In this document: positions 1 to 64,000 of the stretch, in pieces | Layout: every line of letters begins with the position of its first letter | Numbering within the stretch: the stretch's first letter is position 1 | NCBI RefSeq assembly: GCF_002355595.1 | Contig: NZ_AP017422.1 | Location: 5,212,823 to 5,276,822, forward strand | Origin: Filimonas lacunae | GTDB taxonomy: Bacteria > Bacteroidota > Bacteroidia > Chitinophagales > Chitinophagaceae | Direction of reading: 5' to 3' | Length of the DNA: 64,000 bases | Made by a program: the position numbers and the translations under genes | Notes under the pieces: model-generated | Told to the model about the DNA's origin: nothing | What the model saw: the letters and a program-made list of their open reading frames with translations, nothing else | Databases searched by the model: none

Positions 1-610
1 TTACAAACAGCGCTGTTTTTAAATTAGTCCAATGCTCTGGCTTATAATCCAGTAATTTATATTCAACAGGAATATCATTAGGATCTAACTGATCAATATA
101 GCTGTTTACACCCGCGGTATACGCATCCAGCGCATCTTTGGTAGCCTTATCATTTTCCATGGCTTCCAGTGAACGCTCAGCAGCGTACACCATGCCCAGG
201 CGGCGGAATTTCTTATCTACTGCCAGAAAATCGATACCATTAGACTTTTCGCCCATGATTTCACTTAAACGACCGGCCGCGTAGTAAGTCTGAAACTCCA
301 TTTGCCATAAACGGAATTTGGCATGCAGGTAGCCCTGTGCAAAGTAAGCGTCGTTTTCATTTTCAGCATACACGTGCGGTACCAGCCTTTCATCCAGGTA
401 TACCTCTACTTTGCCTTTTAAATCGTCGGATTTAATTTCAACCACATATAAAGTACTGGCGCTTTCTGCGTTTTGCCAGAAACCTTTTTGCGGGCACAGG
501 AAATTACCCAACCTTGGGGTTTGGGTGCCGGCAACAGGCAGCTGTATATTAAGCAGGATGATCAGCCCAATGGTAACGGCAGCACCCAGGATAGAGGGTA
601 TCACTCTCAT
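1..610 (-). CDS. Penicillin acylase family protein (N-terminal part, runs off window)
   Basis: The reading frame opens with ATG at 608-610 on the minus strand and stays open for 203 codons to the left edge, so only the N-terminus is present. A hydrophobic N-terminal stretch (about residues 5-27) fits a signal anchor or signal peptide. After it comes the alpha-subunit signature of the N-terminal nucleophile penicillin acylase superfamily: a VPHVYAEN-like motif, then DAYFAQGYLHAKFRLWQME. Such enzymes are periplasmic amidohydrolases that self-cleave and act on beta-lactam side chains, acyl-homoserine lactones or other amides; the substrate cannot be told here. The autocatalytic serine at the start of the beta chain lies beyond the window, so activity cannot be judged. 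Confidence 0.85.
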   Translation of the reverse strand, partial: MRVIPSILGAAVTIGLIILLNIQLPVAGTQTPRLGNFLCPQKGFWQNAESASTLYVVEIKSDDLKGKVEVYLDERLVPHVYAENENDAYFAQGYLHAKFRLWQMEFQTYYAAGRLSEIMGEKSNGIDFLAVDKKFRRLGMVYAAERSLEAMENDKATKDALDAYTAGVNSYIDQLDPNDIPVEYKLLDYKPEHWTNLKTALFV

Positions 611-744
611 GAGGAGCAGGTTGAGTGTTTTAAAAAGTCTGAAAAAAATACATTTGCGGAGGCAATATAAATATGTTTTGCTGTTTGGCAAACATGTTTG
701 GGCCAATTGCCCCCCGGCGGAACCCCTATAACGGTTTAGTAATA

Positions 745-1848
745 TTATTGATTTTCAATAGACGAAAGCAATAAACCCACCTCTTCCGGCGTATTATAGG
801 CATGCAGTACCACCCGCAAACGCTCACTGCCATTGGGTACTGTAGGATATAGTATAGCACGCACATCCAGGTTGTGCTGCTGTAAATGCCGGGCCATTTT
901 TTTCACTTCCAGGTTGCCCGGAACCAACACCCCTTGAATTGGGGTGTTAGAGCTTGTTAGCTGATAAGAGAGGGGGTTATGGGTAAATTGTTGCACCAGC
1001 GATTGCAAATGAGCACGTTGCTGTTGCATGCCCGGAAACAGGGCATAACTGGCCCGGATAGCAGCAATGGCATGGTCGGGCAAGGCGGTAGTGTAAATAA
1101 AGCTGCGCGAAAAATTAATGAGGAAATCTTTCAACCGCTTACTACCTAACACTACAGCGCCATGGCAACCACAGGCCTTACCAAAAGTGTGCATCCGGCA
1201 AAACACCCGCTCCTGCATATCCAGGTATTGTACCCATCCTTCTCCCCTGTTGCCTATTACGCCTGTTGCATGTGCCTCGTCTATGATCATATGCGCGCCA
1301 TATTGCTCACACAAAGCTACCAGCTCCGGCAATGGGCAGGTATCTCCATCCATGCTGAATACCGATTCCGTCACCACAAACACATTGCCTGTGGTACGCT
1401 CCAGCCGCTGTTGCAGGTGTTCCCTATCATTATGCCGGAACGAAAAAGACTGAGCAAAAGACAGGCGAATGCCATCACGGATAGAAGCATGGCAAAGCTG
1501 ATCATATATAATAGTATCCCCTTTTTGCGGAATAGCAGATAATACCCCAATATTGGCGTCGTACCCCGAATTAAACAAAAGGGCTGCCCCAGCCTGGTGA
1601 AAGCCTGCCAGCATGGCTTCTGTTTCTTCGGCCAGCACACTGTTACCTGCCAGCAGCCGCGAACCTGTGCTACCCGAAGCGTAAAGTGTTTGCTCCGCTA
1701 TTTGCCGTGCCAACACCCCTGAATGCACCAGCCCCAGATAATCATTGCTGCAAAAATCAATGCTGCCCGAAGGCAGGCGCAAGCTACGGAAAGCGTTATT
1801 TTCAGTTCGTTGCGCTAAAGCTGGTTGCAAAAACAGATCGTTATACAT
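745..1848 (-). CDS. bioF: 8-amino-7-oxononanoate synthase-like aminotransferase
   Basis: A 367-residue fold-type I PLP enzyme of the alpha-oxoamine synthase family. BioF condenses pimeloyl-ACP or pimeloyl-CoA with L-alanine to give 8-amino-7-oxononanoate in biotin synthesis. Visible hallmarks are NDYLGL near residue 35, the GSTGSRLLAGN loop at about 59-69, the cofactor motif DEAHATG (D190, H193) and the lysine motif TFGKACGCHGA, with K224 as the likely Schiff-base lysine. Family relatives (2-amino-3-ketobutyrate CoA ligase, serine palmitoyltransferase) are similar, but the slightly short length and the TFGKA form favour BioF. No other biotin genes are adjacent. A TACTTTTG element lies 20 bases upstream of the start, back to back with the promoter of the neighbouring hydroxylase gene. 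Confidence 0.8.
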   Translation of the reverse strand: MYNDLFLQPALAQRTENNAFRSLRLPSGSIDFCSNDYLGLVHSGVLARQIAEQTLYASGSTGSRLLAGNSVLAEETEAMLAGFHQAGAALLFNSGYDANIGVLSAIPQKGDTIIYDQLCHASIRDGIRLSFAQSFSFRHNDREHLQQRLERTTGNVFVVTESVFSMDGDTCPLPELVALCEQYGAHMIIDEAHATGVIGNRGEGWVQYLDMQERVFCRMHTFGKACGCHGAVVLGSKRLKDFLINFSRSFIYTTALPDHAIAAIRASYALFPGMQQQRAHLQSLVQQFTHNPLSYQLTSSNTPIQGVLVPGNLEVKKMARHLQQHNLDVRAILYPTVPNGSERLRVVLHAYNTPEEVGLLLSSIENQ

Positions 1849-1867
1849 GTGTATGGTAGTAAAGAAC

Positions 1868-1875
1868 CAAAAGTA
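1868..1875 (-). promoter_or_regulatory. -7 promoter element for bioF
   Basis: On the minus strand these bases read TACTTTTG, an exact match to the Bacteroidota -7 consensus TAnnTTTG. The inferred transcript would start about a dozen bases before the bioF ATG. No clear -33 TTTG is present. Confidence 0.4.
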
Positions 1876-1902
1876 AAATCCCCACCCTTACAAGCAATTT
1901 TT

Positions 1903-1910
1903 TATTTTTG
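1903..1910 (+). promoter_or_regulatory. -7 promoter element for the MiaE-like gene
   Basis: TATTTTTG matches TAnnTTTG and lies 46 bases before the ATG at 1957. It is divergent from the bioF element and separated from it by only 27 bases. Confidence 0.4.
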
Positions 1911-1956
1911 ACGCCGGGGATATTCCCTTTTTGACATTTGCCATTTCACTTTTTCA

Positions 1957-2556
1957 ATGGACGCGCTTAAAAATATACTTGGCCTACAGCTACCTACCGA
2001 CCCACGCTGGGTAAACCTCACCGAAATTAGCCTGGAAGCTATTTTAACCGATCATGCTTATTGCGAGCAAAAAGCGGCGTTGAGCTGCATTTCCATCATA
2101 CAACGCTACTCACAAAAAGAAGAACTGGTGAACCAGTTATCTCCTATTGTTACAGAAGAATGGGGGCATTTTCGCCTGGTGCTGCAGGAGCTGCGCAAAC
2201 GCAATCTTCCATTGGGCAAACAGCGGAAAGACGAATATGTAAACCTGCTGATGAACAAAAGGCTGCAAGGTGATTCGGAAGAAAACCGTCTGCTGGACGA
2301 GCTATTGGTATGCGCCCTCATTGAGGCCCGCAGCTGCGAGCGCTTTAAATTGCTAAGCGAAGGCATGGAAGAAGAGTACATGCGAAACTTTTACCGCCGC
2401 TTTATGGAGAGCGAAGCCGGCCATTATGCCCTGTTTATAGAACTCGCCGAGCTGTATATGGATAAAGAAAAAGTGCGCAAACGCTGGCATTTCTGGCTTC
2501 AACACGAAGTGGAAGTAATGTCGCAGCTGGAATTGCGTGGCGATCGCATTCACTGA
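1957..2556 (+). CDS. miaE: tRNA-(ms2io6A)-hydroxylase-like diiron protein
   Basis: A 199-residue ferritin-like diiron protein resembling MiaE, which hydroxylates the isopentenyl group of 2-methylthio-N6-isopentenyladenosine at position 37 of tRNAs. Two repeats of the diiron pattern are visible: E37 with EEWGHF (E68, H71), and E123/E128 with ESEAGHY (E153, H156). The length matches the family. The ATG follows a good -7 element. The last seven bases overlap the end of the convergent GSCFA gene, so the two 3' ends share sequence. The exact modified-base substrate is inferred from the family only. Confidence 0.8.
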   Translation: MDALKNILGLQLPTDPRWVNLTEISLEAILTDHAYCEQKAALSCISIIQRYSQKEELVNQLSPIVTEEWGHFRLVLQELRKRNLPLGKQRKDEYVNLLMNKRLQGDSEENRLLDELLVCALIEARSCERFKLLSEGMEEEYMRNFYRRFMESEAGHYALFIELAELYMDKEKVRKRWHFWLQHEVEVMSQLELRGDRIH

Positions 2557-3524
2557 CGGAAATAAGCAATTTCCTCTTCCAGGTTCAGATAAGGATGTGT
2601 TTGCTGTAACAGCAGCGCTTTGTCCAGGTGTTTTTTCAAAAACGCCAGGTGCTGCTGTGAGGTGGGATGAAAAGGTTTATGCTTGCGCGCAATAACAAGG
2701 CTTTTCATGTCCTCCATTAACGCCTGTGTATCTTTATGCAGGTGGCTGGCCGTAAAATGCTCCAGTACAAACTGTGTGGCCGGGTAATTCGGATGCACCA
2801 TGTCTATATCAAAAAAACGATAATCACGCAGCACATCAATCACCAGCTCATAGGCCGGGAAATAATATAAACGATCCAGTTTGTTTACCAGATGGTGCAC
2901 CGCTTCAATCAACCGGGCTTTACTGCGGTTGTTATCCACTACCCCATCGCGTATGTGCCGTACAGGACTAATGGTAAATATCACCTTCACATGAGGATTA
3001 AAATGAAACAACCTGTGCAGGGTGCCATCCAGTGCTGTTACCATTTCCTCTATCGAACTCAGGTGCTTGTTAAACGTTTGCGCCGGGGCTTTATGACAGT
3101 TCACCACATCCCGGTTGCTTTCTTTCAGCTTGTATACGAAAGAGGAACCCAGCGTAATAATCAGCCAATCTGCCTGCTTTAAAAAAGTATGCGCCTGTTG
3201 TTGCGATGCATTGATAATACGCAAACCTTCCGACGCATCTATATGGGAAAAGCGGCTGTGGTGCATCCAGCTATGCCATGCTTCATTCAGTTGAAACAGA
3301 TCACCCGTGGTGTATTGTTTGTTTTCCATGTAAGACACCAGGCTGTTACAAACACCCATGGGATCGAACAGAATACCGTTAGGATTTTGCAGTACCTGAA
3401 ACTTCATATCGGCCAGATAATTACCAATATGCTCCGTAAAGCACGAACCCATCAATAATAACTTATCGCGGTAAGTGATAGGAGTGTCCAGCGGCTTTAT
3501 GTGTATAGGAACCTGAAACTGCAA
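2550..3524 (-). CDS. GSCFA domain protein
   Basis: A 324-residue protein with the family-defining motif MGSCFTEHIG near residues 25-34, plus LGSSFVYKL and TISPVRHIRDG further on. The GSCFA family (SGNH-hydrolase-like) is common in Bacteroidota and lacks a firmly established substrate; the GSCF serine is the expected nucleophile. There is no signal peptide, so it is probably cytoplasmic. It is co-oriented with the HMG-CoA lyase gene just upstream (9-base gap), and its 3' end overlaps the convergent miaE-like gene by seven bases. Confidence 0.85.
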   Translation of the reverse strand: MQFQVPIHIKPLDTPITYRDKLLLMGSCFTEHIGNYLADMKFQVLQNPNGILFDPMGVCNSLVSYMENKQYTTGDLFQLNEAWHSWMHHSRFSHIDASEGLRIINASQQQAHTFLKQADWLIITLGSSFVYKLKESNRDVVNCHKAPAQTFNKHLSSIEEMVTALDGTLHRLFHFNPHVKVIFTISPVRHIRDGVVDNNRSKARLIEAVHHLVNKLDRLYYFPAYELVIDVLRDYRFFDIDMVHPNYPATQFVLEHFTASHLHKDTQALMEDMKSLVIARKHKPFHPTSQQHLAFLKKHLDKALLLQQTHPYLNLEEEIAYFRQ

Positions 3525-3533
3525 AACGGTATA

Positions 3534-4388
3534 TTAATGAGATGAATTAAATAAGTAGTTGGCTATTTGCATGCTTTGCGCCAGCGCTTCCTGGTTGACA
3601 GATACCGGCACTTGCTGCTGTGCCAGGTAATGCAATATATTTTCGGTGGCCATATTACCCACCAGCTCGTCCTGTGCCATAGGGCATCCCCCAATGCCTT
3701 TTAATGCACCGTCTATACGCGTACATCCGGCCTGCACGGCAGCATGTAATTTATCGTGCCAGCCGTAAGGGGTGCTGTGCAAATGCGCACCAAAGCTCAC
3801 CTGCGGGTATTGCGGAATAACAGTAGATAAAGCAGTATGCACCTGCTCTGGTGTAGCCATACCTACCGTATCGGCCAGTGAAATAATACCAATACCCATG
3901 CCCGCCATATGACCCACCCATTGCAGTAATACCTCTTCGCTATACGCATCCCCGTAAGGATTGCCAAAGCCCATGCTCAGGTACACCACCAGGGTTTTAC
4001 CTTTTGCCAGGCACAGCTCCTGTATCTGCTGCACACGTTGCAGGCTTTCTTCCATTGTACTGTTGGTATTGCGCTGCTGAAAAGTGGGCGATAACGAAAA
4101 CGGGAAACCCAGGTAATCTATTGCATCATACACCAGGGCTTCTTCTGCACCACGTACATTGGCCACAATAGCCAGCAATCGCGAATGGGTGTTACTCAAA
4201 TCAAGCCCGGCCAGCACTTCTTTTGTATCGGCCATTTGCGGAATGGCTTTGGCCGATACAAAGCTGCCAAAGTCGATAGTATCAAAACCCACCTGTAAAA
4301 GGCTGTTGATATATTGTATCTTTTCTGCTGTAGGTATGTGATGCGGCCAGCCCTGCATGGCATCCCGCGGACATTCGATTATTTTCAT
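3534..4388 (-). CDS. Hydroxymethylglutaryl-CoA lyase
   Basis: A DRE-TIM metallolyase that would cleave HMG-CoA to acetoacetate and acetyl-CoA, the last step of leucine breakdown. The N-terminus MKIIECPRDAMQGW carries the ECPRD metal/substrate motif, HLHSTPYG supplies the histidine metal ligands, and GIGGCPMAQDELVGN is the catalytic cysteine loop that defines HMG-CoA lyases. I chose the ATG at 4386-4388 because homologous proteins start directly at this strand; the frame extends 15 codons further to 4433 without conserved sequence. The product is 284 residues. No other leucine-degradation genes are nearby. It probably shares a transcript with the GSCFA gene downstream. Confidence 0.85.
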   Translation of the reverse strand: MKIIECPRDAMQGWPHHIPTAEKIQYINSLLQVGFDTIDFGSFVSAKAIPQMADTKEVLAGLDLSNTHSRLLAIVANVRGAEEALVYDAIDYLGFPFSLSPTFQQRNTNSTMEESLQRVQQIQELCLAKGKTLVVYLSMGFGNPYGDAYSEEVLLQWVGHMAGMGIGIISLADTVGMATPEQVHTALSTVIPQYPQVSFGAHLHSTPYGWHDKLHAAVQAGCTRIDGALKGIGGCPMAQDELVGNMATENILHYLAQQQVPVSVNQEALAQSMQIANYLFNSSH

Positions 4389-4452
4389 ATGCTCATTGTG
4401 CTGCAACATATCATCAAGATAACACAAATGCACCGGAATACAGGAAACATCC

Positions 4453-5199
4453 TTACCCGGTAATGCGCTGTTTCATCACTTCATACAAAATCATACCGGT
4501 AGCTACCGATACGTTTAAGCTTTCAAAACCATTAGACATGGGAATATGAAACTGCTCGTCGCAAATGCGCATTAAAGCAGGGAATACGCCTTTTTCCTCA
4601 CCGCCCATTACAATAGCGGCAGGCTCCTTTAGTTCCAGATCGAACAGGCGTTTTTTAGCCGTCATTTCGCTGGCAAACACTTTAATACCGTTTAAGTGCA
4701 GTTCGTCCACCGCTTTCATCAGGCTGTTCACACGGCAAATTTGTATTAACTCTAACGCGCCTGCGCTGGTTTTTACAGCATCCTCATTCAACGCTCCCAC
4801 CCCTTTGTCAGGAATAATGATGGCCTGTGCGCCACAGCAAAGCGCTGTACGCGCAATAGCACCAATGTTTCTTACATCCGTTACACCATCCAGAATCAAA
4901 AACAAAGGCACTTCGCCTTTTTCATTCACCCAGTCAATTACCTGCTGCAAATCCTGGTAACGTATAGCCGACTTAAAAGCAACAACGCCCTGATGCTGTA
5001 CGTTAGTGAGACTGTTTAGTTTCTCATTGGGCACGTACTGTACCGGAACGTTGTTGTCTTTTGCTAACTGTCTTATTTCGTTAATAGCTTCGCCGGAAGC
5101 ATTTTTAAACATTAATACCTTGTCAATAGTCTGACCGGCCTTTAAAGCCTCTGTAACCGGGTTACGCCCGGCTATTATATTTTTCTTTGATTGAAACAT
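4453..5199 (-). CDS. rlmB: 23S rRNA (guanosine-2'-O-)-methyltransferase RlmB-like (SpoU/TrmH family)
   Basis: A 248-residue SPOUT methyltransferase. An N-terminal substrate-binding domain (IIAGRNPVTEAL at residues 8-19) precedes the three SPOUT motifs: DGVTDVRNIGAIART (104-118, catalytic Asn/Arg), VMGGEEKGV, and IPMSNGFESLNVSVATGMILYE, which forms the knot and the S-adenosylmethionine site. RlmB methylates G2251 in the peptidyl-transferase centre of 23S rRNA. The closely related tRNA methyltransferase TrmH is less likely because of the N-terminal NPVxEAL segment. A TACCTTCG element lies ten bases before the ATG. Confidence 0.85.
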   Translation of the reverse strand: MFQSKKNIIAGRNPVTEALKAGQTIDKVLMFKNASGEAINEIRQLAKDNNVPVQYVPNEKLNSLTNVQHQGVVAFKSAIRYQDLQQVIDWVNEKGEVPLFLILDGVTDVRNIGAIARTALCCGAQAIIIPDKGVGALNEDAVKTSAGALELIQICRVNSLMKAVDELHLNGIKVFASEMTAKKRLFDLELKEPAAIVMGGEEKGVFPALMRICDEQFHIPMSNGFESLNVSVATGMILYEVMKQRITG

Positions 5200-5208
5200 A
5201 ACAAGGCA

Positions 5209-5216
5209 CGAAGGTA
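5209..5216 (-). promoter_or_regulatory. Variant -7 element for rlmB
   Basis: On the minus strand this is TACCTTCG, one base from the TAnnTTTG consensus. It would give an almost leaderless transcript. The same octamer precedes the membrane regulator gene at 13459-13466. Confidence 0.25.
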
Positions 5217-5233
5217 ATCATTCCTGCCCTGTT

Positions 5234-6634
5234 TTACCATATATAGGTAGCTACAGCCCCTGCGTTAAGGCTGGTAACAGCTCTTTTGCCATTATCGTTA
5301 ATGTCAAAACGCCTCAATGTTGCGCCTGTATTCAGCACAATCAGTACCTTTTTGCCGTCGGGCCTTTTAAAAGCAACAGTTTTAAGGTCGGCCAACTCAT
5401 CCGATGCAATGCGAAACGATCCCGGCCTTACCAGTTTGGCCGAATGCGCCAGAATGTACCAGGCCGGATTTTTAGAGAAAGCATTGCCGCCAATAGTAGT
5501 TACGCCCAAACAACGGTCACAACCGCCCCTGTCTGTATGCGGATTATACAGCGTATCTGACGCCAGGTTCCACTCCAATACAGTTTTGCACCAATTTCGT
5601 GAAGCACCTATAGTAAGGTTTTGCACATGCTCGGCCAGGTCTTTACCCAGGTTTCCCGGTGCTCCCAGCCACTGCTCGGTGAAGTACAGGTTTTTATTCG
5701 GATAAGCTTCATGCACCTTACTTAACGCATCAATAGTACCTCCATACAAGTGAAAAGCACTACCATCTACATACTTGCGTGCTTTTTCGTTATCCATTAC
5801 AGCAATAGGGTAATCCGGCCTGTCGGCGTTGTGATCGTATACAATAATTTTTGTGCTGATACCCTGTTTTTCAAATACAGGCCCCAGGTGGTTGCCTACA
5901 AAATCGGCCTGCTGGCTGGCTGTCATAAACATGCTTGGATTATTACCGGGGTGTAATGGTTCATTTTGCACAGTAATAGCGTCTATTACAACACCCTCTT
6001 TTTTCATTTCCCGGATATACCTGGCCAGGTATTCTGCATATACCTGCTGATATTTTACCTGCAAGCTACCACCCCTGGTATCACCATTATCTTTCATCCA
6101 TACCGGTGCACTCCAGGGAGAGCCCAGTATTTTAATACGCGGGTTAATGGCCAGTATCTCTTTTAACAAGGGAAGCAGGTATAAAGTATCGTACCCCAGA
6201 CTGAAATGCGTTAAAGCTGTATCCGTTTGGCCGGCTGGCAAATCGTTGTAAGAAAACGTTTTTTCATCCAGGTCCGAAGCGCCTATACTAATGCGGATAT
6301 AACTGATGCCAATATTACTGCCGGTGGTATCAAACAATTGTAGCAACAAAGCTTTGCGGGCTTTGGCTTCCATACGCTCCATTACCATGGCGCTCCCCCC
6401 CGTAAGCGTTCCGCCAAAACCATCCATCTGCTGAAACCGCTTGCTATCATCTATATTGATAACAGGCAAACCGGAAGTAATGGCAGTAGCCTTTATATCC
6501 AATTTGCTACGCTGAAATAATACCTGTTTTTTAGCATCAGTAACCCACACCTCAGGCGTTTGCTTTTGAGCTTTTTGCGCGAAACTCCCTGCCAGGCAAA
6601 AAAAAGCACCCGTAACCAGCGCTATATGTTTCAT
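5234..6634 (-). CDS. Glycoside hydrolase family 30 (secreted beta-glycosidase)
   Basis: A 466-residue enzyme with a signal peptide (about residues 1-19, AGSFAQ cleavage region). The GH30 fold is marked by MDGFGGTLTGG (70-80), SYIRISIGASD (111-121), ILGSPWSAPVWMKDNG (159-174), the acid/base motif TVQNEP (E215) and the nucleophile motif YFTEQW (E310), with VLEWNL beyond. The C-terminus carries the small beta-sandwich (VAFKRPDGKKVLIVLN). GH30 includes glucosylceramidases, endo-beta-1,6-glucanases and beta-xylosidases; with a SusCD pair upstream, a beta-1,6-glucan target is my best guess. It is the third gene of the susC-susD-GH30 run, with a terminator-like hairpin between susD and this gene. 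Confidence 0.88.
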   Translation of the reverse strand: MKHIALVTGAFFCLAGSFAQKAQKQTPEVWVTDAKKQVLFQRSKLDIKATAITSGLPVINIDDSKRFQQMDGFGGTLTGGSAMVMERMEAKARKALLLQLFDTTGSNIGISYIRISIGASDLDEKTFSYNDLPAGQTDTALTHFSLGYDTLYLLPLLKEILAINPRIKILGSPWSAPVWMKDNGDTRGGSLQVKYQQVYAEYLARYIREMKKEGVVIDAITVQNEPLHPGNNPSMFMTASQQADFVGNHLGPVFEKQGISTKIIVYDHNADRPDYPIAVMDNEKARKYVDGSAFHLYGGTIDALSKVHEAYPNKNLYFTEQWLGAPGNLGKDLAEHVQNLTIGASRNWCKTVLEWNLASDTLYNPHTDRGGCDRCLGVTTIGGNAFSKNPAWYILAHSAKLVRPGSFRIASDELADLKTVAFKRPDGKKVLIVLNTGATLRRFDINDNGKRAVTSLNAGAVATYIW

Positions 6635-6665
6635 AGTCCAATACTTGTTTTAATACATTCAATAT

Positions 6666-6694
6666 AAAGAGCCCGGATGTATTCCGGGCTCTTT
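6666..6694 (-). terminator. Hairpin between susD and the GH30 gene
   Basis: A perfect 12-bp stem (AAAGAGCCCGGA / TCCGGGCTCTTT, arms 6666-6677 and 6683-6694) with a 5-base loop sits just after the susD stop. On the minus strand it is followed by an imperfect T-rich tail (CTCTTTATATT), so it may be a partial terminator that lowers enzyme mRNA relative to susCD, or an mRNA-stabilising 3' end. Confidence 0.55.
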
Positions 6695-6708
6695 TAACAC
6701 ACTATACG

Positions 6709-8214
6709 CTAATAACCCGGAGTCTGAATCAATGCCGGGTTTAAATCAATCTGATTTTGCGGAACAGGCATTAGCAAACGATAAGGCTGCACATTATAAT
6801 GTAGCTGATTTTGTACACCATTTACAATGCCACCCTGCTGCGCACTCATCACCTGAATGGCTTTACCGGTACGTACCAGATCAAACCAACGATGGCCTTC
6901 AAAAGCCAGTTCCATCCTTCTTTCATTGGCTATAATCGTTTCCGCATCAGCAGCAGTAGTTGCCGATTTTTCGCCCAGGTGAACACGCTCTCTAACTGCA
7001 TTCACCAACGCCATGGCACCCGTAATGTCGTTGTTTTTTACCAATGCTTCTGCTTTAAGCAACATAATATCGGGTAACCTCATAATATAGAAATCGTTGA
7101 GTCCGGTAGAAGGATCGTTATACTTCACAATGAATGGATAAGCGGTTGTTGGCCAGTTAGGATCGGAGAACGAGCCGGTGATGTTTAAAAAGGCAATAGA
7201 ACTGTTTAAACGTACAGCATCATTTTCCGTATTGAAAAGGTTTACCAGGTCGTTGGTAGGAATATTAAACTTCTTCCATGATCCACCCTCATACTTACCT
7301 ATTTGTCCGCCTATCAGGTTAGAAGGAATCCAGTTACCAATATTATCTGCACCGCCATAACCAAAATAATTCACTTCCCAGATGGCTTCGCTGTTATTCT
7401 TGTGGTTATTGTCCCAAAGAAAAGCATAATCACTTACCAGGCTATACTGTGGTATTACCTGGTTGCAGTAATACGCCACCGAATCCCAGTTTGGGGTAGG
7501 CATAGAAGCATACACCTTTGCAAGCAATGCATTTACAGCACCTTTGGTAATTAAATACCTGGTAGCCGCGCTATTCGTTTCCGTTGCACCTGCCTTTGCA
7601 AACCATAGATCGTTTAATATGGCGGTGTATACAGTATCTATAGAAGAACGGGCTACAATAGTAGAATTTAACAGGCTTTCCGAAGATGAAACATCCGGTG
7701 CTTTTAACAACAATGGAACATCACCAAACAGGCGCACCAAATCAAAATAACAAAACGCGCGGAAAAACCTGGCTTCGCTCAGCATCTGGCTTTTACGTAC
7801 TGCTGTTAACGCAGCATCAGTACAGCTTTCAATCTGTGGCAGAATGATGTTGGTACGGCCTATCATTTTGTAGGCATACTGCCAGTCACGGTTAAGATTG
7901 GCATTTAATGAATTGGCAGTGAACTCGTCCAATGTAATGTTAGCGGTGTTATCACCCCCCGCATAACAATTATCAGCAACGGCGTCACCATTAGTCATCC
8001 TGTCCAGGATGCTGAACTCCATAATATCGTACCCTTTATAATACAGGTACATGCCAGAGATAAGGCTTTCTGCATCTGTTGCCGTAATGTTTATTGTAGA
8101 ATCCGGTCGCACTACAGAGGTTACAGGCGATTTATCCAGCACTTTAGAGCAGCCCGCTGCCCCCCAGGTAATGACTGCCGCCAGTAAACTATATAATATA
8201 TTTTTATTTTTCAT
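6709..8214 (-). CDS. SusD/RagB-family outer-membrane glycan-binding lipoprotein
   Basis: A 501-residue lipoprotein: the signal sequence ends in a lipobox with the acylated cysteine at C22. The RagB/SusD fold is recognisable from EARFFRAFCYFDLVRLFGDVPLL in the N-terminal TPR-like region, LPDIMLLKAEAL, and the C-terminal NERRMELAFEGHRWFDLVRTGKA. SusD proteins form the lid over the SusC transporter and bind oligosaccharide at the cell surface. It lies 31 bases downstream of susC on the same strand, so the two are certainly co-transcribed. Confidence 0.93.
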   Translation of the reverse strand: MKNKNILYSLLAAVITWGAAGCSKVLDKSPVTSVVRPDSTINITATDAESLISGMYLYYKGYDIMEFSILDRMTNGDAVADNCYAGGDNTANITLDEFTANSLNANLNRDWQYAYKMIGRTNIILPQIESCTDAALTAVRKSQMLSEARFFRAFCYFDLVRLFGDVPLLLKAPDVSSSESLLNSTIVARSSIDTVYTAILNDLWFAKAGATETNSAATRYLITKGAVNALLAKVYASMPTPNWDSVAYYCNQVIPQYSLVSDYAFLWDNNHKNNSEAIWEVNYFGYGGADNIGNWIPSNLIGGQIGKYEGGSWKKFNIPTNDLVNLFNTENDAVRLNSSIAFLNITGSFSDPNWPTTAYPFIVKYNDPSTGLNDFYIMRLPDIMLLKAEALVKNNDITGAMALVNAVRERVHLGEKSATTAADAETIIANERRMELAFEGHRWFDLVRTGKAIQVMSAQQGGIVNGVQNQLHYNVQPYRLLMPVPQNQIDLNPALIQTPGY

Positions 8215-8245
8215 TGTAAAGCTTTTTGGTGATTACCCTTTGTAA

Positions 8246-11218
8246 TTACAGGTTTACGTTAATTCCCGCCAGGAATATTTTAGCCTGCGGATAGGCTCCA
8301 TAATCAATACCCAGTGATACGTTCCTGTTGTCCTGGCTGTTGTTGGAAGATCCATAAGAACTCACTTCCGGATCAAAGCCAGTGTACTTAGTGATAGTAA
8401 ACAGATTTTGGCCAGAGATGTATACAGAAGCGCCTTTGAAACCTATTTTACTCATCAGCTTCTGATCCAGCCTGTAAGAAAGAGTGATGGTTTTAAAACG
8501 CAGGTAAGAACCATTTTCCAGGAAACGGGTAGAGATAGCAGAGTTATTATCACTGGCACGTTCTACACCCGGAATGTCGGTAATATCACCTGCCTTACGC
8601 CATCTGCGCAATACCGCTGTGCTTTGGTTACGCGAGTCTTTCATACTTTCTGTTTCAGACCTTACGCCATTATAAATTTTATTACCCTGTGAACCTTGCA
8701 AAAACACGCTCAGATCAAAGTTTTTGTAAGAAAACGTGTTGGTCATACCATACGTAAACGTAGGTAAAGCACTACCAATAAACTTACGGTCAGAGGGCAC
8801 CAGGCCGGAATAATCCACCTGCTCACCATTTTTATTTACATATAACTGCTTACCCGTTGCAGGATCAACACCAGCAGCCTGGTATCCAAAGAACTGACCT
8901 AAACCATATCCTTTAGAAAGGCTGATAGCATTACCCTTATCGTAGATAGCGCCAAATGCAGTAAGATTACCAATATCACCTGCAATAGCCAGTACCTTGT
9001 TTTGGTTAAAGGCAATATTGAAATCGGTAGTCCAGCTAAAGTCTTTTTTGAGAATGTTTTTACTGGATATCACAAACTCCTCCCCTATGTTACGCATAGA
9101 ACCACTGTTCATTAGCACACTGGATACAATTTGTCCGCTTAACGGTACACGCACCAACACATCGTTGGTTCTTTTCACATAAAAATCGGCAGTAAAGGTT
9201 AACCGCTTGTTTAAGAATGCCGCATCAATACCAACGTTGGTTTGTGTGGTCTTTTCCCAGGTAAGCGAAAGCGGCGCAATAGTACCTACCGACTGGTCAC
9301 CTGTGCTGGTGAAGTTGTTCAGATTTAAATATTCGTAGCTGCCTACACCTTCCTGGTTACCATTTTTACCCCAGGATGCACGCAGTTTTAAATCGCTCAC
9401 CACACGCACATTTTTCATGAAATTTTCTTCTGAAATTCTCCAACCGGCAGAGAAAGAAGGAAATGCGGCTGTTCTGTTGCCTGGTGCAAATTTGGAAGAT
9501 TTATCCACGCGCATATTAGCCTGGAACAGATACTTGCCGGCATAATCGTAAGTAACCCTGCCAAAATAAGACATCAGGCCCCACTCATCAATGGTTTTGG
9601 AAGGTGCACTTTTTACCTTAGCCCTGGCAAACAAACGGTTCCAGTCTTCATAACGATATTGCGAATCGATACGGGATGCAGAAATATAGGTTTGATCAAA
9701 ATGCGAGTCCTGCGCACTCCACCCTGCCAGTGCAGAAAAGTGATGGCTGTTCCAGTTTTTGGTATAGTTTAAAGTTTGTTCACTTAACCATACCCATTCC
9801 CTGCTGGTGGTTTCGTTAAGCGAGCCCTGATCGGTGCGGCCCTGCTGCGTAGCTACCGGATCTCTGTAATAATGGTTTTCGTTGGATTTGTAGTCAATAC
9901 CAAAACGAGATTGAAACACCAGACCCTTTAACAAAGTAGCATCTGCTCCTAAATTAGATACAAACCGGTCGTTTACTGTTTTGCTATACTGGCCTTTGAT
10001 AGCACCCAGCGGGTTTTCCCATCCCGTTTGCGGGTTTTGACCAATATATTGACCATTAGCCTGGTAATAAGGAACGGTAGAAGGCGTAGCCAATGCAGAC
10101 AGCACCACACCACCTCTTGCCACACCGGCATTATCAGTTACATCATTACTTCTGTTGCGTGATGCCAGGGTAGAAGTATTTAAAGTCAACCACTTGCTTA
10201 CTTTGGTAGAGAGGTTTAACCGGGCATTCATACGATTGAAAGAAGCCGGCTTTACCATACCTGTCTGGTCCATATAGCCCAACGACAGATAATGTTGCGT
10301 TTTTTCACTACCACCGGAAACAGCCACCTGGTAGTTTTGTTGATTACCGGTTTTAAACACTTCATCCTGCCAGTTAATATCTGTAGCAGCTACCATAGCA
10401 TCTGTAACAATAGTAGACTGATATAATTCATTGGCATAGTCCTGGTATTGTTTCGCATTCAGCACATGCAGCTTTTTAGTAGTAGTGCTGGTGCCGTAGT
10501 AAGAAGTAAGATCTACCCTCGACTGTCCGTTCTTGCCTTTTTTAGTAGTAATTACCACTACCCCATTGGCAGCCCTGGTACCATATATAGCAGCAGAAGC
10601 CGCATCTTTTAATATAGAGATAGATTCAATATCGTTAGGGTTATAAGCGCTGATATCCGTCATAGGAATACCATCCACTACATACAAAGGGTCATTACCG
10701 GCACTAATGGAAGAAGAACCACGAACACGGATAGAAAGCCCTGCACCAGGCTTACCCGAAACCGAGGTTACCTGCACACCAGCCGCTTTACCCTGTAATG
10801 CTTCTCCGGCATTAACCAATGGCCTGTTGGCCAGGTCGGCAGCAGAAACCACTGCTACAGAACCTGTCAGATCTTTCTTTTTTTGCGAGCCATAGCCCAC
10901 CACTACCACCGCATCCATTTCGCCAGTGGCAGGTAATAATGTTACACTAAAATCGTTACGGCCATTTACCAGAATAGTTTGCGTGCCATACCCGATAAAT
11001 GAAAATTCCAGTACAGCCCTGCTATCTTTTACCGCAATGGAGTATTCTCCATTACTAGTGGTTACAGTACCCACAGCAGTACCTTTAACCTGAACAGATA
11101 CTCCGGCAATTCCATTACCGGAAGAATCTTTAACTACCCCCTTAATGGTAGTTTGCCCTATTGACACCAGGCAAAGCATCATAAAGAAAGCAGTCAGCAA
11201 CAAAATTTTTTGCTTCAT
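8246..11218 (-). CDS. SusC/RagA-family TonB-dependent glycan transporter
   Basis: A 990-residue outer-membrane transporter counted from the ATG at 11216-11218, where a clear signal peptide begins (MKQKILLLTAFFMML, ending near IGQ). The frame extends 21 codons upstream without signal-like sequence, so I reject that longer start. Order: signal peptide (1-22), carboxypeptidase-D-like regulatory domain (TIKGVVKDSSGNGIAGVSV, to about 100), TonB-box region with VVVGYGSQKKKDLTGSV, plug domain with PLYVVDGIPM and ESISILKDAASAAIYGTRAANGVVVITTKKG, then the barrel. It would import an oligosaccharide bound by the adjacent SusD. It lacks the N-terminal STN domain used for FecR/ECF signalling, unlike the second SusC in this window, which fits control by the separate regulator upstream. 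Confidence 0.93.
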   Translation of the reverse strand: MKQKILLLTAFFMMLCLVSIGQTTIKGVVKDSSGNGIAGVSVQVKGTAVGTVTTSNGEYSIAVKDSRAVLEFSFIGYGTQTILVNGRNDFSVTLLPATGEMDAVVVVGYGSQKKKDLTGSVAVVSAADLANRPLVNAGEALQGKAAGVQVTSVSGKPGAGLSIRVRGSSSISAGNDPLYVVDGIPMTDISAYNPNDIESISILKDAASAAIYGTRAANGVVVITTKKGKNGQSRVDLTSYYGTSTTTKKLHVLNAKQYQDYANELYQSTIVTDAMVAATDINWQDEVFKTGNQQNYQVAVSGGSEKTQHYLSLGYMDQTGMVKPASFNRMNARLNLSTKVSKWLTLNTSTLASRNRSNDVTDNAGVARGGVVLSALATPSTVPYYQANGQYIGQNPQTGWENPLGAIKGQYSKTVNDRFVSNLGADATLLKGLVFQSRFGIDYKSNENHYYRDPVATQQGRTDQGSLNETTSREWVWLSEQTLNYTKNWNSHHFSALAGWSAQDSHFDQTYISASRIDSQYRYEDWNRLFARAKVKSAPSKTIDEWGLMSYFGRVTYDYAGKYLFQANMRVDKSSKFAPGNRTAAFPSFSAGWRISEENFMKNVRVVSDLKLRASWGKNGNQEGVGSYEYLNLNNFTSTGDQSVGTIAPLSLTWEKTTQTNVGIDAAFLNKRLTFTADFYVKRTNDVLVRVPLSGQIVSSVLMNSGSMRNIGEEFVISSKNILKKDFSWTTDFNIAFNQNKVLAIAGDIGNLTAFGAIYDKGNAISLSKGYGLGQFFGYQAAGVDPATGKQLYVNKNGEQVDYSGLVPSDRKFIGSALPTFTYGMTNTFSYKNFDLSVFLQGSQGNKIYNGVRSETESMKDSRNQSTAVLRRWRKAGDITDIPGVERASDNNSAISTRFLENGSYLRFKTITLSYRLDQKLMSKIGFKGASVYISGQNLFTITKYTGFDPEVSSYGSSNNSQDNRNVSLGIDYGAYPQAKIFLAGINVNL

Positions 11219-11358
11219 AATGTTTGATGTAATTGAAGAACTGTTCACTAAACAGCTAATGGCATACGGAGGACGTTGCAAATCGTTGTTAAGAAGTACG
11301 GGGTTGATACAAGCAATCCGAATGTTCCTAGCTGGTTGAAATGTTAAAACTTACCAGT

Positions 11359-11366
11359 CAAAATTA
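11359..11366 (-). promoter_or_regulatory. Candidate promoter of the GH30-locus susC
   Basis: On the minus strand TAATTTTG matches the -7 consensus. A TTTG at 11388-11391 sits 21 bases upstream, close to the expected -33 spacing. The implied leader to susC is about 130 bases. The directly repeated motifs at 11438 and 11528 lie upstream of this element, where an activator would bind. Confidence 0.4.
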
Positions 11367-11437
11367 GAGAGAATTCAAAGGCAAAAACAAATATTTTTCA
11401 CGTAACTAATTGATAAATAAACAATTGCAGCAATTCC

Positions 11438-11458
11438 AATACGCTTCATTACCGTAAC
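11438..11458. repeat. Direct repeat copy A upstream of susC
   Basis: This copy shares 17 of 21 positions with copy B at 11528-11548. The conserved cores are AATACGCTT and TTACCGT separated by two variable bases. It lies between the membrane regulator gene and susC. Confidence 0.6.
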
Positions 11459-11461
11459 TAT

Positions 11462-11498
11462 AAAAACAGGAAATGCCTGTTTTACAGGCAGTTTCCCT
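11462..11498 (-). terminator. Terminator after the membrane regulator gene
   Basis: On the minus strand the stem pairs TGCCTGT with ACAGGCA around an AAA loop, extends through GGAAA/TTTCC with one bulged base, and is followed by TTTTT. It lies 55-90 bases beyond the regulator's stop codon, which suggests the regulator and susC are separate transcription units. Confidence 0.6.
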
Positions 11499-11527
11499 GG
11501 TGCAAAGCCAGTTGCCGGAAAAAAGCT

Positions 11528-11548
11528 AATACGCTTTGTTACCGTTAA
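11528..11548. repeat. Direct repeat copy B after the regulator stop
   Basis: Second copy of the AATACGCTT-N2-TTACCGT motif, 90 bases from copy A and five bases beyond the regulator's stop codon. The two copies flank the terminator hairpin. Confidence 0.6.
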
Positions 11549-11553
11549 ATAAA

Positions 11554-13440
11554 TTAGCAAACCAGCTTGCTCCACCCCTGCTCATCCCCCTGTTTCAGTT
11601 CTTTTTTACGCTCTTCCATTAGGGTGCGCACCCGGTTTAAATAGGTCCAGCAGGTGCTTTGCCGGATGCCAATAGTGTCGGAAAGTTTCTGGGAAGAGAT
11701 TTTCCCTTTGGAATTATAGATCAAAAAAACCATGTAGAAAGCCTTGGTAATGGGAATACGGCTGTTTTGAAACAAGGTATTGGCCAGCACAGATTCTTCA
11801 TAATCACACTGGCCGCACCGGCGGCTGAATAGCTGGTGTCCGGCAAAATAGTGGTGATGCCCGCATTTTTTACAGGCATAAGCGCTGCCCCATTTTAATT
11901 GCGCCAAAAACTGGTAACAGCTATCTGCATCCGGATAAATTTTGCTGAACTCTTCAAAATCAACCGATGCAGAAAGCACCCTCGCCTTGGTTACCTTTTC
12001 TACATTCGTGCGCAGGCTTTTATTATCCTGCTCCAGCAGGGCATTCATTCGCGAAATTTCTTCTGCCTGCTGCTGCAAAAGCACATTTACTTCATTTAAC
12101 TCGTTGTTTTGCAGCTCAATAACGCTATTCTTTTCTACCAGCTCTTTCGTTCTTTCTGCCACCTGCTGCTCTAACCGTTGGTTTAAAGCATCTTTCAACA
12201 GCACATTCGCAGTCATTTGCTTAATCACTTCCTGCCGGGCACGCTCACGCTTGATAAACAACAAACGCACCTTATCGCCAATAGCAAAAGAGAGGAAAAA
12301 CATTTCGAGAATAAAACCCAGTGTAAGACTATAATAACTTACCGCTCCAAAATTTAACCAGCGGTATCCCAGCATAATAAAAAACTTGAGCATAAAGCCT
12401 GTAAACAAAAAGCTGTAGCCCAGCACAAAAAAGCGGGCGGGCCGGTAGCCTGTTTTAAAACGGTAAATGCCCGCTCCAAAAGCTACCGACAAAGGAATAA
12501 GTTCTAAAAACTTATAATTGAACCAAACCGGTTTTATCCACCAGCAAAACAGAAAAAAGATTACCCGCAAGGCTATTACCGCCATAATAAGCCGGTACAC
12601 ACGGGGAAGGCTTTCCTTCACATGCAGCAGTTTGCTGGCAAATAACAAGGTAAACACGCTTAGCCCCAGCTGCGGCACCGCAAAAGCATACTGGTTCCAA
12701 TGGATGGCATGTGGCCACAGGTATTGGTAAGCAATGCCATCAATACACATTTCGTACAGGCCCACACTTAATATATACAGTACATAATATAAGTATTGCA
12801 TTTGCCTTACTGCAAAAAACACGATGAGGTTGTACAGGGCAAAAATGAAGATCATCCCATAAAAAAGCCCGAACGATAAATACTCGTCTAAGGCATACCC
12901 CACAAAACGGGTTACAGACCGCAATACAATAATAATGTCGGCAATTTGCGACGATTTGATGCGGAAGTAGTACACCTGCTCCCGGTTATTGTTATTATCT
13001 ACCTGTAGCTCAAAATTCTTATGACGGAACAAACGGTGTTCAAACGGTTGTAAATCGCCAATACGCGTTTCATGGTAATTTCCCTGGTTATCTGGCAGGT
13101 AGGCCGTGATATCGTCAATGGTTTGATCGAAAAATTCCAGGATAAACGGCTTATTTACTGCCGAATCGTGTTTTATTTTTACCCGGTACCAGTAATAAAT
13201 ACCTAGTTGTACAATCTGTGGAGTACCCGGCCCTTGATTTTTTTGAAACAGGGCATCGCCCGAATGCAGTATCGTAGAAAAAGGAATGGAGCCAGAACTG
13301 TCTTTTAGAAAAGAGATTTCATCTGCCACAAAAATATGTTCTTCCAGCTGCGGGGTAACAGCCACCATACGCTGCGCAAAAACCGGAAAACACCACATCA
13401 CCAGGCCGAAAGCAGCCCATATAGCCAAGCTTTTTCTCAT
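11554..13440 (-). CDS. 7TMR-DISM membrane sensor fused to an IS1595-transposase-like zinc ribbon and HTH
   Basis: A 628-residue protein with an unusual domain order. A signal peptide (1-22) is followed by an extracytoplasmic 7TMR-DISMED2-like beta domain (about 30-175), which in this family binds carbohydrate-like ligands. A seven-helix membrane block (183-395, starting YLSFGLFYGMIFIFALYNL) and a long coiled coil (396-485) come next. The C-terminus matches the start of IS1595-family transposases: FSKIYPDADSCYQFLAQLKWG, a four-cysteine zinc ribbon (C523, C526, C542, C545), NTLFQNSRIPITKAFYMVFLI, and a helix-turn-helix (SSQKLSDTIGIRQSTCWTYLNRVRTLM). It ends where the transposase DDE nuclease would begin, so no transposition is expected. 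I infer a membrane-tethered DNA-binding regulator of the susC-susD-GH30 genes downstream on the same strand. The alternative is a sensor whose zinc ribbon binds a protein. Confidence 0.8.
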   Translation of the reverse strand: MRKSLAIWAAFGLVMWCFPVFAQRMVAVTPQLEEHIFVADEISFLKDSSGSIPFSTILHSGDALFQKNQGPGTPQIVQLGIYYWYRVKIKHDSAVNKPFILEFFDQTIDDITAYLPDNQGNYHETRIGDLQPFEHRLFRHKNFELQVDNNNNREQVYYFRIKSSQIADIIIVLRSVTRFVGYALDEYLSFGLFYGMIFIFALYNLIVFFAVRQMQYLYYVLYILSVGLYEMCIDGIAYQYLWPHAIHWNQYAFAVPQLGLSVFTLLFASKLLHVKESLPRVYRLIMAVIALRVIFFLFCWWIKPVWFNYKFLELIPLSVAFGAGIYRFKTGYRPARFFVLGYSFLFTGFMLKFFIMLGYRWLNFGAVSYYSLTLGFILEMFFLSFAIGDKVRLLFIKRERARQEVIKQMTANVLLKDALNQRLEQQVAERTKELVEKNSVIELQNNELNEVNVLLQQQAEEISRMNALLEQDNKSLRTNVEKVTKARVLSASVDFEEFSKIYPDADSCYQFLAQLKWGSAYACKKCGHHHYFAGHQLFSRRCGQCDYEESVLANTLFQNSRIPITKAFYMVFLIYNSKGKISSQKLSDTIGIRQSTCWTYLNRVRTLMEERKKELKQGDEQGWSKLVC

Positions 13441-13458
13441 GCGAACATAAACTAGCCA

Positions 13459-13466
13459 CGAAGGTA
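13459..13466 (-). promoter_or_regulatory. Variant -7 element for the membrane regulator gene
   Basis: The minus strand reads TACCTTCG, one base off TAnnTTTG, ending 18 bases before the ATG. It would give the regulator its own transcript, starting just after murQ. Confidence 0.25.
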
Positions 13467-13480
13467 CACCAGCAATGTTA

Positions 13481-14308
13481 TTAAGAAGCCATTGCCGCCT
13501 CTACTGCTTTTTTTACACTGCCATGCGCTAACAGTAATTCTTTGGCTTTATCGTAGCTGAGTTGCAGATTACCTAGCTGCTCCTGCACCATTTTAACGCC
13601 CCTGTCAATGAGTTTATCATTACTCAGCTGCATGTTCACCATGCTATTGTCGTGCACACGCCCCAGTTGTATCATCACGCTGGTGCTGATCATGTTTAGT
13701 ACCAGCTTTTGTGCGGTGCCGCTTTTCATACGGGTGCTGCCGGTAACAAACTCAGGGCCTACTATTACCTCCACCGGGTAGTCAGCCGCTTCGGCCACCG
13801 GACTACCGGGGTTACATACAATACACCCCGTGGTAATGCCTTTTTTACGACACTGCCTTAAAGCACCCAACACATATGGAGTAGTGCCACTGGCTGCCAC
13901 CCCTACCACTACATCTTTTGCCGATACCTGGTAATGCAGCAGATCGGCCCAGCCCTGTTCCAGGCTGTCTTCGGCAAATTCTACCGCCATAGTAATGGCA
14001 TTATCGCCACCGGCAATAATACCTACCACCAGGCCATAAGGCACACCATACGTGGGCGGACATTCGCTGGCATCTAATATGCCCAGCCTGCCGCTGGTGC
14101 CTGCGCCAATATAAAACAGGCGGCCACCTGCCAGCATTTTATCGCTCGCGGCATGTACCAGTTGCTCAATTTGCGGCAATGCTTTTTGCACCGCCTGCGG
14201 CACCAGCTGATCTTCCTGGTTGATATGCATTAAAAGCTCGCTCACCTGCATTTGCTCCAGGTGGCGATAGTGTGATGGTTGTTCTGTTACCTTTATGAGG
14301 TTATTCAT
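13481..14308 (-). CDS. murQ: N-acetylmuramic acid 6-phosphate etherase
   Basis: A 275-residue SIS-domain enzyme that removes D-lactate from MurNAc-6-phosphate to give GlcNAc-6-phosphate in cell-wall recycling. The MurQ signature GAGTSGRLGILDASECPPT spans residues 68-86. E82 and E113 stand at the positions of the two catalytic glutamates of the E. coli enzyme (E83, E114). GSTRMKSGTAQKLVLNMIST is the second conserved block. The length is a little short of the usual 295-305. The gene starts 12 bases after the kinase gene upstream, so the two form an operon, with the kinase probably supplying the 6-phosphate. Confidence 0.92.
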   Translation of the reverse strand: MNNLIKVTEQPSHYRHLEQMQVSELLMHINQEDQLVPQAVQKALPQIEQLVHAASDKMLAGGRLFYIGAGTSGRLGILDASECPPTYGVPYGLVVGIIAGGDNAITMAVEFAEDSLEQGWADLLHYQVSAKDVVVGVAASGTTPYVLGALRQCRKKGITTGCIVCNPGSPVAEAADYPVEVIVGPEFVTGSTRMKSGTAQKLVLNMISTSVMIQLGRVHDNSMVNMQLSNDKLIDRGVKMVQEQLGNLQLSYDKAKELLLAHGSVKKAVEAAMAS

Positions 14309-14320
14309 AGTAATATAGCA

Positions 14321-15160
14321 TCAGGAATGGAATTGGATCAAACCCTGCATGGGGCTTTTTAACACACGGCCCAGTTCCAGCTCGTATGTACCGCACAGGT
14401 CTTTCAGCACATCTTTAAAACCGAAGGCTACGCTACCGGCAAAGTGAATAGGCATGGTCCAGCTTTCCCGGAACTTATATAAATGCTGGAAGAAAAAGTC
14501 GTTCAGGCCATCTTCAATAATATTCTCAATCATGTAGTGTCCGCGGTTTTCGGCCAGGAACACCGCAAAAGAAGCCAGGTAGCGGTTGGCGAGTGGCTTC
14601 TTGTACACGTTTTCCAATATCTCCACGCCATTGGTTTCAAAGCGGGCTACAAAACGCGCCTTCAAATCTTCATCAAACGTGTTATACAAAAAGTACTGAA
14701 TCACCTTTTTGCCCAGGTACGCACCACTGCCTTCATCACCCAGCACATAGCCCAAACCCGGGCTGTCTTTCACAATCTTTTTCCCGTTGTAATAGCAAAT
14801 GTTACTGCCGGTTCCCAATATGCAGGCCATTCCCTTGTCGTGCTGGCATAAGGCACGGGCAGCGCCAAACATATCGTGGTTTACCTCTTTATGCGCCTGC
14901 GGAAACAGCTTTTTTAGCACGCCTTTAATAATCTGCACATTGTTGGGATTGCTAAGCCCGGTGCCGTAATAATACACTTCCTCCACAGTAACCCCTTTTA
15001 GCTTGGGTAGCAGCTCCTTTTGCAGTAAAGCCACAATCTGTTCGGATGATAAAAAGTAGGGGCTAATGCCCAATGTCATCATTTTTTTCTTCTTACCCCC
15101 ATCCAAAAGCTGCCACTCGCACTTGGTGGCGCCACTATCGGCTATTAGCTTCACTGCCAT
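14321..15160 (-). CDS. BadF/BadG-type N-acetylglucosamine/N-acetylmuramate kinase
   Basis: A 279-residue ASKHA-fold sugar kinase. The phosphate-1 motif LIADSGATKCEW is at the N-terminus, ILGTGSNICYY forms phosphate-2, and GLGYVLGDEGSGAYLGKK is typical of GlcNAc kinases of the BadF/BadG family. I place the start at the ATG 15158-15160; the frame extends 49 codons upstream but that stretch shows no conserved features and would lie in the divergent promoter region. Sitting directly before murQ, it may phosphorylate MurNAc as well as GlcNAc, as reported for the MurK type, and so replace AnmK, which I do not see here. Substrate preference is inference. Confidence 0.8.
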   Translation of the reverse strand: MAVKLIADSGATKCEWQLLDGGKKKKMMTLGISPYFLSSEQIVALLQKELLPKLKGVTVEEVYYYGTGLSNPNNVQIIKGVLKKLFPQAHKEVNHDMFGAARALCQHDKGMACILGTGSNICYYNGKKIVKDSPGLGYVLGDEGSGAYLGKKVIQYFLYNTFDEDLKARFVARFETNGVEILENVYKKPLANRYLASFAVFLAENRGHYMIENIIEDGLNDFFFQHLYKFRESWTMPIHFAGSVAFGFKDVLKDLCGTYELELGRVLKSPMQGLIQFHS

Positions 15161-15316
15161 AAAAGGAAATTTAGATGTAATGTCGTGTAATTTAATAATA
15201 AGCCAATAAAAACGCATAAAAATGCGCATTCGCCGCTGGTGTATGCAGGATTGTGTTTTTAATGTATTTGTTGGATATTCGCATTTTGAAAACAAAGGAT
15301 CAAACACAACAGCCCA

Positions 15317-16897
15317 ATGGTAAGTAAAAAATTGAAGGTTTGGCTACCACTGCTTTTTGCTTTGGTATTGACAGCAGGTATGTTTTTAGGGTTTAAGTTA
15401 AGAGGAGAGACTGTAACACCGGGGTTCTTTCAAAATGCGAAAAAAAACAGCTTACAGGAAGTATACGACCTGGTACGCAGCCGATACGTGGATGATATTA
15501 ACCAGGATAGTTTAAGCAATGCGGTGATTGAAGATGTGCTTGCTCACCTGGACCCACACTCGGTATACATTCCACCGGTAGAGGTTGAAGGCGCTACAGA
15601 AGACCTGAACGGCAATTTCCAGGGTATTGGCGTTGAGTTCCAGGTATTTTCAGATACCGTGAACGTGTTAAACGTAATAGAAAACGGCCCCTCTTATAAA
15701 GCAGGCCTGGAAGTGGGCGATAAAATACTGGCGGTAAACGACACCGCTATGATAGCCGGTAAGAAGATTAAAGCCGATGACGTAAAAAAACTGTTGCGCG
15801 GCGCTGGTGGCAGCAAAGTAGTGGTGACTGTTTTACGCAACGGCGATACCCAAAAAATCACCATTACCCGCGGCACTATTCCACTTCCTTCACTGGATGT
15901 AGCTTATATGCTTACCCCAGAAACCGGTTTTATACGCCTGAACAAGTTTTCAGAAACTACCTACCAGGAGTTTATGTTTAACCTGGAAACCCTGCAGAAA
16001 AAAGGCATGAAAAAGCTGGTGTTAGACCTGCGCGGAAACGGCGGCGGTTACATGAGCGAAGCAGTAGCCATTGCCGACCAGTTTTTAAGCGATACCAAGC
16101 TGATTGTATATACCGAAGGTAGCAAAACGCCGCGCCAGGATTACAATGCCAAACTGGATGGTTTATTTGAAAAAGGCCAACTGGTTGTGCTGGTAGATGA
16201 AACATCTGCATCGGCCAGTGAAATTTTAGCAGGTGCTTTACAGGATTGGGACCGCGCCACTATTATCGGCCGCAGAACCTTTGGTAAAGGCCTGGTGCAG
16301 CAACCATTTCAACTGAGTGATGGAGGCATGTTACGCCTTACCATTGCACGCTACTATACCCCGTTAGGCCGCAACATTCAAAAGCCTTATAACAAAGGCA
16401 AAGACAAATACGAAGATGACCTCATCGAACGCCTGCACAATGGCGAGCTGGTAAAAGCAGACACCAGCACCCCTAAAGGCAAGGCTTATAAAACAGCGAA
16501 AGGCCATACGGTATATGGTGGCGGTGGCATTACCCCTGATATTTTTGTGCCTTTTGACACAGCCAGTCAGCCACGCCAGATCATTGAACTGTATTTAAAA
16601 GGAACCTTAAACAGCTTTGTATATAACTATTATGTAAACAACAAAAGCTTCTTTAAGCAGTTTAAATCAGCAACCGATTTTGCACGCGACTTTAATGCCG
16701 GTGATAAAGAATGGGAAGCGATTTCCAATTATGCCCGCAGAGATTCTATTGACCTGAAACCTATTACCGGTAAAAGCAAAACAGACTTTTTGCAAACCAT
16801 TAAAGCCTACCTGGCCCGCCAGATTTGGCGTACAGAAGGTTACTTTGAGGTAATGAACATGCAGGACCCTATGATTAAAAAGGCGCTGGAACAATAA
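15317..16897 (+). CDS. C-terminal processing peptidase (S41 family, PDZ domain)
   Basis: A 526-residue membrane-anchored serine protease. An N-terminal hydrophobic helix (8-26) is followed by a PDZ domain (about 85-180, with the GIGVEF and SYKAGLEVGDKILAVND segments). The S41 catalytic core carries LVLDLRGNGGGYMSEAV, then VDETSASASEILAGALQDW (S299 likely nucleophile) and RRTFGKGLVQ (K324 general base). The 25-residue Ser-Lys spacing equals that of Tsp/CtpB. Such proteases trim or degrade periplasmic proteins by their C-termini. The gene is transcribed divergently from the kinase-murQ operon and ends in a strong terminator. Confidence 0.92.
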   Translation: MVSKKLKVWLPLLFALVLTAGMFLGFKLRGETVTPGFFQNAKKNSLQEVYDLVRSRYVDDINQDSLSNAVIEDVLAHLDPHSVYIPPVEVEGATEDLNGNFQGIGVEFQVFSDTVNVLNVIENGPSYKAGLEVGDKILAVNDTAMIAGKKIKADDVKKLLRGAGGSKVVVTVLRNGDTQKITITRGTIPLPSLDVAYMLTPETGFIRLNKFSETTYQEFMFNLETLQKKGMKKLVLDLRGNGGGYMSEAVAIADQFLSDTKLIVYTEGSKTPRQDYNAKLDGLFEKGQLVVLVDETSASASEILAGALQDWDRATIIGRRTFGKGLVQQPFQLSDGGMLRLTIARYYTPLGRNIQKPYNKGKDKYEDDLIERLHNGELVKADTSTPKGKAYKTAKGHTVYGGGGITPDIFVPFDTASQPRQIIELYLKGTLNSFVYNYYVNNKSFFKQFKSATDFARDFNAGDKEWEAISNYARRDSIDLKPITGKSKTDFLQTIKAYLARQIWRTEGYFEVMNMQDPMIKKALEQ

Positions 16898-16918
16898 ACC
16901 ACCGCACTTCTTATATAC

Positions 16919-16973
16919 AATGCCTGGTAACTGATAAAGATTCGCCTTCGTCAGTTATCAGGCATTATTTTTT
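16919..16973 (+). terminator. Rho-independent terminator after the S41 protease
   Basis: A 16-bp stem with one wobble pair (arms 16919-16934 and 16951-16966) is followed by ATTTTTTC. It separates the protease gene from the cystathionine beta-synthase gene. Confidence 0.85.
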
Positions 16974-17037
16974 CTGTTGCCTTTTATTATTCTACTTTTA
17001 TAGCAATAACCGTAAAATCTATAATACACCTTAATAT

Positions 17038-18393
17038 ATGTGGTTAAACAACATACTGGAAACCATAGGTAACACACCTATGATACAGTTAAACAAAATA
17101 ACGAAAGAGCTGCCCGCTACCGTATTGGCTAAAGTAGATTACTTTAACCCCGGTAACTCCATCAAAGACCGCATGGCATTGAAAATGCTGGAAGTGGCCG
17201 AAAAAGAAGGTAAAATAAAACCCGGCGGCACCATTATAGAGTGTACCAGCGGCAACACCGGCATGGGCCTGGCACTGGCCGCAGTGGTAAAAGGTTATAA
17301 ATGTATTTTCACCACTACCGACAAACAATCCAAAGAAAAGATAGACATATTAAAAGCCGTAGGCGCTGAGGTGATTGTATGCCCTACCAATGTAGAGCCC
17401 GACGACCCGCGCAGTTATTATTCCATCGCTAAAAAGCTGGCAGCTGAAATACCCAACAGCTACCATTTTAATCAATACGATAACCTGGCCAACAGGCTGG
17501 CGCACTACGAAACCACCGGCCCCGAAATATGGGAACAAACCGAAGGCCGTATCACCCACCTGGTATGTACAGCCGGAACAGGTGGCACCGTAACCGGTAC
17601 AGCCATGTATTTGAAAGAGAAGAACCCCAACGTTAAAGTATGGGCTATTGATGTATACGGCTCGCTGTTAACCAAATTCTTTCATACCGGCGAAACGGAT
17701 ATGAATGAAGTACACCCCTATGTGTCGGAAGGTTTTGGAGAAGACTTTGTTCCCGAAAACTACGATATGAGCGTGATTGACCACTTTGAGCAGGTAACAG
17801 ATAAAGATGGGGCTATTATGGCACGCCGCATAGCCAAAGAAGAAGGCCTGTTTTGCGGTTACAGCGCTGGCAGCTGCTTACAAGGTTTGCTACAGTTGAA
17901 AAACCACCTGAAAGAAGGTGACCTGGTAGTATGTATTTTTCACGACCACGGCAGCCGCTATGTGGCCAAAATATACAACGATCAGTGGATGATGGAAAGA
18001 GGTTTCCTGGATGTGAAATCGTTTAAAGATATTGTCAACAGCCGCAGCAGCAAACGCCTGGTTACCGCCACACCCGAAACCACAGTGGCAGAGACGGTAG
18101 AGCTGATGAAGAAGTTTGACATTGAACATATCCCCGTTATTAAAGAAGGCGAACTGATAGGTGCCATTAGCGAAGGCGGGCTGTTTCAGAAAATATTCAG
18201 CAACCCCGAAATTAAAACAGCGCAGGTACAGGAAGTACTGGAAGCTCCCTACCCCGTAGTATCGTTCGATACCCCGGTAGAACGTTTAAGCAACTTAATT
18301 AATAAAGACAACGGCGCCGTACTGGCAAAAGACGAAAAAGGCGATTACCACATTGTAACCAAATACGATGTTATTCAAAGCCTGGCCAAATAA
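17038..18393 (+). CDS. Cystathionine beta-synthase (PLP core plus tandem CBS domains)
   Basis: A 451-residue protein with a fold-type II PLP core (1-330): ETIGNTPMIQL, the lysine motif NPGNSIKDR (K43), the substrate loop TSGNTGMGLA and the phosphate cup GTGGTVTGTA. A C-terminal pair of CBS domains (about 335-451; VEHIPVI-like 'IEHIPVIKEGELIGAISE') follows. The combination indicates cystathionine beta-synthase, which joins homocysteine and serine, rather than cysteine synthase, which lacks the CBS pair. The CBS pair usually senses an adenosyl ligand. The aspartokinase gene starts 20 bases downstream, making a short sulfur/aspartate-family amino acid operon. Confidence 0.88.
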   Translation: MWLNNILETIGNTPMIQLNKITKELPATVLAKVDYFNPGNSIKDRMALKMLEVAEKEGKIKPGGTIIECTSGNTGMGLALAAVVKGYKCIFTTTDKQSKEKIDILKAVGAEVIVCPTNVEPDDPRSYYSIAKKLAAEIPNSYHFNQYDNLANRLAHYETTGPEIWEQTEGRITHLVCTAGTGGTVTGTAMYLKEKNPNVKVWAIDVYGSLLTKFFHTGETDMNEVHPYVSEGFGEDFVPENYDMSVIDHFEQVTDKDGAIMARRIAKEEGLFCGYSAGSCLQGLLQLKNHLKEGDLVVCIFHDHGSRYVAKIYNDQWMMERGFLDVKSFKDIVNSRSSKRLVTATPETTVAETVELMKKFDIEHIPVIKEGELIGAISEGGLFQKIFSNPEIKTAQVQEVLEAPYPVVSFDTPVERLSNLINKDNGAVLAKDEKGDYHIVTKYDVIQSLAK

Positions 18394-18413
18394 TACAATA
18401 GCATTTATCAGAT

Positions 18414-19673
18414 ATGAGAGTTTTTAAGTTTGGAGGAGCAAGTGTTAACAGCATAGAAAGAATTCAGCACGCAGCCGCTATTATTCGCGAATACAGTGCC
18501 GAAGAGCGTTTGGTCATCATCATTTCCGCCATGGGCAAAACCACCAACGCCCTGGAAAAAGTAGCGGAAGCTTTTTATGCTGGTAAAAAAGAAGAAGCGC
18601 TGGAACTGTTTGGCGTTATTAAAAACCAACATATTACCACTGCCAAATACCTGCTGGTAAAACAATACAACGCCTGTTACGCACAGCTGAACGACTTTTT
18701 CACCGAAGTAGAATGGCTATTACACGACAAGCCCGTGCGTGATTATGCCTATTACTACGATCAGATTGTTTGCATTGGCGAGCTGTTCAGCACCACTATT
18801 GTAAGCTTTTACCTGCAGGAAGTAGACATCAACAACACCTGGCTGGATGTGCGTGACATTATACGCACCGATAACAATTTCCGAAACGCCAATATCCAAT
18901 GGACCGAAACGGAAACCCGCGTGAAACAGGCTGTGGAAGACGTAGACAACATTGTACTCACCCAGGGCTTTATTGGCTGCACCGACGATAACGAAAGCAC
19001 CACATTGGGCCGCGAAGGCAGCGACTACACGGCCGCTGTTTTTGCCAATATATTAGGAGCTGAAAACCTCACTATCTGGAAAGATGTGGAAGGCGTAATG
19101 AATGCCGATCCAAAAGAGTTTCCGGAAGCGCAGTTGCTGCAAACACTCAGCTTTAACGAGGTGATAGAAATGGCGTATTATGGTGCACAGGTAATTCACC
19201 CCAAAACCATCAAACCTTTACAGAACAAGGGCATTCCCCTGCTGGTGAAATGCTTTTTAGATACCTCTTTACCAGGTACTGTTATCAGCAGCCAACGGGT
19301 AAAAAACCTACCTCCTATTATGGTGGTAAAGCAACACCAGGCATTGATACACCTGCGTACACACGATTTCTCGTTTGTGGGAGAGCAACCTATGAGCCAG
19401 TTATACCAGGTGTTTGGGCAACTAAATATTACTCCTAACCTGGTGCAATCCGGCGCTATTAGCCTGCAAATTTGCCTGGATAATAACAGCGATAAAATTG
19501 AGCAACTGGCAACAGCAGTAAGCAACACGTTTGATGTGCAGGTAGAAAAAGACCTTACCCTGTTAACGATAAGGCACTATACCCCACAGCAGGCCGAAGA
19601 AAGAACCGCAGATAAAAACATTGTGCTGGTACAAAAAACCAAAGAAACAACACAGGTACTGTACTATAATTAA
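18414..19673 (+). CDS. lysC: Aspartate kinase
   Basis: A 419-residue monofunctional aspartokinase that phosphorylates aspartate, the committed step to lysine, threonine and methionine. The N-terminal KFGGASV (5-11), the TLGREGSDYTAAVFA nucleotide/aspartate site, WKDVEGVMNADP, and MAYYGAQVIHPKTI are all family signatures. The last 130 residues form the ACT regulatory region (LIHLRTHDFSFVGE onward), so feedback inhibition is likely. It follows the cystathionine beta-synthase gene by 20 bases. Its stop codon overlaps the stop of the convergent L,D-transpeptidase gene by four bases. Confidence 0.92.
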   Translation: MRVFKFGGASVNSIERIQHAAAIIREYSAEERLVIIISAMGKTTNALEKVAEAFYAGKKEEALELFGVIKNQHITTAKYLLVKQYNACYAQLNDFFTEVEWLLHDKPVRDYAYYYDQIVCIGELFSTTIVSFYLQEVDINNTWLDVRDIIRTDNNFRNANIQWTETETRVKQAVEDVDNIVLTQGFIGCTDDNESTTLGREGSDYTAAVFANILGAENLTIWKDVEGVMNADPKEFPEAQLLQTLSFNEVIEMAYYGAQVIHPKTIKPLQNKGIPLLVKCFLDTSLPGTVISSQRVKNLPPIMVVKQHQALIHLRTHDFSFVGEQPMSQLYQVFGQLNITPNLVQSGAISLQICLDNNSDKIEQLATAVSNTFDVQVEKDLTLLTIRHYTPQQAEERTADKNIVLVQKTKETTQVLYYN

Positions 19674-20425
19674 TTCATCAGAACATATTCCCCTTTGCCG
19701 TTTACGGAGATAAGGGGAAGTTTCTTTTCTTTCTCAAAGAAATCGTAAGCTTCTTTCAGTTTCACAGCAAAGTGCTGTAAATCCTGGTCGTCTTTAGTAA
19801 CCCTCGAAAAGTATTCCATGCTTTTAGGGTTATTAAAACGGATGGGGAAAATATGAACGGGGATAAAGTCCTGCCCATTGCTTTTAGCATTGGCGGCCAG
19901 TATGTATAATTCTTCAATTTGTGAATCCTGAATAGGAATGCAACCCACGGTTACACAGCTACCATGAATATAAATATCACCACCGGGCTTTAAGGAATCG
20001 CTTAAAATACGGTCAGAAGCATTCGGATAGTTCAAACCTAACGACAGGTGGTACACACTACGCGGGTTAAACTCGTTGATATAGTAAAAACCTTCCGGCA
20101 CCTGGTAATCGCCCGAAATACGTTTAGGCCCTATAGAACCGGCCATAGCACACACCTTATAAGTTTTAAACAGCTTAAAGTCTTCTGCATTAGAACCACG
20201 CACCCATACTTCCAGCTGGCTATCGTATTTAAAAGAACGAACATATATCTGTTTTGCAGGCCACTGTAAACCAGCCGCTGCAAACTGTTTTTTCAAGGTA
20301 TCCTCCTTCAACTTAACCGCATAAGCCACACGGGGTTGCGCCTTCTGCAGATCTAAAAAAGTCTGTTGTCCAAACATCACATTTACACAGGAAACCAAAA
20401 TAATGGCCAGAATACTTCTCTTCAT
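19670..20425 (-). CDS. YafK-like L,D-transpeptidase family protein
   Basis: A 251-residue exported protein with a signal peptide (about 1-19). The YkuD catalytic site IHGSCVTVGCI is complete, with H154 and nucleophile C162, preceded by a GDYQVPEGFYYI segment typical of the YafK branch. These enzymes cross-link or trim peptidoglycan or, in the YafK branch, release lipoprotein from peptidoglycan; the substrate here is unknown. The 3' end shares four bases with convergent lysC. A TAATTTCG element sits just before the ATG. Confidence 0.85.
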   Translation of the reverse strand: MKRSILAIILVSCVNVMFGQQTFLDLQKAQPRVAYAVKLKEDTLKKQFAAAGLQWPAKQIYVRSFKYDSQLEVWVRGSNAEDFKLFKTYKVCAMAGSIGPKRISGDYQVPEGFYYINEFNPRSVYHLSLGLNYPNASDRILSDSLKPGGDIYIHGSCVTVGCIPIQDSQIEELYILAANAKSNGQDFIPVHIFPIRFNNPKSMEYFSRVTKDDQDLQHFAVKLKEAYDFFEKEKKLPLISVNGKGEYVLMN

Positions 20426-20430
20426 AGAGT

Positions 20431-20438
20431 CGAAATTA
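20431..20438 (-). promoter_or_regulatory. Variant -7 element before the L,D-transpeptidase gene
   Basis: The minus strand reads TAATTTCG, one mismatch from consensus, only five bases before the ATG. If used, the mRNA would be nearly leaderless. A short inverted repeat (AATGGC / GCCATT, 20446-20463) lies just upstream. Confidence 0.2.
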
Positions 20439-20552
20439 TCTAATAAATGGCATTTACGCCATTTACGAATACTTAAATTTCTATTATACGTACATGCAGA
20501 CTAACGCAACAAAGGAAGGTTTATTTTAAAAATGCTGCTAAAAGGGAAGAAT

Positions 20553-20585
20553 TAAAAAGTCCATGACTTGGAAAAGTCATGGACT
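20553..20585 (-). terminator. Rho-independent terminator of hppD
   Basis: A perfect 12-bp stem (AGTCCATGACTT / AAGTCATGGACT, arms 20558-20569 and 20574-20585) with a 4-base loop is followed on the minus strand by TTTTTA. It begins 26 bases after the hppD stop. Confidence 0.9.
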
Positions 20586-20611
20586 GTACACTTCGAATTT
20601 ATAAACCTATT

Positions 20612-21745
20612 TTATAAGTTACCTCTCAGTTCCTGCTCGCGCTCAATGGCTTCAAACAGGGCTTTAAAGTTTCCTTTTCCAAAGCTTTTAGCGCCTTTAC
20701 GCTGTATAATTTCAAAAAACAGGGTTGGACGGTCCTGTACCGGCTTGCTGAACAATTGCAGCAAGTAGCCTTCATCATCACGATCTACCAGGATACCCAG
20801 GTTTTTCAGCGGCTCAATATCTTCATCAATTTTACCTACCCTGTCTAACAGGTCATCATAATAAGTGCTGGGCACTTTTAAAAACTCAACGCCGCGGTTC
20901 ATCAGTTCCGTTACGGTGGCCACGATATCATTGGTGGCTATGGCTACGTGCTGTACGCCTTCGCCATTGTAAAACTCCAGGTATTCTTCAATCTGCGACT
21001 TTCTTTTGCCTTCAGCGGGTTCGTTGATCGGGAATTTTACAAAGCCGTTGCCGTTACTCATCACCTTACTCATTAAAGCAGAGTATTCGGTAGAGATATC
21101 GCTATCATCAAACGACAGAATGTTGCGGAAGCCCATTACATCTTCATAAAAGCTTACCCATTTGTTCATTTGGTTCCAGCCTACGTTGCCTACGCAATGA
21201 TCTACGTATAATAAGCCGGTAGAGGTAGGTTTAAAATGGGGGTTCTCCCATTTTACATAACCCGGCATAAACACACCATTGTAATCTTTACGCTCTACAA
21301 ACAAATGCACCGTATCGCCATACAGCTTAATACCACTTAACACTACAGCACCATCCTTATCTTCCAGGCGTTGTGGAATGTAATGGTTTTCGGCGCCGCG
21401 CTGGGTGGTTTTTTCCCAGGCATCGGTGGCATCATTCACGCGCAGGGCAAGGGCTTTCACCCCATCACCATGCTTATATATATGATCGGCTATTTCGTTA
21501 TCCGGGCGGATAGGCGTGGTTAACACAAAAGTGAGTTTGTTTTGACGCACCACGTAACTGGATTTGTCTTTTACCCCTGTTTCAGGACCCGCATAGGCCA
21601 GGGCCTGAAAACCAAAGGCGCTCATATAATAGTGGGCGGCTTGTTTGGCGTTTCCTACATAAAATTCAACATAATCCGTGCCTTCCAAAGGCAGGAAATC
21701 GGCCTGCGCATCTACCGCAGCCTTTCCGGCAATCATCGTTTCCAT
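20612..21745 (-). CDS. hppD: 4-hydroxyphenylpyruvate dioxygenase
   Basis: A 377-residue Fe(II) enzyme that converts 4-hydroxyphenylpyruvate to homogentisate in tyrosine breakdown. Two vicinal-oxygen-chelate domains are visible. The iron ligands are H183 (in YVDHCVGNV), H266 (in GVQHVAIAT) and E345 (in LFFEIIQRKG). The C-terminal helix with GKGNFKALFEAIEREQE gates the active site. Length is normal for the family. Homogentisate dioxygenase is not adjacent. A candidate promoter lies about 180 bases upstream, leaving a long leader that contains a 29-codon open reading frame. A strong terminator follows. Confidence 0.94.
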   Translation of the reverse strand: METMIAGKAAVDAQADFLPLEGTDYVEFYVGNAKQAAHYYMSAFGFQALAYAGPETGVKDKSSYVVRQNKLTFVLTTPIRPDNEIADHIYKHGDGVKALALRVNDATDAWEKTTQRGAENHYIPQRLEDKDGAVVLSGIKLYGDTVHLFVERKDYNGVFMPGYVKWENPHFKPTSTGLLYVDHCVGNVGWNQMNKWVSFYEDVMGFRNILSFDDSDISTEYSALMSKVMSNGNGFVKFPINEPAEGKRKSQIEEYLEFYNGEGVQHVAIATNDIVATVTELMNRGVEFLKVPSTYYDDLLDRVGKIDEDIEPLKNLGILVDRDDEGYLLQLFSKPVQDRPTLFFEIIQRKGAKSFGKGNFKALFEAIEREQELRGNL

Positions 21746-21822
21746 AAATAATTGTAATAAGCGTTAATGATAACTATCTGATCAGTAGTATATTTCTGTG
21801 TAAATACAGTAAAGGAGAGATA

Positions 21823-21912
21823 CTATAGCGAACCCATGGCCAGGGTCTCCATTAATAACACGTAACCACCACGGCGGTCGCCAAATCTTTTATGTGGGTA
21901 ATCTGGTAGCAT
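21823..21912 (-). CDS. Possible 29-residue leader peptide upstream of hppD
   Basis: An open frame of 29 codons starts at ATG 21910-21912 and stops 77 bases before hppD. The peptide begins MLPDYPHKRFGDRRGGYVLL, is basic and contains two Tyr and one Phe. A consensus -7 element (TATATTTG) ends nine bases before the ATG, so the frame would sit at the extreme 5' end of the hppD transcript. I do not recognise the sequence. It may be a regulatory leader, a free small protein, or chance. Confidence 0.3.
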   Translation of the reverse strand: MLPDYPHKRFGDRRGGYVLLMETLAMGSL

Positions 21913-21921
21913 CGTTGCTAA

Positions 21922-21929
21922 CAAATATA
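21922..21929 (-). promoter_or_regulatory. -7 promoter element for hppD
   Basis: The minus strand reads TATATTTG, an exact match to TAnnTTTG. A TTTG 23 bases upstream (21953-21956) is a poorly spaced -33 candidate. The implied hppD leader is about 170 bases. Confidence 0.4.
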
Positions 21930-21965
21930 ACAAAAGAACCGAAAAGAGATACCAAACCGTAACCT

Positions 21966-21973
21966 TATCTTCG
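21966..21973 (+). promoter_or_regulatory. Variant -7 element for purK
   Basis: TATCTTCG, one mismatch from consensus, ends 22 bases before the purK ATG. Confidence 0.25.
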
Positions 21974-21995
21974 CAGATTACAGATTTACCACATT

Positions 21996-23117
21996 ATGAA
22001 GATTGGAATTTTAGGCGGTGGCCAGCTGGGCCGTATGTTATTACAGGCGGGAGCCAATTATGTAGTAGAAACCTATGTATTGGAAAACGACGAAAACTGC
22101 CCTGCAGCGCATTTGTGTCACCACTTTGTGAAAGGAGATATCCGTGATTTCGATACCGTATACCAGTTTGGCAAACAGCTAAACGCTATTACCATTGAAA
22201 TTGAAAGCGTAAACGTAGAAGCCCTGGAAAAGCTGGAAGCAGAAGGCGTAAAAGTATTTCCACGCCCTTCGGCTATTAAAACCATCAAGAATAAAATAAC
22301 CCAGAAGCAATTTTATAAGCAGCAGGAAGTGCCTACCTCCCCTTTTGAAGTAACCGAAAACCTGGCCGCCCTGCAAAACCTTGCTTCCTTTTTACCAGCC
22401 GTACATAAAGTAGGCGAAGGTGGCTACGATGGCAAAGGCGTTCAGGTAATACAGGATGCCAGAGACCTGGAAAAAGGCTTTAACGCACCTTCCGTTTTAG
22501 AAAAAATGGTAAGGATTAAAAAGGAAATAGCCCTGATTGTGGCTATGAACGAAAAAGGCGAAACGGCTATTTACCCTCCTGCCGAAATGGTGTTTGACCA
22601 GGTATTAAACCTGCTCGACTACCAGTTAAGCCCCGTACAATTACCAAAAGAACAACTGTGGAAAGCAGAAGCCATTGCCCTGCGGGTGGTAAAAGGCCTG
22701 CAAAGCCCAGGTTTGTTTGCAGTGGAATTGTTTATTGACGAAAAAGACGAAGTGCTGGTGAACGAAACCGCACCACGTGTACATAACAGCGGCCACCATA
22801 CTATTGAAGCCAACTATTGCAGCCAGTATGATATGCTGTGGCGCATTATGCTGGGTTATCCTTTAGGTAACACAGCCGCCATACTGCCCTCTTCCATCGT
22901 AAACATTTTAGGTTCCGAAGGACACACCGGCAAGGCCGTATACGAAGGGCTGGACGAAGTATTGAAAATGGAAAACGTGTTTGTACACCTGTACGGTAAA
23001 ACCGAAACCAAACCGGGCCGTAAAATGGGTCACGTTACCATCATCAGCAACGAAAGAATTGACCTTACCTATAAGGCACATAAAATCAAAAACACTTTAA
23101 AAGTAATTTCTGCATAG
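21996..23117 (+). CDS. purK: 5-(carboxyamino)imidazole ribonucleotide synthase
   Basis: A 373-residue ATP-grasp enzyme that carboxylates AIR to N5-CAIR with bicarbonate and ATP in purine synthesis. The N-terminus MKIGILGGGQLGRML, the FVKGDIRDF segment, KVGEGGYDGKGVQVI glycine loop, and the metal-binding ELFIDEKDEVLVNETAPRVHNSGHHTIEA are diagnostic. The gene ends three bases before purE, so the two steps are translated from one transcript. Confidence 0.95.
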   Translation: MKIGILGGGQLGRMLLQAGANYVVETYVLENDENCPAAHLCHHFVKGDIRDFDTVYQFGKQLNAITIEIESVNVEALEKLEAEGVKVFPRPSAIKTIKNKITQKQFYKQQEVPTSPFEVTENLAALQNLASFLPAVHKVGEGGYDGKGVQVIQDARDLEKGFNAPSVLEKMVRIKKEIALIVAMNEKGETAIYPPAEMVFDQVLNLLDYQLSPVQLPKEQLWKAEAIALRVVKGLQSPGLFAVELFIDEKDEVLVNETAPRVHNSGHHTIEANYCSQYDMLWRIMLGYPLGNTAAILPSSIVNILGSEGHTGKAVYEGLDEVLKMENVFVHLYGKTETKPGRKMGHVTIISNERIDLTYKAHKIKNTLKVISA

Positions 23118-23120
23118 GAT

Positions 23121-23642
23121 ATGACAGCACAAAACGCACCACTGGTTGGTATTATAATGGGTAGCGATAGCGACCTGAATATTATGCAGGATGCTGCTGC
23201 AGTAATGCAGGAGTTTGGAATTCCTTTTGAATTAACGGTAGTATCGGCCCACCGCACTCCCCTGCGCATGATTAACTATGCACAGCAGGCGGCTCAACGT
23301 GGGTTAAAAGTAATTATAGCCGGTGCGGGTGGTGCAGCACATTTACCCGGCATGGTAGCTTCTGTTACTTCTTTACCGGTAATTGGCGTTCCCGTTAAAT
23401 CGTCTAATTCTATTGATGGCTGGGATTCGGTATTGTCTATTTTACAAATGCCTAATGGCGTTCCGGTAGCTACCGTGGCTTTAAATGCAGCCAAAAACGC
23501 CGGTTTGCTGGCAGCTCAGATCATTGGCACATCCGACAGTGCTATTGCGCAAAAGATGGATACCTATAAAGCTAACATGAACCAGGCCGTATTGGATAAA
23601 GCGGGTAAATTAAGCAAAGACTGGCCTAACAACTTTGATTAG
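23121..23642 (+). CDS. purE: 5-(carboxyamino)imidazole ribonucleotide mutase
   Basis: A 173-residue class I PurE, which moves the carboxylate of N5-CAIR to C4 to give CAIR. The conserved MGSDSDLN (13-20), [21 protein letters not shown] and [21 protein letters not shown] blocks are all present. It directly follows purK, its partner enzyme. The ECF sigma gene begins 15 bases after its stop and may be partly co-transcribed. Confidence 0.95.
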
Positions 23643-23657
23643 TAAGCAAAGCATATT

Positions 23658-24233
23658 TTGAATAATTCGCAGGTTGGGGATGAACTACTATTAACGCGTT
23701 TATCAAAAGGCGATAAACTGGCGTTTGATCAACTGTATCAGCAATACAGCCATCCCCTGTACCTGAACCTGTTAAAGCTTACCAAATCGGAAGCCATTGC
23801 CGAAGAGCTGTTACAGGAGATTTTTGTAAGAATCTGGAATAAGAAAGATACACTGGACATACACACAGGTTTGGGCAACTATCTGTTTAAGATAAGCCAG
23901 AACCTGGTGTATGATTTCTTTAGAAAAGCGAAACAGGACAAACAGCTGCGTTCACAAATAATAGCTGTAGCCGCCGAAGAATACACCCATATTGAAGAAA
24001 ACCTGCTGTCTAAAGAAAATCGCACCCTCCTTCACCGCGCCATTTCCACCCTTCCTCCTGTGCGCCAACAGGTGTTTAAGCTCTGTAAACTGGAAGGAAA
24101 ATCATACGACGAAGTTGCAGAAGAATTGGGCATCGGTGTAAGCACGGTAAACGATCATATCGTAAAAGCTACCAAACATATCAAAAGATATTTTCCCATT
24201 ATCTTACTCATTATCAGCACACTAAACAACTAA
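23658..24233 (+). CDS. ECF sigma factor (FecI/SigW-like) with a TTG start
   Basis: A 191-residue extracytoplasmic-function sigma factor. Region 2 (AFDQLYQQYSHPLYLNLLKLTKSEAIAEELLQEIFVRIW) and region 4 (LLHRAISTLPPVRQQVFKLCKLEGKSYDEVAEELGIGVSTVNDHIVKATKHI) are clear. No in-frame ATG lies before region 2, so translation most likely begins at TTG 23658-23660, giving MNNSQVGDE. It is followed by a FecR anti-sigma gene and an STN-type SusC, the standard trans-envelope signalling trio of Bacteroidota. It presumably directs transcription of the susC/susD pair downstream. Confidence 0.9.
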   Translation: MNNSQVGDELLLTRLSKGDKLAFDQLYQQYSHPLYLNLLKLTKSEAIAEELLQEIFVRIWNKKDTLDIHTGLGNYLFKISQNLVYDFFRKAKQDKQLRSQIIAVAAEEYTHIEENLLSKENRTLLHRAISTLPPVRQQVFKLCKLEGKSYDEVAEELGIGVSTVNDHIVKATKHIKRYFPIILLIISTLNN

Positions 24234-24269
24234 TTAAAAAATATTCACTTTTTTTTCAAAACAGAGCCG

Positions 24270-25382
24270 ATGGAAAAGTTTCACCGCGCGTCTTCAATAA
24301 AAAGAGAGAAAGTGCCGCTGGCTGATTTCAATACCATATTCGTCCGCTACCTGAACAATAACTGTTCACCGGAAGAAACTGCTTTTCTAATGGAGCAGTT
24401 AGCAAGCGGCGAATTAACAGAAGAGCAGCAGCAGCTACTGGAACAACACATCACTAACTGGACTGCTTTGCAGCAAAATGGAGAACCTATTCCCGCCACA
24501 CTGCAAAACAAGCTGGACAATATAAAAAAACTGGTAGACACGGAAGTGATCCGGCAAACCCAACCTGCCAAACAGGTAAAGTTAAGCTGGCGCACCTATG
24601 CCGCAGCCGCTGCCGTAACAGGCCTGGTGGTAGTGGGATATTGGGGGTTCAAAAACCTGTCGCCCATAGTAGAAAAAACAAAAACATTTGCAGCACAGCC
24701 GGGCGAAAGAAGAAGTCTTCGTTTACCCGACGGCTCACAAGTGATATTGAACGGTGAAAGCAACCTGGTTTTATCGGAAAACTTCACTACTGGCAACAGG
24801 GAAGTGACTTTATCCGGAGAAGCTTATTTCGATGTTTCGCAAAACGCTGCACATCCATTTATCATACACACTATGACAATGGATATAGAGGTACTGGGCA
24901 CTGCATTTAATGTGCGCTCTTACCCCGATGAAGCTGCAGAAGAAACCTCGCTTATACGCGGCAAGGTGCAGGTAACACTGAAAAAAGAAGGAGAATCAGG
25001 CAAAAGCTATATACTGCTGCCCATGCAAAAACTGGTGGTAGCAAAAAGCAGGCAGGGCGATTCGGCTAACAACCACACGGTAAGCAGTCCAACGCCACAT
25101 GTAGACAGTTTGTTTAAAAACAGATTGCTGAACAACCTGCCCGAAACAGCCTGGACCGAAAATAAACTGGCATTTGACAATGCTACACTGGAAACAGTGG
25201 CCGATAAAATGGAAAAATGGTATGGCATTACCGTTGAAATTAAAAACGACGCCATTAAAAACATTCCTTACACCGGTAGTTTTGAAGGCGAAACACTTGA
25301 AAAAGTGATGGATGCCATTAAATATTCTATTCCTATGCTCCATTACAAAATGGAGGGTAGTCGAAAACTAATCCTGTACTAA
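24270..25382 (+). CDS. FecR-family anti-sigma factor
   Basis: A 370-residue inner-membrane protein. The cytoplasmic N-terminal region (1-105) would bind the sigma factor, one membrane helix spans about 109-126 (TYAAAAAVTGLVVVGYWGF), and the periplasmic FecR domain follows (AQPGERRSLRLPDGSQVILNGESNLVL, then GEAYFDVSQNAAHPFIIHT and VLGTAFNVRSY). The C-terminal 70 residues match the DUF4974 region that contacts the STN domain of the SusC partner. It starts 36 bases after the sigma gene and is closed off from susC by a strong terminator. Confidence 0.92.
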   Translation: MEKFHRASSIKREKVPLADFNTIFVRYLNNNCSPEETAFLMEQLASGELTEEQQQLLEQHITNWTALQQNGEPIPATLQNKLDNIKKLVDTEVIRQTQPAKQVKLSWRTYAAAAAVTGLVVVGYWGFKNLSPIVEKTKTFAAQPGERRSLRLPDGSQVILNGESNLVLSENFTTGNREVTLSGEAYFDVSQNAAHPFIIHTMTMDIEVLGTAFNVRSYPDEAAEETSLIRGKVQVTLKKEGESGKSYILLPMQKLVVAKSRQGDSANNHTVSSPTPHVDSLFKNRLLNNLPETAWTENKLAFDNATLETVADKMEKWYGITVEIKNDAIKNIPYTGSFEGETLEKVMDAIKYSIPMLHYKMEGSRKLILY

Positions 25383-25412
25383 CGGGGTATATACATGAGA
25401 AAGACAAAAGAA

Positions 25413-25440
25413 AGAGGCGCCGCCCGGCGCCTCTTCTCTT
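25413..25440 (+). terminator. Terminator between fecR and the second susC
   Basis: A GC-rich stem of about 9-10 bp (AGAGGCGCC / GGCGCCTCT, arms ending 25413 and 25434) with a short loop is followed by TCTCTTT. It insulates the sigma/anti-sigma pair from susC, so susC needs its own, probably sigma-dependent, promoter in 25441-25540. Confidence 0.75.
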
Positions 25441-25540
25441 TAAAAAAGTTACCAGGGAGAATGTAAAGGTTTGCGAGGCTCTTGCATTTCCCGTAACTTA
25501 CAAAACCAAAACTAAGGTATACAAAATTGTATATCCTGGC

Positions 25541-28500
25541 ATGCCCTTACCTAAAGGGTTAAACTATTTATTTCGCATGATGAGATTGACCACCTTTGTG
25601 TTACTCTGTGGTTGCCTGTTTTTTGCCGATAAAGGCATTGCACAAAGCGCCCGGGTAACGTTAAGTGTAAAACAAATAAGCCTCGAACAATTTTTCAATA
25701 TCATTGAAAGCCAAACCGGCTACCGCTTTTCTTACAGCGCAGCTGTTATTCCCATACACAAAAAGGTAGATATCTGGGCCAAAAACGAATCACTGGAAAC
25801 GCTACTTACCCGCACGCTAAAACAGCTGGGGCTTAGCCACCGCCTGATGAGCGAAAAGGTAATAGGCATTACCGATACCCGTTTAACAGCGCCCTCTTCT
25901 ATTCCCCTTCCTCCGCCCTATCCACAACTACCCGATACTATTACCATACATGGTACCGTAGTAGATGAAAACGGCAAACCTATTGCCAACGCAGCTATAC
26001 AGGTAAGAGGAACCAATAAAGGCATTAGCAGTGCGCCTGACGGCACATTCAGCATTTCACTTACAGCACCGGCCTTTACTTTAGATATTAGCTCTTTAAA
26101 CTTTGTACCACGTGAATTAACCGTTAGCAGCGGCATTACCCGTTATCGCATTATGATGGAAGCTACTGCCGAATCGCTCAGCGAAATTGTGGTGGTAGCT
26201 TATGGCACCACCCGTAAAGGCGCTTATACCGGTTCAGTAGCACAGATTAATTCAGAAAAAATAGCCGAACGCTCCGTAACCAACGTACTGAATTATATAG
26301 AAGGATCTGCACCAGGCATACAAAGCACTTCCTCCAACGGGCAGCCCGGCTCATCCCCCACCATACGCATCAGGGGCTTTGGATCGGTTAGCGCTTCCAA
26401 CGCGCCTTTGTTTGTATTGGACGGGGCTATTTACGATGGCAACATCTCCGATATTAACGCCAACGATATTGACAACTTTTCCATTTTAAAAGACGCGGCC
26501 GCAACCGCCTTATATGGTAATAAAGCCGTGAATGGTGTTATTATGATCAGCACCAAAAAAGGAAAAAGAGGGCAAAACCGCGTGCAGCTGCGGGTGAACC
26601 AGGGCATTTACACCCGTGGCATGCCCGAATACAACCGGGTGAATGCCTATCAATACTATCCTTTAATGTGGGAAGCGCTGCGTAACAGCCTGGTATACCC
26701 GGCCTCCGGCACTAATGCAATTCCCATAGCAGACGCCAACCAGCTGGCTTCCGGCGTGTATCCCCGTTTTACAACAGGTGCCAATGCTGGCAAACAAAAC
26801 TACAATGGCACCGCCTATTCCGATATCAGCCAGCTGCTGGTGAATAACCCGTTTAACGTAGCCAGCACAGATATAGTAAGAGTGGATGGCACCATTAACC
26901 CCAATGCCCGATTATTATACCCAGATGATCTCAACTGGTACAAAGCGCTATCACGCACCGGCCAGCGGCAGGACTATACACTGGCCACCAGCGGCGGCAC
27001 AGAAAGAAGGGACTATTATATTTCCCTGGGTTACAACAATGAAAAAGGGTTTATTAACCAGTCGGACTTTCGCAGGTTCACCGGCCGTGTAAATGTGAAC
27101 ACTCAGCCCCTGAACTGGTTTAAAACCGGCCTTAACCTGTCGGCTGCCATAGCCAATGGCAATAATGCCAACGACGAATTGAGTACCGGTTTCGTAAACC
27201 CCTTCTTCTTTACACGCGACATTGGCCCTATTTACCCCGTGTACCAGCACAATGCCACCACAGGCGCATTTATACTGGACAATAACGGTCAAAAGCAATA
27301 CGAGCTGGGCCTAAACCGGGCATCAGGTGGCAAAGCAGGCCGCAACGTAGTAGCTGAAACCGCTCTGAATAAGAACATCAAAAAAACAAACACTATCAGC
27401 GCCCGCAGCTACGGCACCATCACCCTGTATAAAGGCTTAAACTTTACCTCCAACATAAGTGTAGACCTCGCCAACCTCGACAACCCTACCTACGACAACA
27501 AAATTGTAGGTGATGGAGCAGGCGACAATGGCCGGGCCAGCAAAACCAGCAGCGCCACCACCAGCTATACTTTTAACCAGCTGTTCACCTATAACCAATC
27601 ATTCAACCAGCATCATATAGATGTGCTGGCCGGTCACGAAAACTACGATTTCAATTACCGGTATTCTTATGGGGCACGCTCCGGACAGATATTAGAAAAC
27701 AATACAGAACTGATCAACTTTACCACTACTACAGACCTCACCTCCTATACCTATAAAGACCGTACAGAAAGCTATTTATCACGTATCAACTACGATTTTA
27801 AAAGCAAATACCTTTTTTCAGCTTCCTTTCGCCGTGATGGTTCTTCCCGCTTTTACCAGCATGCCCGTTGGGGTAATTTCTGGTCGGTAGGTGCAGGTTG
27901 GCGTTTAGACCAGGAAAAATATATCAGCCAGCTGAAATGGGTGAATATGTTAAAGCTGCGCGGCTCGTATGGTGTGGTAGGCAACAACTTTATCCTCAAC
28001 TCTACCGGCGACAACAACTACTACGCCTGGCAGGCCCTGTACCAGCTAAACAGGAACAACGCGCTGGAACCCGGTTACCTGCAATCGTCACTGGAAAACA
28101 AAGACCTGAAATGGGAAACCAACCGACAGCTGGACCTGGGTGTAGACTTTAGCTTATTCAACAACCGGTTGAGCGGTACCATAGAATACTTTAACAAAAA
28201 CTCATACGATCTGTTGTACAGTGTTCCCCTGCCGGTTTCAGGAGGTATTGATGCTAAGAACATGAACATTGGCACCGCTTACAACCGCGGCTTAGAAGTG
28301 CAGCTTACTGGCACCTGGTTGCAGAAGAAAAACTTTAGCTGGGCCACTACCCTCAACTGGACTATTTTCTCTAATAAAATTACCAGCCAACCCCAACAGG
28401 AAATTATTGAAGAAACCAGCAAACGAATGGTGGGGCATTCTATCTATGACTATTGGCTGCGTCAATGGTACGGAGTAGACCCAAATGATGGAGCAGGCCT

Positions 28501-29092
28501 GTTTGTAGCCGATAAATTTGTGGCTGGTACCACACGCATTAACGCAAAAGGAGATACTGTAACAACCGATTACTCTAATGCCCGCTTTGCTTATTCCGGC
28601 ACTGCTATACCTGATTTTTATGGCAGCATTAGCAACACGGTAGCCTACAAAAACTTCAAACTAAGCTTTTTAATCACCTACCAGGTAGGCGGCAAAACTT
28701 ACGATGCCCCTTATGCCTACCTGATGAACACCGGTAATTATGGCGAAGCGTTACATACCGATGTATTACGCCGCTGGCAAAAACCGGGCGATATTACCGA
28801 TGTGCCGCGTATGGATTACAGCCAGGTAAGCAACTACCAGCAACAAAGCACCCGCTACCTGGTAAGTAGCAGCTACCTTAACTTTCGCTCAGCAACCTTT
28901 ACCTGGGCAATACCCGCAAAAACAACGGCGTTATTGCATATACAGGATGCCCTGCTTTATATTACAGCCGAAAACCTGGGCTGGTTAACAGCACGCAAAG
29001 GCATGAACCCGCAACAAGCGTACTCGGGTTTAGCTTTTAATGCTTACGCACCGGCACGCATTTACACCCTGGGCCTAAACATAACTTTATAG
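25541..29092 (+). CDS. SusC/RagA TonB-dependent transporter with STN signalling domain
   Basis: An 1183-residue outer-membrane transporter. The hydrophobic signal segment lies at about 13-34 (ATG codons at 25541, 25577 and 25580 are possible starts). An STN domain (about 38-110, VTLSVKQISLEQFFNIIESQTGYRFSYS) follows, then a carboxypeptidase-D-like domain (TIHGTVVDENGKPIANAAIQV, about 132-220), the TonB box and plug (VVVAYGTTRKGAYTGSV; PLFVLDGAIYDG; SILKDAAATALYGNKAVNGVIMISTKKG) and the barrel. The STN domain marks a transducer that signals substrate capture to FecR. The substrate cannot be deduced because no enzyme gene is attached. Confidence 0.94.
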   Translation: MPLPKGLNYLFRMMRLTTFVLLCGCLFFADKGIAQSARVTLSVKQISLEQFFNIIESQTGYRFSYSAAVIPIHKKVDIWAKNESLETLLTRTLKQLGLSHRLMSEKVIGITDTRLTAPSSIPLPPPYPQLPDTITIHGTVVDENGKPIANAAIQVRGTNKGISSAPDGTFSISLTAPAFTLDISSLNFVPRELTVSSGITRYRIMMEATAESLSEIVVVAYGTTRKGAYTGSVAQINSEKIAERSVTNVLNYIEGSAPGIQSTSSNGQPGSSPTIRIRGFGSVSASNAPLFVLDGAIYDGNISDINANDIDNFSILKDAAATALYGNKAVNGVIMISTKKGKRGQNRVQLRVNQGIYTRGMPEYNRVNAYQYYPLMWEALRNSLVYPASGTNAIPIADANQLASGVYPRFTTGANAGKQNYNGTAYSDISQLLVNNPFNVASTDIVRVDGTINPNARLLYPDDLNWYKALSRTGQRQDYTLATSGGTERRDYYISLGYNNEKGFINQSDFRRFTGRVNVNTQPLNWFKTGLNLSAAIANGNNANDELSTGFVNPFFFTRDIGPIYPVYQHNATTGAFILDNNGQKQYELGLNRASGGKAGRNVVAETALNKNIKKTNTISARSYGTITLYKGLNFTSNISVDLANLDNPTYDNKIVGDGAGDNGRASKTSSATTSYTFNQLFTYNQSFNQHHIDVLAGHENYDFNYRYSYGARSGQILENNTELINFTTTTDLTSYTYKDRTESYLSRINYDFKSKYLFSASFRRDGSSRFYQHARWGNFWSVGAGWRLDQEKYISQLKWVNMLKLRGSYGVVGNNFILNSTGDNNYYAWQALYQLNRNNALEPGYLQSSLENKDLKWETNRQLDLGVDFSLFNNRLSGTIEYFNKNSYDLLYSVPLPVSGGIDAKNMNIGTAYNRGLEVQLTGTWLQKKNFSWATTLNWTIFSNKITSQPQQEIIEETSKRMVGHSIYDYWLRQWYGVDPNDGAGLFVADKFVAGTTRINAKGDTVTTDYSNARFAYSGTAIPDFYGSISNTVAYKNFKLSFLITYQVGGKTYDAPYAYLMNTGNYGEALHTDVLRRWQKPGDITDVPRMDYSQVSNYQQQSTRYLVSSSYLNFRSATFTWAIPAKTTALLHIQDALLYITAENLGWLTARKGMNPQQAYSGLAFNAYAPARIYTLGLNITL

Positions 29093-29093
29093 A

Positions 29094-30575
29094 ATGTATC
29101 TTTTAAAGTCCATATCGCTTACATCATTGGTTATTACCGGTCTTTTACTCACTGGCTGTAAAAAGTCGTACCTCAACACCACCCCCAACGATAGCGCAAC
29201 TATAGACGAAGCTTTTGCCAACACTACCACCGCATGGGGTGCTATCAACGGCATTCATCGCTCGCTGTACATTCAATATGCCCAGCAGGATCAGGGTGGA
29301 CAAGGCTCAGTGGCCATTAACCTGGACTATATGGGCGAAGACCTGGTAAAAACAGGCACAGGCAGTGGCTGGTTCACCAATTCGTACCGCTGGAAAGCAC
29401 ACCGGGCCGTTACCGGAACTACCGATTTATATCCTTATCGCTTTTACTATAAAATCATCCACAATGCCAATATGATCATTGAAAATGTGGACAGGGCCAC
29501 CGGACCCGCTGCTGACAAAAGGGCTATCAAAGGCGAAGCCTATGTATATCGCGCCTGGGCTCATTTTGTGCTGGTGCAGTTATACGGGAAAAGGTACAAC
29601 AAAGACGCAGCGCCTAATACCCAGCCCGGCGTTCCCTTACGTTTAAGCAGTAGCACCGATCCATTGGCACGTGCCACTGTGGAACAGGTATACACACAGG
29701 TGAATACAGATTTAGACAGCGCTATCACCAACTTAACAGGCTATAACAGAACCTATAAATCGCACTTTAACGTGCAGGTAGCACAGGGAATAAAAGCCCG
29801 GGTGGCCTTAACCATGCAAAACTGGGATAGCGCCGCAGTGTATGCCGCCACTGCAAGGCAAGGCTACAGCTTGATGAGCCGCGCCGACTACCTCACGGGT
29901 TTTAATAACATTTCCAATATAGAGTGGATGTGGGGCAGCCAGCAAACAGCCGATCAAACCACCTACTTCTATTCTTTCTTTGCTTATATGAGTGCGAATT
30001 ATGCGTCATCCGACATTCGCACCAACCCCAAAGCCATCAGCTCAATGCTGTATAGAAACATTAGCAAAACGGATGTAAGAAAGCAGTTGTGGGATTCTAC
30101 CGGGGCCAATACCAGCTTCCCAATCCCCGCCAATGGCGTTCGTAAGCAGTATATGAACCGGAAGTTTTTAACTGCTACCAGCAGCAGCATTGGCGATGTG
30201 CCCAATATGCGGGCAGCCGAAATGTATTTAATTGAAGCAGAAGCCAAAGCCCGCGCCGGGGATAATGGTGGCGCGCAGGATGCACTGTACCAACTAGCTT
30301 TTCAGCGCGACTCTATGTATACAAAATCTACACGCACAGGTCAGGCGCTGATTACCGAAATAATGCGACAACGCCGCACAGAATTATGGGGAGAAGGATT
30401 CCGTTTCCTCGATTTAAAACGCTTAAACTTACCATTGGATAGAACAGGGGCTAATCACGATGCTACGTTGGCCGAGGTGTTTACTGTGCCTGTAGAAAGC
30501 ATCCTGTGGCAATGGTTAATACCACAGGATGAAATAAATTATAGTAGCGGGCTGGTTACACAAAACGATTTGTAA
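29094..30575 (+). CDS. SusD/RagB-family lipoprotein, partner of the STN-type SusC
   Basis: A 493-residue lipoprotein with its lipobox cysteine at C22 (LLLTGC). SusD features include the KGEAYVYRAWAHFVLVQLYGKRY helix region, PNMRAAEMYLIEAEAKARAGD, and the C-terminal EIMRQRRTELWGEGFRFLDLKRLNLPLDR. Its ATG begins one base after the susC stop, so translation is tightly coupled. The next gene, bshC, lies on the other strand five bases away, so this locus ends here without a glycosidase or other enzyme. Confidence 0.93.
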   Translation: MYLLKSISLTSLVITGLLLTGCKKSYLNTTPNDSATIDEAFANTTTAWGAINGIHRSLYIQYAQQDQGGQGSVAINLDYMGEDLVKTGTGSGWFTNSYRWKAHRAVTGTTDLYPYRFYYKIIHNANMIIENVDRATGPAADKRAIKGEAYVYRAWAHFVLVQLYGKRYNKDAAPNTQPGVPLRLSSSTDPLARATVEQVYTQVNTDLDSAITNLTGYNRTYKSHFNVQVAQGIKARVALTMQNWDSAAVYAATARQGYSLMSRADYLTGFNNISNIEWMWGSQQTADQTTYFYSFFAYMSANYASSDIRTNPKAISSMLYRNISKTDVRKQLWDSTGANTSFPIPANGVRKQYMNRKFLTATSSSIGDVPNMRAAEMYLIEAEAKARAGDNGGAQDALYQLAFQRDSMYTKSTRTGQALITEIMRQRRTELWGEGFRFLDLKRLNLPLDRTGANHDATLAEVFTVPVESILWQWLIPQDEINYSSGLVTQNDL

Positions 30576-30579
30576 CCGC

Positions 30580-32181
30580 CTAATCAGTAATAATAATTCC
30601 AAACTGCTGCTCCAGTGTTAACGAATGTTGCAGCAACACATCCAGTATCTTATTCCCATATTGACTGTACAGGGTAGAGAAGTTTTCTACACGCTCCTGC
30701 AGGTTATTATTGGGTAATAAAGCTTGCCTTATTTGCTGTAAACGAAACTCTTCCTGGCCAAACTTACGTTTTTCGGCCTTCAGCATTTTCTTTTCCAGCT
30801 GGTCCAGCTTTTTCACCGCCTGCGTGCGCAATGCCTGCACATGCTGCGATAAGCTGGTTTCTGTTTTAGAGGCTGCTTTTTCAATAGTGGCATACAAATC
30901 TCTTACAGCCGCTATTTCGCTTTGCAAGCTGGTGGGGTTTTCGCTTTTAATTTTGGTAACCTTGGTCATCTGGTCGTGTAACGATAAAAACAGGTCCACC
31001 AGTTCCAGCCCCATCTCCTGCAATTGATCTGCACGTTTCTTTTCCACCCACACAAAGGAGTTTCGCACTAACAGCACCGGGTAAGGCACCTGGGCGACAG
31101 CAAACACCTGTTTCAGTTCCAGCCAGTAAGCCAGCTCGCCACCACCACCAATAAAGGCAATGTTAGGCAACAGGGTTTCCTGTAACACACCGCGTAAAAT
31201 AACGTTAGGACTAAAGCGCTCTGGATTCGTTTGCAGCTCTTCCAGCATTTGCGCCAAAGGAAAAGCTGGTTCTTCTATACGTTCCCTATTGTTCTCCGTA
31301 AGATAAAACAGGTTTATTTCGCGGCCGCCAGCCTGCACCTTGTAGTGCTTGCTCAGCTGCTCCAGCGTTTCTGCCACTGCAGTATGAGAAAAATGTTCTT
31401 TCAGTTCTTTTTCAATCACCGGAGCAAAAGCACGCTTATACTCCGCATGATCGGGCACTAACACCACCAGACCATATTTGCCAAATAAAGCATTTACCAA
31501 ACCCAGGGTAGCTTGTTGTATAGAAGTACCTTCTGTATAAAAAGCCTGAAACAGCCCGGTTACTTCTTCGCCAAAAGGAAGAACGCCCAACTGCCCCTTC
31601 ATTTCAGTAATCAGCTGTATAAAAGCTTTATCTACTTTCATACGACCTACAGCACCTGTTTGTTTGGTTTCCCATTTATACTTCTTGCCCTGTAAGGTAG
31701 TAGTGCCTACTTCGTCCAGATCGGCATCTTCACTACCCATGTAATACACAGGCACAAACTTGTATTCTGGCAACTGCTGCGCTAAAGAAGCGGCCAGTTT
31801 AATGGCATGCAGTATTTTGTATATAAAGTAAAAAGGACCGGTAAAAATATTAGGCTGGTGTGCGGTGGTAACGGTAAAGGTTTTATCATCACCTAACGCT
31901 TCTATATGCTGCTGAACCAGGGCCGTTGTTTCCAACCCCTGATACTGCTCTTTCAACACCTTTACCAATAACGGTCTGTTGGTAGCAAATGCCTGCCTGT
32001 TACGGATAGCTTGCTTAATACCTTCCAACGAAGTTTCATGCTCGTAAAAAGGCTTCATCTTCTCATCACGCGATAAGTAGTCAGAAACAATTTTACTAAA
32101 GTAACCGGTTTCGTTGTACGTGATATACTTACAATCCGTTTTCATCAATTGCTGTAAAGTTGCTTCACTCATCTTAAACAA
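30580..32181 (-). CDS. bshC: Putative bacillithiol biosynthesis cysteine-adding enzyme
   Basis: A 533-residue BshC-like protein. BshC adds cysteine to glucosaminyl-malate in the final step of bacillithiol synthesis. Recognisable segments are VTTAHQPNIFTGPFYFIYKILHAIKLA, FVPVYYMGSEDADLDEVG, ILRGVLQETLLPNIAFIGGGGELAYWLEL and the C-terminal coiled coil typical of the family (LDQLEKKMLKAEKRK). Translation may start at the first ATG or at the one three codons later. The other bacillithiol genes bshA and bshB are not in the window, so pathway membership rests on the family. Confidence 0.88.
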   Translation of the reverse strand: MFKMSEATLQQLMKTDCKYITYNETGYFSKIVSDYLSRDEKMKPFYEHETSLEGIKQAIRNRQAFATNRPLLVKVLKEQYQGLETTALVQQHIEALGDDKTFTVTTAHQPNIFTGPFYFIYKILHAIKLAASLAQQLPEYKFVPVYYMGSEDADLDEVGTTTLQGKKYKWETKQTGAVGRMKVDKAFIQLITEMKGQLGVLPFGEEVTGLFQAFYTEGTSIQQATLGLVNALFGKYGLVVLVPDHAEYKRAFAPVIEKELKEHFSHTAVAETLEQLSKHYKVQAGGREINLFYLTENNRERIEEPAFPLAQMLEELQTNPERFSPNVILRGVLQETLLPNIAFIGGGGELAYWLELKQVFAVAQVPYPVLLVRNSFVWVEKKRADQLQEMGLELVDLFLSLHDQMTKVTKIKSENPTSLQSEIAAVRDLYATIEKAASKTETSLSQHVQALRTQAVKKLDQLEKKMLKAEKRKFGQEEFRLQQIRQALLPNNNLQERVENFSTLYSQYGNKILDVLLQHSLTLEQQFGIIITD

Positions 32182-32251
32182 TTCTTAACTGTCAGTTACT
32201 ATAAATGCCTGTTCTATCAGCCCCGATTAACTACCAACTATCCACTCCCAA

Positions 32252-33565
32252 CTACTGGCTTACCACCTCACCTTCCAGGTCGTAGTCGTATGCCTTAGTA
32301 ATTTTTACATTTACAAACTCGCCTACCGGCAGTTTTTTATCAGATTGTATCACCACTTCATTATCCACCTCAACACTATCAAATTCAGTACGTCCTAAAT
32401 AACGGCCCGCTTCCTTCTTATCTATAATTACTTTGTAAGTATTACCAATTTTCTCCTGGTTTTTCTCGTAGCTGATTTCCTGCTGCACTTCCATAATTTC
32501 CTGTGCACGTCTTTGCTTTTCATCAGCCGGAATGTTATCCTCCAAATCGTAAGCGCTGGTGTTTTCTTCATGGCTGTAAGTGAAACAACCTACACGGTCA
32601 AAGCGTTGTTTTACCAGGAAGTCTTTCAGCTCCTCTACATCATCACGGGTTTCGCCCGGGAAGCCGGTGATTAAAGTAGTACGTAAACAAATACCCGGAT
32701 TTTTATCGCGTATAGCCGCAATAATATCTTCCATTTCGGCGCGGGTGCTTTGCCTGCGCATAGCTTTTAACATGTTATCACTGGCATGCTGTAAAGGCAT
32801 ATCCAGGTAGTTACAAATGTTATCACGCTCGCGCATTACATCCAGCACTTCCATCGGAAATTTATTCGGATAAGCATAGTGCAAACGAATCCATTCCAGC
32901 CCTTTTACATCGGCCAGTTTATTCAGTAACACATCCAGCTGCCTTTTCTTATACAGATCTAAACCATAATAAGTAAGCTCCTGTGCAATCAACATCACTT
33001 CTTTCACACCTTTTTGCACAAGCCCTTCCGCTTCTGCTACCAGTGATTCAATAGAACGGCTCACGTGCTGCCCACGCATTAACGGAATAGCACAGAACGA
33101 ACAGGTACGGTTACAGCCTTCACTTATTTTCATATAAGCGTAGTGCTTGGGAGTAGCTAAAAAGCGCTCACCTACCAGTTCTGTTTTATAATCAGCATCA
33201 AACTGTTTTAATATCAAAGGCAGTTCAAACGTACCAAACCAGGCATCCACCTCCGGAATTTCAGTTTCCAGGTCGCCACGGTATCTTTCACTTAAACAAC
33301 CGGTTACATATACCTTGTCCAGCTTGCCTTTCTTTTTTAAAGCTACCTGGTCCAGAATAGTGTTAATACTTTCCTCTTTGGCTTTATCAATAAAACCACA
33401 GGTATTTACCACAACGATGTTATGATCGAGCTTGGAATTTTCGTGTACTACGTCAATTTCATTGGCCTTTAGTTGCCCGCTCAACACTTCACTATCCACC
33501 AGGTTTTTACTGCAACCAAGGGTAATAATGTTTACTTTATCTTTCTGTAATGTTCTCGCCTTCAT
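32252..33565 (-). CDS. rimO: Ribosomal protein S12 methylthiotransferase
   Basis: A 437-residue radical SAM methylthiotransferase that modifies the conserved aspartate of ribosomal protein S12. The N-terminal UPF0004 domain holds LGCSKNLVDSE and NTCGFIDKAKEESI with its cluster cysteines; the radical SAM motif is EGCNRTCSFCAIPLMRG; the TRAM domain closes the protein (residues about 375-437). GCSKNLVD and IPLMRGQHVSRS mark RimO rather than MiaB. A consensus -7 element lies 12 bases before the ATG, back to back with the promoter of the small secreted protein gene. Confidence 0.95.
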   Translation of the reverse strand: MKARTLQKDKVNIITLGCSKNLVDSEVLSGQLKANEIDVVHENSKLDHNIVVVNTCGFIDKAKEESINTILDQVALKKKGKLDKVYVTGCLSERYRGDLETEIPEVDAWFGTFELPLILKQFDADYKTELVGERFLATPKHYAYMKISEGCNRTCSFCAIPLMRGQHVSRSIESLVAEAEGLVQKGVKEVMLIAQELTYYGLDLYKKRQLDVLLNKLADVKGLEWIRLHYAYPNKFPMEVLDVMRERDNICNYLDMPLQHASDNMLKAMRRQSTRAEMEDIIAAIRDKNPGICLRTTLITGFPGETRDDVEELKDFLVKQRFDRVGCFTYSHEENTSAYDLEDNIPADEKQRRAQEIMEVQQEISYEKNQEKIGNTYKVIIDKKEAGRYLGRTEFDSVEVDNEVVIQSDKKLPVGEFVNVKITKAYDYDLEGEVVSQ

Positions 33566-33576
33566 AATAAAGAATG

Positions 33577-33584
33577 CAAAGGTA
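33577..33584 (-). promoter_or_regulatory. -7 promoter element for rimO
   Basis: The minus strand reads TACCTTTG, an exact TAnnTTTG match, ending 11 bases before the ATG. The predicted leader is only a few bases long. Confidence 0.4.
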
Positions 33585-33614
33585 GCGTTTCAGGTTTAAA
33601 GTAGGGGTTAAAGC

Positions 33615-33622
33615 TAAATTTG
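33615..33622 (+). promoter_or_regulatory. -7 promoter element for the first small secreted paralogue
   Basis: TAAATTTG matches the consensus and lies 34 bases before the ATG at 33657. No clear -33 TTTG is seen. Confidence 0.35.
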
Positions 33623-33656
33623 GTACACTTCCTGCTATTACGCCACAAATAACAAC

Positions 33657-34127
33657 ATGAAAAAACAAATACTGCTTCTGCTGGTGGTTATCCTGCTGGG
33701 CCTGCAGGCACGTGCGCAGGATGCCCACTACGACCAGGCCCTGGGTCTTAAATTTCCCGGCGGCTTATCTGTTACCTGGAAAAAGTTTCTGAACCCCACG
33801 CAAAACATCGAAGCCCAGGCTACCTTCTGGCAAAAAGGCTTCCGGGTAGGCGGCCTGTACGAATTTACCTTTTACACATTTGACGAAGTTCCGGGGCTTG
33901 CAGCCTTTGCCGGCCCAGGTGCGCATATAGGTTTCTGGAAGAATAAATACAAGCCTGAATCGAATAGTTCGGCTGAATTTGGCATTGACGGCATTCTCGG
34001 ATTAGACTATAAAATCCCAGATTTACCCATTAACATATCATTAGACTGGCAACCATCTATCATTTTAGCCGGTTCGGAAGGCTTTACCCCCAACTTTGGC
34101 GGCATTGCTATCAGGTATACGTTTTAA
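33657..34127 (+). CDS. Small secreted protein, paralogue family member 1
   Basis: A 156-residue protein with a signal peptide (about 1-20, ARAQ). I do not recognise a named family. It is a paralogue of the next gene and of the one at 39111: all share A-L-G-L-K at the mature N-terminus, a GLYE or similar strand, a GPGAHIGF motif, and LGLDYKI..PINISLDWQPS with a C-terminal IRYTF. Alternating strands and the terminal aromatic residue suggest a small outer-membrane beta-barrel. Function is unknown. Confidence 0.8.
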   Translation: MKKQILLLLVVILLGLQARAQDAHYDQALGLKFPGGLSVTWKKFLNPTQNIEAQATFWQKGFRVGGLYEFTFYTFDEVPGLAAFAGPGAHIGFWKNKYKPESNSSAEFGIDGILGLDYKIPDLPINISLDWQPSIILAGSEGFTPNFGGIAIRYTF

Positions 34128-34168
34128 GCAGACAGGCATTTATCTATACAAAAATCAAAGAACCACAC

Positions 34169-34648
34169 ATGAAAAAATCAATGCTGGCACTCGTTATCGC
34201 ACTTGCAATGCTATCCGGTGTTAAAGCCCAAAACCTGGGTAGTGATTATCAAACTGCTATTGGTGTAAAAGTTTACCCGGGCGCTCTTTCGTTTAAAACC
34301 TTCACCAACGACAACACAGCCATAGAAGGCCTGGCCTATTTCTGGAGCAATGGCTTTAGAGCCACCGGCTTATATGAAATTCATGGTGATATTGAAGGCG
34401 CAGAAGGATTAAAATGGTATGTAGGCCCCGGCGCGCACCTGGGCTTTTACAATAATAACTGGAAAGACAAATACCCCGATCGTAGCAGCGGCATTGCACT
34501 GGGTATTGATGGCGTTTTAGGCCTGGATTATAAAATTTCCGGAGCCCCCATTAACATCAGTCTCGACTGGCAACCATCTTTAAACCTGATCGGCTACAGT
34601 TACTTTGAAGGAGGCTGGGGAGGTTTGGGCATACGGTATACTCTTTAA
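34169..34648 (+). CDS. Small secreted protein, paralogue family member 2
   Basis: A 159-residue protein with a signal peptide (about 1-20, GVKAQ). It follows member 1 by 41 bases and shares with it the GPGAHLGF motif and DGVLGLDYKI..APINISLDWQPSL, ending GLGIRYTL. The pair looks like a tandem duplication; it also shares GLKWYVGPGA with the third copy at 39111. The predicted fold is a small beta-barrel. Function is unknown. A bidirectional terminator follows. Confidence 0.8.
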   Translation: MKKSMLALVIALAMLSGVKAQNLGSDYQTAIGVKVYPGALSFKTFTNDNTAIEGLAYFWSNGFRATGLYEIHGDIEGAEGLKWYVGPGAHLGFYNNNWKDKYPDRSSGIALGIDGVLGLDYKISGAPINISLDWQPSLNLIGYSYFEGGWGGLGIRYTL

Positions 34649-34670
34649 TAGATACCCCCCCAAAAAAAAG

Positions 34671-34712
34671 AATCAGGAGGAAAGCACAGTATTACTGGCT
34701 CACCTCCTGATT
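34671..34712. terminator. Bidirectional terminator-like hairpin
   Basis: A 10-bp inverted repeat (AATCAGGAGG / CCTCCTGATT, arms 34671-34680 and 34703-34712) encloses a 22-base loop that can pair further. An A-run at 34662-34669 provides the T-tract on the minus strand. It lies between two convergent genes. Confidence 0.6.
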
Positions 34713-34748
34713 AAATATAGTGATACAATAAAACCCAGTTAACCTGTA

Positions 34749-35129
34749 TTAATAAAACAGATAATACAAAGTATTATCTGTTTCAGCGACTTTGGGTTTC
34801 AGTTGTAAAAATTTCTCCAATTGCACTTTCAGCAACACCTCTGATAATTTCGCTTTTAATATTTTAAAATAGCTGGCCCGTTTTTCTTCATAGGCTGCTT
34901 TATTAGACTCCTGTAAGGGAAGAATCTTATTTTTTTCATCAATAAAAGTGCTGATAATTTCTGTAACCTTCGTTTTCTGATCTGCTGTAATAGTGATTTC
35001 GGAACACAGACGCGTAACGATTGCGCTGGCAGAAGCTACTGTTTTGCCTTTATAAAGGGTAAATGCTTTATACTCAGCATGGCTATTAATGGTCAGCGTG
35101 CAAAATGCCATCACCAGTAGTAGTTTCAT
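34749..35129 (-). CDS. Small exported protein of unknown function
   Basis: A 126-residue protein (128 if the ATG at 35133-35135 is used) with a signal peptide (about 1-18, NSHA). The mature part is helical and charged: ITADQKTKVTEIISTFIDEKNKI then EEKRASYFKILKAKLSEVLLKVQLEKFLQL. The TxDQ-type helix recalls Spy/CpxP-like periplasmic chaperones and related Bacteroidota proteins, but this is only a resemblance. It lies alone downstream of ftsY on the same strand, 84 bases away, and is probably transcribed separately. Confidence 0.65.
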   Translation of the reverse strand: MKLLLVMAFCTLTINSHAEYKAFTLYKGKTVASASAIVTRLCSEITITADQKTKVTEIISTFIDEKNKILPLQESNKAAYEEKRASYFKILKAKLSEVLLKVQLEKFLQLKPKVAETDNTLYYLFY

Positions 35130-35213
35130 AGTCATATATCACGGGCTTTTGGGTGAAAAAACGGATACGATAATAATAAACGGTGTTTTCCCAAAAAAGT
35201 TTATTAGCTGTAC

Positions 35214-36170
35214 TTACAATTTAAATAGGCTATCTACAAATTCATGTCTGTCAAATATCAACAGATCATCAATCTTCTCTCCCACACCTATGTATTTTAC
35301 AGGAATTTTCAGCTGGCTGGCAATGGCTAACACCACACCACCCTTAGCGGTTCCATCCAGTTTGGTAATGGCCAAAGCGCTTACATCGGTAGTAGCAGTA
35401 AACTGCTGCGCCTGCACCAGGGCATTTTGTCCGGTAGAACCATCCAGCACCAACAACACTTCGTGCGGCGCATCGGGAACCACCTTCTTAATCACCCTTT
35501 TAATTTTACCCAGCTCTTCCATCAAATGTGCTTTGTTATGCAAGCGGCCCGCGGTATCTATAATTACCACATCGGCCCCTTTAGCCATAGCACTTTGCAT
35601 GGTGTCAAAAGCCACAGCACCAGGATCACTACCCATAGCCTGTTTTACAATGGGCACCCCTACACGTTCGCTCCAGATAGTCAGCTGATCAACAGCGGCT
35701 GCACGGAAAGTATCGGCTGCACCCAGAATAACCTGCTTGCCTGCCTTCTTATAATTATGCGCCAACTTGCCAATAGTAGTGGTTTTGCCCACACCGTTCA
35801 CACCTACAACCAGTATTACGTAAGGTTTTTTATCGGCCGGTATCTCAAAGTTGCGATAGCCTTGCTCAGGTGCTTCTACCAGCACCGCTTCAATTTCTTC
35901 CTGCAACAACTTATTCAGTTCGCCGGCCCCTACATATTTATCACGTGCTACACGCGCTTCAATTCTTTTGATTATCTGTATGGTAGTTTCAATACCCACA
36001 TCGGCGCTTACCAATGCTTCTTCCAGATTATCCAGCACCTCCTCATCAACAGAGCTTTTGCCTGCAATGGCTTTGGTGATCTTTGAAAAAAAGGTCTCTT
36101 TGGTTTTCTGCAATCCCTGGTCTAAACTCTCTTTCTCCTTCTTACCAAACAATTTTCCTAAAAAACTCAT
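35214..36170 (-). CDS. ftsY: Signal recognition particle receptor FtsY
   Basis: A 318-residue SRP-type GTPase that docks ribosome-SRP complexes at the membrane. The start at 36168-36170 gives MSFLGKLFGKKEKES, the amphipathic membrane-targeting segment expected for FtsY; the frame is open 19 codons further but that part is not family-like. The helical N domain precedes the G domain: VVGVNGVGKTTTIGKLA (G1), GAADTFRAAAVDQL, DTAGRLHNKAHLM (G3) and TKLDGTAKGG (G4). The usual long acidic A domain is missing, as in most Bacteroidota. It is the last gene of the rpmB-rpmG-DUF4295-ftsY cluster. Confidence 0.95.
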   Translation of the reverse strand: MSFLGKLFGKKEKESLDQGLQKTKETFFSKITKAIAGKSSVDEEVLDNLEEALVSADVGIETTIQIIKRIEARVARDKYVGAGELNKLLQEEIEAVLVEAPEQGYRNFEIPADKKPYVILVVGVNGVGKTTTIGKLAHNYKKAGKQVILGAADTFRAAAVDQLTIWSERVGVPIVKQAMGSDPGAVAFDTMQSAMAKGADVVIIDTAGRLHNKAHLMEELGKIKRVIKKVVPDAPHEVLLVLDGSTGQNALVQAQQFTATTDVSALAITKLDGTAKGGVVLAIASQLKIPVKYIGVGEKIDDLLIFDRHEFVDSLFKL

Positions 36171-36267
36171 ACCTGTACTATTTGTAGGATAATAAACCAA
36201 AAATAAATACAAAAAGCCTTCATGCACTTACATGAAAGCTCTTGAATATTATCAGGCTAAAGCTAAA

Positions 36268-36441
36268 TTATTTCTCAGCTAAGAAATCTTTAACTTTGTC
36301 TTTGTGCACAATAGCTTCTTTAAAAGTATAGGCACCAGACTTAGGACTGCGAACAGCCTTAATCACTTTAGTCCAGTTTTTAGCTTCAGCTGAAGCCTTA
36401 GCATCTTTAATCTTCGCGTTCTTGGAAGCTGCTTTTGCCAT
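36268..36441 (-). CDS. DUF4295 small basic protein (ribosome-linked)
   Basis: A 57-residue lysine-rich protein that starts MAKAASKNAKIKDAKASAEA and ends FKEAIVHKDKVKDFLAEK. It matches the DUF4295 family, which in Bacteroidota sits between rpmG and ftsY exactly as here. Its size, charge and position point to a ribosome-associated role; I believe it may be the Bacteroidota-specific large-subunit protein named bL38, but that identity needs a search. It starts 28 bases after rpmG. Confidence 0.85.
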   Translation of the reverse strand: MAKAASKNAKIKDAKASAEAKNWTKVIKAVRSPKSGAYTFKEAIVHKDKVKDFLAEK

Positions 36442-36469
36442 TGTCTTACTATTTTAAAACGTTGCCGTA

Positions 36470-36652
36470 TTATTTAATTTCTTTGTGTACAGTCACCTTC
36501 TTCAGGATTGGATTGTACTTTTTCAGCTCCAGACGTTCTGGAGTGTTCTTTTTGTTCTTGGTGCTGATGTAACGGCTAGTACCAGGCTGACCGCTGGTCT
36601 TGTGCTCGGTACATTCCAATATCACCTGAACTCTGCTACCTTTCTTTGCCAT
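36470..36652 (-). CDS. rpmG: 50S ribosomal protein L33
   Basis: A 60-residue bL33. The sequence begins [18 protein letters not shown] and contains [23 protein letters not shown], the standard L33 core. Only one cysteine is present, so this is the zinc-free (C-minus) form. It lies between rpmB (61 bases upstream) and the DUF4295 gene. Confidence 0.96.
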
Positions 36653-36713
36653 TGTATAAGCAATTTATTATTATAAACTTTAAATATGTTGAAAGCTATT
36701 GGTAATGAAAAGA

Positions 36714-36950
36714 TTAGATCTTCTCGCCCTTCGCTCTCAATTCTTTGATCACAGTGGACAGACCGTTCTTATTAATAGTTCTTAATGCTTCTGTGGATAC
36801 TTTTAAAGTTACCCAACGGTCTTCTTCAGCAAAATAAAAACGTTTCGTCTGTAAATTTGGTAAAAAACGACGTTTAGTCTTAATGTTTGAGTGAGAAACA
36901 TAATGACCACCAATTGGTTTTTTACCTGTTACCTGACATACTCTAGCCAT
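36714..36950 (-). CDS. rpmB: 50S ribosomal protein L28
   Basis: A 78-residue bL28. The start at 36948-36950 gives the canonical [29 protein letters not shown]; the frame is open eight more codons upstream, which I discount. It is the first gene of the rpmB-rpmG-DUF4295-ftsY cluster. Its promoter should lie in the noncoding region upstream; a TACCTTCG on the minus strand at 37083-37090 is the best candidate. Confidence 0.96.
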
Positions 36951-37577
36951 GACAGTAATTTTTTCGGACGGCAAAGGTCGTCAAATCCACCGAACTACCA
37001 AAAGAAAAACACTTTATTTTTTAAAATAATTCTGGAAAAGAAAACATTTGCAACCCCGTATTGTTAAAAAGGATTGTTCGGCGCGAAGGTACGTTTTTAC
37101 ACTTGCTCTTCCCAATGTTTTTAGGAAGCTTCTTCACATTTCTACCCAATTTATCACCACTTTTGACTAAATTAGCTCTAATTATCACTCCATTACGCCT
37201 GTATAGCAGGTAACGTACTATTCTATTACAGAATATTTATCAGAACCTACTTAGTCATAGCGAGTTTATAGCGACCTTACAGCGTGTTTATAGCGACCTT
37301 ATAGCGATACGTGTATAGGCATCAGTCGTAGTTCAGCTATACTAAATACATAGTGCAGCTATAATTCATCCCCACTACTAGAGCGATACCCACAGTAGTT
37401 TCTCATATAAATTCAATAGCTTTGAGGATATATGAGGCACTTCCTATCTTATAATCTGGACTTACTGAATCATCCCGTTTGGGGATAATTACCTCCATAT
37501 AACTTTTGGTGCAACTGCAACTCATATAGGGAAACTATACGTTCCCTCACATTTATTTACATTATAATTCACTTGTT
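36951..37577. other. Noncoding region between rpmB and rocD
   Basis: This 627-base stretch has no supported gene. It contains a weak -7 variant for rpmB (37083-37090, minus strand), an 11-bp tandem array (37258-37307) and two copies of CAGCTATA some 20 bases apart near 37337-37365. It is AT-rich and carries no tRNA. Confidence 0.6.
37258..37307. repeat. 11-bp tandem array (four copies plus a partial)
   Basis: Units starting at 37258, 37269, 37280 and 37291 fit YAGCGNNNTTA: TAGCGAGTTTA, TAGCGACCTTA, CAGCGTGTTTA, TAGCGACCTTA, followed by a partial TAGCGA. Viewed as 22-mers, two units differ at few positions. The 11-bp period is close to one helical turn, so bound proteins would line up on one DNA face. 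Confidence 0.8.
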
Positions 37578-38807
37578 ATGGCTACTCAAACAATGGCCGG
37601 GCAATCAGCTTATTACCTGGGCCTGGAAGAACAATATGGCGCGCACAATTACCACCCCCTTCCCGTAGTATTAGAAAAAGGCGAAGGAGTTTTTGTGTGG
37701 GATGTAGAGGGCAAACGCTATTTCGATTTTTTAAGTGGTTACTCCGCTGTAAACCAGGGGCATTGCCATCCACGTGTAATACAGGCCCTGATACAACAGG
37801 CGCAACGCCTTACACTTACCTCACGCGCTTTTCACAGTAATTTGCTGGGCGAATACTCGCAATTTATCACACAGTACTTTGGATACCAGAAAGTGCTTCC
37901 CATGAACACCGGCGTAGAAGGTGGCGAAACAGCCATTAAACTGGCACGCCGCTGGGCCTACGATAAAAAAGGCGTGGAAGAGAACAAGGCTAAGATCATC
38001 TTTGCCGAAGGCAACTTCTGGGGCCGCACTCTGGCCGCTATATCATCCAGCACCGACCCTTCCAGCTATAAAGGCTTTGGCCCTTATATGCCCGGCTTTG
38101 AACTCGTTCCCTACAACAATATTCCCGAACTGGAAAAAGCCTTGCAGGATAAAAACGTAGCTGCCTTTATGGTAGAACCCATACAAGGCGAAGCAGGCGT
38201 GGTAGTGCCTGATGCCGGTTACCTTACCCGTGTACGCGAACTTTGTACCCAATACAACGTGTTATTTATAGCCGATGAAATTCAAACAGGGCTGGCACGT
38301 ACCGGCAAAATGCTCGCCTGCGATCACGAAAACGTTCGCCCCGACATTCTTATATTAGGTAAAGCCCTCAGCGGCGGCACCCTACCCGTATCGGCTGTGT
38401 TAGCAGATGACGAGGTAATGCTGAACATACGCCCCGGCGAACACGGTTCTACCTATGGCGGCAATCCGCTGGCCTGTGCAGTAGCAATGGAAGCCTTAAA
38501 AGTGCTGAAAGAAGAAAACATGGCGGAAAATGCAGCTGCTATGGGCGAATTATTCAGAACCCGTTTGGCTGCACTGCAATCACCACATATCACCACCATT
38601 CGCGGTAAAGGCCTGCTGAACGCAGCAGTGATTACCCACAAAGACCCGGAAGCAGCCTGGACATTGTGCCTGGAGTTAAAAGATAGAGGTTTACTGGCCA
38701 AACCTACCCATGGCGATAAAATTCGCTTTGCCCCTCCCCTTACCATTACAGAAGAGCAGGTTTTGGAAAGCATTGATATTATTGGAAGCGCTTTGCAACA
38801 GTTATAA
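37578..38807 (+). CDS. rocD: Ornithine aminotransferase
   Basis: A 409-residue class III PLP aminotransferase that moves the delta-amino group of ornithine to 2-oxoglutarate, giving glutamate-5-semialdehyde. The N-terminal [25 protein letters not shown] and [15 protein letters not shown] are typical of ornithine aminotransferases. [35 protein letters not shown] and [18 protein letters not shown] (PLP lysine in LGKALSGG) complete the fold. Arginine catabolism or proline synthesis is the likely role; no partner genes are adjacent. A terminator follows. Confidence 0.92.
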
Positions 38808-38811
38808 AATA

Positions 38812-38852
38812 AAAACGGGAGAGGTTATTCACCAACTTCTCCTGTTTTTATA
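38812..38852 (+). terminator. Rho-independent terminator of rocD
   Basis: A 15-bp stem with two wobble pairs (AAAACGGGAGAGGTT with AACTTCTCCTGTTTT) and a 7-base loop ends in TTTTTAT. It begins a few bases after the rocD stop. Confidence 0.85.
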
Positions 38853-39110
38853 TCTCATTTCTTTTAGAAGACTCTTCAAGATGGTATAAAGCAACTTCTT
38901 GACGAAACATACCATTTCTCTTCGCAAAACTTACAACCATCTGGCCAGCTAATGCTACCGCCCTGGGCAAATCAAAAGCTCTTAGAAAACAATAGTGTTG
39001 TTAAAAAGCCCCCTTCATAATAATTCGTCATATATAATATGCTCTAGGTACTTATTTTACTATGTTGGCAAACTTTTTGGTTAATGGGCTTTAACAAAAA
39101 GTCACCTTTT
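38853..39110. other. Noncoding gap before the third small secreted paralogue
   Basis: About 260 bases with no supported gene, RNA or strong hairpin. No exact TAnnTTTG match lies close before the ATG at 39111, so the promoter of that gene is not evident. Confidence 0.5.
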
Positions 39111-39590
39111 ATGAAGAAAATCGTTTTTATCTTGTTGTTAACCTGCAGCGCCCTTGCTATAAGCAACCAAACCCAGGCTCAAAGCACCGGAAGCACTTAC
39201 AAAACAGCTTTAGGCTTTAAAGGTTATTTTGGTGATGGCTCTATTGGAGGTATAAACGTAAAGCATTTTATCAGACAAGACCGCGCAATTGAAGGCGGTA
39301 TCTATTTCAAAAGTCATTTTGTCATGCTGGAAGGTATGTACGAATGGCACGGCAACATTAACGATGCACCAGGCTTAAAATGGTATGTTGGCCCAGGTGC
39401 TAACTTAGGTTTCTATTCTGGTCCTGGTGATAACGATGCTATGCTTGCTTTAAAAGGCACCATCGGTCTTAACTATAAGATCACTGGCGCTCCTATTGAT
39501 GTAGCATTAGACCTTAACCCAACTTTCCGCCTTACACAAGGCTCTGATTTTAACTTATATGCCGGTTTAGCATTCCGTTTTGCATTCTAA
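39111..39590 (+). CDS. Small secreted protein, paralogue family member 3
   Basis: A 159-residue protein with a signal peptide (about 1-24, QTQAQ) from the ATG at 39111; a frame nine codons longer lacks signal-like sequence. It shares TYKTALGFKGYFG, MYEWHG, GLKWYVGPGANLGFYSG and LNYKITGAPIDVALDLNP with the tandem pair at 33.7-34.6 kb, but is more diverged and ends FRFAF, the terminal phenylalanine of outer-membrane barrels. Function is unknown. A strong bidirectional terminator follows. Confidence 0.8.
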   Translation: MKKIVFILLLTCSALAISNQTQAQSTGSTYKTALGFKGYFGDGSIGGINVKHFIRQDRAIEGGIYFKSHFVMLEGMYEWHGNINDAPGLKWYVGPGANLGFYSGPGDNDAMLALKGTIGLNYKITGAPIDVALDLNPTFRLTQGSDFNLYAGLAFRFAF

Positions 39591-39609
39591 GGAAAGTCAA
39601 TAAATAAGC

Positions 39610-39646
39610 AAATAGAAAAGCCGGATGTAATCCGGCTTTTCTATTT
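39610..39646. terminator. Bidirectional terminator
   Basis: A perfect 16-bp stem (AAATAGAAAAGCCGGA / TCCGGCTTTTCTATTT) with a 5-base loop. It serves the secreted paralogue on the plus strand, and its far arm overlaps the stop codon of the convergent metallophosphoesterase gene. Confidence 0.9.
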
Positions 39647-40892
39647 ATACCAATTCAATCACTGTAATCTCTGGCAATATCCCCACTCTTCCCGGATACC
39701 CCAAAAATCCATAACCCCGGTTTACATATAATTTCTGCGCTCCTTCTTCATACAAACCTGCCCACTCTTTATACATATATTTAATCGGGCTCCATTTTAA
39801 ATGGGGCAGTTCCACGCCAAATTGCATACCGTGGGTGTGACCAGCCAGTGCCAGGTCAATAGAAGGATAATGCGGCCTTACTTCTGCATCCCAATGGCTG
39901 GGATCGTGGCTCAATAATATTTTAAAAGGATATTGCTCTGCTCCGGCGTAAGCCTGATCCATTTTGCCGTATTTAGGGAATTTGCCCTTAGCACCCCAGT
40001 TTTCAATACCTAGCACGGCTATTTTCTGGCCTTCCCGCTCCAAAACCACATGTTCGTTCATTAATAAACGCCAGCCCAGCTCGCCATGAATTTGTTTCAG
40101 CCTTTCCAGGTTGGCTACTTTGGCTTCGTCCGAAGGCCAAACCAGGTAATCGCCATAATCATGGTTGCCTAGGGTGCTATATACCCCCATAGGCGCCTTC
40201 AGGCGGTTAAACACATCCATATAGTTCTCCATCTCCTCACTGCGATCATTTACCAGGTCGCCGGTAAACAATATCAGGTCAGCTTTTTCGGCCAGTATCA
40301 TATCCACCCCGCGGTTCACGGCTGGCTTGTTTTGAAAGCTTCCGCTATGAATATCACTGATTTGCACAATGCGTAAACCTTTAAAAGCAGGTGGCAGGTT
40401 GGGGTAAGAAAGTTTTACCCGGTGCACCTTATAGCGGTATTTGTTAGAGAAACCATATATAAGAGACAATAACAGCGAACCGCCAATGCCCATACCCAGC
40501 CAGCTTAAAAAAGCCGAACGGGGAATTGCTTCAGGGTTATCATCGTCTAATACCTTTTTAGGTGGAAAAAAGCGGCGTGCCAGCCACTGAAACAAGCGGC
40601 GGATATCGTCCAGTGCAAAAAATATAGCGGCCAGCAGTTTGGCAAAAAACATTCCTATACAAATGGCAAACAGGTAGTTGCGGAAAAATTTGGCGGCAGC
40701 CACCCCCTGCATATAAGGGAAATAGGCAATAGATACCACGCAGCCCACTGCTAAAACCCAATATATAATATATAACACACGCTTAACAACGACAGGAAAA
40801 CGCCTTGTTACAGCCCTTAAAGCCATAAAAACATACCAGTCTAAAGCCAGCATACACAAAGCCACTCCCCACCAACTACCCCAATTTCTCAT
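39645..40892 (-). CDS. Membrane-anchored metallophosphoesterase
   Basis: A 415-residue protein. The N-terminal 160 residues hold about four to five membrane helices (WWGVALCMLALDWYVFMAL; VLYIIYWVLAVGCVVSIAYF; FAICIGMFFAKLLAAIFFAL; and a further one near 150). The C-terminal calcineurin-like domain has every metal motif: VQISDIHSG, FTGDLVND, LGNHDYG, LSHDP and LAGHTHGMQ. Relatives act on phosphodiesters or UDP-sugar lipids such as UDP-diacylglucosamine; the substrate is unknown here. It ends inside the terminator shared with the convergent gene. Confidence 0.9.
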   Translation of the reverse strand: MRNWGSWWGVALCMLALDWYVFMALRAVTRRFPVVVKRVLYIIYWVLAVGCVVSIAYFPYMQGVAAAKFFRNYLFAICIGMFFAKLLAAIFFALDDIRRLFQWLARRFFPPKKVLDDDNPEAIPRSAFLSWLGMGIGGSLLLSLIYGFSNKYRYKVHRVKLSYPNLPPAFKGLRIVQISDIHSGSFQNKPAVNRGVDMILAEKADLILFTGDLVNDRSEEMENYMDVFNRLKAPMGVYSTLGNHDYGDYLVWPSDEAKVANLERLKQIHGELGWRLLMNEHVVLEREGQKIAVLGIENWGAKGKFPKYGKMDQAYAGAEQYPFKILLSHDPSHWDAEVRPHYPSIDLALAGHTHGMQFGVELPHLKWSPIKYMYKEWAGLYEEGAQKLYVNRGYGFLGYPGRVGILPEITVIELV

Positions 40893-40945
40893 ACACCATA
40901 AAATTTACACGAACGATCATTAGATATAAGTGAGTAAAAATCGTT

Positions 40946-40953
40946 TATTTTTG
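40946..40953 (+). promoter_or_regulatory. -7 promoter element for the UPF0173-parAB operon
   Basis: TATTTTTG matches the consensus and ends 39 bases before the ATG at 40993. No -33 TTTG at the expected distance. Confidence 0.4.
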
Positions 40954-40992
40954 TCGCCCCTTGAAATAATCGAATTAAAAATTTGACGAGCT

Positions 40993-41673
40993 ATGAAACT
41001 GACATTTTACGGACATGCGTGCTTTTCGGTAGAAATTGGGGATAAAACCGTTTTATTTGATCCTTTTATCTCAGGAAACAGTAAAGCGGCACATATTGAT
41101 GTGGACAGCATTAAAGCTGATTATATATTTGTTTCGCATGCACACGGCGATCATATTGGCGATTTGGTACGAATTGCCGCCAATACCGATGCAGTATGTG
41201 TAGGCGCAGCAGAAGTGGCCGGTTGGTTAGGCAAACAAGGCATTAAAAATGTGCATGGAATGAACCATGGCGGGCCTATTTCGTTTCCTTTTGGCCAGGT
41301 AAGAGGGGTTAGTGCTTTGCACTCGTCCAGCTTTCCCGATGGCAGCTATGGCGGCAACCCGTTAGGCTTTGTTTTCACCACCCCGTCGGGTAATTTTTAC
41401 TTCGCGGGCGATACAGGCTTAACTCTTGATATGCAATTAATTGCCATATGGGCAAAACTTGATTTTTCTGTTTTACCAATTGGCGGCAACTTTACAATGG
41501 ATGTAGACGATGCTATTCGTGCAGCCGATTTTGTAAAATGTAATAAGGTGGTAGGCATTCATTACGATACCTTCCCCCCTATTGCCATTGATACCGAAAA
41601 AGCAAAGGCATCGTTTGCAGCAGCGGAAAAAATATTAATATTACCGGGAATAGGTGAAACAATAGATATTTAG
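40993..41673 (+). CDS. UPF0173 metal-dependent hydrolase
   Basis: A 226-residue metallo-beta-lactamase-fold protein. MKLTFYGHACFSVE at the start, FDPFISGN, the metal site SHAHGDHIGD, FAGDTGLT and the C-terminal HYDTFPPI identify the UPF0173 group. The biological substrate of this group is not established. It has no signal peptide. It precedes parA by 35 bases on the same strand and is probably the first gene of the operon. Confidence 0.9.
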   Translation: MKLTFYGHACFSVEIGDKTVLFDPFISGNSKAAHIDVDSIKADYIFVSHAHGDHIGDLVRIAANTDAVCVGAAEVAGWLGKQGIKNVHGMNHGGPISFPFGQVRGVSALHSSSFPDGSYGGNPLGFVFTTPSGNFYFAGDTGLTLDMQLIAIWAKLDFSVLPIGGNFTMDVDDAIRAADFVKCNKVVGIHYDTFPPIAIDTEKAKASFAAAEKILILPGIGETIDI

Positions 41674-41708
41674 TTAGATAAGCAGGCAACTTAACAACCC
41701 CAAATTAA

Positions 41709-42509
41709 ATGGCAAGAATCATTGGTGTAGCAAATCAGAAGGGCGGAGTAGGTAAAACCACATCGGCTATTAACCTGGCAGCCAGTTTTGCAGTACTCGA
41801 ATACAAAACGTTACTGGTAGATGCGGATCCGCAGGCTAACAGTACCACTGGCGTGGGTTTTGATCTGCATAATATTACCAACAGTTTATACGACTGCATG
41901 GTTAATAATACGACTGCAGAAGAAGTAATACTCAAAAGTGAAATACCTAATCTTGACCTGATTCCTTCACATATTGACTTAGTAGGTGCGGAAATTGAGA
42001 TGATCAATTACCCCAACAGGGAAAATGTAATGAAAGGGATTTTGGAGCCTGTAAAAGATAAGTACGACTTTATTATCATCGACTGTTCTCCTTCCCTGGG
42101 CTTAATTACCGTTAACGCCCTGGTAGCGGCCGACAGCGTAATTGTACCGGTTCAGTGCGAATTCTTTGCCCTGGAAGGTTTAGGCAAGTTATTGAACACC
42201 ATTAAAATTGTTCAAAGCCGCCTGAACCCAGCCCTGCAAATTGAAGGAATTCTAATGACCATGTACGACGGACGTTTACGCCTGTGTAACCAGGTAGTAA
42301 GTGAGGTTCGCCGTCACTTTGATGAAATAGTATTTTCTACCATTATACACCGTAACACCCGTTTAAGCGAAGCGCCGAGTGTGGGTAAGCCGGTTATTCT
42401 ATACGATGCTGAAAGCAAGGGCACAGTCAATTATCTGAACCTGGCTAAAGAGGTATTACAAAAGAACGATCTTACGAAAATTAAAAACGAAGAGCGGATT
42501 ATAGAGTAA
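41709..42509 (+). CDS. parA: Chromosome partitioning ATPase ParA (Soj)
   Basis: A 266-residue ParA/MinD-type ATPase. The deviant Walker A motif [14 protein letters not shown] is at 15-28 after [22 protein letters not shown] follows, and [19 protein letters not shown] is the Walker B region. ParA drives segregation of the origin region with ParB. It stands in the typical Bacteroidota order parA-parB-DUF5683-dapB. Confidence 0.95.
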
Positions 42510-42571
42510 TGGAAGAGGTTGGTTTCGCCTTTTTGCATTTTAATTTTTGACTTTAAAATTTTGATTTTACA

Positions 42572-43504
42572 ATGACACCGCCAAAGAATAACAATAACAA
42601 AGAATTGCTGGGAAAGGGTATTCGTTCCCTGTTGCAGAATATTGACTCCGACCTGAAAACCAGTGCCGGAGCTTTAAAAAGCAATGTTGTAGAACAGGCG
42701 GTGGGCATTACACGTATATCCCTGGACGAAATTCAGGTTAACCCGAAAAACCCACGTAAAGATTTTGACGAAGTGGCCCTCAACGAATTGGCTACCTCTA
42801 TCAGAATGCACGATATTATTCAGCCACTTACTGTTAGCAAACTGGCTAATGGCAAATACCAGCTGATTGCCGGCGAACGCCGTTTCCGCGCTTCTAAAAT
42901 TGCCGAGCTAAAAGACGTTCCCGCTTACATTCGCCAGGCTAACGACCAGGAACTGCTGGAGCTGGCATTGCTGGAAAACTTACAACGTGAAGACCTCAAT
43001 GCCATTGAAATTGGCCTCAGTTACAAGCGTATGATGGAAGAATTAACCTATACGCAGGAGCAGGTGGCAGAACGCATGGGAAAAGAAAGAAGCACCGTAA
43101 CCAACTATATCCGCTTATTAAAATTACCACCAGATATTCAACTGGCTGTGCGCAACGGCACCATGAGCATGGGCCACGCACGTGCACTGGTGAACATTGA
43201 CACGGTTGATAAACAATTATACGTTTACGCACAGATAAAGGAAAAGGGCCTGAACGTGCGCCAGACAGAAGACCTGGTACGCCAGCTGTACAAAACCGAC
43301 AAGGCATCTGCCGATGTTAAAGTATCTTCAAAAGCCGACTTACCTCCTGCCTATAAGCGTATAGAAGATAACTTAGCTTCACATTATTCAACCAAAGTAA
43401 AACTGGCGCACAACAAAAAAGGATACGGCAGCATTACCATTGAATATTTTTCATTGCAGGAGCTGAACAAAATTCTTGAACAAATGAATGTGCAGGCCAG
43501 CTAA
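42572..43504 (+). CDS. parB: Chromosome partitioning protein ParB (Spo0J)
   Basis: A 310-residue ParB. The N-terminal LGKGIRSLLQNI is the ParA-stimulating segment, the CTPase/clamp domain holds IQVNPKNPRKDFDE and AGERRFRASKIA, the DNA-binding helix-turn-helix is YTQEQVAERMGKERSTVTNYIRLL, and the C-terminus is a dimerisation domain. I find no full parS palindrome in the window. Translation of the DUF5683 gene starts seven bases after its stop. Confidence 0.95.
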   Translation: MTPPKNNNNKELLGKGIRSLLQNIDSDLKTSAGALKSNVVEQAVGITRISLDEIQVNPKNPRKDFDEVALNELATSIRMHDIIQPLTVSKLANGKYQLIAGERRFRASKIAELKDVPAYIRQANDQELLELALLENLQREDLNAIEIGLSYKRMMEELTYTQEQVAERMGKERSTVTNYIRLLKLPPDIQLAVRNGTMSMGHARALVNIDTVDKQLYVYAQIKEKGLNVRQTEDLVRQLYKTDKASADVKVSSKADLPPAYKRIEDNLASHYSTKVKLAHNKKGYGSITIEYFSLQELNKILEQMNVQAS

Positions 43505-43511
43505 AAGCACA

Positions 43512-44246
43512 ATGTCACAAAAACTGTTTCTCATATTGCTGCTGTGTTGCAGCGCATGCTTTACTCTTTCTGCCCAGGATTCTACCAAGCAGAAATTAAT
43601 GGGGCGAAGCATGTTCGACACATCAGCATCAAAGCCTAAGCCCAAACTAGAGCCGGTTATCATTAATTCGCGCACCACGCTGCCACCCGATACCGCTCAC
43701 AGCACCTCTATAGTAAAGAAAAGAGTACACGACCCACGTAAAGCCACCATTCGCTCGGCCATTATTCCGGGCTGGGGTCAGGCTTACAACAGGGAGTACT
43801 GGAAAATACCTATTGTATATGGGGCTTTAGCTATACCCGTAGCCACTTTTGTATTCAATAACAAATACTACCACAAAACCAAAGTAGCTTACGAAAAGGT
43901 GTACAATTACAGCCTGAGTGGAGACAAAAACGACCTGGCTGGTATTGATGCGGAGCTTCTTAACAGCTTAACCGGCGAGCCTTTTACGTTATCTACCTAT
44001 TCCACCTACAGAAACTTCTACCGCCAAAACCGGGATTATTCCGTGCTTTGGTTTCTGATACTCTGGGGTGTAAACGTGGTAGATGCTACCGTGTTTGGCC
44101 ACCTGAAAAACTTTGATATCAGCGACGATTTAAGTATGAAAGTGAAGCCCACTTTTAATATGGAAAGTAGCAGAACCAATATAGGGTTGGCTTTCAGCCT
44201 TAAAAAGCCGGAACACAGGTTAAAGCCCTTACCCGAAGTAAGATAA
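43512..44246 (+). CDS. DUF5683 membrane protein
   Basis: A 244-residue protein starting MSQKLFLILLLCCSACFTLSAQ, a signal peptide; an overlapping upstream ATG inside parB is rejected. The segment AIIPGWGQAYNREYWKIPIVYGALAIPVATFVFNNKYY and a second hydrophobic stretch (YSVLWFLILWGVNVVDATVFGHL) define DUF5683, found in Bacteroidota between parB and dapB. Function is unknown; envelope location is predicted. Confidence 0.85.
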   Translation: MSQKLFLILLLCCSACFTLSAQDSTKQKLMGRSMFDTSASKPKPKLEPVIINSRTTLPPDTAHSTSIVKKRVHDPRKATIRSAIIPGWGQAYNREYWKIPIVYGALAIPVATFVFNNKYYHKTKVAYEKVYNYSLSGDKNDLAGIDAELLNSLTGEPFTLSTYSTYRNFYRQNRDYSVLWFLILWGVNVVDATVFGHLKNFDISDDLSMKVKPTFNMESSRTNIGLAFSLKKPEHRLKPLPEVR

Positions 44247-44265
44247 GCATCCACAACACAAACGC

Positions 44266-44982
44266 ATGAAAATAGCATTAATTGGATACGGCAAAATGGG
44301 AAAAGCCATTGAAGAAATAGCCGTTGCCAAAGGCCATGAGATAGTATTGAAAATCAACAGCAGCAATACTGCTGATTTCACCACCGAAGCCATTAAAAAA
44401 GCGGATGTGGCTATAGAGTTCACTAACCCGCACCTGGCCATAGACAATATTAAAAAGTGCCTGGATGCCGGAGTAGCAGTAGTATGTGGCTCAACAGGCT
44501 GGTTAGAGCGTTGGGAAGAAGTTATAGACTACAATACACAGAAAAACGGCGGTTTTTTATTCGCCAGCAATTTCAGCGTGGGTGTAAACCTATTTTTTGA
44601 GCTGAACAATTACCTGGCCCGTTTAATGGCCCCACACAGCGAATACAATGTGAGTATGACCGAAATACACCATACTCAGAAAAAAGATGCCCCCAGTGGC
44701 ACAGCCATTACCCTGGCAGAGGGTGTAATGGCCCATATTACCGGTAAAAAAGGATGGGTAAATGAGCACACAGATAATGCCGCTGACCTGGAAATTATCA
44801 GCGAACGTGTAGATCCTACTCCCGGCACACACAGCATCAAATACCATTCAGCTATTGATGATATTGAAATTATCCATACCGCTCATAACCGACAGGGTTT
44901 TGCCAGCGGCGCCGTTTTAGCAGCCGAGTTTATGGCTGGCAAAAAAGGTGTATACAATATGAAGCAGGTACTCGGTTTTTAA
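44266..44982 (+). CDS. dapB: 4-hydroxy-tetrahydrodipicolinate reductase
   Basis: A 238-residue NAD(P)H-dependent reductase of the diaminopimelate/lysine pathway. The Rossmann motif IGYGKMGKAIE (6-16), VAIEFTNP, CGSTGWLERW, ASNFSVGVNLF, and the catalytic EIHHTQKKDAPSGTAITLAE are all clear. It is slightly shorter than proteobacterial DapB, as usual for Bacteroidota. It is the last gene of the UPF0173-parA-parB-DUF5683-dapB unit and is followed by a terminator. Confidence 0.95.
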   Translation: MKIALIGYGKMGKAIEEIAVAKGHEIVLKINSSNTADFTTEAIKKADVAIEFTNPHLAIDNIKKCLDAGVAVVCGSTGWLERWEEVIDYNTQKNGGFLFASNFSVGVNLFFELNNYLARLMAPHSEYNVSMTEIHHTQKKDAPSGTAITLAEGVMAHITGKKGWVNEHTDNAADLEIISERVDPTPGTHSIKYHSAIDDIEIIHTAHNRQGFASGAVLAAEFMAGKKGVYNMKQVLGF

Positions 44983-44997
44983 TACCGGACATATACC

Positions 44998-45050
44998 AAA
45001 AGCATCAAAAAAGGTAGCTGTATAACATAGCTACCTTTTTTAATGCTTTT
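44998..45050. terminator. Bidirectional terminator after dapB
   Basis: A 22-bp stem with one mismatch (arms 44998-45019 and 45029-45050; core AAAAAAGGTAGCT / AGCTACCTTTTTT) around a 9-base loop. It lies between dapB and the convergent beta-barrel gene. Confidence 0.9.
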
Positions 45051-45060
45051 GGGTTAACGC

Positions 45061-45573
45061 TTATATTCCAATAGAGAAACCAGCCTTAAATGCAAACCAG
45101 CCATACCAGTTTGCCCCGGAAATACCTGTATTAACTGTGTTATAATCAATTCCCAGGTTTAAACCGGCAAATTTAACACCTGCACCAGCTCCCATAGTGA
45201 ACTTCGATTTAGAATCGCCATCCCCTTTAATAGCTGCCACGCCGGCATCTGCTTTAACAAACAACATTTTAGCGAAAAGGTAATGACGTAAACCAAACTT
45301 AATAGGAGTAACCTTCAAATTAGAAACACCATCCACCTTGTTGTGAAAAGTATTATAACCAATACTTCCGGTAATAAATGTGGAACTTAGCAGTCCAAAA
45401 CCTGCACCAGCTTCACCACCTAAACCATAGTTGTACTGGCTCTCTTTAAACTTTCCGGTTGGAGTATTGTACATACCGTTGGCATACACAAAAAACAGTT
45501 TTTGTGCTTTACCAGCATGAGAAAAAAACAATGTTCCAACTAACAGGAACATTAAAGCGAGGCGCATGTTCAT
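45061..45573 (-). CDS. Small outer-membrane beta-barrel protein
   Basis: A 170-residue protein with a signal peptide (about 1-23, AGKAQ); the ATG two codons downstream is an alternative start. The mature sequence alternates polar and hydrophobic residues with many glycines (GLGGEAGAGFGLLSSTFITGSIGYN; FTMGAGAGVKFAGLNLGIDYN), as in OmpW/OmpA-like eight-stranded barrels. It is not clearly homologous to the GPGA family elsewhere in the window. Function is unknown. A -7 element lies about 20 bases upstream. Confidence 0.75.
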   Translation of the reverse strand: MNMRLALMFLLVGTLFFSHAGKAQKLFFVYANGMYNTPTGKFKESQYNYGLGGEAGAGFGLLSSTFITGSIGYNTFHNKVDGVSNLKVTPIKFGLRHYLFAKMLFVKADAGVAAIKGDGDSKSKFTMGAGAGVKFAGLNLGIDYNTVNTGISGANWYGWFAFKAGFSIGI

Positions 45574-45593
45574 AAAAATGTAATTTAGCGGTT

Positions 45594-45601
45594 CAAACCT
45601 A
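45594..45601 (-). promoter_or_regulatory. -7 promoter element for the beta-barrel gene
   Basis: The minus strand reads TAGGTTTG, an exact TAnnTTTG match, ending 20 bases before the first ATG. Confidence 0.4.
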
Positions 45602-45643
45602 CCGAAAAGTTGGTTTTTAAATTACTGAAATACTATTTAATTT

Positions 45644-46060
45644 ATGCTTTCTAAGAAAACGCAGTATGCTTTCAAGGCATTAATGTATTTGGCACAAAGA
45701 CACAATGAGGGGCCTGTTTTAATTGCGGAGATTGCCAAAAAGAAGAAAATTCCATTAAAATTCCTTGAGAATATTCTATTGGAGCTAAAAAAAGGCGGCG
45801 TTTTAGAAAGCAAAAAAGGGAAAGGTGGCGGCTACTTTTTTGCCGTGGCGCCCAATACCGTATACCTGGCAAAAATTATGCGCCTGATGGAAGGCCCTAT
45901 AGCCTTACTGCCTTGCGTAAGTTTAAATTTTTACCAGCGATGTAAAAACTGCGATGAAAAATTCTGCGGTTTAAACAAGGTAATGGGTGATGTGCGGGAT
46001 GCATCGTTGTCCATCCTCGAAACACGAACTGTTGCTGATATAGCTGCCCTCAGCTTGTAA
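45644..46060 (+). CDS. Rrf2 family transcriptional regulator
   Basis: A 138-residue winged-helix protein. MLSKKTQYAFKALMYLAQR and VLIAEIAKKKKIPLKFLENILLELKKGGVLESKKGKGGGYFFA are the Rrf2 DNA-binding core. Four cysteines (C91, C100, C103, C108) are available for an iron-sulfur cluster or redox sensing, as in IscR/NsrR-like members, though the spacing is not that of IscR. No sulfur or iron-sulfur genes are adjacent, so the target is unknown. A strong hairpin terminator follows. Confidence 0.88.
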   Translation: MLSKKTQYAFKALMYLAQRHNEGPVLIAEIAKKKKIPLKFLENILLELKKGGVLESKKGKGGGYFFAVAPNTVYLAKIMRLMEGPIALLPCVSLNFYQRCKNCDEKFCGLNKVMGDVRDASLSILETRTVADIAALSL

Positions 46061-46065
46061 CTCAT

Positions 46066-46092
46066 AAAAAAACCGGCCAGGCCGGTTTTTTT
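46066..46092. terminator. Bidirectional terminator after the Rrf2 gene
   Basis: A palindrome CCGGCC-A-GGCCGG flanked by seven A and seven T residues, able to stop transcription from both sides. It lies between the Rrf2 gene and the convergent threonine dehydrogenase gene. Confidence 0.85.
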
Positions 46093-46108
46093 ATTGAAAT
46101 AGATTGAA

Positions 46109-47059
46109 CTACTTAGTCAGGTTCTTCAACATATCTGCCGTCATAGCATCCAGGTCGTACTCCGGCTTCCAATTCCAGTCGCGCTGCGCTACGCTGTCGT
46201 CAATACTTTGCGGCCAGCTGTCGGCAATAGTTTGTCGGGAATCTGGTTTATAGCTGATAGTAAAGTCAGGAATATGCTTTTGAATAGATGCTGCAATTTC
46301 TTTAGGCGAAAAACTGATAGCCGATAAGTTATAGGAATGGCGCACACTAATAGCTTCCTGCGGCGCTTCCATCAACTCAATAGTGGCCCGTATAGCATCC
46401 GGCATATACATCATAGGCAAATACGTGTTTTCGCTCAAAAAACACTCGTAATGCTTCTCTTCCAGTGCATCGTGATAAATTTCCACCGCATAATCGGTAG
46501 TACCACCGCCCGGAGCGCTTTTATAGCTGATTAATCCGGGATAACGCAGGCTTCTTACATCCACCCCATAGCGCTGGTGATAGTAGTTACACCAGAACTC
46601 ACCCGCATATTTACTGATACCATACACCGTAGTAGGTTCAATAATGGTTTGCTGAGGGCAGTTTTGTTTGGGAGAAGTAGGGCCAAACACGGCAATGCTG
46701 CTGGGCCAGTATACTTTATGCAGGTTTTCTTCACGTGCTATGTCCAGCACATTCAATAAACCCTGCATGTTCAGGTGCCAGGCGAGGTTTGGATTTTTTT
46801 CCCCGGTAGCAGAAAGGATAGCTGCCAGCAGGTAAATCTGCGTAATGTTCTGACGCAATATCAGCACGTGCAGCATTTCTTTATTCATAATATCCAGGCT
46901 TACATACGGCCCCGATCCTTTTAACAATTCATTTTCTTCACGCAGGTCTGCTGCAATTACGTTAGCGCCACCATAAATTTTACGCAGGGCCAGCGTTAAC
47001 TCCACGCCGATTTGCCCACTGGCGCCGATCACCAGAATTTTTTCCTTTATAGCCGACAT
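46109..47059 (-). CDS. L-threonine 3-dehydrogenase-like NAD-dependent SDR enzyme
   Basis: A 316-residue extended short-chain dehydrogenase. The NAD motif VIGASGQIGVELT is near the N-terminus, WPSSIAVFGP leads to the YGISKYAGE catalytic tyrosine/lysine motif, and LRYPGLISYKSAPGGGTTDYAVEIYHDAL is characteristic of the SDR-type threonine dehydrogenases. The reaction would be threonine to 2-amino-3-ketobutyrate. Generic UDP-hexose epimerases are a less likely alternative because of the APGGGTTDYAVE segment. Confidence 0.85.
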   Translation of the reverse strand: MSAIKEKILVIGASGQIGVELTLALRKIYGGANVIAADLREENELLKGSGPYVSLDIMNKEMLHVLILRQNITQIYLLAAILSATGEKNPNLAWHLNMQGLLNVLDIAREENLHKVYWPSSIAVFGPTSPKQNCPQQTIIEPTTVYGISKYAGEFWCNYYHQRYGVDVRSLRYPGLISYKSAPGGGTTDYAVEIYHDALEEKHYECFLSENTYLPMMYMPDAIRATIELMEAPQEAISVRHSYNLSAISFSPKEIAASIQKHIPDFTISYKPDSRQTIADSWPQSIDDSVAQRDWNWKPEYDLDAMTADMLKNLTK

Positions 47060-47134
47060 ATAGCTTGATAATTTTGCGCAAAGAAAGCAAAAGTTAACAT
47101 ACGTTCGTCTTATTCGTAAAATTCAGATAATTAA

Positions 47135-47142
47135 TACATTTG
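47135..47142 (+). promoter_or_regulatory. Candidate -7 element for kdsA
   Basis: TACATTTG matches the consensus but ends only four bases before the kdsA ATG, which would make the message leaderless. An alternative match, TAATTTTG at 47069-47076, would give a leader of about 65 bases and is at least as plausible. Confidence 0.25.
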
Positions 47143-47146
47143 TTGT

Positions 47147-47971
47147 ATGATACCATCTTACTTACAAGACCTGTTTCAAAAACAATCTTACAATCCCGAT
47201 AATTTTTTCCTGATAGCCGGCCCATGCGTGGTAGAAAGTGAAGAGTTGCTGGAAGAAGTAGCCAGCACTGTTTCCCGCATTTGTGCCCGCCTGGAAATTC
47301 CGTATGTATTTAAGGCCAGCTACCGCAAAGCCAACCGTACCAGCGCTTCTTCCTTTACCGGAATTGGCGATGACAATGCGTTGCAGCTGTTAAACCAGAT
47401 TGGCAAAAAATACCATTTGCCTACCACTTCCGATGTGCACGCGCACGACGAAACAGCGCCTGCAGCTGAACATATCGACATTTTGCAGATTCCGGCCTTT
47501 TTATGCCGCCAGACCGATTTGCTGGTAGCTGCTGCCGAAACCGGCAAAATTGTAAACGTGAAAAAAGGCCAGTTCCTGAGCGGACCTTCTATGCAGTTTG
47601 CAGTGGATAAGTTGAAAAAAGCGGGTAACGATAAAATTATCCTTACCGAAAGAGGTACCACTTTTGGCTACCAGGACCTGGTGGTAGACTACCGTAATAT
47701 TCCCTGGATGCAGGAACATGGTGTTCCCGTGGTAATGGATTGCACACACAGTTTGCAACAACCTAACCAAACCAGCGGCGTAACCGGTGGCAACCCACAA
47801 TTAATTGGCACCATAGCCAAAGCAGCTATTGCAGCAGGTGTAGACGGTTTGTTTATTGAAACACATCCCAACCCGGCTGTAGCAAAAAGCGATGGCGCTA
47901 ATATGTTACGTTTAGATTTGCTGGAACCATTGTTAGAGCAACTGGTGAAGCTGAGAAAAGCGGTGATATAA
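47147..47971 (+). CDS. kdsA: 3-deoxy-8-phosphooctulonate synthase
   Basis: A 274-residue TIM-barrel enzyme that condenses arabinose-5-phosphate and phosphoenolpyruvate to KDO-8-phosphate for lipopolysaccharide. FFLIAGPCVVESEEL, FKASYRKANRTSASSFTGIG, TTSDVH, QIPAFLCRQTDLLVAAAETG, VNVKKGQFLSGP and ERGTTFGYQDLVVDYR are diagnostic. The cysteine in AGPC (C27) stands where metal-dependent KdsA enzymes have their metal ligand, whereas E. coli has asparagine. Its stop lies eight bases from the convergent AraC gene. Confidence 0.95.
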   Translation: MIPSYLQDLFQKQSYNPDNFFLIAGPCVVESEELLEEVASTVSRICARLEIPYVFKASYRKANRTSASSFTGIGDDNALQLLNQIGKKYHLPTTSDVHAHDETAPAAEHIDILQIPAFLCRQTDLLVAAAETGKIVNVKKGQFLSGPSMQFAVDKLKKAGNDKIILTERGTTFGYQDLVVDYRNIPWMQEHGVPVVMDCTHSLQQPNQTSGVTGGNPQLIGTIAKAAIAAGVDGLFIETHPNPAVAKSDGANMLRLDLLEPLLEQLVKLRKAVI

Positions 47972-47979
47972 GTTCGGCA

Positions 47980-49005
47980 TTATAAATCTGGCTCGCCCAT
48001 GGGCAGCACCTCATCACGGGTAAGCAGCTCACTGGGCAACACGCCAAACTCTTTTTTAAAGCTTACCGCAAAGTGGCTGAGGTTGGTATAACCTACCATT
48101 ATACCAACCTCTTTAATAGAATAATTATTACCGGATAGTAAAGTATGCGCTTTTCTCATCCGGTTTTTTTGATAATATTCATAGATAGGCAGTCCGTACA
48201 ACTGCTTAAAATCTTTCTTCAACTTAGTAGGGCTCATGGCAGCCGCCTTCGAAAGCACGTCAATGGTAGGCGGTGGTTGCGTATAATCACGCACCAGCTT
48301 ACTCTCCACCCGCATAAGCCGGTTAATTTCATCAGCCGTTTTAATACTTAAAGGCTTGCCCGCTTCTGCACGTTGCATAAAGCGGGTAATGAAGCGCTCC
48401 AGCAGCAACATGCAACGGGTGGTAATATAGTTATTGCACAAAGGATCGTCGGCAGGCACCTCCATCAATTGCTGCATCAGCAAACGATAGTCGGCATCAA
48501 TAGGCATAAAATGCCCTTTCTGTAATTGCTGCGCAAAATAAGTTCCCAGGAAAAGATCAATCACCGATTCTTCAAAAAACTGCGCCAGGTGTTTGCGCTC
48601 AAATATCACCAGCACAAAACGTAAACGGGTACCGGCCCTTATTACATTTTTAGCTTCCAGCTGGCCGTTTGCCAAAGCAATAAAGCTGTTATCCAGGTAA
48701 GAAAGCACCTGTTGTTTACTGGCAGCAACCGTTTGCGGCTTTTCTTCCAGTACTTCCGTAAACTGTAAAGAATAAAAGGCATTGGTGCCACCCGTTCTTT
48801 CCAGTGCCAGATCTGCTACTGGTGTTATCTCCCCTACCATTACCGAAGCATTAAACGGCATACTTACCGCTTTAATACATCCCTGCCCGAATTGTTCGGG
48901 TACAACCATCTGATTGCCTGTAATGTCTGCCTGCATTTTACTGGCAATCACACGCAGAAAATCAACGTAATTATCTGAATTATACTGTAGGGTCAACACA
49001 GGCAA
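47980..49005 (-). CDS. AraC family transcriptional regulator (paralogue 1)
   Basis: A 341-residue regulator. The C-terminal AraC double helix-turn-helix covers about 240-330 (IDVLSKAAAMSPTKLKKDFKQLYGLPIYEYYQKNRMRKA, then YSIKEVGIMVGYTNLSHFAVSFKKEFGVLPSELL). The N-terminal 230 residues show no ligand domain I can name. It aligns along its length with the next gene (FGQGCIKAVSMPF against FGEGHMKLLEIPN; LERTGGTNAFYSLQF against FQRTRNETPFFVLRF), so the pair arose by duplication. The gap between them is 40 bases. Confidence 0.88.
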   Translation of the reverse strand: MPVLTLQYNSDNYVDFLRVIASKMQADITGNQMVVPEQFGQGCIKAVSMPFNASVMVGEITPVADLALERTGGTNAFYSLQFTEVLEEKPQTVAASKQQVLSYLDNSFIALANGQLEAKNVIRAGTRLRFVLVIFERKHLAQFFEESVIDLFLGTYFAQQLQKGHFMPIDADYRLLMQQLMEVPADDPLCNNYITTRCMLLLERFITRFMQRAEAGKPLSIKTADEINRLMRVESKLVRDYTQPPPTIDVLSKAAAMSPTKLKKDFKQLYGLPIYEYYQKNRMRKAHTLLSGNNYSIKEVGIMVGYTNLSHFAVSFKKEFGVLPSELLTRDEVLPMGEPDL

Positions 49006-49045
49006 CTTAATTAAAATTGGAAAAGCAATCAGTTCGCATTCCTGG

Positions 49046-50023
49046 TTACGGTTCTCCTGTTACATCACTTGGATATTGCTCAAACACCTTATAAAATGCC
49101 TTAGAAAAACTGGACGTATTATCATACCCCAGCTCTTCACTTATTTGCCTGATAGTGTACTTTTTAGAAATAAGCCTTGCTTTAGCCATCTGCATCCGGT
49201 AACGCTGGAAATACTGATAAATGCTAAGGCCATACATTTCTTTAAAACACACTTTCAGCTTCGATTCACTCATACCTATTTTCCTTGCCAGCACGCTGAT
49301 AGAAGGATTGTTCGTTAAATCCCTCGTAAGCTCACGCTCGGCCTCTTTCAGCCGTTGAATATCACTGTTAGGTAGTTTAATGTTTACCATATTCAACTCG
49401 GCGCGGCGCAGAAAATGCGTAAAAAAACGCTCAATTAGCAACATTACCCTGTTTTGCAGATACAGCAGTTGAAAGCGCTCATCGCAATCGGGATATAATA
49501 TCTGGTTCAGCAGCTCTTTATACTCTTTATCCAAAGGCTCATAACTAAACACACTGCTTTTGTGTAACAGATGATGTTTTAGTTTTTCGCCTGCCGGTTC
49601 ATCCTTTACAAAATTGTTCAGCCAGTCTTCTCCTATTTTTACTTTCAGGCTCTTGATTTTAGAACCTTTGGTTTCCATTATGAAATGACCGCTAACATCA
49701 CTACTGGTTAAACAGGCAGCAGAACGTGGTTGTGCCTGTGGATTCTCCTCATCATCTTTCAACTCATCAAAACGCAATACAAAAAAGGGAGTTTCATTAC
49801 GGGTGCGTTGAAAAACAAGGTTGTGATTTACTTTATAATTACCCAGCAGGCATTGCAGCCCGTTGGGAATTTCTAACAGTTTCATATGCCCCTCACCAAA
49901 GTCACCGGGCATTTCCAGGATGTTGTTGTGATACTTCGTTTTAAATATGCGGGAGTAATACTTTAGCAGATCATCATAGTCTATGTGATCATACTCAATC
50001 TTTAAAACATCATCCGTATTCAC
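49046..50023 (-). CDS. AraC family transcriptional regulator (paralogue 2)
   Basis: A 325-residue regulator. Its C-terminal helix-turn-helix pair (ISVLARKIGMSESKLKVCFKEMYGLSIYQYFQRYRMQMAKARL; YTIRQISEELGYDNTSSFSKAFYKVFEQYPSDV) is well formed. The N-terminal domain matches paralogue 1 but no named sensor family. It is preceded by a PspC gene four bases upstream on the same strand, giving a PspC-AraC-AraC unit. Targets are unknown. Confidence 0.88.
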   Translation of the reverse strand: MNTDDVLKIEYDHIDYDDLLKYYSRIFKTKYHNNILEMPGDFGEGHMKLLEIPNGLQCLLGNYKVNHNLVFQRTRNETPFFVLRFDELKDDEENPQAQPRSAACLTSSDVSGHFIMETKGSKIKSLKVKIGEDWLNNFVKDEPAGEKLKHHLLHKSSVFSYEPLDKEYKELLNQILYPDCDERFQLLYLQNRVMLLIERFFTHFLRRAELNMVNIKLPNSDIQRLKEAERELTRDLTNNPSISVLARKIGMSESKLKVCFKEMYGLSIYQYFQRYRMQMAKARLISKKYTIRQISEELGYDNTSSFSKAFYKVFEQYPSDVTGEP

Positions 50024-50027
50024 AGTT

Positions 50028-50249
50028 TTAAAGGTATTTCAATGGATTACGTCTGGCTGACAATATGTAGTTCTTTATGTTCAACCAAAAAGCCATGATC
50101 ATGTAAACTACCACCGGCGATCCCATAGTCAGAAAAGAAATGTAGATAAACCACATTCTGATGCGGGAGGTAGCAATTCCCAGTTTTTCGCCTAAGGCTG
50201 AACATACACCAAATGCCTGCCATTCGATGAAATGTCTCAACTTATTCAT
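50028..50249 (-). CDS. PspC domain protein
   Basis: A 73-residue membrane protein from the ATG at 50247-50249; the frame is open nine codons further, which I discount. GVCSALGEKLGIATSRIRMWFIYISFLTMGSPVVVYMIMAFWL matches the PspC family, with one to two membrane helices. PspC proteins sense or respond to envelope stress in some bacteria. It is co-oriented with the two AraC regulators, and divergent from aconitase. Confidence 0.85.
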   Translation of the reverse strand: MNKLRHFIEWQAFGVCSALGEKLGIATSRIRMWFIYISFLTMGSPVVVYMIMAFWLNIKNYILSARRNPLKYL

Positions 50250-50321
50250 ACCCGCAATATAAAAAAATCCTATCATATTGAGTAAAAAAACTATAGGAAC
50301 AGGCGTTAATCTGAATTCTCG

Positions 50322-50329
50322 TAATTTTG
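50322..50329 (+). promoter_or_regulatory. -7 promoter element for aconitase
   Basis: TAATTTTG matches the consensus and lies 36 bases before the ATG at 50366. An upstream in-frame ATG at 50327 would fall inside this element, which supports 50366 as the true start. Confidence 0.45.
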
Positions 50330-50365
50330 GATCACTTTTTTATAGTTTACCTTAAACGAATAGTC

Positions 50366-52636
50366 ATGGCATTTGATATTGAAATGATCAAAAGCGTGTA
50401 CGCCGCTTTGCCTGGAAAGGTAGAGACTGCACGCAAGGCATTAGGCAGGCCTTTAACACTAGCAGAAAAGATTTTATTTGCCCACCTGCATCCCGATCAA
50501 AAACTGGAAAACTTTGAACGTGCAAAAAGCTACGTTGATTTTGCACCAGATCGTGTAGCCATGCAGGATGCTACCGCTCAAATGGCCCTGTTGCAATTTA
50601 TGCAGGCTGGCCGTCCTAAAGTAGCGGTACCTTCTACCGTACACTGCGATCACCTGATCACTGCTAAAACAGAAGCGAAAGTAGACCTTGCAGTGGCTAA
50701 CGCCGAAAGCAAAGAAGTGTACGATTTCCTTTCTTCCGTTTCTAATAAATATGGCATCGGTTTCTGGAAACCAGGTGCAGGTATCATTCACCAGGTAGTG
50801 TTGGAAAACTACGCTTTCCCGGGCGGTATGATGATTGGTACTGATTCTCATACAGTAAACGCAGGTGGCTTAGGTATGATTGCCATTGGTGTAGGTGGTG
50901 CTGATGCGTGCGACGTAATGGCCGGCTTACCATGGGAACTGAAATGGCCTAAATTAATCGGTGTAAAATTAACCGGTAAATTAAACGGCTGGACTGCCCC
51001 TAAAGACGTGATTTTAAAAGTAGCTGGTATCTTAACCGTAAAAGGTGGTACCGGTGCTATTGTAGAATATTTTGGAGAAGGCGCTACCAGCATGAGCTGT
51101 ACTGGTAAAGGCACTATCTGTAACATGGGTGCTGAAATTGGTGCTACCACTTCCACCTTCGGTTACGACGATAGCATGAGCCGTTACCTGAAATCTACCG
51201 GCCGTACAGATGTAGCAGAAGCTGCCGATGCTGTAAAAGCACACCTGAATGCCGATCCGGAAGTATATGCAGATCCTAAAAAATACTTCGATGAAGTAAT
51301 TGAAATTGACCTGAGCGAACTGGAACCACACCTGAACGGACCATTCACTCCGGATTTAGCTACTCCTATCTCTAAAATGAAAGAAGCTGCTGCTGCAAAC
51401 GGCTGGCCTACCAAAGTAGAAGTAGGTTTAATTGGTAGCTGCACCAACTCTTCTTACGAAGATATCAGCCGCGCAGTAAGCCTGGCTAAACAGGTGGCTG
51501 AAAAGAACCTGAAAACCAAAGCAGATTTCACTATCACTCCCGGTTCGGAGCAGGTTCGCTTCACCATTGAAAGAGATGGCTTCCTGAACGTGTTTGAGCA
51601 AATTGGTGCTACCGTATTTGCCAACGCTTGTGGCCCTTGTATTGGTATGTGGGAAAGAGTAGGTGCCGAAAAGCAGGAAAAAAACACCATCGTACACTCG
51701 TTCAACAGAAACTTTGCAAAGCGTGCCGATGGTAACCCCAACACTTTCGCGTTTGTAGCAAGCCCTGAGCTGGTTACTGCTTTAGCCATAGCAGGAGACT
51801 TAACCTTTAACCCGCTTACCGACACGTTAACCAACGAAAAAGGCGAGCAGGTGAAATTAGATCCTCCAAGCGGTGATGAATTACCTACAAAAGGATTTGC
51901 AGTAGACGATCCGGGCTATCAGGCTCCTGCTGCAGATGGTTCTGGCGTAAAAGTAGAAGTATCTCCTACCTCTAAACGTTTACAACTGTTAGACCAGTTT
52001 GCTGCATGGGAAGGTACCGATTTGAAAGGCCTGAACCTGCTGATCAAAGCAAAAGGTAAATGTACTACCGACCATATCTCCATGGCGGGTCCATGGTTAA
52101 AATTCCGTGGTCACCTCGACAACATCTCTAACAACATGTTGATTGGTGCGGTAAACTACTATAACGATAAAACAGACAGCGTATTAAACGACCTTACTGG
52201 CGAATACGGTCCTGTACCTGCTACACAGCGCGCTTACAAAGCTGCTGGTATCGGTTCTATCGTGGTAGGTGATGAAAACTATGGCGAAGGTAGCTCAAGA
52301 GAGCACGCAGCTATGGAACCCCGTCACCTGGGTGTGCGTGTGGTGCTGGTGAAATCGTTCGCCCGTATTCACGAAACCAACCTGAAAAAGCAAGGTATGC
52401 TGGCGTTAACATTTGCAGATAAAGCTGACTACGACAAAATCAGAGAAAGCGATAAAGTAGATATTATTGGCCTTACCTCTTTTGAACCAGGTAAACCATT
52501 AACAGTAGTGCTAAACCACAAAGATGGTTCTTCTGATACCATCCTGGTAAACCACACATACAACCAGCAACAAATTGAATGGTTTAAAGCAGGCGGTGCA
52601 TTAAACATTATCAGAAAGCAGGTAGCTGGTAACTAA
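50366..52636 (+). CDS. Aconitate hydratase
   Basis: A 756-residue aconitase that interconverts citrate and isocitrate in the citric acid cycle. The [4Fe-4S] ligands are C359 ([12 protein letters not shown]), C422 and C425 ([10 protein letters not shown]). [26 protein letters not shown] and the C-terminal swivel-domain motifs [16 protein letters not shown] and [14 protein letters not shown] are intact. The sequence follows the mitochondrial-type aconitase pattern rather than AcnA/IRP or AcnB. A terminator follows. Confidence 0.95.
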
Positions 52637-52661
52637 TACCGTTACAATGCTGTAACTATAT

Positions 52662-52694
52662 AAACCGGAGCCTTCCACACAGGTTCCGGTTTTA
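52662..52694 (+). terminator. Rho-independent terminator after aconitase
   Basis: An 11-bp stem with one wobble (AAACCGGAGCC / GGTTCCGGTTT) and a 9-base loop ends in TTTT. It begins 26 bases after the stop. Confidence 0.8.
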
Positions 52695-52720
52695 TTTTGC
52701 CCTATATTGTACTACCCATT

Positions 52721-53767
52721 ATGCAGGCTAATAATTCTATTTATAAAAGAGTGCAGGTAACACGTATTATACGTGAAACAGCCAATGCATCTACTTTTGA
52801 GTTAACCCCACTGGATGGCTGGCAACCCGGTTATCAGAGCGGCCAGTTTATTACACTGGTGTTTACCCATCACGGCACAGAGGAAAGACGCTCCTATTCT
52901 TTTTCCAGCGCCCCCGAGCTACACCAGCCCATGCGCATTACCATTAAAAGAGTTGTGAATGGCATGTACTCCCGCCACTTACTGGACCATACACAGGAAG
53001 GGGATATATTTATTACTTCCGGTATCAGCGGGTATTTCCGGCTGCCTGAAAAAAATGCTCCTGTGCAGCAACTGTTTTTCCTGGCTGCCGGCAGTGGCAT
53101 TACCCCGGTATACGCCTTGCTGCAAACAGCATTGCATACCACCAGTTTACCGGTAACCCTGGTATACAGTAACCGGTCGGAAGAGGAAACCATTTTCCTG
53201 GCCCCCTTGCAACAGCTACAGCAACAGTACCCACAGCGATTATCTATTGAGTTTTTAAACAGCTCCCACTCCAGTGTTTACAAAAGCAGGCTGAGTAACT
53301 GGCTGTTGTTGCAGTTATTAAAAAAGCTGTTACAGGTGCCCTTAGCTCAATGTGCGTTTTACTTATGTGGCCCCTTTGAATACATGCGCACCATTAGCAT
53401 TACGCTGCTAACAGAAGGCACACCGGCAGCTAATATTAAGAAAGAAGATTTCAGTCCTTTTAAACCGGTTCATAAACCACAGCCGCCCGACATCACTGCC
53501 CACCAGGTAGAGATACAGGTAGCGGAACAAGTACATAGTATTACCGTACAATACCCTCAAAGCATTCTGGCAGCAGCTAAAAGCCGGGGAATAGTGTTAC
53601 CTTATAGTTGTGAAGCAGGCCGCTGTGGCAGCTGCACCGCCACCTGCACCCGGGGCGATATATGGATGGCCTATAATGAAGTGCTGATGGATGATGAAAT
53701 AGCCAAAGGCCGGGTACTCACCTGCCAGGGCTACCCCATCAACGGAGATGCCACAATACAATTCTGA
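52721..53767 (+). CDS. PaaE-like flavin reductase with C-terminal 2Fe-2S ferredoxin domain
   Basis: A 348-residue two-part electron-transfer protein. The FAD domain (about 1-105) carries RRSYSFSSAP (FAD-binding RxYS), the NAD(P) domain begins FLAAGSGITPVYALLQ, and AFYLCGPFEYM closes it. The C-terminal ferredoxin domain (about 265-348) has YSCEAGRCGSCTATC plus LTCQGYP, supplying four cluster cysteines. Such proteins feed electrons to oxygenases or desaturases; none is adjacent. The start is the ATG at 52721, not a TTG eight codons earlier that overlaps the terminator region. It precedes a bestrophin gene by 14 bases. Confidence 0.85.
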   Translation: MQANNSIYKRVQVTRIIRETANASTFELTPLDGWQPGYQSGQFITLVFTHHGTEERRSYSFSSAPELHQPMRITIKRVVNGMYSRHLLDHTQEGDIFITSGISGYFRLPEKNAPVQQLFFLAAGSGITPVYALLQTALHTTSLPVTLVYSNRSEEETIFLAPLQQLQQQYPQRLSIEFLNSSHSSVYKSRLSNWLLLQLLKKLLQVPLAQCAFYLCGPFEYMRTISITLLTEGTPAANIKKEDFSPFKPVHKPQPPDITAHQVEIQVAEQVHSITVQYPQSILAAAKSRGIVLPYSCEAGRCGSCTATCTRGDIWMAYNEVLMDDEIAKGRVLTCQGYPINGDATIQF

Positions 53768-53781
53768 ATATATTTGAATCT

Positions 53782-54669
53782 ATGATAAGCTATAACCCCA
53801 AAAACTGGCTCACGTTTATTTTCCGGTTTCATAAGGCCGACACTGTTCGCTTATTAGCGCCTTTAATGCTGGTAATAGCTGTGTACACTTTCCTTGTTAG
53901 TTACCTGGAGCTACACTATATGCACCTGGCCGAAAAAGGCATCGTGGAAAATATCCCGTTAATGCACAATTTGCTGGGATTTGCTATTTCCATGCTATTG
54001 GTGTTTCGCACCAACACCGCCTACGACCGCTGGTGGGAAGGGCGTAGAAGTTGGGGAGCATTAGTAAACAGCAGCCGCAACCTGGCCATTAAAATCAATG
54101 CCTTTTTGCCGGCAGAAGACACCCAGTCCCGCGCTTTTTTCGCCAAACTCATTTCCCGGTTTGCCTTCGAACTGCAACGTCATTTGCAAAAAGAAAGCAC
54201 CCGACTGCAACTGGATGTGCAGCCACACCCCGAAATTCCTGACTTTGATACCAGCAAACATGTGCCCGTCCAGGTAATGTCGCTAATGACTTCCCGAATT
54301 AACCAGCTCTACAAGCAAAATAAAATTACCGGCGACCAGCTGATAGTGCTGAATAATGAAATACAATCCTTTATGGATATCTGTGGAGCCTGTGAGCGCA
54401 TCAAAAACACACCTATCCCCTTCTCTTACAGTTCGTTCATTAAAAAATTCATCTTCTTCTATATCATGACCCTGCCTTTCGGTTTTGCCTTTAAACTGGG
54501 TTACCTGAATATTCCGGTAGTGGTTTTTGTGTTTTATGTAATGGCCAGCCTGGAACTAATTGCCGAGGAAATTGAAGATCCTTTTGGTAGCGACGCTAAC
54601 GATTTACCTTTACAACGTATATCAGAAAACATTCAGAGAAACGTAAACGACATATTTTCAACGGAATAA
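53782..54669 (+). CDS. Bestrophin-family ion channel
   Basis: A 295-residue membrane protein of the bestrophin/UPF0187 family. Two N-terminal helices (about 24-42 and 62-75) are followed by the signature FRTNTAYDRWWEGRRSWGALVNSSRNLA. FSYSSFIKKFIFFYIMTLPFGFAF and the acidic YVMASLELIAEEIEDPFGSDANDLP complete the family pattern. Bacterial members form pentameric channels for anions or cations; selectivity is unknown here. It is probably co-transcribed with the reductase gene. Confidence 0.9.
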   Translation: MISYNPKNWLTFIFRFHKADTVRLLAPLMLVIAVYTFLVSYLELHYMHLAEKGIVENIPLMHNLLGFAISMLLVFRTNTAYDRWWEGRRSWGALVNSSRNLAIKINAFLPAEDTQSRAFFAKLISRFAFELQRHLQKESTRLQLDVQPHPEIPDFDTSKHVPVQVMSLMTSRINQLYKQNKITGDQLIVLNNEIQSFMDICGACERIKNTPIPFSYSSFIKKFIFFYIMTLPFGFAFKLGYLNIPVVVFVFYVMASLELIAEEIEDPFGSDANDLPLQRISENIQRNVNDIFSTE

Positions 54670-54715
54670 TACAAGAGTTAATTCCTTCTTAAGGTTCTTT
54701 TAAAGAAAACTTTAA

Positions 54716-54749
54716 TTAAACGTTTGTTTGAAATCAAACAAACGTTTAA
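54716..54749. promoter_or_regulatory. 34-bp palindromic operator for the TetR efflux operon
   Basis: Perfect 16-bp arms (TTAAACGTTTGTTTGA and its complement) around a 2-base centre. This is the form expected for a TetR-family operator. It covers the space between the -33 and -7 elements of the operon's promoter, so bound repressor would block RNA polymerase. It starts 47 bases after the bestrophin stop. Confidence 0.85.
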
Positions 54750-54754
54750 CTTTG
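54723..54754 (+). promoter_or_regulatory. Promoter of the TetR-EmrA-EmrB-TolC operon
   Basis: TTTG (54723-54726), a 20-base spacer and TAACTTTG (54747-54754) fit the Bacteroidota -33/-7 consensus in both sequence and spacing. Transcription would begin near 54760, before the ATG at 54779. Confidence 0.75.
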
Positions 54755-54778
54755 CTGTACCAAATTCATTTTAGTGAT

Positions 54779-55414
54779 ATGAGTACAGATAAAAAAGAAC
54801 ATATCATTCTCACCGCCATCAATTTATTTGCCACCAAGGGTTTCGAAGGCACTTCTATCCGCGAAATAGCGGCAGCCGCCAACGTAAACCTGGCCATGAT
54901 CAATTATTACTTTGGCTCGAAAGAAAAGCTTTTCGAAAGCATTATCGATTATAAGGCTACCTATTCACGCGGTGCCATTGCCGACCTGGTAAACGATACC
55001 ACGTTAAGTTATCAGCAGAAGATTTCACAGATCATTGATGGTTATGTAGACCGGTTGTTCTCGAATCGCAATTTTCACCGCTTGTTGTATCACGAGCTGG
55101 TGACCAACACCCGTCCCGAATTACAATTGAACATAGTTAATAACATCATCTATCCTAATACCCGTACTATCAGCGCCCTTATTGATGATGGTATTAAAGC
55201 CGGCGAGTTTAACCAGGTAGATGCCAAATTAACAACCGTTTCCCTGGTAGGCACTATTAATCAGATATTGTTATCCAGCGGCTATTGTTCTAAAATATTG
55301 GGTAACAAAGACGTTCCCAATTACGATCCCTACGAAGATGAAGAGGTAAAAAACAGGGTAAAAAGCCATTTACAAAACATGATATGCGGCTACCTGGTAA
55401 AGAAACAAGCCTAA
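54779..55414 (+). CDS. TetR/AcrR family repressor of the efflux operon
   Basis: A 211-residue regulator. The N-terminal helix-turn-helix (IILTAINLFATKGFEGTSIREIAAAANVNLAMINYYFGSKEKLFE, about 8-52) is classical TetR; the C-terminal domain is a variable ligand-binding bundle. I chose the ATG at 54779 because an upstream in-frame ATG (54728) lies inside the operator and before the predicted transcription start. It heads an operon with three efflux genes and presumably represses itself and them until a drug-like ligand binds. Confidence 0.92.
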   Translation: MSTDKKEHIILTAINLFATKGFEGTSIREIAAAANVNLAMINYYFGSKEKLFESIIDYKATYSRGAIADLVNDTTLSYQQKISQIIDGYVDRLFSNRNFHRLLYHELVTNTRPELQLNIVNNIIYPNTRTISALIDDGIKAGEFNQVDAKLTTVSLVGTINQILLSSGYCSKILGNKDVPNYDPYEDEEVKNRVKSHLQNMICGYLVKKQA

Positions 55415-55453
55415 TTGTAACTACTATATATTAATTACTATCACCAAAGTTTT

Positions 55454-56503
55454 ATGGAAAATCAAGTAACCCCCGAAAAGAAGAAAAAATCACTCATACG
55501 TACCGTAGTGGTAAGTATTGTACTGATAGTGGGCGTGATATTTGGCTACAAGAAAATCTCTTATGCTCTTAGCCACGAATCAACCGATAACGCACAGGTA
55601 GAAACACAGATCACACCCGTATTACCCCGCGTAGCCGGATATGTAAAAACCATTGCTATCAATGACTATGACAGTGTAAAAACCGGTCAGCTGGTTGTGG
55701 AACTGGACGATGCAGAACTGCAAACACAACTGTTGCAGATGGAAGCGGACGTGAAAGCTTCTGAAGCAGATATTCAAAACGCGAAAGCCAGCTTAAACAG
55801 CACGGTGGTTGGTTTGGATGTAAACAAAGGCGATATCAGCTTAAGCAAAGTAAAACTGCAGCAGGCTACAGAAGATTACAACCGTAACAAAAACCTGTTT
55901 GCCGATCAGGCCATTACTAAAAAGCAATTGGACGATAGTCGCTTTGCTTACGAGCAGGCTTTACAGCAAGAACAAAACAGCCATACCGATTTAGGTTCGG
56001 CACAAAGCCATATTTCAGTAATACAAGCCAGCATTAAAAAAGCAGAAGCAGCACTGGACGCTAAAAAAGCAGCTATTGAGCAACAGAAATTAAAAATTTC
56101 CTGGACAAAGATCTATGCTCCACAAGCGGGTAAAATTGGTAAACGTAACATTACCTTAGGTCAGTTTGTACAGGCAGGCACTCCCCTGTTCTCTATTGTG
56201 AATGATACTACTTATTGGATAGTTGCCAACTTTAAAGAAACCCAGATCAAACATTTTCACGAAGGCATGCCACTGGAATTTGAACTGGATGCTTATCCCG
56301 GTGAAAAAATAGAAGGTTCTATCGAAAGCCTGAGTGAAGCTACCGGCGCACGTTTCAGCCTGTTACCTCCGGATAACGCCAGCGGTAACTTCGTAAAAGT
56401 GACGCAGCGTGTACCTGTTAAAATTGCTATTAAAGACATCAACAAATACAGGGGTATACTGCGTGCCGGCTTAAGCGCCGATGTAAGTGTGCCTGTAAAA
56501 TAA
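55454..56503 (+). CDS. HlyD/EmrA-type membrane fusion protein
   Basis: A 349-residue periplasmic adaptor with one N-terminal membrane helix (about 15-33). STDNAQVETQITPVLPRVAGYVKTIAINDYDSVKTGQLVVELD is the first lipoyl half, a long helical hairpin follows (about 85-205), then the second lipoyl half (KIYAPQAGKIGKRNITLGQFVQAGTPLFSIV) and beta-barrel segment. The length and the DNA(Q)V motif match EmrA. It links the MFS pump encoded seven bases downstream with the outer-membrane channel. Confidence 0.92.
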   Translation: MENQVTPEKKKKSLIRTVVVSIVLIVGVIFGYKKISYALSHESTDNAQVETQITPVLPRVAGYVKTIAINDYDSVKTGQLVVELDDAELQTQLLQMEADVKASEADIQNAKASLNSTVVGLDVNKGDISLSKVKLQQATEDYNRNKNLFADQAITKKQLDDSRFAYEQALQQEQNSHTDLGSAQSHISVIQASIKKAEAALDAKKAAIEQQKLKISWTKIYAPQAGKIGKRNITLGQFVQAGTPLFSIVNDTTYWIVANFKETQIKHFHEGMPLEFELDAYPGEKIEGSIESLSEATGARFSLLPPDNASGNFVKVTQRVPVKIAIKDINKYRGILRAGLSADVSVPVK

Positions 56504-56509
56504 TTTCAC

Positions 56510-58093
56510 ATGGCTGCGAAAGGATTTGCAAAATTCATTATTGTTTTAACTACTGTATCAGCCGCGGTAATGGAACTGATAGATACGTCTATCGTAAACG
56601 TTGCCCTGAGTGATATGGCAGGTAGCCTGGGGGTTAGCATTGAAGATGTAAGCTGGGTAATTACCGCTTACGCCATTGCTAACGTTATCATCATACCCCT
56701 TACAGGCTTCCTGGCCGAATACTTTGGCCGGAAACGGTATTACCTGGTATCCATGATCGTGTTTACACTAGCCTCGTACATGTGTGCCGAATCTGGAAGC
56801 CTGATGGAAATTATCATATGGCGCTTTGTACAGGGTATTGGAGGTGGTGCGTTACTATCTACCTCACAAGCGATTCTGTTCGATGCCTTTGAACCGAAAG
56901 ACAGGCCTATTGCGGCTGGTTTGTTTGGGATGGGGCTGGTACTGGGTCCTACACTCGGCCCCACCCTGGGTGGCTACCTGATAGAACATTTCAGCTGGCC
57001 CATGATCTTTATGATCAACCTGCCTATTGGTATCATCGCTACTATTCTTACCTACACCTACATTGAAAAGAAACCCAATGAAGGCAAGAACCGGAAGAAT
57101 ATACATATTGACTACAACGGCATACTACTGCTGGCAGCAGGGATAGGATGCTTGCAATATGTGCTGGAGCGTGGCGAAACAGACGACTGGTTTAGCAGTG
57201 AAACTATACGTATATGTGCCATTGTAGCTGCTGTTACCCTGGTGCTGTTTGTGTGGTACGAACTACGTATTAAAAACCCGGCAGTAAACCTGCGTGTACT
57301 CGGCGATAGAAACCTGGCTTTTACTACCATATTCACCTTTGTTACCGGCTTAGGGCTGTTCACCTCCGTATTCGTATATCCTGTACTGGCACAAAGAGTG
57401 TTAGGCTATACCGCATACGAAACGGGTTTGGCCCTGTTAGCCCCTACTATGATAGGCGTGTTAATGATGCCCATTATTGGTAAGTCTATGGCCAAAGGGG
57501 TTCCCGCAGTACGCTTTGTGGTGGTAGGTTTAGTGCTGTTTGCCGCATATTGCTGGCTTACAGCGCGGGTTAGCCCTGAAGTAGGTATCAGCGCGTTCTT
57601 TTTCCCACTGGCATTACGCGCCTTTGGTATATCTATGGTTCAGTTACCATTGATTAACCAGGCAGTAGCAGGCCTGCAACCGAAAGACTATCCGGCAGGT
57701 ATTGCCTTAAACAACATGATTCGCCAGTTGGGTGGGGCCTTCGGTATTGCATTGGCTAACACGTATATCTCGCACCGCTATGCACAACATAGAAGTGATC
57801 TGGTGGCTAATATCACCGATGGCGCTGCGCTGGTAACACAACGTACCACCGCTATAGCACAAGGCATTATCAGCAAAACAGGAGCCGATATTAACACAGC
57901 TACACATACTGCACATGCAATGATCAGTAGTGCAGTAGACAGGCAGGCCTACTATCTCAGTTACCTGGATACCTTCCGCCTGATTGCCCTGTTTTTTATA
58001 ATAGTGCTGCCACTGGCGGTGTTTTTGAAAACGAAAAAGAAAAGCGCTGAAGAAGAAGCAGCAGCCCGTGCAGCAGTAGCTGAGTCACATTGA
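56510..58093 (+). CDS. DHA2-family MFS drug efflux pump (EmrB-like)
   Basis: A 527-residue transporter of the drug:proton antiporter-2 family with 14 predicted helices. LIDTSIVNVALSDMAGSLG in helix 1, GFLAEYFGRKRYYLVS (motif A) and the doubled LGPTLGPTLGGYL of motif C identify EmrB-like pumps. It would export hydrophobic compounds using the proton gradient with the adaptor and TolC proteins. Lysine/acidic residues fill its C-terminal tail. Confidence 0.93.
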   Translation: MAAKGFAKFIIVLTTVSAAVMELIDTSIVNVALSDMAGSLGVSIEDVSWVITAYAIANVIIIPLTGFLAEYFGRKRYYLVSMIVFTLASYMCAESGSLMEIIIWRFVQGIGGGALLSTSQAILFDAFEPKDRPIAAGLFGMGLVLGPTLGPTLGGYLIEHFSWPMIFMINLPIGIIATILTYTYIEKKPNEGKNRKNIHIDYNGILLLAAGIGCLQYVLERGETDDWFSSETIRICAIVAAVTLVLFVWYELRIKNPAVNLRVLGDRNLAFTTIFTFVTGLGLFTSVFVYPVLAQRVLGYTAYETGLALLAPTMIGVLMMPIIGKSMAKGVPAVRFVVVGLVLFAAYCWLTARVSPEVGISAFFFPLALRAFGISMVQLPLINQAVAGLQPKDYPAGIALNNMIRQLGGAFGIALANTYISHRYAQHRSDLVANITDGAALVTQRTTAIAQGIISKTGADINTATHTAHAMISSAVDRQAYYLSYLDTFRLIALFFIIVLPLAVFLKTKKKSAEEEAAARAAVAESH

Positions 58094-58106
58094 TAAAAAA
58101 GAAACA

Positions 58107-59396
58107 ATGAAAAAATTATTCATCATAACATCCGCTGTATTGTTGGCACATGGCGCCTATGCACAAGTGCAGAGCAATACAGAATTACAATCGCTGATTA
58201 ATCAGTCGTTCGGATATTTCCCCAGACTGAAAGAGGCAGAGAACGCAGTAAGTACTGCCCAGCAGCGTGTGCAGATAGCACAGATAAGAATGCCCGAAAT
58301 AAGTGGTAATGCTAATTACAATTATATCAGGCCAAAAATCACCCTTCCACTGCAAGTGGACGGCAAAACGCAGGAATTCCAGTTTGCTCCTGTAAATAGT
58401 GGCGGTGCTTCTATCAATGTAGATTATGAACTGTTCGACTTCGGACGCATCAAAAACAATGTAGAAAAAGCGAAAACCGATTTGCAATATGCAAAAGACA
58501 ATGTAGACTATGCTAAAACCCAGCTGGCCTATCAGGTTGCCGCTATCTATTACAACATTGTATATTTTCAGAAAGCACTGGTAATTGAAGATTCGGTAGT
58601 GGCCTACCTTACCGAAAACAAAAGGGTAATTGAAAGTAAACTGAAAAATGGCGATGCCATTAAAATAGACCTGCTGAATATACAAGCCAGCCTGGACCAG
58701 GAACAAAATCGCAAGATAGACCTGCAAAACCAGCTGCAAAAGCAGTTAAACCTGCTGAGCTATACCACAGGCACACAACAAAGTGCTGGCAAAACCTTCG
58801 ACTTTGATGTTACTTTAAAAGATGCCAATGCCGCTTTAAGTGAAGCACAAGCCAACAACCTGGAGTTTGTGCTGGCGAAAGACAGAATAAAGCAGTCACA
58901 AAGCGACAGGGATATTGCTAAACTGGCTGATAAGCCTTCTGTAAACCTGAGTGGTGCTACCGGCTACAAAAACGGTTATGTGCCTGCTGTGGAAAAGCTG
59001 CGCTTTAACTATATCGCGGGTGTTAGCCTGCATGTGCCTATTTACAATGGTAACAAAATGAAGCAGCAGGTAAAACTGGCCGAAAGCAACATTCACCAGA
59101 ACGAACTGGCTATGGCTACCATGAACAATACTTACCTGAAAGACATTCAACAGGCATTAACGGATATCAATTCTAACATGTCAAGTATTAAAAACACGTA
59201 CACCCAAATAGAACAAACACGCGCAGCACAACAAATTGCTTCCAGTCGTTTTATGAACGGTACAGGTACCAACCTTGATATTACTAATGCAAGCAGTAAC
59301 TATCAACGTGCTTTGTATACACAATTACAATATGAATACCAGTTATGCCAGGCTAAAATTGAGCTGAGCAGATTAATGGGTTACAAATACTGGTAA
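58107..59396 (+). CDS. TolC-family outer-membrane efflux channel
   Basis: A 429-residue protein with a signal peptide (about 1-19, GAYAQ). Two repeats of the TolC outer-membrane efflux domain are visible: NYELFDFGRIKNNVEKAK in the first and LHVPIYNGNKMKQQVKLAESNIHQ in the second, each followed by long helices. It starts 13 bases after the pump gene and completes the tripartite system. A strong terminator closes the operon. Confidence 0.93.
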   Translation: MKKLFIITSAVLLAHGAYAQVQSNTELQSLINQSFGYFPRLKEAENAVSTAQQRVQIAQIRMPEISGNANYNYIRPKITLPLQVDGKTQEFQFAPVNSGGASINVDYELFDFGRIKNNVEKAKTDLQYAKDNVDYAKTQLAYQVAAIYYNIVYFQKALVIEDSVVAYLTENKRVIESKLKNGDAIKIDLLNIQASLDQEQNRKIDLQNQLQKQLNLLSYTTGTQQSAGKTFDFDVTLKDANAALSEAQANNLEFVLAKDRIKQSQSDRDIAKLADKPSVNLSGATGYKNGYVPAVEKLRFNYIAGVSLHVPIYNGNKMKQQVKLAESNIHQNELAMATMNNTYLKDIQQALTDINSNMSSIKNTYTQIEQTRAAQQIASSRFMNGTGTNLDITNASSNYQRALYTQLQYEYQLCQAKIELSRLMGYKYW

Positions 59397-59426
59397 AACT
59401 TTCTCTACAGTTGGTTTTGGTGATGA

Positions 59427-59464
59427 AAGCCGCCCGAGCGTAAGCAAGGGCGGCTTCTTTTTTA
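59427..59464 (+). terminator. Rho-independent terminator of the efflux operon
   Basis: A 9-bp GC-rich stem (AAGCCGCCC / GGGCGGCTT, arms 59427-59435 and 59448-59456) is followed by CTTTTTTT. It lies 31 bases after the TolC stop. Confidence 0.92.
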
Positions 59465-59469
59465 TATTG

Positions 59470-59865
59470 TTACTTCCGGCTTTTCTCTGTTTTATGAAAC
59501 CACACCAACGTTTCATCATTAGGGTCGGCATTGTAGTTAATACACAACTCTTCTCCTTTCTTCACTCCTTTTATCGTGCGAATAGTCATGGTTTCGGTTT
59601 CAAAATCCATATCATACACACAGTTGGCGTTATAATCGTGGTTATACATAGACACATACCCCATACCTAAAGCCGCCTTTTTATGAGAAGGCCCCCACTC
59701 GAATATATAGTTATACAGCTTTGACTTTTCGATAATAGCCCTGTCTGCCACAGAAAACACAATTACCGGGGAAATTTCCAGCACCGTATTGGCAGCAATC
59801 TTTTCCGTAGCAAAAACTCCTCTTCCACCTTTGCTGGAAGGTGCAATAAATAAAATCGGTAGCAT
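59470..59865 (-). CDS. Small SET-domain protein (putative lysine methyltransferase)
   Basis: A 131-residue protein that is almost entirely a SET domain: GGRGVFATEKIAANTVLEISPVIV at the front, the AdoMet/knot motif YNHDYNANC (about 74-82) and GEELCINYN (104-112). The start is one of two adjacent ATG codons (59863-59865 or 59866-59868); the frame extends 15 codons further upstream without family sequence. SET proteins methylate lysines; bacterial targets are mostly unknown. The family is better known from eukaryotes but occurs scattered in bacteria. It ends six bases from the efflux operon's terminator. Confidence 0.85.
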   Translation of the reverse strand: MLPILFIAPSSKGGRGVFATEKIAANTVLEISPVIVFSVADRAIIEKSKLYNYIFEWGPSHKKAALGMGYVSMYNHDYNANCVYDMDFETETMTIRTIKGVKKGEELCINYNADPNDETLVWFHKTEKSRK

Positions 59866-59947
59866 CATACAATTACAACATTGAGAGCGGAAATTAATAA
59901 AAATAACTACCACAAGCTAATGATAACCACTTGCCATAATGCCATAA

Positions 59948-59977
59948 AAAAGCGGGAACCCTGGAGTTCCCGCTTTT
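59948..59977. terminator. Terminator of the TonB receptor gene
   Basis: A 12-bp perfect stem (AAAAGCGGGAAC / GTTCCCGCTTTT) with a 6-base loop, with A and T runs on either side. It lies about 20 bases after the receptor's stop codon. Confidence 0.9.
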
Positions 59978-59998
59978 ATCACTGTATTGAAACGTTGA

Positions 59999-62434
59999 TT
60001 AGAATTTGTAAGAAACACTGGCAATCACTTGTCTCAGCATTTGAGGAATCATAGAGCCGTAACCAGTCCAGTATTTCTTGTCTGTAAGGTTGTTTACGTT
60101 TACAGAGAAACGGAATTTAGGCAGGTTATAAAACACACCGGCATTCAACAGTGTATAAGATGGTGCATAAAACTCACCTGTATTGGCATTATTGATAACA
60201 TATGCTTTGCTGGCATAGTTACCACCAAAGCCAACACCTAAGCCTTTGCCCTTACCGGCACTTACTGTATAACTGGCCCAGAAATTAGCTGTATTGGCAG
60301 GGCCTGCTGTTTCAGGTCTTCTGCCGTTTACACTCGCATCAGCTTTATCCAGTTTGCTATCGTTGTGAGAATAACCAGCAATCAGGTTTAAACCAGCAAC
60401 AGGGGTTGCGGTTAATGACACTTCATAACCTTTGCTGTACTGCGTTCCATCCTGCATGTAAGCGGTTACAAAGCTAGCAGCATCAGAATGAGCTACGTCA
60501 GTTCTAACAATATCTTTTACAGCAATGTTATAATAGCTGATAGTACCGGTTAAACGGCCATCCCATAAATCAGCTTTAACACCACCTTCCCACTGATTAG
60601 CTTGTTCTGCATTAAACACATGTGGCTTTAATGTGTTGGAAGCAGCATCATATTTGTTTTGTGGCGCAGTTGGGTTTTTAAATCCATTCATGTAGTTTCC
60701 GAATAAGGATACTTTATCTTTAATTACCTGGTACACTAAACCAAATTTAGGCGACACATTGGTACGGGTAAAAGCTTCTGAACTTGTACCGGAAGAAGGA
60801 TCAGGAATAGCTTTTGAATTCAGGTGATCAACTCTTAAGCTTACCATTGCCATTAAATTATCCGTAATGTTCAGCACATCAGAAGCATAAGCACTGTACA
60901 TGTAAATATTGCTTAGGTATGGATATACAGCCTGACCTGAATTAAAGAAAGTATCTACAGAAAATTTATTAAAGTTGTAGTAGTTGCTTGCCGCACCTAC
61001 AGTGCTTACCTGGTCAAAATTATAACCATGGTTAGAAGCCACAATTCTCATATCATACTTCTGGTTCAACACATCCACACCTGCCACAAGGCGGTTTCTT
61101 AATTTACCAATGGTAAAATCGCCTATGAAATTCTGCTGAAACTGAAAGCTGTTAGAATGGCCATCCAGTATCCATACGTGGCGGGTAATAGAAGCATTAC
61201 CTGCGTCCAGGTCAAAATAAGGACCATAGCCGGTAGACTGGTTTCTGCCAGTGCTGAAATTGGTTTGAGAAGTCCAGTTTTTAGACAGTTTATAATCTAT
61301 CAACCCGTAAAAATTAGCTACATCAGATGTACCAGCCAGATCATCAGATTGATATGATTTCTTGTAATCAACAGTCAGCTTATCTGCGCTGTTTACTCCA
61401 ATATTAGCAGTGTTGATATAGAATATAGAAGGTACAGTTGCATTCAAATGATTGATTTCCGCATCCAGGTATAAAGTAAGCTTGTCGTTTACTTTATAAG
61501 AGAAAGAAGGATCAAAGGCAAAGTTTTTGCTAAAGCCGTTGTCCTGAAAAGAACCAATGCTGTTATACGCAGTATTAATACGTAACAAAGCAGTTTTAGC
61601 AGTATCCAGCGGCGTATTGAAATCAGCGCTCAGCCTGCTAAAGTCATAGCTGCCACCTGATAAAGTAACCTCACCACCTACACGGGAATAAGGCTTTTTA
61701 GTTACCCTGTTAATAAGGCCACCATAAGATACCAGGGTACTGCCATATAAAGCACCAGAAGGACCTTTTACCACTTCCAGTCTTTCCAGGTTCACCGCAT
61801 CTACAGTAGTGGTAATGTTTCCGGTAATACCATTACGTAAAGAAGCGCCGGTTTGAAAACCTCTTAAAGTATACAATGCACCACCATCATTTACACGGTT
61901 GGTAGCATTCCATATTTTAACCACACCAGATGTATTTTTCATGGCTTCATCGGCAGAAAATAACCCCTGTTGTTGAATCAGCTCTTTGTTCACAGAAGTA
62001 TACACCTGTGGGTTTTCCAGGTAAGTTAAAGGCAACTTTGCTACAGTAGGGCTGTTAGCTGGCCTGAACTTATTGTGTGTGGTAGAAATGATTACCGCTT
62101 CCAGCTGTTTGTCGGTTACACTCAACTGAATTTTTACAGGAGTCATCTTGCCCTCATTAATCTTAACGGGGTATAACAAGGTCTGGAATCCTACCAGGGA
62201 TATTTCCAGTTCATAATCACCAGCTTTGATGTTGCTTATTACAAAGTCACCATCTTCTTCGGTTAAAGCTGCTTTATTAGTTCCTTTCAATTTAACAGTT
62301 ACCGCTGCAGCCGACTTGCCTTCGCTGGTGGTAATTACGCCGTTGATAGAACCTGTTTCTTTTTGTGCAAATATGGTTGTGGAAAATAATAGTGTCAAAA
62401 GAAGACACATGGGGGTCAAAAACTTCGAGATCAT
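59999..62434 (-). CDS. TonB-dependent siderophore-type receptor
   Basis: An 811-residue outer-membrane receptor from the ATG at 62432-62434, which opens a good signal peptide (MISKFLTPMCLLLTLLFSTTIFAQ). A carboxypeptidase-D-like domain (GSINGVITTSEGKSAAAVTVKLKGT, about 26-105) is followed by a plug with YTLRGFQTGASLRNGI and LEVVKGPSGALYGSTLVSYGGLINRVTKKP, then a 22-strand barrel ending in VSYKF. The RGF..SLRNG segment is typical of ferric-siderophore receptors (FhuA/FecA-like), not of SusC. No siderophore synthesis or PepSY reductase gene is attached, so use of a foreign siderophore is likely. Confidence 0.9.
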   Translation of the reverse strand: MISKFLTPMCLLLTLLFSTTIFAQKETGSINGVITTSEGKSAAAVTVKLKGTNKAALTEEDGDFVISNIKAGDYELEISLVGFQTLLYPVKINEGKMTPVKIQLSVTDKQLEAVIISTTHNKFRPANSPTVAKLPLTYLENPQVYTSVNKELIQQQGLFSADEAMKNTSGVVKIWNATNRVNDGGALYTLRGFQTGASLRNGITGNITTTVDAVNLERLEVVKGPSGALYGSTLVSYGGLINRVTKKPYSRVGGEVTLSGGSYDFSRLSADFNTPLDTAKTALLRINTAYNSIGSFQDNGFSKNFAFDPSFSYKVNDKLTLYLDAEINHLNATVPSIFYINTANIGVNSADKLTVDYKKSYQSDDLAGTSDVANFYGLIDYKLSKNWTSQTNFSTGRNQSTGYGPYFDLDAGNASITRHVWILDGHSNSFQFQQNFIGDFTIGKLRNRLVAGVDVLNQKYDMRIVASNHGYNFDQVSTVGAASNYYNFNKFSVDTFFNSGQAVYPYLSNIYMYSAYASDVLNITDNLMAMVSLRVDHLNSKAIPDPSSGTSSEAFTRTNVSPKFGLVYQVIKDKVSLFGNYMNGFKNPTAPQNKYDAASNTLKPHVFNAEQANQWEGGVKADLWDGRLTGTISYYNIAVKDIVRTDVAHSDAASFVTAYMQDGTQYSKGYEVSLTATPVAGLNLIAGYSHNDSKLDKADASVNGRRPETAGPANTANFWASYTVSAGKGKGLGVGFGGNYASKAYVINNANTGEFYAPSYTLLNAGVFYNLPKFRFSVNVNNLTDKKYWTGYGSMIPQMLRQVIASVSYKF

Positions 62435-63008
62435 GTACAAGTAATTAGACCGCAAAGGTGATTTTACAATTTCTTAACTGTTTACGAGGTCGGGAAAAAG
62501 TATTATGGTTTTCGAAACATGACATTTTAATGACAGTTCAAGGCAAGGGTTAAGAAACTATAATTAAATAGATTATGCCTTCTATCTAGCCATATTCTTA
62601 TCCGAATAAGCATATTGCAGGAATAGAATGCAGGATTATTACCAGAGGAGTAATCTGGGATCTCATGTTTATTGTTCTATTTATTATACTGGGCTTCCTG
62701 CCTTTCCCGGAATATAAATAGCTATTCCGGTGTTGCCGTTTTTCAGACGAAGAGCAAGAGAAAACTACGTGGAGAATAGAAGAAAGGGACAGAAGTTGTA
62801 GAGTAAAAACAGTCAGAGTAGCGAAGAATCATCTACAAACAAGCGATTATAGACGATTCTTCACAGTCACTCATTTTGTTCAAGGCCCTGATCAGGATTA
62901 AAAACGGACACCCGACAAAGTCAACCTTTGTGCCATTTTCAACCTATTGACAATTAATTACTTACTTTTTACATTTTTTAAGAATTTCCCGTTTTAGTAA
63001 ACCAGGTT
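62435..63008. other. Noncoding region upstream of the TonB receptor
   Basis: A 574-base gap with no supported gene or tRNA. It holds an imperfect 13-bp inverted repeat (GAAGAATCATCTA at 62823-62835 against TAGACGATTCTTC at 62850-62862). No Fur-box-like palindrome was recognised near the receptor start. The promoter of the receptor must lie in the first 150 bases but matches the consensus poorly. Confidence 0.5.
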
Positions 63009-63989
63009 CTATCTGTTTACCATGCTCATGCTGCGCTCATCATAACGGGCGCCAACGTTCGGGTATTTCTTTACCAGCACATCAAGCTGTTGTTTGTCGG
63101 CTTCGGTTACCTCCACCTGGATGGCTCCCAGGTTATCTTCCAGGTATTTCACTCTTTTGGTACCAGGTATTGGAATAATATCTTCTCCCTGCGCCAGTAC
63201 CCAGGCAATAGCCAATTGAGCAGGCGTGCAGCCTTTTTGAGCTGCCAGTTGGGCAAACTCAGCTACCAGTTTCTTATTATTCTCAAAGGCTTCCCCTGTA
63301 AAACGACCATTTACCCTGCGATAATCGGTGGGGTCTAATAAGTTGATATCGGTAATAGCAGCAGTAACAATTCCCCGGGCAAGCGGACTATAAGGAATAA
63401 ATCCTATCCCCAGTTCCCGGCACACAGGTAAAATAGCAGCTTCCACATCCCTTGTAAGTAAAGAGTATTCGGTTTGTAAAGCAGATATTGGATGAACAGC
63501 GTGTGCTTTACGTATGCTTTCCACAGAAGCTTCTGACAAACCCAGGTAACGCACCTTGCCAGCTTTTACCAGATCGGCCATAGCGCCCACTGTTTCTTCA
63601 ACAGGCACATCAGGGTCTATGCGATGGGCATAGTACAAATCAATAACATCTGTTTTTAAACGTTGTAAACTGGCATCAGCTGCAGCCTTTACATGTTCAG
63701 GCCGTCCATTGATAATATATCCGTTATCCTTTTGCTGAAACCCAAATTTGGTAGCTAAAAAAATCTTGTTCCTGTTAGGCACCAGCACTTCCGATAGCAA
63801 CAGCTCGTTCTCGCCAAAGCCATATAAATCAGCAGTGTCTAAGAAGTTAACACCCAGCTCCAATGCTTTGTGTAAAGTAGCCAGCGATTCATTTTTGTCA
63901 GCAGGTCCATAGGCAAAACTCATTCCCATACATCCCAGCCCCAGTGCAGAAAGCTTTTCACCCGTTGTTCCTAATACTCTGTATTTCAT
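63009..63989 (-). CDS. Aldo/keto reductase
   Basis: A 326-residue NADPH-dependent oxidoreductase. [33 protein letters not shown] (D51 and Y56), the lysine in TKFGF (K81) and H122 in [16 protein letters not shown] form the catalytic tetrad. [18 protein letters not shown] is the cofactor-binding end. It most resembles the YajO/AKR13-like group that acts on diverse carbonyls; the substrate is unknown. It starts 12 bases from the right edge and appears complete. Confidence 0.93.
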
Positions 63990-64000
63990 ATAGAATGATT

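Follow-up and report, generated by a model that had tools for sequence, protein, structure and literature searches.

A 7TMR-DISM membrane receptor ending in an IS1595-type transposase DNA-binding module as a probable activator of a susC-susD-GH30 locus in Filimonas lacunae

Three dedicated types of PUL regulator are recognised in the available text of two sources (PMC3878776, PMC10316084), and those named in the former are SusR-like proteins, HTCS (hybrid two-component systems) and ECF/anti-sigma pairs. SusR is presented there as a membrane-spanning one-component PUL activator; three of the five SusR-like regulators of B. thetaiotaomicron are co-localized with susC/D, SusR3 (BT3309) is listed among the SusR-like regulators, and the predicted SusR-like operators consist of two direct repeats 67 or 77 bp apart (PMC3878776). 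A second point of reference is the ChiS family, whose architectures include one with 7TMR-DISM (PMC8092284, section 10, Fig. 5 legend). That source, in its accessible portion, treats the domain of ChiS as a cryptic variant of the HTH, in Proteobacteria, and the word 'transposase' occurs 0 times. Nor is a transposase-type output of 7TMR-DISM receptors described in the available parts of PMC8092284 and PMC1592074.

We analysed a window of 64,000 nucleotides of the Filimonas lacunae genome, in which a first-pass annotation had pointed to a protein joining a 7TMR-DISM sensor to the zinc ribbon and helix-turn-helix (HTH) of an IS1595-type transposase. The gene and the domains of its product are as follows.

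11554..13440, minus strand: regulator gene, 628 aa, with a 7TMR-DISM sensor and an IS1595-type zinc ribbon/HTH (ORF, Pfam and NCBIfam)
12922..13323, minus strand: 7TMR-DISMED2 extracellular domain, residues 40-173 (Pfam PF07696, 5.8e-24)
12271..12885, minus strand: seven-helix membrane domain, residues 186-390 (Pfam 7TMR-DISM_7TM, PF07695, 7.1e-43; helices in the AF2 model)
11971..12258, minus strand: signalling helix / coiled coil, about residues 395-490 (long AF2 helices 371-444 and 453-490)
11800..11928, minus strand: IS1595-type zinc ribbon, residues 505-547, with C523, C526, C542 and C545 (Pfam PF12760)
11599..11766, minus strand: HTH region, residues 559-614, corresponding to IS1595 transposase positions 1-57 (NCBIfam NF033547)

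The sensor build proposed at first pass, a ligand domain followed by seven helices, was recovered by both Pfam models, the match to PF07695 spanning the whole profile (1-205 of 205). A hydrophobic stretch at the N-terminus (residues 3-23), from which it is judged, points to a putative signal peptide. The AF2 model of the full-length protein was of moderate quality (pLDDT 73.6, pTM 0.55; block pLDDT 46-79 in the coiled-coil region). Searched with Foldseek, its extracellular part resembled the periplasmic domain of RetS (3jyb, E 2.9e-6; TM-score normalised by target length, 0.74), with GH2 enzymes as weaker matches (about 2e-3); this domain resemblance would be consistent with glycan sensing. 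The output domains known from 7TMR-DISM receptors are kinases, cyclases and similar domains. In the regulator Pfam gave no match at E<=1 to a histidine kinase, receiver or AraC domain, and an ordinary 7TMR-DISM histidine kinase is ruled out, since the window protein carries no kinase domain. Two other matches in the same genome (L002, L003) align only to residue 496 and appear kinase-like by eye.

The C-terminus was compared with the IS1595 profiles as a check on the proposed identity, and it matched. For the window protein taken alone both matches are sub-threshold: the zinc ribbon (Zn_ribbon_IS1595) gave 4.5e-4 and 20.6 bits, under the Pfam cut-off of 25.4, and positions 1-57 of 215 of the IS1595 transposase model NF033547 aligned to residues 559-614 with 3e-7 and 30.5 bits (cut-off 75). 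All 26 family C-terminal modules scanned matched both PF12760 and NF033547 at E<=0.01, with best E values of 2.2e-8 and 1.3e-9 respectively, and some relatives exceed the Pfam zinc-ribbon cut-off (L103 with 39.7 bits, L172 with 26.8 bits). The cysteines assigned to the zinc ribbon at first pass are conserved at >=98% in 81 aligned homologues, window protein included, and the same holds in the HTH region for K566, F568, Y569, G579, I581-S583, R593, Q594 and T596-W598. As the annotation had also stated, the regulator has no DDE catalytic domain and ends where that domain would start: PF12762 gave no match at E<=1, NF033547 is covered over positions 1-57 of 215, and the chain stops 14 residues past this match. 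The HTH is called from sequence together with three helices in an AF2 model of the module alone (pLDDT 83), for which Foldseek against the PDB returned no significant fold (best E 0.44).

With reading frames open in the best 80 of 102 relatives, from several genera, and with zinc ligands and HTH residues almost invariant, it is extremely improbable that the C-terminus is a decaying transposase insertion, accidentally fused and functionless, even though the window protein's own transposase matches are weak. Two further observations, a single cluster in the tree of modules and reuse of the module on a second sensor type, argue in the same direction. The tree comprised 94 modules (64 regulator rows, 24 transposase rows and 6 short proteins), identical modules and matches under 90 positions being left out; at least 6 of the 64 regulator rows repeat a protein that already has a row. 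All regulator rows fell in one cluster (support 97/93) beside IS1595-like transposases, with two short stand-alone proteins inside, in a tree of few columns and long branches (tool warning). Owing to the short rows, parsimony requires 2-3 changes on it. This grouping among IS1595 transposases agrees with the transposase derivation put forward at first pass. A single domestication of an IS1595-type transposase end would be the simplest reading, short of proof, and the recruitment probably took place once and long ago.

Three genomes also encode Reg_prop/Y_Y_Y proteins, five in all and 997-1090 aa long, that end in the module.

L077, 1651-4923; L192; L193-L195: Reg_prop/Y_Y_Y plus module proteins (L193-L195 all from one genome with a listed contamination of 7%)

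L192 lies directly upstream of susC-susD, the L077 module nests among Sphingobacteriaceae regulators in the tree, and L193 reaches its contig end within a further ORF. Carried by this second type of sensor as well, the module looks like a portable output domain.

We then considered the genes downstream of the regulator, which are its predicted targets, and a nearby locus with a known type of regulator.

8246..11281, minus strand: susC-like TonB-dependent transporter, predicted target (Pfam; TIGR04056, 879.5 bits)
6709..8214, minus strand: susD-like lipoprotein, predicted target (Pfam)
5234..6634, minus strand: GH30 glycoside hydrolase, predicted target (Pfam; best solved relative 5ngk, 4.7e-78)
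23658-30575, plus strand: ECF-FecR-SusCD set, about 10 kb off, with its own susCD

For susC, the ATG at 11218 is the likelier start. The coordinates confirm that susC-susD-GH30 lies downstream on the same strand, the order on the minus strand being regulator, susC, susD, GH30. The locus had been described as containing no SusR, hybrid two-component or ECF/FecR regulator; accordingly, a scan of six genes (regulator, susC, susD, GH30 and two upstream genes) found no DUF6377 (PF19904), histidine kinase, AraC, sigma-70 region 2/4 or FecR domain at E<=1. Two same-genus genomes (L204, L205) keep the order sugar kinase, murQ, regulator, site, susC, susD, GH30, and murQ/BadF neighbours are present in the window and in these two.

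The linkage to susCD was followed in a genome survey using one genome per species, in which 102 stretches were confirmed and the best 80 kept. These best 80 of 102 relatives share 49-63% identity over nearly the whole length and come from Chitinophaga, Pedobacter, Mucilaginibacter, Dyadobacter and other genera. Of these, 64 have a same-strand susC no more than 1.5 kb downstream and 74 a GH30 gene within 10 kb; 77 have at least one of the two, and one of the remaining three is at a contig end. Clustering of neighbours within 8 kb gave the same picture for the best 80 of 102 loci, where only GH30 (74), susC (64) and susD (62) are widely conserved and further families occur in 23 loci at most. 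By chance a random gene would have a susC in such proximity in roughly 2-4% of cases, as estimated from the at least 56 susC genes of the 7.8-Mb F. lacunae genome (56 scored of 200 candidates). In an evenly drawn phylum sample of 395 Bacteroidota genomes, all 11 regulators encoded by ORFs over 600 aa (window included) have susC-susD downstream on the same strand; seven adjoin it directly and four have one or two genes between, the two intervening genes examined being GH3 and GH2. The linkage noted at first pass in one genome thus recurs across the survey.

Outside these sets the association was looser. Among seven extra loci of multi-copy genomes, susC lies downstream at L174 and L177 (two regulators), L176 (contig end), L178, L179 and L180 have no same-strand susC downstream, and L175 is cut at the regulator. 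Sixteen further module-bearing loci include six with susC nearby (L192, L201, L204-L207) and ten with none (L193-L200, L202, L203), some of them at contig ends. Given these ten loci together with L176 and L178-L180, the family therefore probably extends beyond PUL control. The distribution of the module in Bacteroidota is patchy. It was matched at 1e-12 in 39 of the 395 genomes, in 11 of the 39 within ORFs over 600 aa, and ORFs of transposase length (about 280-345 aa) make up the majority of the other matches listed. Matches at 1e-22 or better were obtained in 14 of 195 genomes of the family to which F. lacunae belongs (9 in ORFs over 600 aa) and in 101 of 291 genomes of the order of G166, probably Cytophagales. 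In family f3, which is taken as Sphingobacteriaceae because genome G421 yields the same module as the Desertivirga locus L077, 66 of 201 genomes matched at 1e-20, the sole match being transposase-like or a fragment in four of the 66 (G099, G504, G542, G584).

We next examined the leaders between regulator and susC for a shared motif. The commonest 10-mer, AAGCGTATCA, is found in 46 of 65 leaders, which share descent and are counted as non-independent events. It extends to the 17-bp sequence GGTATTNAAGCGTATCA, which is asymmetric rather than palindromic. Of 92 core matches, 91 are oriented towards the gene, and 52 of the 65 susC leaders carry two direct copies of GGTATTNAAGCGTATCA 89-93 bp apart. 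The leader in the window contains both.

11527..11543, minus strand: candidate operator site 1, GGTAACAAAGCGTATTA (PWM 21.2 bits)
11437..11453, minus strand: candidate operator site 2, GGTAATGAAGCGTATTG, 90 bp from site 1 (PWM 19.2 bits)

The exact pattern GGTANNNAAGCGTATYR has two copies in the 7.8-Mb genome, both in this leader; with one mismatch at most, 28 matches were counted in the same genome vs 16 for the reversed control. A Pedobacter-trained matrix detected 48 sites, spread over all 32 of the other leaders, vs a mean of 0.07 in 100 dinucleotide shuffles, with training and test sets that are partly dependent, the core having been first spotted in all leaders pooled. In flanking DNA, with both strands counted, the Chitinophaga group gave 11 hits over 596 kb, the Mucilaginibacter group 3 over 377 kb and Dyadobacter/Siphonobacter 0 over 258 kb. 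A matrix from the Chitinophaga group missed 3 of 51 other leaders, and one built from only three Dyadobacter/Siphonobacter sites was unspecific (73 hits in Pedobacter flanks).

Sixteen relatives have no adjacent susC. In six of them, all Mucilaginibacter (L063, L065, L067-L070), a site of 15.7-29.3 bits precedes GH30, and in two (L059, L062) a site precedes another ORF; the remaining eight, three of which are cut loci, showed no site of 15 bits or more. The sites before GH30 in loci with no adjacent susC suggest that the candidate operator, where found, tends to go with the target promoter.

A derivation of the operator from transposon ends was also considered and was not supported. When 160 bp before and 120 bp after the gene were scored with the operator matrix at 19 IS1595-like loci, scores peaked at 3.0 bits and the majority were below zero (at the three G352 loci the scored stretch stops short of the right-hand repeat), vs 9-29 bits for the leader sites. 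Inverted repeats do occur near several of the IS1595-like genes of these 19 loci, the G162 elements among them. A 4-base likeness, GCGT, in one L181 repeat is too short to carry meaning.

Co-occurrence of the spaced pair with the module was evaluated in the 201 genomes of family f3, using the pattern AAGCGTATYN{80,86}AAGCGTAT. Of the 66 genomes with a module match 22 contain the pair, vs 2 of the 135 that have no such match (Fisher p 2e-10, taking no account of kinship), and the reversed control gave 1 match. Sensitivity was modest, 44 of the 66 module genomes having no exact spaced pair. The pattern has 25 places in all: 18 are no more than 500 bp from a regulator's module, 5 are elsewhere in module genomes (4 of the 22 positive genomes have their pair away from any regulator) and 2 are in module-less genomes, one within an ORF and one intergenic. 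This co-occurrence, and the position of 18 of 25 places just beside the module, weigh against another transcription factor as the reader of the paired site, with the 7TMR protein contacting other DNA or signalling through protein-protein contact. Two points favour such a factor: an additional conserved block that spans +27 to +50 past site 2 (leaders aligned at the site), and family f8, in which the AAGCGTAT core was found in 0 of 5 leaders although the regulator adjoins susCD; in the f9 leaders the core is kept in two of three (L165, L166). No other regulator gene, on the other hand, is found in more than 18 loci within 8 kb among the best 80 of 102, the commonest being a two-component pair (18 loci, identified by eye). 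We regard a separate reader of the site as quite unlikely, and favour recognition by the module itself.

A promoter of the type TTG/TAnnTTT, which we take to be the Bacteroidota consensus, is predicted downstream of site 2.

11359..11390, minus strand: predicted Bacteroidota-type susC promoter, TTG (11388-11390), 21-bp spacer, TAATTTTG (11359-11366)

In the window the -7 box begins 87 bp past the start of site 2. Across 61 of the 65 leaders (leaving out L082, which has no site, and L060, L072 and L075), TTG-N17-21-TAnnTTT stands at a set distance from the promoter-proximal site in 46; 13 gave no promoter match and 2 have a promoter only elsewhere. Measured from the site start, the -7 box lies at 77 bp (1 leader), 87-89 bp (18) or 99-100 bp (27), related leaders sharing one distance value, and it is these three values that constitute the independent evidence. 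Within Pedobacter, L029 (88) and L031 (99) are one step apart. L057 belongs to the 99-bp group. The steps correspond to about one helical turn (about 11 bp), which suggests that the bound protein touches the polymerase from a fixed face of the DNA.

The sign of regulation is unreadable from sequence, and to our knowledge IS1595 DNA-binding ends have no activation surface; the protein might then be a repressor, or a membrane tether freed by glycan, instead of an activator. Site 2, however, is located upstream of the -33 box and not over the promoter, and the helical phase is kept in steps of about 11 bp, as polymerase contact predicts. Moreover SusR, of similar build, activates, according to the available text of PMC3878776. 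Repression or tethering is accordingly unlikely in our view, and activation is the reading we retain.

The window protein is thus, in all likelihood, a membrane-bound one-component transcription activator of a PUL with a DNA-binding end recruited from a transposase, and very probably switches the neighbouring sugar genes on through the candidate paired site. The one-component, membrane-bound regulator proposed at first pass gains support from module identity, tree and susCD linkage, and it is also backed by two features unseen in that annotation, the conserved candidate operator and the promoter geometry. In the scheme that we infer, the periplasmic DISMED2 domain would bind an oligosaccharide freed from the GH30/SusCD substrate, and the seven-helix domain and coiled coil would relay the signal to the inside. 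A dimer or larger assembly would use its zinc-ribbon/HTH ends to grip the two same-facing 17-bp sites about 90 bp apart, the promoter-proximal site setting the protein on a fixed DNA face relative to RNA polymerase, and susC-susD-GH30 would then be transcribed.

As to the ligand, the closest solved relative of the GH30 enzyme, 5ngk, carries the name glucosylceramidase and is presumably a beta-1,6-glucanase of Bacteroides; similarly, we take the BT3309 (SusR3) locus to be a beta-1,6-glucan GH30 PUL. A beta-1,6-glucan fragment is perhaps the ligand, as a tentative first guess. Enzymes near other family members include GH3, GH2, GH16, GH5 with CBM and alginate lyase, and ligands therefore probably differ among family members.

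The family would represent a probable further type of PUL regulator in genera such as Chitinophaga, Pedobacter, Mucilaginibacter and Dyadobacter. Bacteroidota have dozens of sugar-uptake loci per genome, with at least 56 susC genes here, and with a candidate operator sequence in hand regulons become predictable. The family also offers a clear example from bacteria in which membrane receptors, here of two types, have taken over the DNA-binding end of a transposase as their output. We consider it likely that these proteins form a fourth class of Bacteroidota polysaccharide-locus regulator beside SusR, HTCS and ECF/FecR. Such a class would combine at least two unrelated membrane sensor types (7TMR-DISM and Reg_prop/Y_Y_Y) with one output module domesticated once from an IS1595 transposase; it would read a conserved same-facing site pair about nine helical turns apart, drawing the target promoter to the inner membrane, and would be patchy over several orders, in some of which it has expanded to a dozen or so matches per genome.

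Like the SusR-like regulators, the window protein unites a periplasmic sensor, a membrane span and a C-terminal HTH in one chain beside susCD, and its candidate sites are likewise far-spaced direct repeats, 89-93 bp apart in the 52 of 65 leaders vs 67 or 77 bp in the accessible part of PMC3878776. DUF6377 (PF19904) proteins probably are the SusR family, judging by architecture and susC neighbours. Unlike them, the window regulator has no PF19904 match at E<=1, and neither the sensor nor the DNA-binding domain is common to both. The DUF6377 proteins examined gave no zinc ribbon match, and one of them (L220) has TPR matches in its periplasmic part. An hhalign comparison of the module with their DNA-binding end showed an HTH-like likeness over 25-28 columns, with probabilities of 4% and 22%. 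With HTCS the second architecture (L077 1651-4923, L192-L195) shares the Reg_prop/Y_Y_Y sensor, the usual HTCS sensor type, but it has no histidine kinase, receiver or AraC domain and its DNA-binding module is attached directly.

The window protein has the same sensor and membrane domains as the 7TMR-DISM receptors RetS, LadS and SagS, the RetS periplasmic domain being its best structural match. The ChiS DNA-binding domain also stands behind 7TMR-DISM, and is set apart from the window module by its description in the available text (PMC8092284). In the open-licence literature, which holds no preprints and few subscription journals, 7TMR-DISM was not found together with Bacteroidetes or zinc ribbon. 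One paper, PMC8544897 on Pseudomonas SagS, is listed as having it together with a word beginning 'susc', which is probably 'susceptible'. IS1595/ISXO2-like transposases, with their N-terminal zinc ribbon and HTH, are the relative and probably the parent of the module, and differ from the regulator in that the latter has no DDE domain and carries the module fused behind a membrane sensor. The first-pass view that no PUL regulator of this build had been described therefore stands in part: the one-component membrane build is known in kind from SusR, in the available text of PMC3878776, whereas the open-licence literature gives no earlier description of the output module or of its origin.

Alignment of 60 leaders, the intergenic DNA between regulator and susC, revealed a conserved block downstream of the promoter-proximal site of the candidate operator pair (site 2), with a consensus of approximately CTAATTATCAGT.ATTTA. 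The copy in the window is the following:

11403-11426, conserved leader block, +27 to +50 from the start of site 2

This block may be the site of a second factor or a piece of a composite operator.

The zinc ribbon and helix-turn-helix module of the regulators was matched at least 12, 11 and 13 times in genomes G690, G764 and G782 respectively, and these matches are an expanded paralogue set. At another locus (L202), a regulator paralogue adjoins one sugar-kinase-like and one transporter-like gene, identified by eye, and not susCD. The module was also found as a stand-alone protein, carrying neither a DDE domain nor a sensor:

L107, 1194-1607, minus strand, zinc ribbon and helix-turn-helix protein of 137 aa

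It clusters with the regulators in the module tree and is possibly their soluble relative. One locus grouping with that of the window, L043, is labelled Beijerinckiaceae in its record and probably comes from a wrongly assigned metagenome bin.

Among the transposases nearest to the regulators in the tree are the fetched IS1595-like genes of genome G162 (295-314 aa), where 10 divergent matches are scattered (L105, L126-L133). Inverted repeats lie close to some of these genes (L127, L129 and L133), and the catalytic residues of L126 looked altered when judged by eye. An ancient IS group is one possible explanation of the set; partial domestication is another.

The window carries a second PUL:

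23658-30575, plus strand, consecutive genes for ECF sigma factor, FecR, SusC and SusD

This is an ordinary sigma/anti-sigma PUL, distinct from the 7TMR-DISM/IS1595 regulator locus. The Filimonas lacunae genome encodes two DUF6377 proteins of SusR-like build (L213 and L220), the L220 gene having a susC directly downstream; the SusR family may be what Pfam calls DUF6377.
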